Shown here: positions 1 through 41,185 of the stretch, piece by piece
Layout of the letters: each line of letters starts with the position of its first letter
How positions within the stretch are numbered: the stretch's first letter is position 1
Assembly (NCBI GenBank): GCA_000333855.2
Contig: CM007336.1
Span: forward strand, 165,347 to 206,531
Length of the DNA stretch: 41,185 bases
Direction: 5' to 3'
DNA from: Endotrypanum monterogeii
Lineage: Eukaryota > Euglenozoa > Kinetoplastea > Trypanosomatida > Trypanosomatidae
Notes under the pieces: model-generated
Database searches by the model: none
Seen by the model: only the letters and a program-made list of their open reading frames with translations
Told to the model about the DNA's origin: nothing
Made by a program: the position numbers and the translations under genes

Positions 1-804
1 GGAAAATAAACAAAGAAAATTAAAGAGAAGAAAATAGGAAAAAAAAAAGAAATAGAATAAAAAAAAAAAAAGAAAAGAAGCTCAGGGAAGAAGCTAGGAG
101 AGGTAAAAGCAAAGTCCGACACACACACACACACACATCTCCTATATACATCTATATAGATATCCAAAAAAAAGAGGAATCAAAAGGTGGGAAAAAGAGC
201 TCGACAGCAAAAAAAAAAAGCAATCATTTTTTCCGAAAGAGCTGACAGGAACAGCACTGCATCCGTCCCCCGTGCTTCTGAGCGGAGAAGGGGGCGGGAA
301 TATGATCAAGAAGCGTGGGCAAGTCGTGTCGAGTGGGCACGGCAGGGGAAATGGACACTGCATAAATAAGCCGAGAGACCGTACCGATATATATTTATAT
401 ATTTATATATATATAGATATATGTGTAAGGCAGACACACAGCACAGTCTCCCAACTTGATTGTTGGTCTTGTTGAGCTCCCCCACCCCTGAGCTCCTTGT
501 AGGCAGGCCTGCTACGGTGATGTTTGAACTCAGACCCAAAAAAAACACAAATACAATGTTCGCCACTGTGTCATCATCAATCTTATTCCGCTATCTGCAC
601 ACACAGAGGGACACACACACTCCCTCATACCCACGACACACCTGTTGTCATGGAAAAAGCATATATCTGTCCGTAGAGCCACACGAGTACATTCGACGAG
701 CACAGTCTAAAATAGAGACGCACACAGGTTTCCCTCCGCATGTTTCGTGTACGTGTCGGCCACAGGTGTGTACGGGCTTACTATGCAGAGGAGATGTTCT
801 CATT

Positions 805-843
<39 letters not shown>

Positions 844-1162
844 CTTTACGAATAGACAAAGATATATCGACCAGCGCGATATCTTCAACTATCGAGAGGG
901 AGGATGGGGGGAGGGGGGAGGGGGGAGGGGAGTCAGCGTGCAAAAAAAAAAAATCTGCGGCATTCCTTAAGAAGGATCATGAAGAAACAGAAACAGACAT
1001 GAGGCTCACGGAGCCAAGTGTGCATGTTTTCATGTATTTACTACTATGTACGTACCCTTATATATATATGTATACATATTATATATATTTATATATATAT
1101 ATATATAATACAAAACAACAGAAATGCAACACGACGAGCGCGTACCGGGAAAGGAGAGAAGC
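1..1162. other. Non-coding purine-rich region with microsatellites
   Basis: No credible gene is visible here. The stretch is A/G-rich with (CA)n near 120-136, (TA)-rich blocks near 388-421 and 1059-1107, a long (TA)n tract at about 803-845 and a G-rich run at 903-930. Short open frames are driven by these repeats and lack family features. For the minus-strand transcript it lies downstream of the amastin-like gene ending at 1343, so it is probably 3' UTR and intergenic sequence. Confidence 0.7.
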
Positions 1163-2042
1163 ACAGGGGGGGGGAGGGGCGTAAGGAGGGATGGTACGGG
1201 CACTCACGTCTGGGGAATCGCCAGCGAATGCGCAGAAACGTTGAGGAAAAATATGAGAAAAAAAGAAGCGAAATCTAAAATGGGTGCCTCCCTGGAGGCC
1301 TATTAACAGGGGCACACACAGACAGCGACACGAGCTGGCCCTCTAATAGTCCTTATCATATCCTCTGCCACAGCAAATAGAAGTGCAGCATAGAACAAAG
1401 CCAAAGAGGGAACATATGAGCGCAGTGCCGGTTGTCGCGCACAGCAGATAAAAGCCCTCTGCGTACGCGTACCCATCCGCTTCTGGTGCCATCATCATCG
1501 AGCTACTGTTGGGGCATAGCGTCGTTTTGTACACGTAGACAATCAAACCCACGGTGGCACCGCAGCATGCGAAAGAACACATCGACAAGAAAGTAACAAT
1601 GACGGAGAGGCCGCCGCCGTTGCGGGCATTAATCCAGCAGGCCGTGAAAAATGCAGCGGCCCCGAGGAGAGACGCGGCGCAGACCGACAGCGCTTCCATC
1701 ACCGTGAAGTACAGCTTCCCTTCCAAGCATGTCAAAGCACTCGAGTAGACGCGATGTATTGTCACAGAAGAAGTGAAGGACAGTGGCGTAGATGTTTCTC
1801 GATACCAGAAGTACACTGTCTTCTTTGACTCGATGGTGTCATCCGTAGTCATTCGGAACTGAGGGAAGAGAATTGAGCACGTCGCAGCAGCGGCACCAAG
1901 CGCCAGAAACAAAAGCAAGCAGAGACGAGAGCCCTTCATTGCTGTTCCTGCTCTTGCTCTCTCTTGCTCGTATTTAACTTCTCTAGTGAAGGAATGTGGC
2001 AAACGAATTCTGAGCGTTGTTTTTGTGTCTATTTTTCGGCTT
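1163..2042. repeat. 880-bp tandem duplication, copy A
   Basis: Copy A carries a complete amastin-like gene (1343-1939) with its flanks. The same sequence starts again exactly 880 bases later, and landmark positions (left boundary, stop codon, start codon) all keep the 880 offset, so there is no net indel. The junction at about 2042/2043 joins the 5' flank of this gene directly to the 3' flank of the next. The left boundary sits at a poly-G run beginning ACAGGGGG. This suggests unequal exchange or local amplification of a single gene unit. Confidence 0.95.
1343..1939 (-). CDS. Amastin-like surface membrane protein, tandem copy A
   Basis: The protein has 198 residues when started at the ATG at 1939. 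A longer in-frame opening upstream runs across the repeat junction and is not shared with copy B, so it is not used. The layout is that of amastins: an N-terminal hydrophobic segment (residues about 6-20), an external loop with a VYFWYRETST motif and cysteines, then three more membrane segments at about 80-105, 115-140 and 165-190, with a short basic tail ending GYDKDY. The segment AYAEGFYLL before the last helix resembles the amastin pattern of an aromatic-rich turn followed by a helix. Amastins are kinetoplastid surface proteins with four membrane spans, often differentially expressed between life stages. The classic amastin signature is not fully present, so this is a divergent member or a relative. 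Copy B at 2223-2819 is nearly identical. Confidence 0.6.
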   Translation of the reverse strand: MKGSRLCLLLFLALGAAAATCSILFPQFRMTTDDTIESKKTVYFWYRETSTPLSFTSSVTIHRVYSSALTCLEGKLYFTVMEALSVCAASLLGAAAFFTACWINARNGGGLSVIVTFLSMCSFACCGATVGLIVYVYKTTLCPNSSSMMMAPEADGYAYAEGFYLLCATTGTALICSLFGFVLCCTSICCGRGYDKDY

Positions 2043-2922
2043 ACAGGGGGGGGGAGGGGCGTAAGGAGGGATGGTACGGGCACTCACGTCTGGGGAATCG
2101 CCAGCGAATGCGCAGAAACGTTGAGGAAAAATATGAGAAAAAAAGAAGCGAAATCTAAAATGGGTGCCTCCCTGGAGGCCTATTAACAGGGGCACACACA
2201 GACAGCGACACGAGCTGGCCCTCTAATAGTCCTTATCATATCCTCTGCCACAGCAAATAGAAGTGCAGCATAGAACAAAGACAAAGAGGGAACATATGAA
2301 CGCAGTGCCGGTTGTCGCGCACAGCAGATAAAAGCCCTCTGCGTACGCGTACCCATCCGCTTCTGGTGCCATCATCATCGAGCTACTGTTGGGGCAGAGC
2401 GTCGTTTTGTACACGTAGACAATCAAACCCACGGTGGCACCGCAGCATGCGAAAGAACACATCGACAAGAAAGTAACAATGACGGAGAGGCCGCCGCCGT
2501 TGCGGGCATTAATCCAGCAGGCCGTGAAAAATGCAGCGGCCCCGAGGAGAGACGCGGCGCAGACCGACAGCGCTTCCATCACCGTGAAGTACAGCTTCCC
2601 TTCCACGCATGTCAAAGCACTCGAGTAGACGCGCTGTATTGTCACAGAAGAAGTGAAGGACAGTGACGTAGATGTTTCTCGATACCAGAAGTACACTGTA
2701 TTCTTTGACTCGATGGTGTCATCCGTAGTCATTCGGAACTGAGGGAACAGAATTGAGCACGTCGCAGCAGCGGCACTGACCAGCAGTAACACAAGCAAGC
2801 CGATACGAGGGCCCTTCATTGCTGTTCCTGCTCTTGCTCTCTCTTGCTCGTATTTAACTTCTCTAGTGAAGGATTGTGGCAAACGAATTCTGAGCGTTGT
2901 TTTTGTGTCTATTTTTCAGCTC
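2043..2922. repeat. 880-bp tandem duplication, copy B
   Basis: Second copy of the unit at 1163-2042, with only scattered substitutions over most of its length. Homology fades at about 2920, where copy A runs into the next unit and copy B continues into unique sequence. It contains the amastin-like gene at 2223-2819. Substitutions cluster in the stretch coding for the first 15 residues of the protein. Confidence 0.95.
2223..2819 (-). CDS. Amastin-like surface membrane protein, tandem copy B
   Basis: The protein has 198 residues from the ATG at 2819, the same length as copy A. Four hydrophobic segments and the loop motif VYFWYRETST are conserved. By eye the two proteins differ at 8 of the first 15 residues, all in the N-terminal hydrophobic or signal-anchor segment, but at only about 6 of the remaining 183. 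The shared 5' flank (about 2820-2920) should carry the trans-splicing signals of both copies. The role is inferred as a stage-regulated surface membrane protein of the amastin group; sequence divergence from canonical amastins keeps the call moderate. Confidence 0.6.
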   Translation of the reverse strand: MKGPRIGLLVLLLVSAAAATCSILFPQFRMTTDDTIESKNTVYFWYRETSTSLSFTSSVTIQRVYSSALTCVEGKLYFTVMEALSVCAASLLGAAAFFTACWINARNGGGLSVIVTFLSMCSFACCGATVGLIVYVYKTTLCPNSSSMMMAPEADGYAYAEGFYLLCATTGTAFICSLFVFVLCCTSICCGRGYDKDY

Positions 2923-4117
2923 TTCACGGGGCGAGAAACACAGAGATGTAGAGTGAGAGGTTTGTTTTTTGTTATTTTTCTATCCGTAGAGATGATGAAA
3001 TACCAGTAAAAGATGCAGAAGAAAGAGAACAAAAAACAAAAAACATAAAAGAATAATTTTAAAAAAAAAGAAATACTATCGATTATTTGTCTTCTTATTG
3101 ACACACACTGGGGTGGTGGTGAAGCTGAAAGGAAGTGTTGCTGGTGTGTTTGTTTTTTTTGCTGTTGCCTTTTTTGTTTCGTTTTCTTTTTTTTTTTTGG
3201 CGGGGGCAAAGACGTCTTTATTTTGGGGATTGTGTAATATATAAATAAAGGACACCATAAAGATTTATCATTTATGGAAAGCAGTGCAAAGCAAGGGGAA
3301 AAAAAAAAAGACGGATGGTTAAACAAAACGACCGCGTCAGAGGAAGAGAGGGAAGAACAGAAGACAAGCCTAAGGACGCCCCCAGCCTCCCCTCTCTTGT
3401 ATCAGAGATTCTCGCTTCCGCTGCTGCATAACAGCGCTGGATGAGCACTCTGGCAAAACGACAGAGCCGTCTTCCAGGCGCTGCCGTAATACACTGGGCG
3501 GAAACACCAACCCACGCATGTCATCGGGTGGCATGCACACATGAGGAAAAGAAAAAGAAGAAGAGTAGGGTACCACTGTAGTTGACGCAGCATAAGTTCT
3601 ACCCCCCCCCTGACGTGAATACAGCTGTGTGTTTTGTTTTATTTTCTCTGTTTCTACAGGAAACCACTCCGTGCCGTTTTGTTTTGTGGGTGTGTGTGTG
3701 TGTGTGTGAAGTTTCTTAGCTGAAATATTCACCACAGAGAGAGAATGGGCGGAAGAAAAGGGGGCCAACAGTAGCCTATATATGTACACACGCAAGGGCT
3801 GCTCCACATAGAAGTCCACACACCTTCTGTGTGAGAGAAATTAAAGAAAAAAGGGATCACTGCAACCGAAAGAAAAAAAAAACGCGGGACGTGCCGTTTC
3901 CCAGGGCACTGCAGTTCTCCTTTTTGACCCCCGCCCCACTCATCACCGCCACCTCCCACCTCAGCGCACACGACATCGATGCCTCTGTTTTCACTGTGAG
4001 CATCGCACCACACGCATCGCAAGACTCACCATGAGATAATTAAAAAAAAAGAGCGAATAGAGAGGGAATAGTCGGCGTTAGTGGGGATAGCATACGTTGT
4101 GTAGAGTCATAACATGG

Positions 4118-4121
<4 letters not shown>

Positions 4122-4163
<42 letters not shown>
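4122..4163. repeat. (TA)n microsatellite
   Basis: About 20 TA units with one interruption, in the region downstream of an amastin-like gene. It would be an AU-rich tract in the minus-strand transcript. Confidence 0.9.
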
Positions 4164-4164
<1 letters not shown>

Positions 4165-4224
4165 AAGATATGAATGAAAAGGGTGAAACAAAGTATATGT
4201 GTGCGTTGTGTCTGTGACATGTGA

Positions 4225-4640
4225 GAATCGATGCCGCGCGTTGAGGCAACTCGACAAAATCATGGCGCGATGGCCTGGCATCCCTCGCATCGCCGGCGAT
4301 GCCACGTCTCACCCTTCGGCCATCTTCGGCCCCTTCGTCCCCTGTGAGTACTTGAAGGTACCCCGTGGATTAGCTTGGTGTGTACTTGCTATGCTTCCCG
4401 ACACCTGTGCCTCCTCAGCTCACCTCATCTGGTTCCGGGGCAGAAATGGCTCCTCTGGGCCAGAACGGCCTCGGAGACGAGGCATATATTCCAGCCGCTA
4501 AAACATTATGAACGAACGCGCACCGGCGCACAAAGAGCTGGCGGCTTGCACTCCCGAAAGGGGAGGGACAGCAGAGCAGCACACGCACGCACGGACGCAT
4601 ATATCGTATGAACAGACGGCGACGGAGTACTTCTCTCCGA
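4225..4640. mobile_element. Possible degenerate retroposon remnant (SIDER-like), uncertain
   Basis: A GC-rich, non-coding block about 400 bases long stands out from the AT- and purine-rich surroundings. It contains short GC palindromic stretches (for example GCATCGCCGGCGATGC near 4287). Its position in the probable 3' UTR of an amastin-like gene is where Leishmania SIDER2 elements are often found. I cannot confirm the diagnostic signature of that family by eye, and no flanking target duplication was identified. It could instead be an ordinary structured 3' UTR or an old gene remnant. Confidence 0.25.
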
Positions 4641-5614
4641 ATTCTCCCCTCCTCTTCATTTTCCTTCGTTGTGATAAGTGAGCCTTGCAGGTAAAAACAA
4701 GAGAAACAAAACACAATAGTGTCGGGGAGAAGGGAGGAGGAAATTCAGGGTCTTGATTTATTTCTCTCCAGAATATAGAAGAGGGACCTGCACCCGACAG
4801 AGAGCGAGACGCAGTGGTCTCACTCTGTATAAGGGACAAAGCGATGCGACACTTGCCGCTGGCACCCGTTGTGCATGGTACGTGTTCCTTCTTTTTTATA
4901 TTATTCGTATATTCTTCAACGGGAAATGAACGATGCAACTCGAAAGAAAAATAAGAAGAGAAAACAGCGCACAAAAGCCCAAAGTATGCGATCCGGTCTT
5001 CCAAATAATATACACAGACATATACCCATATATATATATATATATGTATATATCTTGGTATACCTGTTTGTGTAAGTGTATATGTATACGTGTTAAGATC
5101 TGTCTGCCCTGTCCTGTCGCGGAAGGCGAAGTATCGCGGCAAGAGCAGCACAAAGGGAAAAGACAAAAAAAAGATAAAGATAAAAAGAGATGCAAAAAAA
5201 AAAAAAAACCGTGTGGATTGTGACACAGAAAGAGAGAAGTATCCTTCGAGAAAAAAGCGTGAGCCGAGGACAAGCGATTTAAGCTGTCGACAAGTACCGA
5301 CTCGGTAGACGAAAAACATAAAAAACGAAAAAAACAAAAAAAAAGGGGAGGGAAGAAGTGGTGAAGACGACGACAGAACAAAAAAAGAAATGAAAACAAA
5401 AAAAAAATGGGTACTGAGGACAGACAAATGCATGGATAGATGGGATGAGAGACGAAAACACGAACGCCAACATGAAAACATGTATATACTAAAAACCGTA
5501 CGGAGGCAAACACACACACACGCAAACACACATACATGAACATGCAATATTGTACAAAAAAGGATTTGTGGAACAATAAAAAGACGAAACACGCCTCTTC
5601 GCTTCCAAAAGCGC

Positions 5615-5616
<2 letters not shown>

Positions 5617-5669
<53 letters not shown>

Positions 5670-5672
5670 TGT
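5617..5672. repeat. (GT)n microsatellite
   Basis: More than 25 nearly perfect GT units, one of the longest dinucleotide tracts in the window. It would read as (CA)n in the minus-strand transcript. Confidence 0.95.
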
Positions 5673-6418
5673 CTGTTTTATTCCTTCACTTCCATTTCCA
5701 GCTTCATACGCACACACAATCAAAGCAAGAGGAATACAGACACAAACGCACACAGGATGATGATTTTTTTTTTCAATCTTATAAGTCAAGAAGACATACG
5801 CGGACCCAAGGAGGAAATGAGGAACAAAAAAAAAGAAAAAAAAGAAAAGCGCGCATGTCAACACAAAATGAAGACAGTGCTCAGTGACAGAAGCATACGT
5901 AGTGGACCGCGTACGCATACAGCCCACACAAACACGAGCCATATTGAGTATATGAACGTATCTCCATTCCCCCTTCCATTTGGCATGATGTCTTTATCCC
6001 CCCTCCCCACCTATCTCACGATGCCGCCTTTTGTTTCCCGGATCTCCACCATTTGTACTGCACAATATCACCGAGTCCGAAAGGAGGAACAGAAAGCGGT
6101 AGGAGAGAAGACGCACGACAGACCCAACGTACCTCATCTTCACCTCCGCCGCCCCCACCCCATCTTCCCCCCGGCCCCTTCACGCCGCCTCAGATACCAG
6201 ATTTATGTGCAGCCCGAGAATCCTTTGATGCTTGCTCGTTTGCTTGTATAAAGGAAGTAGAAACTACGTACACCAAAGGAATCGTTGCCGTCGATGCGGC
6301 GTACTGACGGGAGGGGCGAGGAGAGGGGAAGGCGAGTGAGGAGCAAGGTGACGATACATATGGAAATCTCCTATCACTCAACACAAAATTAACAAAAGCG
6401 GTGTGGCACGCAGGACTC

Positions 6419-7015
6419 TCAGTGGGAATATTGCACGGTCGCAGCCTTACTCGCGCATAAAAAAGCGAAGCTGCAGCCGAGTTCAATCACCTCCACGAAG
6501 AGAGAGAGCAGAAAACCGCCAGCGGAGGTAGCGAGTAGTATAAAACCCTCGGCCACATGGTACTCGTCCGTCTTGAAGGATTCCTTACCACAGAAGCCGT
6601 GGATATACATGTGAGTGGATATCCCGACGGTGACAACAGTGCACAAACAGGCCAGGGTGGTTGTGGTAAGCGCCGCGATGCCAAGGTAGTACCGACTCTC
6701 CGCCGCAATCCAGCAGGCCATCAGTATGATGGAGAGGGCTCCCAGAGTAACTGCGGCAGTCGAAAGCCCTGACATTGAACTGAACAAGTTGGCCAAGTCC
6801 CTGCAACTGAGCGAGCGAGTGCAACGAAGGGTAACCACTTTGTCGTCGCCTACCGACCGCGAGGACCCCGTGTACCAGTAATAGAACTCCTCATGTACCT
6901 CTTGGCCCTCAACCATCACTTTTCTGCTCAACAAAGGAAAAAAAATGGAGGTTGTTACGGATGCTGTGAAAAGAAGCAAAAAGATAAGCGCCAAGATGCG
7001 GAGGCAAAGCATCAT
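6419..7015 (-). CDS. Amastin-like surface membrane protein, divergent paralogue
   Basis: The protein has 198 residues from the ATG at 7015, exactly the length of the two tandem paralogues at 1343-2819 but clearly diverged. The next codon (7012) is also ATG. It shares the plan of an N-terminal hydrophobic segment (about 3-25), a loop with FYYWYTGSS matching the YFWYRETS of the others, a cysteine-containing loop (LRCTRSLSC), three further membrane helices (about 80-105, 115-140, 165-190), and VAEGFILLATSAG before the last helix where the paralogues have YAEGFYLL. A (GT)n tract begins only 12 bases upstream of the start codon, giving a (CA)n leader in the mRNA. Function is inferred from the family layout: amastin-like surface protein. 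Confidence 0.55.
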   Translation of the reverse strand: MMLCLRILALIFLLLFTASVTTSIFFPLLSRKVMVEGQEVHEEFYYWYTGSSRSVGDDKVVTLRCTRSLSCRDLANLFSSMSGLSTAAVTLGALSIILMACWIAAESRYYLGIAALTTTTLACLCTVVTVGISTHMYIHGFCGKESFKTDEYHVAEGFILLATSAGGFLLSLFVEVIELGCSFAFLCASKAATVQYSH

Positions 7016-7221
7016 TATGAACAAGATGTGTGTGTGTGTGTGTGTGTATAAAGGGGGGACTGAGAATGCACAAGTGAGTGGATACTGTCAAGGTAGTTGG
7101 AGAAGCAACAGTAATTGCAGTGAGAGGGTGAAGAAGTGTGGGAAAAAAAAAGAATTTGCTAGGGAATGAAAAAAACAGCCAATAACTGTGTCTGGCCAGA
7201 AATAGAAACAGTTCGTGTAGT

Positions 7222-7259
<38 letters not shown>

Positions 7260-7814
7260 TACATTTTTTCCAAGTCGAGAACATGGGGCAACAGTCGGAA
7301 AAAGTAAGGTGACTCTCCAAATGCATAAATAAAATACATAATCATTTCTCGTGTCCATAGACACATTCCCCCCCTTCCCTCGCCTCCCATCTGTCCCTCA
7401 CCCAACAGCCGATATCCTAATGTTTTGTCAACAGATAAAAAAGGGGGAGACATCTGTTGTCATGACCAGCAGGAGGAACTTATCGTCCACTCACCTCCCA
7501 TATTTACCCGCGTGTAGGAGAGGCGTGAGTTCGCCAATATCTGCGGAGCGGTAACTGAGTAACAGCAATAACAAAAAAAAAAGGAGGATAGAAGACGACG
7601 GAGGAAGCGGGAAAGGGGAGCTCAACTCCACATCGCCGACCCACCCAGCCCCTCTACTTACTTGCATCACCCGCCCAAGAACACCAACATCGTTCAGCTG
7701 TGTGCATATGTACGCCTATATCTGCGCGTGTGAATCCGTCTGGATGTATCGGAAGAGAGCTGTGGAAAGAATTCCCTCCCTTCTTCTGTTGCCAGGGAAG
7801 ATTAAGAAAGTGGG

Positions 7815-7850
<36 letters not shown>

Positions 7851-8935
7851 ATATATATATGTGTGTATGTGTGTATGTGGCTGGGAATTGCATCAAACAA
7901 AAAGGGGGAAGGCGTCAATCGAGGACAAACCCCCGCACACACCAAACACAAAAGGCATACGGGACAAGATGTAGATGAGCGTAGAGGGAATTCAAATGAA
8001 TGAAACATCGGAGCTCCATTGCATAATACACAAGGAAGCCATGCGCTCGAAACGTGGAGCGGGAGGAGGCGGAGGAAACATCCCAACGACAATGCACACA
8101 CACATATATATATAAATATATAATATAATATATAATATATAAGTATATATATATATATAAATATAAATATAAATATATATGTGTATGTGTGTATAGATGT
8201 CGTGACTTCAACCAACAGGAAAAAGTAAAAATCGAAAGCAGTAGCAATACAATATATGTATAGTATATAATATATTTATATCCAATGGGGAGAGCCTGAA
8301 AGTGTGTAGAGGGACGTCGTCGTGTGCGGCAAAAAAAAAAACTAAAATATGAATTTCTTCCTTCCTCACCCAATACAACTTTGCGAATTTAGCAACGCCA
8401 CAGTAAACGTTTGTGTGTGTGTGTATGTGTGGTAAGCTATGCTTGCTGTGAAGGCTCACCCCCCAAACACACACACACACAACTACCCAGTCAAAGTTGT
8501 ATGTGGAGGGTGCCCGTGTTCACCCTCCCACCAATTCACAAATCACCATCAATGATGGCCCATGAATACGGGATGGGTAGGCCACCAATGCGACTCCCTC
8601 CATCATTTCCCCGCTGCTGTTTTTCCTCTAATCTTATGCGCTTGCTGAGTTGTTATCCCTTTCGTGCCCAACCACCACGCCATCTCACCACCCTCAGAAT
8701 GGTAATGGTGCGGAGACGGGGGTCTCCCTCCACACTCGCGTCACTCATGGTATGTCCTCAAAGAACGAGGATCTGATGTGATCCACACTCATGACACACT
8801 ATACAAAAATATCAAGATGTCATGTACAGTCGTGTGTGTGTGATGGAGGCGAGGTGGGAGTGTGTTCTGACTGGTCATCAACACATTCTCCTCGTCACGT
8901 TCCCCAACCTCCACTCTTATCCCGCCCGTCTGAGC
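7016..8935. other. Intergenic region with dinucleotide tracts
   Basis: No supported gene. It contains (GT)n at about 7027-7048 and 7222-7258, (TA)n at 7817-7860, an AT-rich complex repeat at 8103-8181 and short (GT)n/(CA)n tracts at 8411-8481. It should hold the 3' UTR of the large gene ending at 8936 and the 5' leader of the amastin-like gene starting at 7015. Confidence 0.7.
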
Positions 8936-11900
8936 TCAGGCGTCATTAACCTCGCGCAGCGCCTCCGCAACAGACGACCCCGCACGTCCGTGCATGTTGT
9001 GCTCGGTAAGCAGCAACTGGCACTCTACCTTGGCTGGCACAAAGTCGACGGTATGGTCCATTGAATCTGAGGCAGCAACAGCAGCAGCGCCCCTCCCACC
9101 AGGAGCCGGCGCTACAGTGTCACCACGCCACCAGCGACGGGAAGCAAACTGCCTTGAGTTCCCAAGGATGGCACGACCGCGATGTGCAAGCGCAGCAATA
9201 ATTTCGTCCTTCTCCAACTGCGCCATCACTGACCGTGGCAAAGAAAAATGTAATATTAAGTCTACTTCCGCGCACTGATGCACATCGCGAAGCACACGGG
9301 GATCTGCGAGCTGCGAGTCCGTCACAACCAGTACCTCTGCCTCAGACGCCCGGAATACCTCTGCAGCATCTGTCACCCGCACCATCGAAGGAAGAGAACC
9401 GTGCTCCTGTTCTGAAAAAAGACGCTGGAGTTGGGTCAACACCTGCGACTGCTCGCGACGAGCAGAACAGATGATCACCACGCGGCCACCCTGCCGGCCA
9501 CGGTAGGGGGCCCTGCAAGTAGCTTCTCCATCAAGTGAGGCATCGACGCTCTTCGGAGAGAAGTGAGATGTTATAGTAGAAAATAGATACGTCACTTTGG
9601 CTGCATCGATGTCACTGGCGGAGATGCGAGGACGCCCTCCGCTACCGTCGTTGGATGACGAAGCAACAAGAGGTACATCAACTGGCACTGCGCACACTTG
9701 CACGTCCATAATGGCCCATATCGACGCATCGCCTTGATCGAACTGCACCAACCGCTCCCCTGCGTCGGGTATAACTGTGCTGTCGAGGAATCCACGTACC
9801 TCGCTACCCATTCGATCGGCTGTCACGATGAACTGACACTCCACGTCGAGCGCATTCACCAGAGAAAGCCACCACGAGTGCAGAAAAGATTCCTTCAGTG
9901 GCGGCATCAGCACCCTTTCCAGATTTGTGAACAACGCCACACGCACGTGCTCTAGTGGTGGCAGGGCGGACGCCTCTCCTTGAACGAGGCCGAGCGCCGT
10001 CTGCAACGCGTGATACGTCGTGATCAACAGCGGCACGCGCTGGTGCAAAATGTCTGACGGTTGTGCGTCAGTGTCGGTTTTAGCCGTTTCTTGCTGCTCC
10101 TCGGCATCCACGGAAGACGACGGAGCCACTGGCACCATCGAGTCCAGTGCCAACGCGCGCAGCTCATCAGCTGTCGGTGGCGCAAGGTCACTATGGAGCA
10201 CTGGCGATAAAACGACCTCCGTGTTAGGGGGGATCAAAGAAGGTGGCCCTGCATGACGACAGGACAAAGATGTGATCGAGGCGACTGTTGAAGACGAAGT
10301 GGAGGACGAAGATGAAGCGGTGCGTGGAGCCTCGTCATAGCGGCTTCGGCGGCTTCGATGGTGGCGGTGGCGGTGGCGGCTATTGCCGTGCCGAGACCGT
10401 CGCTCTTCGCTGCGGCTACGATGTCGATGACGACGACTCCCACCACTGCTGCGATGGCCGCGGCTACTGCTGCTTTCACGGACACTGTGTCGACGCGAAT
10501 GCGACCCTCTGTCCTCCAACGCTCGCGCGTGCTTACTACTGTCACCTCCGTCAGCCCGATCGCTGCGATGACGGTGGCGATGGTGACGACGGCGGTCACC
10601 CGAGTCTCTATCCCCGCGGCCCTCCCGCCCACCCTCCTCCCCCCCATCACGAGCACCGTGTGGGCTTTGGTCGCGATGGCGGCGTCGATGCGTACGAGAA
10701 GAGTGCCTCTCGTCACTCCTCACACTGACGTCACGATCATCTTGCCCTTGCTCTTCAGCAGCCCGTCGCCGCTTGCGTGCGGCAGACACGCTACGGGCGC
10801 ACCCCTTAGCCGAGCTCTGCCCTGCGTCGGATACATCTGCAGGTAGAGATGCATCCATCACAAGAGCCGCCAACTCAGCGAGAGCTGGTAACGTGGACTC
10901 CGTGGGTAGTGGTACATGATCAGCCTGCGTGGGATCCCCGAGCGGCGGCCCCGAAACACGGCCAGCACCCACCGTGTCACTGATGAAAGGAAGCAATAGT
11001 GGGGGCCCGATAAAGCGACCATCGCTGGTAATCGGTGGGAAGACGGGCATCACCCCAGCGGAGCTGCCGACATCGCCCAAGTGAGCACTGTCGCTGCCGC
11101 CCGGCGGCGTCTGCTGCTTCATGGTTGTAGGCACCTCCAGCACAGGGCATAGCACGGCCCCATCCTTCTGAAATGTGTATACGGAGAACGCGACTGGGCC
11201 GAAGACCGCCTCCAGCCAATGCGCCACGGAAAACACTTCAGGGTAAGACGAGACGACAATCAGTGCGCGCGGGGCCGGCGGAGGGGTAGAAGCACGTCCT
11301 GTTCTCGGCTCTGCTGTAGCGGGGTGAGTCTCAGCCGCGTCCACCGCATCTTCGGCGGCAGCCTCTGGTTTGACTTCTTCTTTGGTGGGTGAAGTAGAGA
11401 CTGCCTCTCCGGCCGCAGGTGACGCCTTCTCCGCAGCCGCCTCCCCTTCAACATCCGCTGGCAGCGGGGGAGTTGCAGTACCCCCAGCGTTGTCAGGATC
11501 GGCGTTGTCCGTATATGCGAGAACGTTTGCCCCAGCAGAAAGCAGCGCGGCCGTGCGCTTGCCAATGCCTCGCGGACCGCTCAGGAGAACATGATCGCCG
11601 AGGAGGAGAGCCGGGAGCGCAACCTGCTGCAGCCCACGAAAGAGAAGTCGCCGCGCCGGAGGAATCCCTGCGGCCTCGTCCATCGTACTCAGCGCATTGC
11701 CGTCAGGTGATTTCCCTGCTCTCAGAGAATAAGGACCTGCCGCACCGTCGTCGTTGCCCTCGTCACGACTGAGCACCCCACCTTGCAGTCGGTCCAGCTG
11801 TGCTGCTCCCCAAGGTGACACAGAGGAGGAGTCGATGTGAGCTGCCGCGGCATTCCTCCCCATGTAGCCCCTCTGCCTGTCACCGCGGAATACGTTGGCA

Positions 11901-12436
11901 GTGAAGGATGCGCCACGACCGTCTCCACGGCCTCGCGCGGCCCCGCGGCCTCTGCCTCCACCACGCTTCGGATAGGAGCTGCCATATGACATATCCTTCA
12001 AGACATCGCAGAAGCCAGCCTCGACAACTGGATGCAGCTGCGCATCACGCACTGCTAACAAGGGCGGCACCAGCCTTGACACCGGACGAGAGGAATGAAT
12101 CCCGTGAAGAGATAAAAATACCGAAAGGAACTCGCCAGAGAAAAAGTAATCAAGTAGATAAGACGGAGGCACCCACGCAGTGCGAGTCGTGAGCACAGCA
12201 TCCTGCAGCGGCTCCGCTTCGCCTCCGTCGCCGTTACGGCCTTCATGCTCCTCATCACTGTCGGAGAAGTTACTGAAGAGGGACGATGATGGGTGCCGCT
12301 TCGGCGCCTCACGCTGTGGGACAAGTCCCAGCCTTCCCTTGGCTTCAATGACCAACTCCAGCAATGACTTGAGTGGTGGCTGCGTGCACACGTCGTCTGT
12401 GCTCGCGCGCGTGAAGTGTGGAAACCCGAAATCCAT
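8936..12436 (-). CDS. Large degenerate DEAD-box-like (pseudo-helicase) protein with RGG and RS/RH-rich segments
   Basis: A 1166-residue protein starting at ATG 12436. An acidic patch with SDSDEE lies at about 58-66, an RGG/RG-rich stretch at 157-174 (KRGGGRGRGAARGRGDGRG), and an Arg/Ser/His-rich low-complexity insert at about 553-700. Helicase-like landmarks occur in the right order: a Q-motif-like LFRGLQQVALPALLLGD (265-281) followed by GPRGIGKRT (287-295); ALIVVSSYPE (391-400) like motif Ia; VPLLITTYHAL (801-811) and ALFTNLERVL (834-843) where motif II should be; FIVTAD (869-874) for motif III; VVIICSARREQ (986-996) for motif IV; and AEVLVVTDSQ (1033-1042) with LILHFSLPRS (1060-1069) for motif V. 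The DEAD box itself is lost, and the P-loop threonine is replaced by Arg. I infer a catalytically dead RNA-binding scaffold, probably in mRNA processing. The exact orthologue is not recognised. Confidence 0.65.
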   Translation of the reverse strand: MDFGFPHFTRASTDDVCTQPPLKSLLELVIEAKGRLGLVPQREAPKRHPSSSLFSNFSDSDEEHEGRNGDGGEAEPLQDAVLTTRTAWVPPSYLLDYFFSGEFLSVFLSLHGIHSSRPVSRLVPPLLAVRDAQLHPVVEAGFCDVLKDMSYGSSYPKRGGGRGRGAARGRGDGRGASFTANVFRGDRQRGYMGRNAAAAHIDSSSVSPWGAAQLDRLQGGVLSRDEGNDDGAAGPYSLRAGKSPDGNALSTMDEAAGIPPARRLLFRGLQQVALPALLLGDHVLLSGPRGIGKRTAALLSAGANVLAYTDNADPDNAGGTATPPLPADVEGEAAAEKASPAAGEAVSTSPTKEEVKPEAAAEDAVDAAETHPATAEPRTGRASTPPPAPRALIVVSSYPEVFSVAHWLEAVFGPVAFSVYTFQKDGAVLCPVLEVPTTMKQQTPPGGSDSAHLGDVGSSAGVMPVFPPITSDGRFIGPPLLLPFISDTVGAGRVSGPPLGDPTQADHVPLPTESTLPALAELAALVMDASLPADVSDAGQSSAKGCARSVSAARKRRRAAEEQGQDDRDVSVRSDERHSSRTHRRRHRDQSPHGARDGGEEGGREGRGDRDSGDRRRHHRHRHRSDRADGGDSSKHARALEDRGSHSRRHSVRESSSSRGHRSSGGSRRHRHRSRSEERRSRHGNSRHRHRHHRSRRSRYDEAPRTASSSSSTSSSTVASITSLSCRHAGPPSLIPPNTEVVLSPVLHSDLAPPTADELRALALDSMVPVAPSSSVDAEEQQETAKTDTDAQPSDILHQRVPLLITTYHALQTALGLVQGEASALPPLEHVRVALFTNLERVLMPPLKESFLHSWWLSLVNALDVECQFIVTADRMGSEVRGFLDSTVIPDAGERLVQFDQGDASIWAIMDVQVCAVPVDVPLVASSSNDGSGGRPRISASDIDAAKVTYLFSTITSHFSPKSVDASLDGEATCRAPYRGRQGGRVVIICSARREQSQVLTQLQRLFSEQEHGSLPSMVRVTDAAEVFRASEAEVLVVTDSQLADPRVLRDVHQCAEVDLILHFSLPRSVMAQLEKDEIIAALAHRGRAILGNSRQFASRRWWRGDTVAPAPGGRGAAAVAASDSMDHTVDFVPAKVECQLLLTEHNMHGRAGSSVAEALREVNDA
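10337..10780. repeat. Low-complexity sequence coding the Arg/Ser/His-rich segment
   Basis: On the coding strand this stretch gives about 148 residues dominated by Arg, Ser, His, Asp and Gly. It includes many RS, RH and RHRHR motifs, resembling the RS domains of splicing factors. It lies between the two halves of the helicase-like domain of the 8936-12436 gene, so it is an insertion rather than a terminal tail. The plus strand shows open frames of over 140 codons here, which are shadows of the biased composition. Confidence 0.8.
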
Positions 12437-13487
12437 TATAGAACTCCGCCAAAAATAGAGCTAACCCGAAAGCACACACACAGACACACAGGCACGCAGG
12501 GACACAGTGGGAGAGAGAGAGAGAGAGAGAGAAGGGAAATGTAAGAGGGCAGTAAGTGTGTGTGTGTGTGTGTGTGGTGGTTGGCGTGCGTGTGCGAGAG
12601 AAAGAAGGACGGAGAAAGCAGTGCTGTCTTCCGGCCGAGTGACGATCGATGAACACCTGCAGCACCCTTAGTCCGTCCCTATGCGGATATAGGCCACGGT
12701 GCCAATGGAGCCTACGTGATCCGCACTGTGGACGCACGTGACGCGGAGGTTGTAAAAAAAAAAGGGGGGATGCGGCAGTGGGCCCGTGTATTTTCACAAA
12801 AGTGAATTGACGGTTCACAAGCAGTGACGTTCCTTTTTTTTTTTCACTCGGGACAAGGGCAGTGCTTTTCGATGTGGATGTGGTTGCTGATAGCGAGACG
12901 ACCCGGGGCAGACCTGCGCACGCCAAATAACGAAGAAACAGCGAACAGGTGGTAGTGGTATTTTTTTTTTTTTGGAGACCGTGAGAGGCAGACGTAAGGC
13001 ATAAATTGGGAGAGAAGAATAAAATGAAAGATTTTTTTTTTCCAAGTGGGGCACACGTGGCGGCACAAAATGTGGCGCATACGAGGGGGAGCGAAGCTGT
13101 GTGCAAGAGTCATGGAACGAAGTGCCCAAACGGCGTTAGAGCTTAAAGAAAAAACGATACAGACAACTGCAAGATTGTTAACCCTACACCCTAGCGTCAC
13201 GTGCACATTGGCAATGGTTTCTTGCGTGCCCGTGTATGGAAGTGCACCTCGCCTTTATAGCTTCTGATACCTCTCGGAAATACATCACACTTGCTGAGCT
13301 CAATCAGCTGTATGCGGAGCAGTGGCAAGTGGCGAAGAACCTTGCCTTCCTATGCGTATGGGGGAAGGGAGTGCGTTTTCTTCGATGATTCTTCTCTATC
13401 ATTCTTTTGTATTGTTGTCGCTTGCATTTGATGAAGGTGTGTTCCTATCCGTGAGGCGTTCATATGTGCCCTGTATCTGCCCCCCCC

Positions 13488-13519
<32 letters not shown>

Positions 13520-13982
13520 GACGCATGCAGCTGTCGTCCTCCTGCACCATCTCTCTTCCCCCCCCCCCTCTCTCTACTATTCTACAGATACACAAATGCA
13601 CATACACAGTAGGTGAACGCGAAGACAAACAGATGAAGAGGGTGGAAAAAACAAGATGGGAAAAAATTCGTAGCCGCGTGCGCCTCCCCTCCCCCCTTCC
13701 TACTTCACTAAGCGCCATCCGCACAGCTGACTTGGAGAAAAACACCCAACGCCAATACATATACATATATACATATACATATACATATACACACATATAC
13801 ACACACATATATATATATATATATATATTCACGTCGAAAACAAGACTACCCCCGTCACCAGCGAGTCCCACAGTGAAGGGACGACATACAACAAAGGGAA
13901 AAGAAAAAGAAGAAACGGTACTTGCCTGCCGCCTCACCAGAAGAGGCGGAGCCTCCACCCCGTCCCCTCTTTGTCCCCCAAC
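12437..13982. other. Intergenic region with microsatellites
   Basis: No supported gene. It contains (GA)n at about 12511-12532, (GT)n at 12557-12576, several poly-A/T runs (12830-12843, 12961-12974, 13031-13040), (CA)n at 13492-13518 and mixed (TA)/(AC) repeats at 13757-13829. It covers the 5' leader of the degenerate-helicase gene and the 3' UTR of the gene ending at 13983. Confidence 0.7.
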
Positions 13983-14975
13983 TCACTCCGGGGATCGCTG
14001 CAGATTGGGGTGCGTCTCCGGGGAGCGAATAAGCGCGCCGTCGTCCAGCGGGGTTTGGTGGCGGCTACTAATAAGCTTGAGCACATCATCGCTGATTTTT
14101 TCGAGTGAGCCAGTCCCGACGTGCACCTCACCACGCTCCGGGTACTCGATCACCTCGAATAGAAGCGGCGAGTTATCAAAGGGACCATCGTTGAAGGTAA
14201 CAGCCTGGAGGATCTCAGATGTGGCCGCATTGTATGGAACCTTCATCATATTCATGTCCGTTAAGATCTTCAGCGCCATGCGGTGCGCGTGCGAGTGCTT
14301 CTCACCACCGATGCGGAGGATGTTGGCGATGTCGTTGCACACAACGGTATCGAAGGCCTCCTTCACAGCAGTTCGCAGAAAGTTGTCACACGCCTTCATG
14401 TGCGCCTTCACCTTTTCATGCTCCTGCTTCTGCTGGTCTAGATATTCCTGCTTGAAGGCAGACAAACCGCGCTTCAGGACATCCTTGATGTGAAAGCCTG
14501 TGAGTTCGTAGCTCTGGTACTCCCTCTGCTTCATCCGAATGGGGTACATCACCTCCTCATAAAAACCAACAAGCGACTTCACATCTTTCCAGCTGGTCTC
14601 GCGGAACCTCTTCAGAGCACCAGGAACCGCCTGCAGCTTGCTCGGGTCCTTCACGAACTTGCTTGCCACCTGCTGCTCGATACTGGTGTAGTCCACCTCA
14701 TCCGTAATCGTGGCAATAAGAGGAGCAAAGCGAGCACGGGCGAGGTCCATCTCTGTGAAGGCCACCAGCCGTGGGTTGCACGCCTTCTCTAGGGTGGACA
14801 CAGGCACCCGATTGGCTGCCGCTATGGCTTCTTTGGAGACAATCTTGCCAAGATTATCAGCTGTTGTCGCCGCTTTCGTGTTTTGAATCACAGCAATGCT
14901 GTGCGCAGAGCGGCGTGTGGCTTGACTCGTCGCTAGGCACACTACGGTGCTCCAAGAAAAGCGACGCATCATCAT
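13983..14975 (-). CDS. Conserved hypothetical protein, predicted mitochondrial
   Basis: A 330-residue protein starting at the first of three consecutive ATGs (14975). I do not recognise its family. The N-terminus (MMMRRFSWSTVVCLATSQATRRSAHS) is basic and hydroxylated without acidic residues, like a mitochondrial targeting presequence. The body is soluble, mostly helical, with a charged amphipathic segment at about 165-205 rich in Lys, Glu and Gln (EYLDQQKQEHEKVKAHMK), and it ends in a Pro/Ser-rich tail. No membrane span, P-loop or metal-binding motif is visible. It lies immediately downstream of DHODH in the same transcription unit, across an assembly gap. DHODH of this class is cytosolic, so the proximity does not argue for a shared mitochondrial function. 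Candidate roles such as a respiratory-complex accessory subunit or a mitoribosome-associated protein are guesses. Confidence 0.7.
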   Translation of the reverse strand: MMMRRFSWSTVVCLATSQATRRSAHSIAVIQNTKAATTADNLGKIVSKEAIAAANRVPVSTLEKACNPRLVAFTEMDLARARFAPLIATITDEVDYTSIEQQVASKFVKDPSKLQAVPGALKRFRETSWKDVKSLVGFYEEVMYPIRMKQREYQSYELTGFHIKDVLKRGLSAFKQEYLDQQKQEHEKVKAHMKACDNFLRTAVKEAFDTVVCNDIANILRIGGEKHSHAHRMALKILTDMNMMKVPYNAATSEILQAVTFNDGPFDNSPLLFEVIEYPERGEVHVGTGSLEKISDDVLKLISSRHQTPLDDGALIRSPETHPNLQRSPE

Positions 14976-15195
14976 ACTCAGAACTGTGATTAGAGGTGTA
15001 GACGAGTAACACCTTCCACGTGTGCCAGAAACCCTTTTGTGGATGTGGTTGCTTCAAATAAGTGTGTCTGCCTGTCTTTAGTGCGTACGTGTGCGCGAGA
15101 GGAGGGGGGGAAGGGGCTTGTATATTTTAACTATATGTATGCTGCTCCTGATCAACACAGAAACACGTACACGCGCATGTCGAATCCAAAGAAAA

Positions 15196-15242
<47 letters not shown>

Positions 15243-15288
15243 GTGGGGGGTAGGGGGGGGGAGGGGAGGAGTAGGAGGAGGAGGGAGG
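14976..15288. other. Short intergenic stretch leading into the first gap
   Basis: No gene is visible. It contains (TA)n and (TG)n at about 15198-15242 followed by a very G-rich run (15243-15288) that ends at the N gap. On the minus strand this is a C/T-rich tract upstream of the gene at 13983-14975 and could serve its trans-splicing. Confidence 0.6.
15243..15288 (+). other. G-rich tract with quadruplex potential at the gap edge
   Basis: Repeated runs of three to nine guanines separated by one or two bases fit a G-quadruplex pattern on the plus strand. The complementary C/T-rich strand is the coding sense here. Such tracts are hard to sequence and probably explain why the assembly stops at 15289. 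Confidence 0.5.
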
Positions 15289-15877
15289 NNNNNNNNNNNN
15301 NNNNNNNNNNNNNNNNNNNNNNNNNNNNNNNNNNNNNNNNNNNNNNNNNNNNNNNNNNNNNNNNNNNNNNNNNNNNNNNNNNNNNNNNNNNNNNNNNNNN
15401 NNNNNNNNNNNNNNNNNNNNNNNNNNNNNNNNNNNNNNNNNNNNNNNNNNNNNNNNNNNNNNNNNNNNNNNNNNNNNNNNNNNNNNNNNNNNNNNNNNNN
15501 NNNNNNNNNNNNNNNNNNNNNNNNNNNNNNNNNNNNNNNNNNNNNNNNNNNNNNNNNNNNNNNNNNNNNNNNNNNNNNNNNNNNNNNNNNNNNNNNNNNN
15601 NNNNNNNNNNNNNNNNNNNNNNNNNNNNNNNNNNNNNNNNNNNNNNNNNNNNNNNNNNNNNNNNNNNNNNNNNNNNNNNNNNNNNNNNNNNNNNNNNNNN
15701 NNNNNNNNNNNNNNNNNNNNNNNNNNNNNNNNNNNNNNNNNNNNNNNNNNNNNNNNNNNNNNNNNNNNNNNNNNNNNNNNNNNNNNNNNNNNNNNNNNNN
15801 NNNNNNNNNNNNNNNNNNNNNNNNNNNNNNNNNNNNNNNNNNNNNNNNNNNNNNNNNNNNNNNNNNNNNNNNNNNNN
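15289..15877. other. Assembly gap (589 Ns)
   Basis: Undetermined bases between the G-rich tract at 15243-15288 and the DHODH 3' region. Open frames reported across it are artefacts. A small gene hidden inside cannot be excluded. Confidence 1.
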
Positions 15878-15985
15878 ATATTTGATCAGTTGAACTATCA
15901 CATGCTTCTTTGTAGCTCTTTTTTTTTCTCCCTTGGAGTGTGTGCCGCCGCCCCCCCCCTCCCTCTCTCCCTCCCCTCTGCATAC

Positions 15986-16927
15986 TTATTCCATTGTTTT
16001 GACTTTTCCGCGGAACTCGTCTAGCGCCGTGTAGCCCTTCCTTGTCATCACCTCCAGCAACTCCTTTTTGAGGCGCTCGAAGATGACAGCGCCCTCTTCG
16101 TGCAGCGCCGTGCCGACCTGCACCATGGAGGCACCAGCAAGGATGTGCAGAAAGGCATCCTCGCCAGTGTACACGCCACCGCAGCCAAAAATGAGTTTGT
16201 TGGGGCAGCGACGGTAGAAGGCGTTGACGTTGGCTAGCGCCGTCGGCAGGATGTACTGGCCACCAAGGCCGCCGAATCCCTGCTTCGGCTTGATCATCAC
16301 GCACTCGGTCTCCACATCGATCATAAGACCGTTACCGATGCTGTTGACGCACGTGACGAAGCGCACCTTTGGAAACGCGTTGAGAATTTCAGCGGCGGCA
16401 TCAAAATGTGCAAAATCAAAGTAAGGCGGCATCTTCACACCAAACGGATGGGGGTAGACCTCGGAGACAGCCGTGAGGTAACGCCGCATCGCCTCGAAGT
16501 CGTACGCCACCTGCGGCTTTCCAGGAACGTTAGGGCACGACAAGTTCAGCTCCAGTATGACACCCTTCTCTGTCGCCACCGGGGCAAGCCGCTTGCACAT
16601 GTCTGCATTTTCCCCCGCCGAGAACCCAGACATGGACAGGAAAAGAGGCTTCCTCGTGTAGTCGTGTTGGCCTGCGGCGTACGCTAGGTAATAGTCAAAG
16701 CCCTTATTGGGCAGGCCCATCGAGTTGATGCTTCCTAGTGGCACAGCTTGGTACCGGGGTGTGGGATTGCCGTCGCGGAGGGCAGGTGTGCAGCTCTTCG
16801 AAACGAGGGAACCGCTGGCCGAGTCTGTCATGGCGACCAGGTCCTCCACAGTGCTGCACATCACACCGGCCGCATTCATGAAGGGGTTGGCAAACACGTT
16901 GCCGAGGATGTTCACCTCAAGGCTCAT
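15986..16927 (-). CDS. DHODH: Dihydroorotate dehydrogenase, class 1A (fumarate-dependent)
   Basis: A 313-residue protein from the ATG at 16927 (MSLEVNILGN), matching the known length and start of trypanosomatid DHODH. A longer frame upstream is phenylalanine-rich leader sequence and is rejected. It oxidises dihydroorotate to orotate with FMN, passing electrons to fumarate in the cytosol. Features in order: SLVSKSCTP with the FMN-contacting Lys44, substrate-binding NSMGLPN (68-74), the active-site loop ELNLSCPNVPGKPQ with catalytic Cys131 (Ser in class 2 enzymes), GVKMPPY with Lys165, CVNSIGNG (193-200), and phosphate-binding GCGGVYTG and AGASMVQVGTA. There is no targeting presequence or membrane helix and no SKL end, as expected for a soluble class 1A enzyme. 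This class is thought to have reached kinetoplastids by lateral transfer from bacteria. The C-terminus (KTME) is a few residues shorter than the L. major protein I remember. Confidence 0.97.
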   Translation of the reverse strand: MSLEVNILGNVFANPFMNAAGVMCSTVEDLVAMTDSASGSLVSKSCTPALRDGNPTPRYQAVPLGSINSMGLPNKGFDYYLAYAAGQHDYTRKPLFLSMSGFSAGENADMCKRLAPVATEKGVILELNLSCPNVPGKPQVAYDFEAMRRYLTAVSEVYPHPFGVKMPPYFDFAHFDAAAEILNAFPKVRFVTCVNSIGNGLMIDVETECVMIKPKQGFGGLGGQYILPTALANVNAFYRRCPNKLIFGCGGVYTGEDAFLHILAGASMVQVGTALHEEGAVIFERLKKELLEVMTRKGYTALDEFRGKVKTME

Positions 16928-17067
16928 GACGACAAAAGACGTGGAGGGAAAAAAAGGCAAGGTCGAAAAAAAAGAAAATTTGAAAACGTAAAACAAAAAA
17001 AAAAAAACGTAAAGCCGAGAAGGATACGCCAAGGAAAGACGGAGGGGATGGGGTATCAATGGAAGCC
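16928..17067 (-). promoter_or_regulatory. DHODH 5' leader, T-rich and free of AG dinucleotides
   Basis: On the minus strand the 140 bases before the DHODH ATG contain long T and C/T tracts but no AG. The nearest upstream AG is at 17069-17068. Because trans-splicing needs an AG acceptor, the mRNA 5' end should lie at or upstream of 17067, giving a leader of at least 140 nt that itself carries the pyrimidine tracts. The site is inferred, not shown. Confidence 0.35.
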
Positions 17068-18256
17068 CTATTGATCTTTTTTGAAGAGAGCACTCAAGAC
17101 GAGGGAGCAATGCAGTGAGGCTAGATGATCACGCTGCATGAGGGAGAGGGGTGAAGAGAGGAGGGAGAGAAATGGTTCAAGAGAAGACACGACACGGCAC
17201 CGTCGCAGGGGAATGAGGCGCAAGGTTAGAACATTTGTGTGCTGCAGCGATCCCCACCGGCAAGCCTATCGGCTGCAGATGGTGAAGCAACTGAGCATGA
17301 AGCTGTGTGAATAGCACCTTCAGCAGGTGAGGAGAGAGAGAGAAGGCGGAACAGCTCCGAGTGCCACTCCCACCATCCCCACCACCTGGCACTAGCCTTC
17401 ATGATTGATGTACTCGGATGTCTTGAACACGAAGCGGTTGTGTTTGCATAGGATGGCGACAACTACAAATAAACTAGATGTGGATGTAAATTACGGTGCA
17501 GCGTTTGCGCGTGCGCCAGTGAAGATGGGTGAATGCGTATGTTAGCTCGAAAGAATAAATCTCACGAGTGAGCGCTCATGAAAGAAGAGGGAAAAAGGGG
17601 TCTGTGGGGAGCAGGGGGGAGGGGAGCAGGGGAGGGGGGGGGGGGCGTCTGTCTGTGTGAAACTGTGCCTCTCCCACCCACCCCTTGATCGAGCTAACGT
17701 TCCTTTTTGTTGCAGGGGTGCCATCTCTAGACCCATCAAAACACACCATATATATATATATATATATATATATGGGAGGAGCCACACTGAAAGGGTCTCG
17801 GAACAGGGTCAAATCGGAGGACTCTGCTCACAGAGGACAAGGGCAGAGGAAAGAACAAGAAGGGACGCGTGTATGCGCTCTGAACGTTTTTTTTTTCCCC
17901 TCCCTTATTTTTTTTTTTTTTTCATGTATGCCTAGACGTCACTTGCATTATATTTCAGTAGAGGCACAAAAGTGAAAAGATATTACAAGTCGCATATTGG
18001 GAAAGGAAGGGGCCGAGGAGAAGAGAGGGGAAGAGAGAAAGGAAAGGAACTGCTTGGTGCATCCTATTCATTCTCCCTGTTTCTCCAAAAGACAACAGTT
18101 GCGGCGTAGAGACATTAAACCCAAATGACTCGTTGGAGTGTGCGTGCGCGGATGCACACAGCAAGTTCGCCAGATTCGCAACCATGGCACGCTGGATACA
18201 CGAGTCATCAGCCCTTGCCTTGATCCTACGCTACGTCACCCCCATTACAGGGTGAC
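17068..18256. other. Intergenic region between ATC and DHODH
   Basis: No supported gene. It contains a moderately GC-rich unique block (about 17170-17470), a G-rich run at 17596-17646, (TA)n at 17749-17774 and poly-T at 17886-17921. It should hold the ATC 3' UTR. The 17170-17470 block could be an old element remnant, but nothing in it is recognisable. Confidence 0.65.
17749..17774. repeat. (TA)n microsatellite
   Basis: About 13 uninterrupted TA units in the ATC-DHODH intergenic region. Confidence 0.9.
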
Positions 18257-19240
18257 TTAAGAAAGCACACTCAAGAGGATGGCCATGCGCATAAAAAGTC
18301 CGTAGCGCATCTGCCGAAAATAAGCGGAGCGCGGGTCGTCGTCGATATCGGTACTGAGCTCATCCACGCGGGGAAGCGGGTGCATGACAATCATCTTCTC
18401 TTTTGCGTGTGCCAGACGATTTTTATTAATCACCAGGGCAGATTTTGAGGTCTCGAAGGCTTTCAGGGCGTCGTTGTCATCCGCCGCGGAGGCAGCGAAC
18501 CGCTCCTTCTGCAGGCGCGTCGCGTAGAGTACGTCGCAGTCAGCCACGATCTCTGGTGTCAGGCCAGAGCTTCGCTCGATCGTGATACCGCGCCTTTCAA
18601 CGTCTGCGGCAACATGGTCCAGCACATCCGTCGGCATCTCCAACCCAACAGGAGCGATAAGGTAAACTTTTTTGAGAGAGAAGTTATGCGTCAGCAACTT
18701 AAATAGCGAATGCACAGTGCGACCCTTCTTGAGGTCTCCAATCAAGGCGATCGTGATACCATCCACAGCACCCAGCTCGGCGTGAATAGTGAACGTATCG
18801 AGCAATGCCTGAGACGGATGCTCACCCGAGCCGTTGCCGGCATTCATAATCGGGTGTGTCGCAACGCGCATCGCCTGCTCCATTGCCTCCTCCTTAGCGT
18901 GGCGAAGCACCAGCACATCACTGTACGAGTCTAGCGTGCGGACGGTGTCCTCCAGTGTCTCGCCTTTGTTCACCGAGGACGTCTCCACTTTGAAATTCAC
19001 CACGCTCCCACCCAACCGCATCATAGCCGCGCAGAAGCTCGACAGCGTACGAGAACTATCCTCGAAGAACAGCGGTGTCATGACGCGGCCGTGCAGTGCA
19101 TCGATCGTCTTGCCCGCATCAATATGTTCCTTCATTGCAAGCGCCAGCTGGATGAGGGCATCGATGTCGGCGCGAGAGAATTGTGTGGCGGAGGCCACAC
19201 TTTTTCCCTTGAGGGTAGAGACAGGGGTGAAGGTGGACAT
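18257..19240 (-). CDS. ATC: Aspartate carbamoyltransferase
   Basis: A 327-residue catalytic-chain-type enzyme from the ATG at 19240. It joins carbamoyl phosphate from CPSII to aspartate, giving carbamoyl aspartate for dihydroorotase. Family motifs are intact: FFEDSSRTLSSF with the carbamoyl-phosphate-binding SSRT at 62-65, the 80s-loop NKGETLEDT with Lys92, NAGNGSGEHPSQALLDT with His141 and Gln144, GDLKKGRTVHSL with Arg174, the aspartate-binding TRLQKERF with Arg242 and Gln244, and MHPLPRVDE (286-294). The length fits a stand-alone trimeric ATC. It is not fused to CPSII or DHO as in animal CAD, and no regulatory chain gene is visible. It sits between OMPDC-OPRT and DHODH in the same transcription unit. 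No targeting signal is seen, so it is presumably cytosolic. Confidence 0.97.
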   Translation of the reverse strand: MSTFTPVSTLKGKSVASATQFSRADIDALIQLALAMKEHIDAGKTIDALHGRVMTPLFFEDSSRTLSSFCAAMMRLGGSVVNFKVETSSVNKGETLEDTVRTLDSYSDVLVLRHAKEEAMEQAMRVATHPIMNAGNGSGEHPSQALLDTFTIHAELGAVDGITIALIGDLKKGRTVHSLFKLLTHNFSLKKVYLIAPVGLEMPTDVLDHVAADVERRGITIERSSGLTPEIVADCDVLYATRLQKERFAASAADDNDALKAFETSKSALVINKNRLAHAKEKMIVMHPLPRVDELSTDIDDDPRSAYFRQMRYGLFMRMAILLSVLS

Positions 19241-21830
19241 GAATATGCCCCCGTACGTCTATGTGCGTGTATGTGTGTGCGCGTGTGCGTAGTCAGCTAT
19301 GGAGCCCAGGAGAAACCCTCTGGAGCAGAACGTAGCGGTGCCGGATGAAGCGTTATTGGTTATCGCTGCTCCCCCCCACACACACAGAGAGAGAGAGAGA
19401 GAAAAGAAAGCGGAAGAGGAGGAAATAAAGGCACGAAATACACGCAAAAGAAGAAGCATATATATGCGCCGATGCGTAACGCGTTGTCTAGCTGTCAGGA
19501 AAGCAAACCCAGTGCCCCCTCTCCGCCACAGACGCACGTGAACATCGGAAGAAGACTCATATCAGGTGTACATGCGTTACATGTGCACCCCTTCCTCCTG
19601 ATTCCCTAGGAGAAACAAGAAGAGAAGGGCAAGGGAGAGCACGAACAAGCGAAGAAGGGGTGTTTGGGGGAAAGAGAAGGGACAGTGCCACGTGTGTCGC
19701 GAACTGGATGGTGCGCTGCAGGGAGCATCAGCACAGCTCGAAAACGATCACACACACACACAAACCGCCAGATCCCAATGACTATCATAGCCGAAGGTCC
19801 GGCACAAGGGCCACATGTTTGCCGATACCCAAGAGCAACGGCACATGATTAAGAAAATGACCCAAGCGTTCAACGCGTCAAATAAAGCGCGGGTCAGTGC
19901 CCTCCCCCTACCCCCCCCCTTCACCTGACCTTGGCACATCGCATCGCCAGCTTCCTGCTTGAGTCTCAGGGAGAGCAAGCTTCGGCATGGAAAACAGCAT
20001 GTGAAGACAGTCGAAAAGATTTGCAAGAGAACTGTGTATCAGTGGTGTACCCTCGAAGGGCAGCAAGGGAAGCGCTTCACCGATAGCGAGTGGCGGGCGC
20101 CGAGACCCTGGTCAAGCGTGAAGAGACCACAGGAGCGCTATGAGGGGGGTGCAGCAATTACCTAGGAGAGAGCACGTACAAGCTACAGCCCACGACAGCC
20201 CTGCATCCGTATAAAAAGCGTTCAGGTCACCGCTCAACTGCGCATATGTCCGATACGCCCCTACCCCACCCCCCATCCACTAATCGGATCGTCAATGGTA
20301 TGCTGACGAGCAATCGATCCGGCTGCACGCACACAAGATAGACAAACGAGCTGAACAGCAAGAGTTTGTGGAACGGTCAGAATGCACTGCAGAGTAGTGA
20401 CAATGAAAACACGCACCGTGGTGGCCAGCTCAAGGGGGGGGGGAGTTGAAATGAGAATTAAAAGGTAGTTGTGGGCTGCTTAGCGAGCCTTGATGCAGAC
20501 CGTGCCACACCCTCTCTCTCTCGGTGACAAAGACTGACAAGAACCTCTCATTTACACTGAGCTGCACAGACGCGCAACATCACCGTTACCTATGTTCACG
20601 CTCACGCAAAGGGGAAGTCAACATATGTATATGTGGATATATATCCTTGTAATGGATGCCAAGAATGGGCGCATTGAGAAGACTTATGCCCCATTAAGAG
20701 AAAACGATACAGACAAACTCTAGATCGTACTGGACGCAGAAGACGAGCAACCGATCCTCTGACGGTGCGCAACAGACCGCGATGATCGCTGTGGTTCACC
20801 GCAAAGGAGCAACCACCTACACAATCGCCTCCAAGGCTCCAGATGAACAGCACCACCAGAGGATCAACGAAAAAAAAGAAAAAGACGGCACGTCCTGACC
20901 TTAAGGTCGCCGTATTTTCCAGCAGCAGTTCAAGACTGCTGACCCCGAGGGCCAGCCTATGCTGTCAGCGGAAGAGGGAGTGGTGTGTGTGTGTGTGTGA
21001 GGAGGGAGAAGGGGAAGAGGGGGGGAGTGGGAATTGATGACTGGCGACACATGCAACCGATGGGAGTGGGAGAGCGTGGGAACGGATACGTGGTCAGAGC
21101 GAGCTTCGATACATGTGCAAGTGCGTCGTGAATGGGAAGCGGAGGGGGGCAGGAAGGATGTACACACGCGACTATAGGGAACTCGCATCCGAGCAGATCG
21201 AGGCAGCAGAGCGCAATGGCCATGAAGAAAAAATAATCCGGGAGGGAAAGAGGACTGCCACCACCACCACATCTCGAACACCCTAACAGCAGGTAGAGGC
21301 CTGCATAAGCGCACGGACGACAACACTGCAGCCAGAGACTCAAGCCATCGTACATCTCCCATCACACCTACGCTGTCATCTCCTTTTTTTTCCTTCATCT
21401 GCTCTCCCACAACCAATGCTACACCCTAACGCGACCTCACTACATATCGCCGAACGTTACCAAATGAAAATGTATGGTGGCTACGTTGGTTGATCGCACT
21501 TCCCGGCGCACCCCCTATCTGCCAGAGAAAGAGCACCCATCAAATATGACGCCGCATGAATACTAAACCCCAGACCGTATTTATTTTTTTTTGTACTTGC
21601 TTGTCTTCCGAATGGATGTGTGTGGCTGTGTGTGTGTGTGGATGTGTGAATTGTGACGTCTATGGACACATAAAAGCACCTAAACACCCGCATCGGTTTT
21701 TTTTTTTAAGTTTGCCGTTACACTTTCGGGTATCTGTATGCGTGTGTGTGTGTGTGTGTTAAGAGAATATATGTTTGGTTATGAACAGACTTTGCATCCG
21801 CTGCGTTGTGAAGTGAAACATAAACATGAA

Positions 21831-21861
<31 letters not shown>

Positions 21862-22136
21862 GAGCACCGCATGCCCACGGGTAAGTACCTCTGCACACAG
21901 ATGCTCACTTCATACCTCCTCCCTGTTAATGAAATCCTCCTTTTTTAAGAAAAAAAAAAGAAATACGACGGCGATCAAATAAACCTCGTGTCTAGTGGAC
22001 CCCTACTACGAGGGTGAATAATAATGAAACACTGAGAAGCAAGTCAAGATAAAAGAGTTGAACACACACGCAGAGCGAAGGGAAAAAACATGAGGAGGGG
22101 GGGCTGAGGGAAGGGGAAGGCAAGGAGGAGGTAGCT

Positions 22137-22180
<44 letters not shown>

Positions 22181-22406
22181 GTTCGTTGGTAAGGTTATGC
22201 AGCATGAAATAAATAAATAACCTTTTTCTTGAGAATGAAGTTGTGTGTGTGTAGACGGGGGGGGAGCCTCCGCACCCACCCGTTATCCCTGCCCCCCCCC
22301 CCTTTGCCTCTGCATCCGCCTCTCCCTTTCCCTTCTCTCGACCGCTTGCACCACTCTTCACTGCACAGCCTGATGGCGTCCACCAGCTCCTCGCTACCCC
22401 GTCACT
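19241..22406. other. Long intergenic region (3.1 kb) between OMPDC-OPRT and ATC
   Basis: No supported gene in the longest unbroken non-coding stretch downstream of a pyrimidine gene. About 19780-20900 is unique, moderately GC-rich sequence with few simple repeats and only short random open frames; it could be a decayed element or a structured 3' UTR. Elsewhere there are (GA)n at 19386-19402, G- and GT-rich tracts near 20980-21030, (GT)n at 21740-21759, (CA)n/(GA)n at 21832-21861, (TA)n at 22140-22177 and a poly-C run at about 22291-22302. Confidence 0.65.
22140..22177. repeat. (TA)n microsatellite
   Basis: About 19 TA units roughly 230 bases downstream of the OMPDC-OPRT stop codon, within its probable 3' UTR. 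Confidence 0.9.
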
Positions 22407-23780
22407 TCACAGCTTGCTCTGACCCCATTGGCTGAGAAAGGTGCGCACCTCACTTTCCTGCTGGGGGGTGATGGCGTTGCACTGGCGCCAGAGCGGCAGT
22501 AGCTGATAGAGTCCCACCACCGCCTCGAAGTCGTAGCCAAGGCGGTTCAAAAAATCTTTGGCCCCCATCTCGCGATCCACTAGCACTACAATCGACACCA
22601 CTTCAAGCCCGGCAGACTTCAGCTTTTCGATCGCCTCGACTTTGGTCTCGCCAGTGGAGACGAGGTCATCGATGATAACGACACGATCGCCCCTCTTGTA
22701 CTCGCCCTCGATGGCAGCCTTTGTGCCGTAACTCTTTGCCTCCCGGCGAGGATAAATGAGAGGGACGTTCATCTCGTTGGAAATAGCGCTAGCGATGGGC
22801 AGCGCAGCGTAGGGAAGGCCGACGATGCGATCGAACTTGTAGGAGCGCAGCACCTTAGCGTACTCGCGAGCCACGAGGCGCATGATGCTCGGATACGTGA
22901 CAAGGCGACGAAGATCGATGTAGATCGGTGAGCTCTTTCCAGACTTGAGCGTGAACTTGCCAAAGCGCACGCAATTAGAGTCCACAAGCGCCTTCGCCAG
23001 CTCGGTGGAGCCGCCCTTGGCGAAGCGAATCGTATTGATCTCCTCACAAAGCTTCTTCGCGGCAGCGCGCGGGTCAGCGGAGCGGGCGAGGCCGCGTGAC
23101 ACATTGATGAGCATGCCGCTTCCGTCTCCACGAAGACCTGCGTCGAGGCTCGCCTTCAGGCTACCACCCTGGGCGCCAATGCCTGGCACCAGGAACCACA
23201 GAGTCGGGGCGCGTGCACGCACGCGAGCCAATGCGACCGGGTCCGTTGCCCCTACGACGAGCCCGACGTTGCGGTTCGCATTCCATGGGCCCTCGGCGCG
23301 CTGGGCAACAGCCTCGTAGAGGTACTCATCACCCACCCGCAGACATTGCAAATCATTGCTGCCTGGGTTGGAGGTCTTGCAAAGCACGAAGACACCTTTG
23401 TCCGGATAGCGAAGGAAAGACTGGAGGCTGTCAGCACCCATGTAAGGCGAGGCAGTGATAGCGTGCGCGTTCAGGTGCTTGAAGGCAGAGGTGGCGTATG
23501 CATCGGCGGTGTCGGCGATATCGCCGCGCTTCGCATCCAAAATGACGGGGATGCCAGAGGGAATGACACGGATGACCTCTGCCAGCGCCGACCAGCCCTC
23601 AGCACCGAAGACCTCAAAAAATGCAGCGTTCGGCTTGTAGGCGGCAGCGTACTCGTGGGTCTGTGCAATCAAGCGCTTGCACTCGTCCACCGCTGCCGCC
23701 GCCGTCTTGGCACGAGGGTCGAGGCCCACACATAGCAGAGAGCGCTTTGCACGCTCGTTCAACAGATCAAAAAAGGACAT
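22407..23780 (-). CDS. UMPS: Orotidine-5'-phosphate decarboxylase / orotate phosphoribosyltransferase fusion, glycosomal
   Basis: A 457-residue bifunctional enzyme from the ATG at 23780 that turns orotate plus PRPP into OMP and then UMP. The N-terminal decarboxylase (about 1-245) has LLCVGLDPR (15-23), the catalytic LDAKRGDIADT (81-91) with Lys84, ASPYMGADSL (110-119) and VPGIGAQGG (198-206). The C-terminal transferase (about 255-450) has FGKFTLKSGKSSPIYID (273-289) and the PRPP-binding loop VVIIDDLVSTGET (367-379). The order is reversed compared with animal UMP synthase, as known for kinetoplastids. The last three residues are SKL, a type-1 peroxisomal signal, placing the enzyme in the glycosome. 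It lies between the nucleoside-kinase-like gene and ATC. Downstream sequence is unusually long (3.1 kb), and a (GT)n tract lies about 70 bases upstream of the start. Confidence 0.98.
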   Translation of the reverse strand: MSFFDLLNERAKRSLLCVGLDPRAKTAAAAVDECKRLIAQTHEYAAAYKPNAAFFEVFGAEGWSALAEVIRVIPSGIPVILDAKRGDIADTADAYATSAFKHLNAHAITASPYMGADSLQSFLRYPDKGVFVLCKTSNPGSNDLQCLRVGDEYLYEAVAQRAEGPWNANRNVGLVVGATDPVALARVRARAPTLWFLVPGIGAQGGSLKASLDAGLRGDGSGMLINVSRGLARSADPRAAAKKLCEEINTIRFAKGGSTELAKALVDSNCVRFGKFTLKSGKSSPIYIDLRRLVTYPSIMRLVAREYAKVLRSYKFDRIVGLPYAALPIASAISNEMNVPLIYPRREAKSYGTKAAIEGEYKRGDRVVIIDDLVSTGETKVEAIEKLKSAGLEVVSIVVLVDREMGAKDFLNRLGYDFEAVVGLYQLLPLWRQCNAITPQQESEVRTFLSQWGQSKL

Positions 23781-23846
23781 ACGTCACCGACAGAAAACGG
23801 AAAGTGTGAAAATGTACGTGGGTGGGGAAGAAGGGGGAGAGCTTCT

Positions 23847-23889
<43 letters not shown>

Positions 23890-25102
23890 GGGAAGATTGG
23901 GGAAGGAACAAAATAATCCAAATGAGGGGAATATAAGAGAAGGTGTTTTCACGAAATAACATCGATCCCTCGTCGGCCGGTGACATAAAAAAAAAAAAGG
24001 ACGTGCGTGTACAGTGAAGTATTACCTCGCAGGATCTCGTAGGCACCAAAGATGCACACGCGTGCATATTCCATACGGTGTACCCATACGCGAAAAAAAA
24101 AAACAAGAGAAGAGAAAAAACACGAACCGTCGGCAATGGTGATGAACATCACAAGATACCGTGGCGACTGTACGAGACGAGGAGAAGGACTCTCCCCCCT
24201 CATTTTTTTTTTGCCGCTGAAATTGTTGACTCCTCTCCCCCCCCCTCCCTCCACACACCGCCCCTGGTGCGTGGCGAGTGAGCTGCCGTCTAACCGAGGC
24301 ACACGCACAGATACACAGACCGATCACCCCCACCCTCACATAGATACAGGCCACCACAACAACAGCAGATACCTCTGGTATCTCTCTTGCCGGTGGTATT
24401 CATTTGATACCCCCGTCAAAATCAGAGGCAACAGATGTGGAAAGAAGGGGGAACAGCTTGCAAGGCACCTGAAGAGTGTGTGCGTGTGCGCGTCCTTTTT
24501 TTTCGTTGTTGTTTTCGGATAAAAGTCAGTCATCTACGTCACGGTAACGACTGTCTCGAGCTGTTGACAACCAGAAGAAAACAATCATTATAAATCAAGA
24601 TAAGTATGAGAATGGCACCAATAAATTCACTGATAAAGAATGTTGACGCTGTTATTTAGCAATGAATGATGCACTGCAGGACACACGTGTCGCAGGGAAA
24701 TGTTGCGAAAGCTCAACGAAGAAACAAAACAGCGATCCGCAGCACCACTTGTGCAGTGAAGTGCCAAACCTGTCCATATCGAGTTCATTACATCACGCAA
24801 GAGGTGGTAGATATCACGGGCGTATATCGTGGGGACTTATGAGACAGACAGACAGACAGACAGAGCGGTGTGCTACTCTCGACATGGTACAGGGACCCGT
24901 CGCAGAGGGGCTTGTTGACGCAAGTATCCCCGCCGCCGCCGCCGCCGCCCTATTTCGGGTTTTGGGTGTCCCCAACAACAACAACAACAACCCCCATCGT
25001 CTGTTTTGGTGTAGTTACGTTAAGAAAAAGCGTTCCTTCCAACCCTGCCCCCCACCACCACCACCACCACGCCAACCACGGCGCCACAGAGATAGGGGGA
25101 TC
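23781..25102. other. Intergenic region with clustered short tandem repeats
   Basis: No supported gene. It contains (GT)n followed by (GA)n at 23850-23889, poly-A and poly-T runs near 23988, 24092 and 24205, a (GACA)n run at 24844-24864, and three triplet tracts close to the kinase stop codon: (CCG)n at about 24930-24949, (AAC)n at 24974-24990 and (ACC)n at 25051-25070. Confidence 0.7.
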
Positions 25103-27349
25103 TCAGCGAATAGCGCAGATCTCAGCACTGACGGCATCCGTTTGATCACGAAGGCGGTCCGCGTTGACTCCGTCCACAGTCTTATCGTTCGTTATAGTCC
25201 ACCATGGGCGAGGAACAGCACGTGGCGCACCTGTGGCAATACAGTCGTCACCCACGCCGCACCCGCTGTCTGTTAGGTTTGGTGTAGCAAGATGGTCCCC
25301 CGCCACGGAACGCCACCGCAGCCGGTGGGCCTGCAGTGGGCGGAAGACGCGATGGAAAAAAAGGACTTCAAAGAAAAACCAGTAGCGAAACTCGTAATAG
25401 AATGGCGCCAGAGCCAATGAAATAGCCTCGGCAGACAACGCTACCTCACGCAGGTCGCCGCCCGCCGAGAGCTGCGAATGTGGATCCGTACCCGTGGCGG
25501 GAGCAACAAGTTTTTTCGGGCCGGGAACCTCCGCCGAAGACGGTTCAGCTGCTCTCTCACGACGAGCAGAGCTCTGAAGCAGCGCGAGACGCCCACGCTC
25601 AGCGAGCACCCGATTAATGTACGCCACTCCCGAATCATCGATTGACTCGGCCAGTCGCGTTGGCGACGTCGCATCCACGCTGCCATTCGAGTCGCTTTGA
25701 TGCTTTTGAGGGGATCGAGTGGTGTTCTCAAATGAAGAACTGCTGCCGACGCACCTCAGTGATGCCCACACGAGAGCAGCAGTAGTACCAGGGGTGTGAG
25801 GCGACGACGGCGACGACGACTGCGCCAGCCAATCATCAAACTCACACTTCCAGAAAAGCTCAAAGGCCGCCTCGGGCAAACCATCACTAGACCAATACGT
25901 TGCGCAATCATCCCCGGTCTTCCCTGCGGTGACCGCTGAGGAAGCAGCTGCAACAGACGCCGTTGATCGTGCGGTCTGGGTGTCGGTGATGTCAGTCGGC
26001 AGGGGGGTGGTGGCCATGTCGCCGCCGCCCAGGGCACGCGGATCATCATTGTGGGTCATTTGGCGTAAGACATGTGGGCGAGGCGGATCAAAGCAACACG
26101 GGGAGAGCAGATCGAGCGCATCGCACAGTGCGGTACGCGCTGGAGACGTCGCAGCCACACAATCCGCGCTCGCGAGCTCATTCAGCCCATCTAGTCGCAT
26201 CTCGCGCTCCAAAGCATCCACAAGCTCCACGCGATATCGCTGCCGTGACCGGACAGACCATAGTTGTTCAATGCGTGGGCGGTAGACCTGACGCACGACA
26301 CGCGCCAAGAGAGATTGCTTACGCTGCTGTCTCTCACGCTCCCCACCCTCCGACTCGCTATGGCAGTCCACTAATGCGTTGCCGACCGCCTGCTGAGCAA
26401 GATGGCGACGCGGTGTGCGAAAGAATCGACGCAAACACGCCGTCTCCAAGTCGCACTCCACAGCGATGCCGTAGTCTATCAAAGAGTTCACCTCACGATT
26501 GCATAACAGAGTGAAGCCCTCCCACACCACGTATATGGTGACGTGAGGCGATGACGCGAGCACCGGATGCAGTGACTCCTCGTCTGTGGCAACTCGAAGG
26601 CCACAAAAAAAGCAAGGGACGCTGCCATGACCCTGCTGGCACTGCGCTGGTTCAATGACCCTTTCCCGTCGTCGTTCTTCCTCAGCTTCGTGTGCGCAGA
26701 GGGAGGCATCTGTGACGCTGTCCCCCTCACTGTCCTCTTGGGAAGCACTGGTGATAATGGTATCGGTCAATGAAATGCCGTGGTGGTCAGGTGCAGCAGA
26801 AACAGAAACGTTCGATGCAGCAAACCCAGATTCACCGACCGGGGTAGGAGACGTGGACTCCGCTGTGGCACGGTGATACTTGCCCAACTCTTGTATACGA
26901 GGCCGCATCTGTGACCACCAAGCGCTCTGCACATACTTTTCAAAGCAGAGCTCGTGAAGCGGTGCTGCACCACTATGAGAGCAGCAATTCTGTTCCGCGG
27001 GCCATGACGCGGTTACGTCCCTCTCATCTGGAAGGCGAACCGAAACCTCTGACACAGCGTGCACCAGCGCCGTCATCCAATGTGCAATAGTGCCATAGTC
27101 AATACACCGGTAGTCTTCGTAGGTGCCTAGCTCTGCAGAAACGTCCTCGAGGAAGAAACTATCTGCGCTGATGGGGTACAGTGGCGAGTTGAGTCTCTTC
27201 GCAAGCTGATGAGCAATGGTCGACTTGCCGCAGGCACTGCCTCCAATCACACCAACCAGCTGAACAGATACACTAACGTTGATGGTGTTCGCAGTGCTTG
27301 GTATCCCCGCTTCGTCCGCAGATGGCTGAGAATCAAAGAGAGAAGACAT
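25103..27349 (-). CDS. P-loop kinase of the uridine / nicotinamide-riboside kinase type, expanded
   Basis: A 748-residue protein from the ATG at 27349. The N-terminal part carries a P-loop GGSACGKST (36-44), then YPISADSFF (58-66), which matches the QDSFY/QDDFF segment holding the catalytic Asp of uridine-cytidine and nicotinamide riboside kinases, then a DYGTIAHWM segment (84-92). A poorly conserved insert (about 100-265, with a CFFC pair at 246-249) follows. Then comes TIYVVWEGFTLLCNREV (271-287), matching the VEGFLL strand of NRK proteins, and a basic lid-like LRRFFRTPRR (306-315). The last 400 residues are mostly Ser/Ala-rich with an aromatic patch at 648-667. Family members are usually 190-280 residues, so this is greatly enlarged. 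Its place among the pyrimidine genes suggests nucleoside phosphorylation, but the substrate cannot be read from the sequence. Confidence 0.6.
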   Translation of the reverse strand: MSSLFDSQPSADEAGIPSTANTINVSVSVQLVGVIGGSACGKSTIAHQLAKRLNSPLYPISADSFFLEDVSAELGTYEDYRCIDYGTIAHWMTALVHAVSEVSVRLPDERDVTASWPAEQNCCSHSGAAPLHELCFEKYVQSAWWSQMRPRIQELGKYHRATAESTSPTPVGESGFAASNVSVSAAPDHHGISLTDTIITSASQEDSEGDSVTDASLCAHEAEEERRRERVIEPAQCQQGHGSVPCFFCGLRVATDEESLHPVLASSPHVTIYVVWEGFTLLCNREVNSLIDYGIAVECDLETACLRRFFRTPRRHLAQQAVGNALVDCHSESEGGERERQQRKQSLLARVVRQVYRPRIEQLWSVRSRQRYRVELVDALEREMRLDGLNELASADCVAATSPARTALCDALDLLSPCCFDPPRPHVLRQMTHNDDPRALGGGDMATTPLPTDITDTQTARSTASVAAASSAVTAGKTGDDCATYWSSDGLPEAAFELFWKCEFDDWLAQSSSPSSPHTPGTTAALVWASLRCVGSSSSFENTTRSPQKHQSDSNGSVDATSPTRLAESIDDSGVAYINRVLAERGRLALLQSSARRERAAEPSSAEVPGPKKLVAPATGTDPHSQLSAGGDLREVALSAEAISLALAPFYYEFRYWFFFEVLFFHRVFRPLQAHRLRWRSVAGDHLATPNLTDSGCGVGDDCIATGAPRAVPRPWWTITNDKTVDGVNADRLRDQTDAVSAEICAIR

Positions 27350-28777
27350 GCTGGTAGACTGCCCAGCAGCACCGGTGCTCAGAATTCGAGCTCAAAGATG
27401 TTGTAGTGAATCGCCCCTCCTACCCTGCCTTCCCTTTTTTCGTGTTGAAGTGTGTGTGTGCGTGTGTGTGTGCGTGTGTGCGTGTGTGTGTGTGTGTTTG
27501 CAGGTACGTGATACCTTGCCGAATAAATCCTGCGAGCAGCCCTGTCAATGGAAGACAAAAAGAAGTGGAGAAGCGCAGCGGATGAGAAGATGACGAAACC
27601 TCCCAGAGGCACACGCAAGCACACTAGCAAAGCAACTCAAACAAAAATAATTAAAATTGAGATTATTGATGAGGATAGAGGGGAAAAATAAGAGATCATT
27701 AGAGTGAAACAGATGCGAACGCAACTCAGCAGAGCAGCGAAGAAGAAGAAGAAAACAAACAAAAGAACAAAAAAAAAACCCGGAGGGAACCCGGTGCTTC
27801 ACGCACACTGCACCTGCGCAGTCAGTCAACAGGGACGATCACCTCGTCACCTGACACGCACAGACCCGTCATCACCATCATACACACCACATACCCACAC
27901 ACACACAACACGAGCGGGAGAGTGGTGAGGTGACAAAAAAAACCGAAAAAGTGAAAGCCCTTGCTGTGTGTGAGTGGGTGAGAGGGGAAGAGGGGGGGGG
28001 GGTAACGCAGAAGCGGGTAGCGGCGTGCAGTACAGCCCCATCGGAGAGGAGGGAAGGTGCAAATGCAGAGCTCTGGAGATAACAGCATCCTCCCCCTCAC
28101 AATGCACCCAAATAACTTCCTTGAGCCTAACACAGGGACTTCATCTCATCTGGTGCTCGCACCTTCACCCCCCCCCACCCTATCCCCACCCCTTTCTCGT
28201 TGATACGGACTTCAGTGTACCGTTGGTTCATATGACCGGGCACGCCATGAATGCGCCCACTCGGTAGCCCTCAACTAGGTCTTTTTTTTTTTCCTCTGTT
28301 CATTTCCGTGTAGGAGCGTGTGTACATGAGAGACATAAGAGGAGGAGGAAGCCGCATACAAGCACATCCAGAGACACACACCCAAGCATCCACACAAGCG
28401 GCAAGTTATACGCCTCCCCTCCTCCTATATACAAACACAGGAAGAGAGCCATCTCTGCATCGACACCATCGGTTACCAACTGGAGCACTTCGTCTCATCC
28501 CTTAACACGCACACACATACGCACGCACGCACGCAGACACAAAAACAAAACCCCCACAGATTTGGCAGCGAAAAGGGGAAGACGAAAACAAAAGAGAAAT
28601 AGAAAGAAAAAAAAGGGGAACAAAACAAGTTGTATCTATGAAAGGGAAATGGGGGGATGATGGCATGAGGGAAGGGAGGGGTGGAGGGGAGGGACGAACA
28701 CTCAGATCCGCGCACCACCGTGCACGGCATCCGCCCACCCACCCCCACCCGACACTCACACACCGTCCGCACCCACT
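27350..28777. other. Intergenic region between the H3 copy at the gap and the kinase gene
   Basis: No supported gene. It contains (GT)n at 27450-27499, poly-A runs, (CA)n around 27885-27908, a poly-G run at 27992-28002 and poly-C/T tracts. From about 28505 to the second gap the sequence is nearly identical to 40606-40938 (histone H3 3' flank). Confidence 0.7.
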
Positions 28778-28839
28778 CTAGTGGCGCTCACCGCGCAGGC
28801 GCATCGCAAGCTGCACGTCCTCGCTGGATCGTCACGCGC
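28505..28839. repeat. Histone H3 3'-end repeat, copy 1
   Basis: About 335 bases nearly identical to 40606-40938, covering the H3 3' flank and the last codons of H3. Differences are a few substitutions and small indels. Homology starts abruptly at about 28505, where the two loci become unrelated, and ends here at the N gap. Confidence 0.93.
28778..28839 (-). pseudogene. Histone H3, 3'-terminal fragment at assembly gap, frameshifted
   Basis: The TAG stop at 28778-28780 and upstream codons give LRGERH and the start of the preceding helix, identical to the H3 end at 40873. At about 28820-28824 two bases are missing compared with the other copy (CCTCGCTGG against CCTTCGGCTGG), which breaks the frame before the gap. 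The rest of the gene (about 330 bases) would fit in the 603-base gap. I label it pseudogene because the visible frame is broken, but an error at the contig edge is the likelier cause. H3 is a core nucleosome histone. Confidence 0.55.
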
Positions 28840-29442
28840 NNNNNNNNNNNNNNNNNNNNNNNNNNNNNNNNNNNNNNNNNNNNNNNNNNNNNNNNNNNNN
28901 NNNNNNNNNNNNNNNNNNNNNNNNNNNNNNNNNNNNNNNNNNNNNNNNNNNNNNNNNNNNNNNNNNNNNNNNNNNNNNNNNNNNNNNNNNNNNNNNNNNN
29001 NNNNNNNNNNNNNNNNNNNNNNNNNNNNNNNNNNNNNNNNNNNNNNNNNNNNNNNNNNNNNNNNNNNNNNNNNNNNNNNNNNNNNNNNNNNNNNNNNNNN
29101 NNNNNNNNNNNNNNNNNNNNNNNNNNNNNNNNNNNNNNNNNNNNNNNNNNNNNNNNNNNNNNNNNNNNNNNNNNNNNNNNNNNNNNNNNNNNNNNNNNNN
29201 NNNNNNNNNNNNNNNNNNNNNNNNNNNNNNNNNNNNNNNNNNNNNNNNNNNNNNNNNNNNNNNNNNNNNNNNNNNNNNNNNNNNNNNNNNNNNNNNNNNN
29301 NNNNNNNNNNNNNNNNNNNNNNNNNNNNNNNNNNNNNNNNNNNNNNNNNNNNNNNNNNNNNNNNNNNNNNNNNNNNNNNNNNNNNNNNNNNNNNNNNNNN
29401 NNNNNNNNNNNNNNNNNNNNNNNNNNNNNNNNNNNNNNNNNN
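28840..29442. other. Assembly gap (603 Ns) within a histone H3 gene
   Basis: Undetermined bases. The left edge lies in the 3' end of an H3 gene and the right edge begins with a run of eight guanines. The gap probably hides the remainder of H3 and its 5' leader, lost because near-identical copies collapsed during assembly. Confidence 1.
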
Positions 29443-31044
29443 GGGGGGGGTGAGTGAAGGAGATGGGGGAGAATGGATGACGGAGTCGCGGAGGGAGCGA
29501 TGAACTTTAGGTGAACACAGGAGGAGAGGCGGGAGATGTGAGGAGGAAGAGGGAGTGCAGAGAAGGTGTGTGCCCATGAAGTAGATGTCAGATGCAAATG
29601 CGCGGGCAGGGAGCGGTGATGCAAGCCGAGGACAGGAAAAAAAAAAAATAGGCGTAGTAAAGACGAGAAAATATATCAGAACGAGTTAGCGAAGCGGGGA
29701 AGCATTCTCGAGGCGTCGCTATCAGTACCGCCACCGCACTTTTCGATCATGTGTGTAGATGGGAAAGAGGGTGGTGACGAGGCAGGCATTGCAACCGCAC
29801 TACAGCTGCGCTTGTGCACATGTTCAACTGAGCTCATGAGTAGAGAGCACGCGAGAAAATGCCGCACCTGGGGGGATGCTCATGTACACAGTTATAAAAA
29901 AAAAAAAGATGAGATCAAGGCAGATCAGTGTTGTGGAGAAGAACGCAGCTTTAGCAAAGACAAGATTTCCCTACTTCCCCCCCCCACCCCCCCCCAACTA
30001 AAAAAAAAAAAGAAAAAAAAAAAGAAGGGGTTGCTCAACGATGCACCTCGATCGCTATTTTTTAATGGTCTCTGTCTCTCTCTCTCTCCATCTGCCCCCT
30101 TTTGTTGATCGTTTTTTTGTTGGTATTATTGCTGTGCCAATGACACTGAAACTCTCCACCAATCGTACGCACACACCCAACAAACAAAAAAAAGAAAAAA
30201 GAGAGATTGAGGCTATGCATGTCTCAGCCTCTCTCCCCGACCACCAGTTACAATGATTGCGGTACTGTGGTGATCGATTATATCATCACGTTCCGTGACC
30301 CACCCACCCCGCACATACACTCATCCTCGCCCCCTCTGACGCACCCACCCCTGTACACATCGCACTCCTCTTTCAAGCCCGATGCTTCGAAAAAAACATC
30401 CATGGGGCGTTAGGTGAGGTGGCGGTGTACGCGTGATCTTCTTCGGAGGAAGAAAGGGAACCACTGTCATCGCATCCGTACATGTGCACCAAGGCTCACA
30501 AAAAGGCCTCCGCGTGACTGATGCCACAACACGGACGTGTGCTGTGAACACGACTCTTCAGGGAAGAGAGAAGATGCAAGGGGAAAGGCTTGGAGCTGTG
30601 CGACTTGCATTATTCAGTAAGTAGTGTCACTGCCTTTGCAGCATACAGCTCTCGAGTCATGGGTACGCGGACACCAATGAAAAATACATACTCATTGACA
30701 GGATGCTTCATGTGTGGATGTATGTATATGTGCAATCGTTCTTTTTCTGCGCAGGACTCACTTGCCTTTGGTATTCCTCTACGCTACCAGTGACCTTTGT
30801 CCACTTCCTACTCCGCTATCCTCACACAAATATATCTATATATACGTATATATATATATATATATATATATAGATATAGATATATGTTGCACACACACAC
30901 ACACAAATGAAGCCAACCGCCCCCACCATTGTCATAGGTGCGAACAGCATCAAGAAGCGAATGGCGCACTGGGGACCGGAGTGGCACAGGAAGAGTTCGT
31001 GGTGCTGAACGCGGTCAAATACTTCTGAGGCCCGCATCAACGCC
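29443..31044. other. Intergenic region between dihydroorotase and the gapped H3
   Basis: No supported gene. It starts with G-rich sequence and contains poly-A runs at 29638-29648 and 29999-30024, poly-C near 29978-29995, (TC)n at 30072-30088 and (TA)n at 30835-30884 next to (CA)n at 30890-30905. The (TA)n tract falls in the probable 3' UTR of dihydroorotase, about 160 bases beyond its stop. Confidence 0.7.
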
Positions 31045-32262
31045 TCACTCCTCCGTCACGGCCCGCCCGCGCAGGTGCCATCCCTCGTATGGGGTCCACC
31101 TGCATTTGGAATGAAGGCACTCACCACGGACCACCCACTCACAGCTCAGGTCAAAGCCACGGTTCGGGGCGTCGGACTGGTGCAGTCCAAAAATACGGTT
31201 CGGATTAGTATGCAACACACGCACAACGTCGTCCAGCGTCAACCTGCGACCCTGCTGCTCCGCTGCTACCAGCGTAGACGGCTTCGGAGCTGTGGGGTGT
31301 GGCCAGTGGCCTAACACCACGGTCAGAAGCAGGGGAACCACAACTTCGATGGCTGGCATTCCACTTGGCGGCTGGGTGACGGCATCATATTCGTCCTTCT
31401 CAGCAGCGGTGTGCGGCGCGTGGTCAGTGCCGACGCAGTCCACAGTGCCGTCCAGTAGCCCGGCCCATAGCGCCTCGTGGTGCTGAGGAGGTCGAACAGG
31501 TGGGTTCACTTTCACACGTGCCCCGCAGCACGGGTAATCACCGGTGGTGAGAAACAGGTGATGCGGGGTCACTTCACAGGTAAGCTGCAGCGTCGGGTCG
31601 ACTGCACGGGCCTCTCGGACGGCGTCCAGGCTTTGCGCCGTCGACACGTGCGCGAGGTGGAGCGGTGTGCGGTGCTGTCGCGCCAGAGCGATGGCTTCCT
31701 GCACTGAGGCAACCTCAGACTCTTCAGGGCGCCGCAGCGAGTGCGAAGAAGGGCCATCGTAAGGATGCTGTGCAGCAGCGGCGTTGTTGATCTCTGACTG
31801 CTCACAGTGGGCTACAAGCACGATGGAAAGACGGCCGCAGATCTCAAAACTTTTTGCCACTACAGAGCGGCTCGACTTCATATTCCCTGTAGAATTGTCA
31901 AGGTACAGCTTCAAACCACAGCAGTGCGCCTTGAGCTCCGAGTGTGCTGGGTTCGTCCAGAGCTCTTCTAGCTCTTCCAAGTGCTCTTCGGCCGTGGCAC
32001 CGAAGAAAAAGAAAAGCTGGCAGTCGGCGTGAGCGGTAGCCTTGGCGCGCGCTACCTTGTCTGCCAACGCAGAAAGGCTCTGCGTCGGTGGGTTCGTGTT
32101 GGGCATGTCGCAGGCAACGGTGATGCCGCCGTAGTACGCAGCAGCACTCTCACTAGCGATGTCTGCTTTGTGCTCGAGACCAGGTTCGCGGAAGTGTACA
32201 TGACAGTCAATCAGCGGCGGCAGCTGCACCACTGCCGATGTGGACGAACAGGCAGAAGACAT
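31045..32262 (-). CDS. DHO: Dihydroorotase
   Basis: A 405-residue zinc amidohydrolase from the ATG at 32262, catalysing reversible cyclisation of carbamoyl aspartate to dihydroorotate, between ATC and DHODH in the pathway. Metal-binding and catalytic motifs are present: DCHVHFREPG with His21, His23 and Arg25; DMPNTNPP (52-59); GLKLYLDNSTG with Lys118, the candidate carboxylated lysine; VAHCEQ with His152; LAHVST with His205; CEVTPHHLFL (229-238); and GTDHAPH with Asp280. It is a stand-alone enzyme, not part of a CAD fusion. No targeting signal is visible; the C-terminus (AVTEE) is not a glycosomal signal. It is the next gene downstream of CPSII in the same transcription unit, 1.2 kb away. Confidence 0.97.
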   Translation of the reverse strand: MSSACSSTSAVVQLPPLIDCHVHFREPGLEHKADIASESAAAYYGGITVACDMPNTNPPTQSLSALADKVARAKATAHADCQLFFFFGATAEEHLEELEELWTNPAHSELKAHCCGLKLYLDNSTGNMKSSRSVVAKSFEICGRLSIVLVAHCEQSEINNAAAAQHPYDGPSSHSLRRPEESEVASVQEAIALARQHRTPLHLAHVSTAQSLDAVREARAVDPTLQLTCEVTPHHLFLTTGDYPCCGARVKVNPPVRPPQHHEALWAGLLDGTVDCVGTDHAPHTAAEKDEYDAVTQPPSGMPAIEVVVPLLLTVVLGHWPHPTAPKPSTLVAAEQQGRRLTLDDVVRVLHTNPNRIFGLHQSDAPNRGFDLSCEWVVRGECLHSKCRWTPYEGWHLRGRAVTEE

Positions 32263-33435
32263 CTCTCTTTTTGTGTGTTGGCGTTGATAGGAAAAAAAAT
32301 TGAATGTGGAAGGATGTTGAGATCACATAGAAACAAAATAAAAGAGAGCGCGTGGATTAGGCGTTAAGGTCAGCACAATGTCGATGTAGTCTTGGGTGCA
32401 GTGCAGGCAAATAAAAAGGGTGGAAGAAGATACGTCACTGGGGTATGCAATGTGCAGCACACACACACACACACAAAAAAAAAAAAGGCGGGGAGACGAA
32501 AACGGAGGAAGATGTGTGCATGCGTATGTGGGTGCGATCCACAGACGTCGACCTGGCGCGTGCGTGCATCAGCTTCACTGATAAAAGACGGACGAAAGGA
32601 AAGCGAGAACGGTGTCGTCGCTGCTCAGCTCAGCCATGGAGGAGAACCACAGATGCGAAAAAAAAAAGACGGTGTCGCGGCGGTGGACAGGAATTGATGT
32701 TACCGGCAACGCGCGACACGTCATTCATGGAGAAGCTATCTGCATACGACCACGTCAAGCACAGTATGCCTGCTTGAAAGATAAATTTAATGAACGCGTG
32801 CCTACGTGTATCTGTACTACAGCATCGACTGATATGGGGAAGAAAAAAACTCCGGGCTGTATTCCACATGGCAACAGAAAACAGAAAGGGATAACCCAGG
32901 CATAGCCTTTTTTTTTTTGCCCACCCGCCCTCCTCCTCTCACCTCCACACACACTTTCACGACCACCTCCTTACCATAACCATCACCCCCTCTCCATCGC
33001 TGCAGCTATACTTATCAGCGGCACAAGCCATCACCTCCACGAGTGTGTGCATGCGCATGAATGGGGGAGGAGAAAGAGCGGGGGGAGGGAAGGAAGTGGA
33101 TTGATACATAAAAATAATTATACATATAAATATATATATATATATATATATTGGATTTTTTTATTTATATTTTTTATTTTATTTTCGAGTGTACGGTGGT
33201 AAAACAATTTAATTTTTTTTTATTCTCCCGAATTTCTTTTTTTTTCCTTTCCGCGTTAACTAGTCATTTAAAAAGTCGAAGATAAAAAGCTTCAATTATC
33301 GTGTGTCCAGGAAATATTTTTTTTTTTTTAACAAGAAGGGGAGGGGGGGGGGGGAGGAGGGGAGAGAGAGGTAAGACGGAGAGGGGGTTATCACCATAAT
33401 AAAGCGCAGCGCACGACTATGACATGCACACGTGC
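32263..33435. other. Intergenic region between CPSII and dihydroorotase
   Basis: No supported gene. It contains (CA)n then poly-A at 32457-32486, further poly-A/T runs, (TA)n at 33128-33151 within an unusually AT-rich block (33100-33330) and a poly-G run at 33340-33353. It should cover the CPSII 3' UTR and dihydroorotase 5' leader. Confidence 0.7.
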
Positions 33436-36400
33436 CTACCACTGGACATCGCTGAAGGAGCCGTTTCCTGGCTGGAACACCTCCTCCAGTTCTTCCTCTG
33501 TCACTAACTGTGGTGCTACACGACGATCGACGGGGTTGCGCACATGCGACAACTTCAAAAATATGATTTCGCCCTGGTGTAGCTCCAACTCCACGACGCC
33601 ACTCACATCACTAGTCAGGTACCGTATCGCCTCGATGGCAGACTGGGTATGCTTTTCCGACAGCTGGCCAGCGGCGATGTTCTGAGATACGTGGCGCGAG
33701 TACATGCGGAAGAGATCCGCAGCAGATCGGTCGAACGAGACGTCGTACAAAAACTGTAAGCCAGCGGAGAGAAGATTCATGCCCGGTGCCTCAAACATGG
33801 CGCCATCGCGAGTGCGAGTGATACCGACACCATTGCGGCCACCGATCTCATTAGCCATCTGCAGTGCCAATAGATGCGTTACCTCAATGCCATTGATGTT
33901 CACACAGCGTGCGCTACGAAATGTGAGAGACACAAACTCGGGCGTCTGAGCGCAATCACGCAGCGGCTTCACAAGCGATGGAGATGGTAAGCTATGTATG
34001 TCATCACAGTAGAATGTGTTGCCGCACACGGAGCTATGCACCTGACCATTGTATCGCATCGTCGCCTGGATACCGTGCGTGCGCAGGAAGCTGATCTGAT
34101 CCGCTGGTGTCTCAAAGTCCTCCATCAGGCGTGGGTCACGCCATGCGTTGTAAACACCCATCTCGGGGCAGTTGATCTGGACGTACTTCTCAAAACCAGT
34201 CTCCTTTTTGTTCCGCTTCGATGCCTGCGCCACCACAGACATGCGCCGCTCACGCATTCTCAGAAGAAGGTGTTTGCCGAAGATGTACCAGCTAAGCTTC
34301 GACAGATGCCAATTGCGGTGCTCGTCGGCGCACTGGCACATGATGAGGTCGAATGCGGCGTCTGCGATTTCAGAGCGTAAGTCGACAACCTCTACTGGAA
34401 CACTAAGAGTCTGGAACTCCTGCTCGATGCGATCGATGTCCGACCCGCCAATGTAGGCGTGGAAGCACGTGATGTCGAGCCCCTCCTGGGCCAGACGCAA
34501 AGCCAACATTTTGCTATCATTATTGTTGGTAATCATCAAACCAATCTTGTGACGAGACAGCATGGCACAGTTATTATTCTCAATCTTATGGTATATCTTG
34601 GGTACATAGTGACGGAAAGGCTCGACTTCGATGGATGTCGTCGGCAGGGCCATACATTCACAGAACATCTTCGCAATGTTCGGCTCTGTTAAGAGGGGAA
34701 TGTTGTAGTCGACGGCGAGACGCCGCACCCAATAGTCTGGCGAGGCCGTCTCGCGAGTGCAGCGACGAAGCACAAAGTCGCGCCTCTTATCTCGAATCTG
34801 AATGACAAGGTCGAACTTCTCCTGCTTCACCACCTCCTCCTCGTACAGTGCGAGGTTGCCGTTGGATACGTCGCCGGAGGGCAACTCGTTTCGCTGGAGG
34901 AGCACCACGCACGGGATGCCGTACTCGCGTAGCACCGCCGCTGTCTTGGCTGTGCAGAATAGACTCAGCCCGCGTTTCACCAAGTGCTGCATGTACGGGC
35001 AGAGCATTTCCGTTTGAGAGTCAACGTCGCTGCTGAAGAACACACCCTTAACGGGCATCTTGAAGCCTTGGCAGAACATCGCCTTCAGGAACACTTCGTG
35101 TTTGTCGCGGCCAAAGACTCCAATTTCACCAGTGGAAGACATCTCCACACCCAGAATAGGGTCGGCGCCGGCAAGGCGGTTGAAGCTAAACATGGACGCC
35201 TTGCACCCGATATGCGTCATCTTGGCACGCTTGATTGGCACGAGGTTCTGGTCCTTGCGCGCCAGAAAGGCGGACACCATCACCGCAGGAAAAGAGATGC
35301 CGAGCGTCTTCGACACGAAGGGCACGGAGCGAGAGCTGCGCACGTTGGCCTCAATCACGCGCAGCTGACCCTCCGCCGTCAACAAAAACTGCACGTTCAT
35401 CGGCCCCACAACGTCAAGCCTCTCGGCAATGCGGTTGACGGAGTCGTAGATACGCTTCATTGTTTCCTTATCGGTATTTTGTGGCGGCAGGAACATGGTA
35501 GCATCGCCCGAGTGCACGCCAGCGTTCTCGACGTGCTCGCAAATGGCGTAGCAAAGCACGCGGCCATGATGCGCAACGATATCGACATCATACTCGGTGG
35601 CGCCTTCGTAGTATTTGCTCACCACCACCGGGTGATCGCCAGAGACCAAAGACGCCTCCTTCAGGTAGCGCGTCACGTCTTCCCTGTTCGCGATGACGGC
35701 CATGGCCGACCCACTCAGCACATAGCTGGGACGCACCAGGGCAGGGTAGCCGACGGTGTCACAGAATTGGTGCACCTGCTCGACCGACGTGGCCGAGATC
35801 CACTCTGGCTGCGGCACCCCGAGTTCGTCGCACATCTTCGAGAACTTGTTGCGATCCTCAGCCATGTCGATGTTTGCTGGGTCCGTGCCGAGAATCGGTA
35901 GTCCACTCTTTTTCAGGCTCAGGGCCATGTTCTGTACGATCTGACCCCCAAGAGATATAACGACACCGCGCACTCGCTCCTTCGTCAAGATGTCGAGTAC
36001 CGTCTCCTCGGACACCTCGTCGAAATACAGCCGATCGCACTCGTCGTAATCTGTCGACACTGTCTCTGGATTGTAGTTGATCAGAATGACCTTATTGCCA
36101 AGTCGGCGCAGCTCACGCGCTACAAGAACACCGCCGTAGTCGAACTCGACGCTGTTGCCGATGCGGTAGACACCGCAGCCCAGTACAGCATACATACGGT
36201 CTGTGAAGGGCACATCATCGCGTTGGGCGTTGTAGGTGGAGTATAAATAGCAGCACTGAGCTGCAGGATACTCGCCGGCGACTGTGTCGATCTGCTTGAT
36301 CATCGGCATCACGTTCAGTTCGATACGACGCGCACGTACGTCGCCGGCGGTGGTTCCACAAAAGTGTGCCAGCTGCCGGTCGGAGAAGCCGTGGGCTTTC

Positions 36401-38961
36401 ATGTTTAGGAGGTATCCATGGGGCATCTCAGATAATTTATTGGCATAGAGGGAGGTGGTGGCCTTAGATAGGCGAACCAACCGCTCCAGCTTGTACAGGA
36501 AGAAGCGTGTGATTTTTGTCATCTGGTACAGATCTTCCACGGTGAGACCGTCCTGCAGGGCGCAGCAGAGGGCAAACAAGCGGTACGGTGTCGGGTGGAG
36601 GATGTGCCTCATGTAATCGAAATCAGCGTTACTGAAGCGATCTGGGATGGAAAAACCGGTGTAGCTCGGGTCCACCATGCGCATCGCCTTTTGGAGGGCC
36701 TCTTCAAAGGTGCGTCCAATGGACATGACCTCGCCGACGCTCTTCATCATGGAGCCGATATCCTCGCTTACCATGTTGAACTTATTGAGGTCCCAGCGTG
36801 GCATCTTGACGACAATGTAGTCCATGCTAGGCTCGAAGCATGCCATCGTTGTCTTGGTGACTCCGTTAGTGATCTCAAACAACCCCTTGCCTAGTGCAAC
36901 CTTGGTGGCAACGTGGGCCAGCGGGTAGCCGGTGGCCTTGGAGGCCAGTGCCGATGAACGTGACAGACGCGCGTTGACCTCAATGACAACGTAGCGATGG
37001 CTGAAGGGGTTCAAGCCGTACTGTATATTACACTCGCCGACGATACCCAAGTGGCGGATGATCTTAATGGAAGCGCTCCGAAGCATGTGAAACTCATCGT
37101 TGGTGAGCGTCTGTGACGGCGCGACGACGACGGACTCGCCCGTGTGGATGCCCATAGGATCAAAATTCTCCATGTTGCACACGGTAATACAGTTGTCGTA
37201 GATATCGCGCACCACTTCGTACTCGATCTCCTTCCACCCAGCCACGCTTTCCTCCAGCAGTACCTGTGGTGACGCGGCAAGCGCGACCTCGACCTTGTGA
37301 CAGAGCTCCTCGACATTCTCGACAATGCCACTGCCCTGCCCGCCAAGGCAGTAGGCCGCACGGACCATCATCGGGAAGCCAATCTGTTTGCTCGCCACCA
37401 CAGCCTCCTGCACAGACTTCACAGCAGCAGACTTGGCCACCTGCTCGTTGATCTGCAGCAATGTGTCACGGAACAGCTCGCGGTCCTCCGTCACGGCAAT
37501 GACAGACACCGGCGTACCGAGCACCTGCACGTTGTACTTCTTCAAAATGCCGAGCTCGTCTAGCTTCACGCCACAGTTGAGAGCTGTTTGGCCGCCCCAG
37601 CCGAGGAGAATACCGTCAGGCCGCTCCTTGCTGATCACCCGCTCCACCGCCTCCACTGTAAGCGGCACAAAATAAATGTGATCCGCCATCTCGTCGTCTG
37701 TCTGCACGGTGGCAATGTTTGGGTTGATGAGCACCGTCTCGATTCCCTCCTCGCGCAGAGACTTGAGGCACTGGGAGCCGCTGTAGTCGAACTCGCCTGC
37801 CTGGGCAATGACGATGCCACCCGCACCGAGCACCAGGACCTTGCGCGGCTTAAACTTAGCCATCTCCCTGACCTTGGACTCCCTCACACGGCGCACGTAC
37901 TCGTTGAAGAGGTACTCCGTGTCCTGCGGACCACAGCGCCCCTCCGGGTGAAACTGAACACTGCAGAAAGGTTTTGTCTTGTGCCACAGACCTTCATTAC
38001 TGCCGTCGTTCGAGTTTGTAAAGTATTCCTCCCACTCATCGGGTGACAGGGTCTTGAAGTCCACGGCGAACCCATGGTTCTGTGTGGTGATGACAACCTG
38101 CCCATCTCGAGTGCACTTGCATGGCTGGTTCTGCCCACGGTGGCCATATTTCATTTTGTACGTCGTGCCGCCAGCAGCGAGGCAGAGCATCTGGTTACCC
38201 ATGCAGATGCCAAAGATGGGCTTATCCTGCTGGAGGGCCCAGCGCACGCTGCGAATAGTGCTCGTGCACATCTGCGGGTTTCCAGGACCGTTGGAGATGA
38301 ACAGACCGTCGTATACCTCTGTGGTGATGTCCCAGTCGTGCGGTACAACAGTCAATGTAACGTCGTGCTTTAATAAGCAGCGCAGCGTGTTCAGCTTCAC
38401 CCCCATGTCGATCACAAGAATGCGGAGCGTGCCGTGGCCGTGTGTGATGCGTGTCTTGGTGCTCACCTCTGCCACGAGGTTGCGGGTGTTGGGGTCCATG
38501 AAGGGCACATCGTTGCCAGCCACAACCACCTTGCCGAGCGCTGTACCCATGTCCCGCAGCTTCAGCACAATACTGCGAGTGTCCACCATCATCATGCCAG
38601 GAATCTTGTGCTCGCGCAGCCACTCGCCGAGGCTCTTACACATCTCCCAATGGTCCGGCTGGTCGCAATACTCCTGCACCACCACGGCACTCACGTGAAT
38701 CTTTCCATTCATACTTTCAAAGTACTTGGTCACACCGAAGCAGTCCTCCTCGATCGGCGGCACACCATAGTTCCCTACCATCGGTGCCGTCAGCACGAGG
38801 ATCTGACCCTGATACGACGGGTCCGTGAGACTCTCCGGGTAGCCCACCATTCCCGTCGCAAACACCACCTCACCAGCCACGCTTTCTTCATAGCCGAAAG
38901 AGTACCCCTTGAAGTGCTCGCCGCCGTGCAGCACGAGCTCCGCTGCGATGTGCGTCTCCAT
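33436..38961 (-). CDS. CPSII: Glutamine-dependent carbamoyl-phosphate synthetase II with C-terminal argininosuccinate-synthase-like domain
   Basis: An 1841-residue enzyme from the ATG at 38961 (METHIAAELV); an upstream in-frame GTG is not used. It makes carbamoyl phosphate from glutamine, bicarbonate and two ATP, the first step of UMP synthesis. The glutaminase half (about 1-360) has FGICMGNQ with Cys253 and FHPEG with His338 and Glu340. The first ATP-grasp synthetase half (about 370-920) has VLVLGAGGIVIAQAGEFDYS and IEVNARLSRSSALASKATG. The second (about 925-1295) has AVLGCGVYRIGNSVEFDYG and IEANVRSSRSVPFVSKTLG. An MGS-like allosteric domain follows (about 1300-1445). Residues about 1470-1830 resemble argininosuccinate synthase but lack its active-site motifs (separate finding). 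Unlike animal CAD, ATC and DHO are not fused. The length is close to the Leishmania CPSII I remember and some 300 residues longer than the T. cruzi one. Confidence 0.97.
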   Translation of the reverse strand: METHIAAELVLHGGEHFKGYSFGYEESVAGEVVFATGMVGYPESLTDPSYQGQILVLTAPMVGNYGVPPIEEDCFGVTKYFESMNGKIHVSAVVVQEYCDQPDHWEMCKSLGEWLREHKIPGMMMVDTRSIVLKLRDMGTALGKVVVAGNDVPFMDPNTRNLVAEVSTKTRITHGHGTLRILVIDMGVKLNTLRCLLKHDVTLTVVPHDWDITTEVYDGLFISNGPGNPQMCTSTIRSVRWALQQDKPIFGICMGNQMLCLAAGGTTYKMKYGHRGQNQPCKCTRDGQVVITTQNHGFAVDFKTLSPDEWEEYFTNSNDGSNEGLWHKTKPFCSVQFHPEGRCGPQDTEYLFNEYVRRVRESKVREMAKFKPRKVLVLGAGGIVIAQAGEFDYSGSQCLKSLREEGIETVLINPNIATVQTDDEMADHIYFVPLTVEAVERVISKERPDGILLGWGGQTALNCGVKLDELGILKKYNVQVLGTPVSVIAVTEDRELFRDTLLQINEQVAKSAAVKSVQEAVVASKQIGFPMMVRAAYCLGGQGSGIVENVEELCHKVEVALAASPQVLLEESVAGWKEIEYEVVRDIYDNCITVCNMENFDPMGIHTGESVVVAPSQTLTNDEFHMLRSASIKIIRHLGIVGECNIQYGLNPFSHRYVVIEVNARLSRSSALASKATGYPLAHVATKVALGKGLFEITNGVTKTTMACFEPSMDYIVVKMPRWDLNKFNMVSEDIGSMMKSVGEVMSIGRTFEEALQKAMRMVDPSYTGFSIPDRFSNADFDYMRHILHPTPYRLFALCCALQDGLTVEDLYQMTKITRFFLYKLERLVRLSKATTSLYANKLSEMPHGYLLNMKAHGFSDRQLAHFCGTTAGDVRARRIELNVMPMIKQIDTVAGEYPAAQCCYLYSTYNAQRDDVPFTDRMYAVLGCGVYRIGNSVEFDYGGVLVARELRRLGNKVILINYNPETVSTDYDECDRLYFDEVSEETVLDILTKERVRGVVISLGGQIVQNMALSLKKSGLPILGTDPANIDMAEDRNKFSKMCDELGVPQPEWISATSVEQVHQFCDTVGYPALVRPSYVLSGSAMAVIANREDVTRYLKEASLVSGDHPVVVSKYYEGATEYDVDIVAHHGRVLCYAICEHVENAGVHSGDATMFLPPQNTDKETMKRIYDSVNRIAERLDVVGPMNVQFLLTAEGQLRVIEANVRSSRSVPFVSKTLGISFPAVMVSAFLARKDQNLVPIKRAKMTHIGCKASMFSFNRLAGADPILGVEMSSTGEIGVFGRDKHEVFLKAMFCQGFKMPVKGVFFSSDVDSQTEMLCPYMQHLVKRGLSLFCTAKTAAVLREYGIPCVVLLQRNELPSGDVSNGNLALYEEEVVKQEKFDLVIQIRDKRRDFVLRRCTRETASPDYWVRRLAVDYNIPLLTEPNIAKMFCECMALPTTSIEVEPFRHYVPKIYHKIENNNCAMLSRHKIGLMITNNNDSKMLALRLAQEGLDITCFHAYIGGSDIDRIEQEFQTLSVPVEVVDLRSEIADAAFDLIMCQCADEHRNWHLSKLSWYIFGKHLLLRMRERRMSVVAQASKRNKKETGFEKYVQINCPEMGVYNAWRDPRLMEDFETPADQISFLRTHGIQATMRYNGQVHSSVCGNTFYCDDIHSLPSPSLVKPLRDCAQTPEFVSLTFRSARCVNINGIEVTHLLALQMANEIGGRNGVGITRTRDGAMFEAPGMNLLSAGLQFLYDVSFDRSAADLFRMYSRHVSQNIAAGQLSEKHTQSAIEAIRYLTSDVSGVVELELHQGEIIFLKLSHVRNPVDRRVAPQLVTEEELEEVFQPGNGSFSDVQW
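33472..34554 (-). other. Argininosuccinate-synthase-like domain of CPSII (domain annotation)
   Basis: This stretch encodes residues about 1470-1830 of CPSII. Matches to argininosuccinate synthase in order: an N-terminal strand HKIGLMITNNNDSKMLALRL where ASS has its PP-loop (SGGLDTS); FGKHLLLRMRERRMSVVAQ for the ARPCIARKQ helix; VYNAWRD...ISFLRTHGI for the APWR...YAKQHGI segment; SSVCGNTFY for the WSMDENL segment; TPEFVSLTF with a following NING for the TPDILEIEF and N-G segment; NEIGGRNGVG (conserved glycines, NEVAGKHGVG in human ASS); and FEAPGMNLL for the YEAPG/YETPA segment. The PP-loop serine-glycine-glycine and the TGKGNDQVRF motif are not conserved, so catalytic activity is unlikely. 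Confidence 0.75.
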
Positions 38962-39231
38962 CCTTGCCCTCGAATTCACTTCCTTTTCTTTATTGTTTGT
39001 TTGTGTTTGCCCCCTTTTTTTTTAATGCACTGAACCCTTTAAATTTGCCCTTCTTGTTCGTCGTGCGCTGAGAGCTTAAGTGGGGGGGTTTTAGCGGGAT
39101 ATGGTGACAATGACGCCTGTTTTCCTTTTTTGTTCCGAACACGTCAACCTCTATTTGTGAGATCGACAGCGACGAAGAGAGCGAAGCAAACCGATCGTTA
39201 GGCGGGAAGAGGACCACCAACGCGGCCACAA

Positions 39232-39282
39232 CTCAGACAAAAAGAAAAAAAAAAAGAATGAGGGGAAAAAAAAAAGAGCTCC
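39232..39282 (-). promoter_or_regulatory. Candidate trans-splice acceptor and polypyrimidine tract for CPSII
   Basis: Read on the minus strand, 39282-39239 is a nearly unbroken C/T tract with two T-runs of about ten bases. The first AG after it lies at 39233-39232. This is the layout of a spliced-leader acceptor and would give CPSII a leader of about 270 nt. It is inferred from composition only; a second acceptor cannot be excluded. Confidence 0.4.
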
Positions 39283-39728
39283 ACTGAAAAGACGCAGATC
39301 ACGAAGTTGAGTGCAACCTTCCCTGTCCTCGATGAACTAACCCAGGAAAATGAGTAGGTGGGGCGTGTGGATGCCTGAGACTATCGAACGAAACCAGTGA
39401 AGGAAGAAGGAAGCAGCAAGGGACGGTATCAACTGGTCCACGTACTATCCTCTCTTTCTCTCTCTATATATACGCGTCTGTAGCTATGACCGCGATCCCC
39501 TGATTGTTTGCTCGATCAATGTGTCCTGTTAGGAACGTTAGCTTCTGAGTATGGGTGAACGAAAAAAAAAAAGTATAAAGAAGAGGTAAAGGAAGGGCGT
39601 GTAAGTGTGTGAAATGAAATTCCCCCCTCTGATGATATACCCTTCCTTTTTCTATTTCTCCCTTAGTGTTCTCTTTTTTTTGTTGTTCTTAAACGGAATA
39701 ATAACAAAGACACGAACACACATATATT

Positions 39729-39762
<34 letters not shown>

Positions 39763-39870
39763 CGAACAAAAACGAATGAATGGAAAGAGAACAATAAAAC
39801 CTAAAAAGAAAAGCGGTTGAGAGGGAAAAAAATGAAAAGAGGAGTGAACAGAGACAAAAGCTCAAACACA

Positions 39871-39900
39871 CACAAACAGACACAAACAGACACAAACAGA
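39871..39900. repeat. Short tandem repeat, 10-base unit
   Basis: The unit CACAAACAGA is repeated three times in full with partial units on both sides, upstream of CPSII. Confidence 0.9.
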
Positions 39901-40036
39901 CACAAAAAAAAAATCGCAAAAACACGTGAGAAAAAAAAATACGAAGAGAGCGAGGAACGCTAAAATCCCCGCTACACAGAGCAGCACACACGCATAAAAA
40001 TAAATAGAAGATGCGGGATGGCGACAAGCCTCAGAG

Positions 40037-40039
<3 letters not shown>

Positions 40040-40077
<38 letters not shown>
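40040..40077. repeat. (GT)n microsatellite
   Basis: About 18 GT units between the H3 and CPSII genes; reads as (CA)n in the transcript. Confidence 0.9.
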
Positions 40078-40078
<1 letters not shown>

Positions 40079-40605
40079 GTGCCGGATCTGTCTCAATGCT
40101 TGTATTTCTCTTGCGTGATGTGCGTCTCGTTTTCGTATTTGTAGGAGATGTGAAGAAAATATGCACGATATGGGGAAATATGTATATGTATGAGAAGAAA
40201 GTGAAGAAGAAAAGACTCATGTCCGATATTTCTAGGGCGCACTACTATCCTGCGTCTGTGAGATTCCCTCATCCCCTTTTTTTTCTCTCCAATGGGGCAG
40301 GGTTGACCAGTCAGTCGGTCGATCTGCAGCACTCATACACGAGAACATCCCTCTACCCTCATGATGTGAAGTGAGGCGAGGTGGCGGAACGACCACACTC
40401 CTCCGCATCTCTCTCCCCCCCCCCGTCAAAACGGGTGCCGACTTGATCTCTGTTTTACACCTCTTGGTGTCTTCTAGAAGCGACCTGACACATGCGCATA
40501 GTCGACCTTCTTTCTTTCTTGCACATGTCGATCCTAAGCCCTCAGCGTGTGTTTATGCGTGTGTGTGGACATGCGCACATCTACATGTGTTGCACAGAGA
40601 AGGGA

Positions 40606-40938
40606 AACACGCACACACATACGCACGCACGCAGACACAAAAACAAAACCCCCACAGATTTGGCAGGGAAAAGGGGAAGACGAAAACAAAAGAGAAATAG
40701 AAAGAAAAAAAGGGGAACAAAACAAGTTGTATCTATGAAAGGGAAATGGGGGGATGATGGCATGAGGGAAGGGAGGGGTGGAGGGGAGGGGCGAACACTC
40801 AGATCCGCGCTCCACCGTGCACGGCATCCGCCCACCCACCCCCACCCGACACACACACCGTCCGCACCCACTCTAGTGGCGCTCACCGCGCAGGCGCATC
40901 GCAAGCTGCACGTCCTTCGGCTGGATCGTCACGCGCTT
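40606..40938. repeat. Histone H3 3'-end repeat, copy 2
   Basis: Nearly identical to 28505-28839. It covers the H3 3' flank and last codons. Both copies contain TCTATG on the plus strand (CATAGA in the transcript) about 135-140 bases beyond the stop codon. The repeat shows that two H3 genes flank the CPSII-DHO pair. Confidence 0.93.
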
Positions 40939-41185
40939 CGCGTGGATGCAGGCGAGGTTTGTGTCCGCCAGCACCGACACAATGTATGCCTCCGTCGCCT
41001 CCTGGATCGCGATGATCGCGCTGCTCTGGAACCCCACGACCTCCTCCTCCGCGCTCAACACCTCGCCCACCAGACGCTGGAACGGCGCGCACTGGATCAG
41101 CAGGTCGGTCGTACTTCTGGAACCGGCGGATCTCGCGGATCGCGCACGTGCCCGGGCGCCAGCGGCGCTGCGCCTTCTTCACGCC
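40873..41185 (-). CDS. Histone H3, 5'-truncated by the window edge, apparent frameshift
   Basis: The C-terminal two thirds or more of a kinetoplastid histone H3, stop TAG at 40873-40875. Upstream codons give [19 protein letters not shown] and RRFQK, then the frame shifts; downstream sequence resumes with [14 protein letters not shown], then [31 protein letters not shown] and RLRGERH, all typical H3 histone-fold sequence. One extra base near 41112 explains the break: removing it would restore the expected Ser-Thr after FQK. The start codon and N-terminal tail are beyond the window. The segment [12 protein letters not shown] differs from the L. major H3 I remember, so a divergent or low-quality copy is possible. 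It packages DNA in the nucleosome core and is the most upstream gene visible in this transcription unit. Confidence 0.85.

Follow-up and report, generated by a model that had tools for sequence, protein, structure and literature searches.

A degenerate argininosuccinate synthase homologue at the C-terminus of kinetoplastid carbamoyl phosphate synthetase II with a possible role in assembly

The carbamoyl phosphate synthetase II (CPSII) of Endotrypanum monterogeii, whose gene is contained in a window of 41,185 nucleotides that comprises the whole stretch of DNA analysed in this study, ends in about 370 residues whose homology to argininosuccinate synthase (ASS) can be regarded as virtually certain. 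Judged from its sequence, this domain has very probably lost ASS catalysis, and the simplest account of its occurrence is one old fusion that would have preceded the split between Parabodo and trypanosomatids and was followed by vertical descent. We favour an explanation, to which we assign a probability of roughly 55%, where the dead ASS domain would, after this old fusion, now act as an assembly module of CPSII.

Results

Organization of the CPSII gene

CPSII is encoded on the reverse strand, as are all features described below, in one unbroken open reading frame (33436–38979) of 1847 codons from a mechanical GTG. From the first Met, the coding sequence (33436–38961) specifies a protein of 1841 amino acids that combines GATase, CPS, MGS, pseudo-ASS and tail. 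Its first approximately 1430 residues constitute an ordinary glutamine-dependent CPSII, with a fused amidotransferase and a two-half synthetase, GICMGN and HPEG motifs and scores above the respective cut-offs for TIGR01369 (1539 bits) and TIGR01368 (440.3 bits). In the numbering of the open reading frame, the small-chain and class I glutamine amidotransferase domains (PF00988, PF00117) encompass residues 15–362 (37894–38937), the carbamoyl phosphate synthetase halves (PF25596, PF02786, PF02787; TIGR01369) residues 375–1320 (35020–37857) and the MGS-like domain (PF02142) residues 1327–1431 (34687–35001). A conserved linker containing FRHYVPKIYHKIENNNCAML (residues 1445–1475, 34555–34647) leads to the pseudo-ASS core (residues 1476–1812, 33544–34554), which is defined by profile, structure-sequence and predicted-fold matches, and which is followed by a variable hinge (residues 1813–1830, 33490–33543) and the conserved C-terminal tail EEVFQPGNGSFSDVQW (residues 1832–1847, 33439–33486). 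The pseudo-ASS region of about 370 residues, consisting of a core domain of about 340 residues and the short tail, thus accounts for about a fifth of the protein. A preliminary description had placed the domain at 33472–34554, which correctly locates the start of the core but ends 11 codons early, so that most of the 16-residue tail (11 residues) is omitted.

Homology to argininosuccinate synthase

The relationship to ASS extends over the whole length of the domain in profile searches and is also reflected in its fold in a single-chain predicted structure, where it was found among the folds listed. The CPSII of the window reaches 49.3 bits with a model derived from four bacterial ASS sequences. 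These four were chosen as matches to a domain of the pseudo-ASS family, a choice that may lift scores slightly, and their number is too small for placing the donor. With the same model, the highest score among 200 shuffled versions of the domain is 0.1 bits, and residues 1–1440 of CPSII alone yield −2.2 bits, which rules out a chance similarity. TIGR00032 (argG) matches with 77.1 bits (E 1.5e-21), below its equivalog cut-off of 268.2, and PF20979, which describes the C-terminal half of ASS, with 36.3 bits (cut-off 27), while PF00764, the Pfam model of the N-terminal half, found no match to this protein at E ≤ 1. All eight distinct sequences of solved structures that were retrieved at E ≤ 1 are ASS, and ArtA (9leh, 9lei) is a far weaker sequence match than ASS to the same profile (E 5e-6 vs 5e-32). 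Two solved mitochondrial CPS1 sequences match the CPSII of Parabodo up to residue 1434 only and thus stop short of the ASS part.

The segments that the preliminary description had listed as colinear with ASS (NNNDSKM, AWRD...HGI, SSVCGNTFY, TPEFVSLTF...NING, NEIGGRNGVG and FEAPGMNLL) were all found, and in order. A profile comparison and a prediction of the fold had both been named beforehand as capable of refuting the homology, which stands after both, as the predicted fold is that of ASS. The proposed fusion of an ASS to CPSII and the loss of its catalytic motifs are upheld by profile scores, the predicted fold and the motif counts presented below.

Degeneration of the catalytic motifs

The alignments underlying our comparisons cover 11 of the 30 domains (A2), 7 of the 30 (A1) and 27 of the 30 proteins (A3). 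Among 150 positions that are identical across the four bacterial ASS proteins, 25 persist in 90% or more of the 30 domains, whereas 81 persist in no more than 10%, a count of lost positions that depends on the alignment, with the SxDxN region being poorly aligned. The decay is evident in the motifs for all three substrates. The PP-loop motif SGGLDTS, which reads TNNNDSK in the window (residues 1484–1490, 34510–34530), is intact in none of the 30 domains, since T16 and S17 are kept in none; each of its two glycines is lost in 28 domains, while the Asp is retained in 21. Most PP-loop positions vary among the 29 rows used for the analysis of conservation, though T16 is replaced by Ser in 27 of these rows and S17 by Lys or Arg in 27. 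The aspartate/citrulline stretch HGATGKGNDQVRF has left the remnant QASKRNKKETGF (residues 1585–1596, 34192–34227), which is shorter by one residue and where, within TGKGNDQVRF, D124 is lost in all 30 domains, N123 in 28 (kept in 2) and R127 in 26 (kept in 4). In all 30 domains, one residue is absent at the position of a glycine that contacts ATP in ASS, as described in PMC3475689, with the exact place of the gap being a choice of the alignment and the matching of positions being our own. In the citrulline loop ENR..MKSRG.YETPG, KSRG (K276–G279) is gapped in 30 of 30 domains, E269 is kept in 9 and Y281, a citrulline-binding Tyr replaced by Phe in the window, in 17; the deletion of the ASS loop FVGMKSRG is located at DGAMFE (residues 1725–1730, 33790–33807). 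The domain thus differs from ASS (argG; TIGR00032, PF20979) in its broken ATP, aspartate and citrulline motifs, its fusion behind CPSII and a different C-terminal tail, although this tail can be loosely aligned with the Y...GFI tail of ASS.

The decay is milder in four Parabodo-side sequences, which score 90–105 bits on the bacterial ASS model compared to 33–75 bits in the other 26, and in two of which the PP-loop reads GLDS. These scores suggest a graded departure from a functional ASS; an intact CPSII-ASS intermediate was not found among the 30 domains.

Distribution and age of the fusion

A search with the domain retrieved 27 proteins, all of which contain CPS domains, and a search from the Parabodo sequence added two further metagenome proteins. 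Rows carrying an organism name belong to Leptomonas, Herpetomonas, Strigomonas, Angomonas, Phytomonas, Trypanosoma (including T. brucei, T. vivax, T. congolense, T. conorhini and T. melophagium) and Parabodo caudatus. The extra length of CPSII, which had been mentioned for Leishmania, is not peculiar to that genus, since Parabodo and the rows named as Trypanosoma, Phytomonas, Strigomonas and others share it. The names in both domain searches, where many rows carry none, did not include Bodo saltans, a prokinetoplastid, a diplonemid, a euglenid, Leishmania or T. cruzi, and as the domain itself served as query, CPSII proteins without it, or lineages that had lost it, could not appear. P0029 is the named Parabodo sequence, whereas the label 'bodonid' for P0028, P0030 and P0031 was given in the present analysis. 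In one homologue (P0013, 2872 residues), about 1000 extra residues precede CPSII, and the protein of the window aligns from residue 1022, which perhaps reflects a fusion in the gene model.

In a tree of 29 domains and the four bacterial ASS proteins, which excludes P0027, the named rows of Trypanosoma, those of Phytomonas and those of Strigomonas-Angomonas form a group each, and 25 rows are separated from the Parabodo-side rows with support of 100/100, while the four Parabodo-side rows were not assigned to a firm single clade. The presence of the domain in many trypanosomatids and in Parabodo would fit a single old fusion and vertical descent. Free-standing relatives of the pseudo-ASS were not detected at E ≤ 0.001 among 7994 scored candidates, and of 136 pattern matches from genomes of prokaryotes none was confirmed, both searches being insensitive; ordinary ASS genes did match by tblastn in plasmid records (68 records).

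Patterns of sequence conservation

The distribution of constraint along the domain was described by the mean column entropy in 29 of the 30 rows, with the exclusion of P0027, whose model lacks the tail. The values of 1.30 for the core, 0.63 for the linker (residues 1458–1475), 2.11 for the hinge and 0.39 for the tail (residues 1834–1847) identify linker and tail, and not the former active site, as the most conserved parts. The 24 scored positions that we take to be former ligand contacts, chosen after ASS structures, are no more conserved than random core positions (mean entropy 1.27 vs 1.30, P 0.44). A retained binding of aspartate, citrulline or nucleotide, as had been suggested for the domain, is thus unsupported in light of this result and of motifs that are broken in 30 of 30 domains. 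Four of the former ligand positions are nevertheless invariant (F1506, H1507, Q1585 and S1587), the fixed new residues being His at T35, Gln at H116 and Ser at T119 (29 of 29 rows).

Segment identities, which were computed for 14 of the 29 relatives, show MGS and pseudo-ASS as the least conserved of the large segments of CPSII. Between T. brucei (P0026) and the window, identity amounts to 50% in pseudo-ASS, 44% in MGS, 79% in the CPS part and 81% in the tail. In all 14 relative-window pairs, pseudo-ASS is less conserved than the CPS part, whereas in comparison to MGS it is more conserved in eight, equal in two and less conserved in four.

The tail carries a motif (F.PG[ND]G[ST]F[STG]D..W) that closes 29 of the 30 proteins from Parabodo to the window. 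P0027, the homologue without a conserved tail, may end at the limit of a gene model or of a contig. The tail is unplaced and of low pLDDT both in a predicted model of the isolated domain and in one that also includes the second half of CPS; in the latter, where the tail has a pLDDT of 32–36, the linker is low as well. This single-chain model did not show the tail docked on the CPS half, which at a pTM of 0.50 constitutes a weak negative.

Pyrimidine and arginine genes

In contrast to a CAD/Ura2-type organization, dihydroorotase and aspartate carbamoyltransferase (ATCase) are not part of the CPSII chain but are encoded by separate genes of the same window. ATCase is found at 18257–19240 (TIGR00670, 308 bits, above cut-off) and dihydroorotase close to CPSII at 31045–32262 (TIGR00857, 282 bits, just above the cut-off of 279); OMP decarboxylase-OPRT is likewise a separate gene. 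Among the pyrimidine genes, the window also encodes a protein of 748 residues (25103–27349), where models of uridine kinase match the first approximately 70 residues only (E 2e-6) and where the remainder found no match in Pfam and NCBIfam scans. The region at about 28.8–29.5 kb of the window translates to X, and the frames across it are uninformative.

In the 30.7 Mb assembly, which may be incomplete and for which the best first-pass candidates were scored, we found neither a stand-alone ASS nor a match to argininosuccinate lyase, and the sole match to ornithine transcarbamylase is the ATCase of the window. The CPSII domain is the only match of TIGR00032 and PF20979 in the genome. PF00764 has a sole match elsewhere (L001, 454–2424), which is a GMP synthase and thus a PP-loop enzyme (NF000848, 440 bits, above cut-off) rather than ASS. 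The link to the arginine branch via carbamoyl phosphate, which had been considered as a context for the fusion, is therefore weak in this organism and does not seem to apply here. This should not be generalised, since for Leishmania steps of ornithine transcarbamylase and ASS are described in a review, which nevertheless also states that Leishmania is unable to synthesise arginine de novo (PMC5775291).

Discussion

The features of the CPSII domain of E. monterogeii and its relatives show that an ASS was captured at the C-terminus of CPSII, where it lost its catalytic motifs but, as predicted, kept its fold. In the favoured explanation, the pseudo-ASS would pair CPSII chains or serve as a dock for ATCase and dihydroorotase, which are separate proteins here but are covalently attached at the corresponding position of animal CAD. 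In CAD, the dihydroorotase and ATCase domains are located C-terminally on the CPSII chain. We consider the odds about even that a structural or docking function is the main role of the domain. More tentative, and on balance doubtful, is the complete picture of a non-covalent kinetoplastid counterpart of CAD, with pseudo-ASS as tetramerising hub and a tail that would recruit ATCase and dihydroorotase and thereby bring steps one to three of pyrimidine synthesis into one assembly. ASS itself forms homotetramers and oligomerises through a C-terminal domain or tail, as stated in PMC3475689, and the CPSII of T. cruzi co-precipitates ATCase and dihydroorotase in a non-covalent manner according to a review (PMC5803862). 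Other data in this review speak against a tight complex in all species, since the CPSII of Crithidia fasciculata was reported to be separate from ATCase and the enzymes of L. donovani were separated on a column. It also counts against an assembly role that pseudo-ASS is less conserved than the CPS part in all 14 pairs, that tail and linker remain low in pLDDT even with the second CPS half present (pTM 0.50), so that no docking site was obtained, and that no row of our domain searches was named T. cruzi, the species of the co-precipitation.

An assembly or docking function is preferred over a sensor of ASS ligands because former ligand positions are random-like in their conservation and linker and tail are most conserved. 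The invariant residues at four of these positions are the strongest argument for a sensor of a different kind, where the rebuilt pocket would bind another small molecule, such as a pyrimidine nucleotide, for allosteric regulation of CPSII. Although such repurposing could account for the new residues fixed at T35, H116 and T119, and although UDP and CDP inhibit the Crithidia CPSII more than the mammalian enzyme and PRPP acts differently (as summarized in PMC5803862), we regard it as unlikely in view of the average conservation of the 24 positions taken together. Moreover, the MGS domain, which is the usual regulatory site of CPS, is still present. Similarly improbable is a role restricted to docking, where in the lack of oligomerisation tail and linker would bind ATCase or dihydroorotase as a non-covalent counterpart of CAD. 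Such a role would be consistent with the conservation of both segments, with their unplaced position in single-chain models and with the separate genes for ATCase and dihydroorotase in the window, and it would also explain the co-precipitation of the three enzymes in T. cruzi; against it stand the separability in Crithidia and L. donovani described in the same review (PMC5803862), and the fact that the single-chain models gave no partner interface.

The large fraction of ASS positions that are rarely kept, in a count that is alignment-dependent, could also point to a neutral passenger that decays without a role after an accidental fusion, as could the fact that the sequences were found via the domain, so that lineages of loss could not appear. 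Such a fate appears highly improbable for a domain that has stayed long and open across several trypanosomatid genera and Parabodo, that more often exceeds MGS in conservation than the reverse and that ends in a tail still recognisable from Parabodo to the window. Least to be expected is a new catalytic activity of the ASS superfamily that would employ other residues, as in the nitrile synthetase ArtA, given the loss of both PP-loop glycines, N123 and D124 in nearly all or all domains and the variability of most PP-loop positions.

Among the matches listed in open-access literature, we found no description of an ASS domain in CPSII, and subscription papers on kinetoplastid CPSII may mention its extra length. 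In their accessible parts, an account of the layout of LdCPSII (PMC5803862) and a second one of CPSII (PMC8718007) name amidotransferase and CPS parts only. The databases already hold a hint of the domain in automatic Pfam labels, which assign the ASS C-terminal domain in 26 of 27 relatives and PF00764 in 5 of 27. Pseudoenzyme parts in pyrimidine enzymes are known, whereas one derived from ASS is new as far as our searches reach. In fungal Ura2, CPSII is followed by a C-terminal dihydroorotase, which is inactive, and ATCase. The domain studied here resembles the extra domains of CAD and Ura2 in its position C-terminal to the same CPSII core but differs from them as a homologue of ASS, with ATCase and dihydroorotase encoded separately. 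It belongs to the same superfamily as LdASS, another trypanosomatid protein from Leishmania donovani, which is catalytically active and encoded by a gene of its own (PMC3475689), whereas our searches of the present genome yielded no stand-alone ASS gene. The same source states that among trypanosomatids ASS is present only in Leishmania (PMC3475689), to which the dead homologue within the CPSII of T. brucei and others is now added. CPSII null mutants of T. cruzi and L. donovani grow poorly, and those of L. donovani infect less well, as reported in PMC5803862; our findings make it testable how these organisms keep their separately encoded pyrimidine enzymes associated. A parallel is found in the class A ATCases of Pseudomonas aeruginosa, where an inactive dihydroorotase chain (pDHO) is necessary for ATCase activity (PMC7053772) and where a dead enzyme was likewise kept as assembly part of a pyrimidine enzyme, although pDHO is a separate chain of another fold and pathway of origin.
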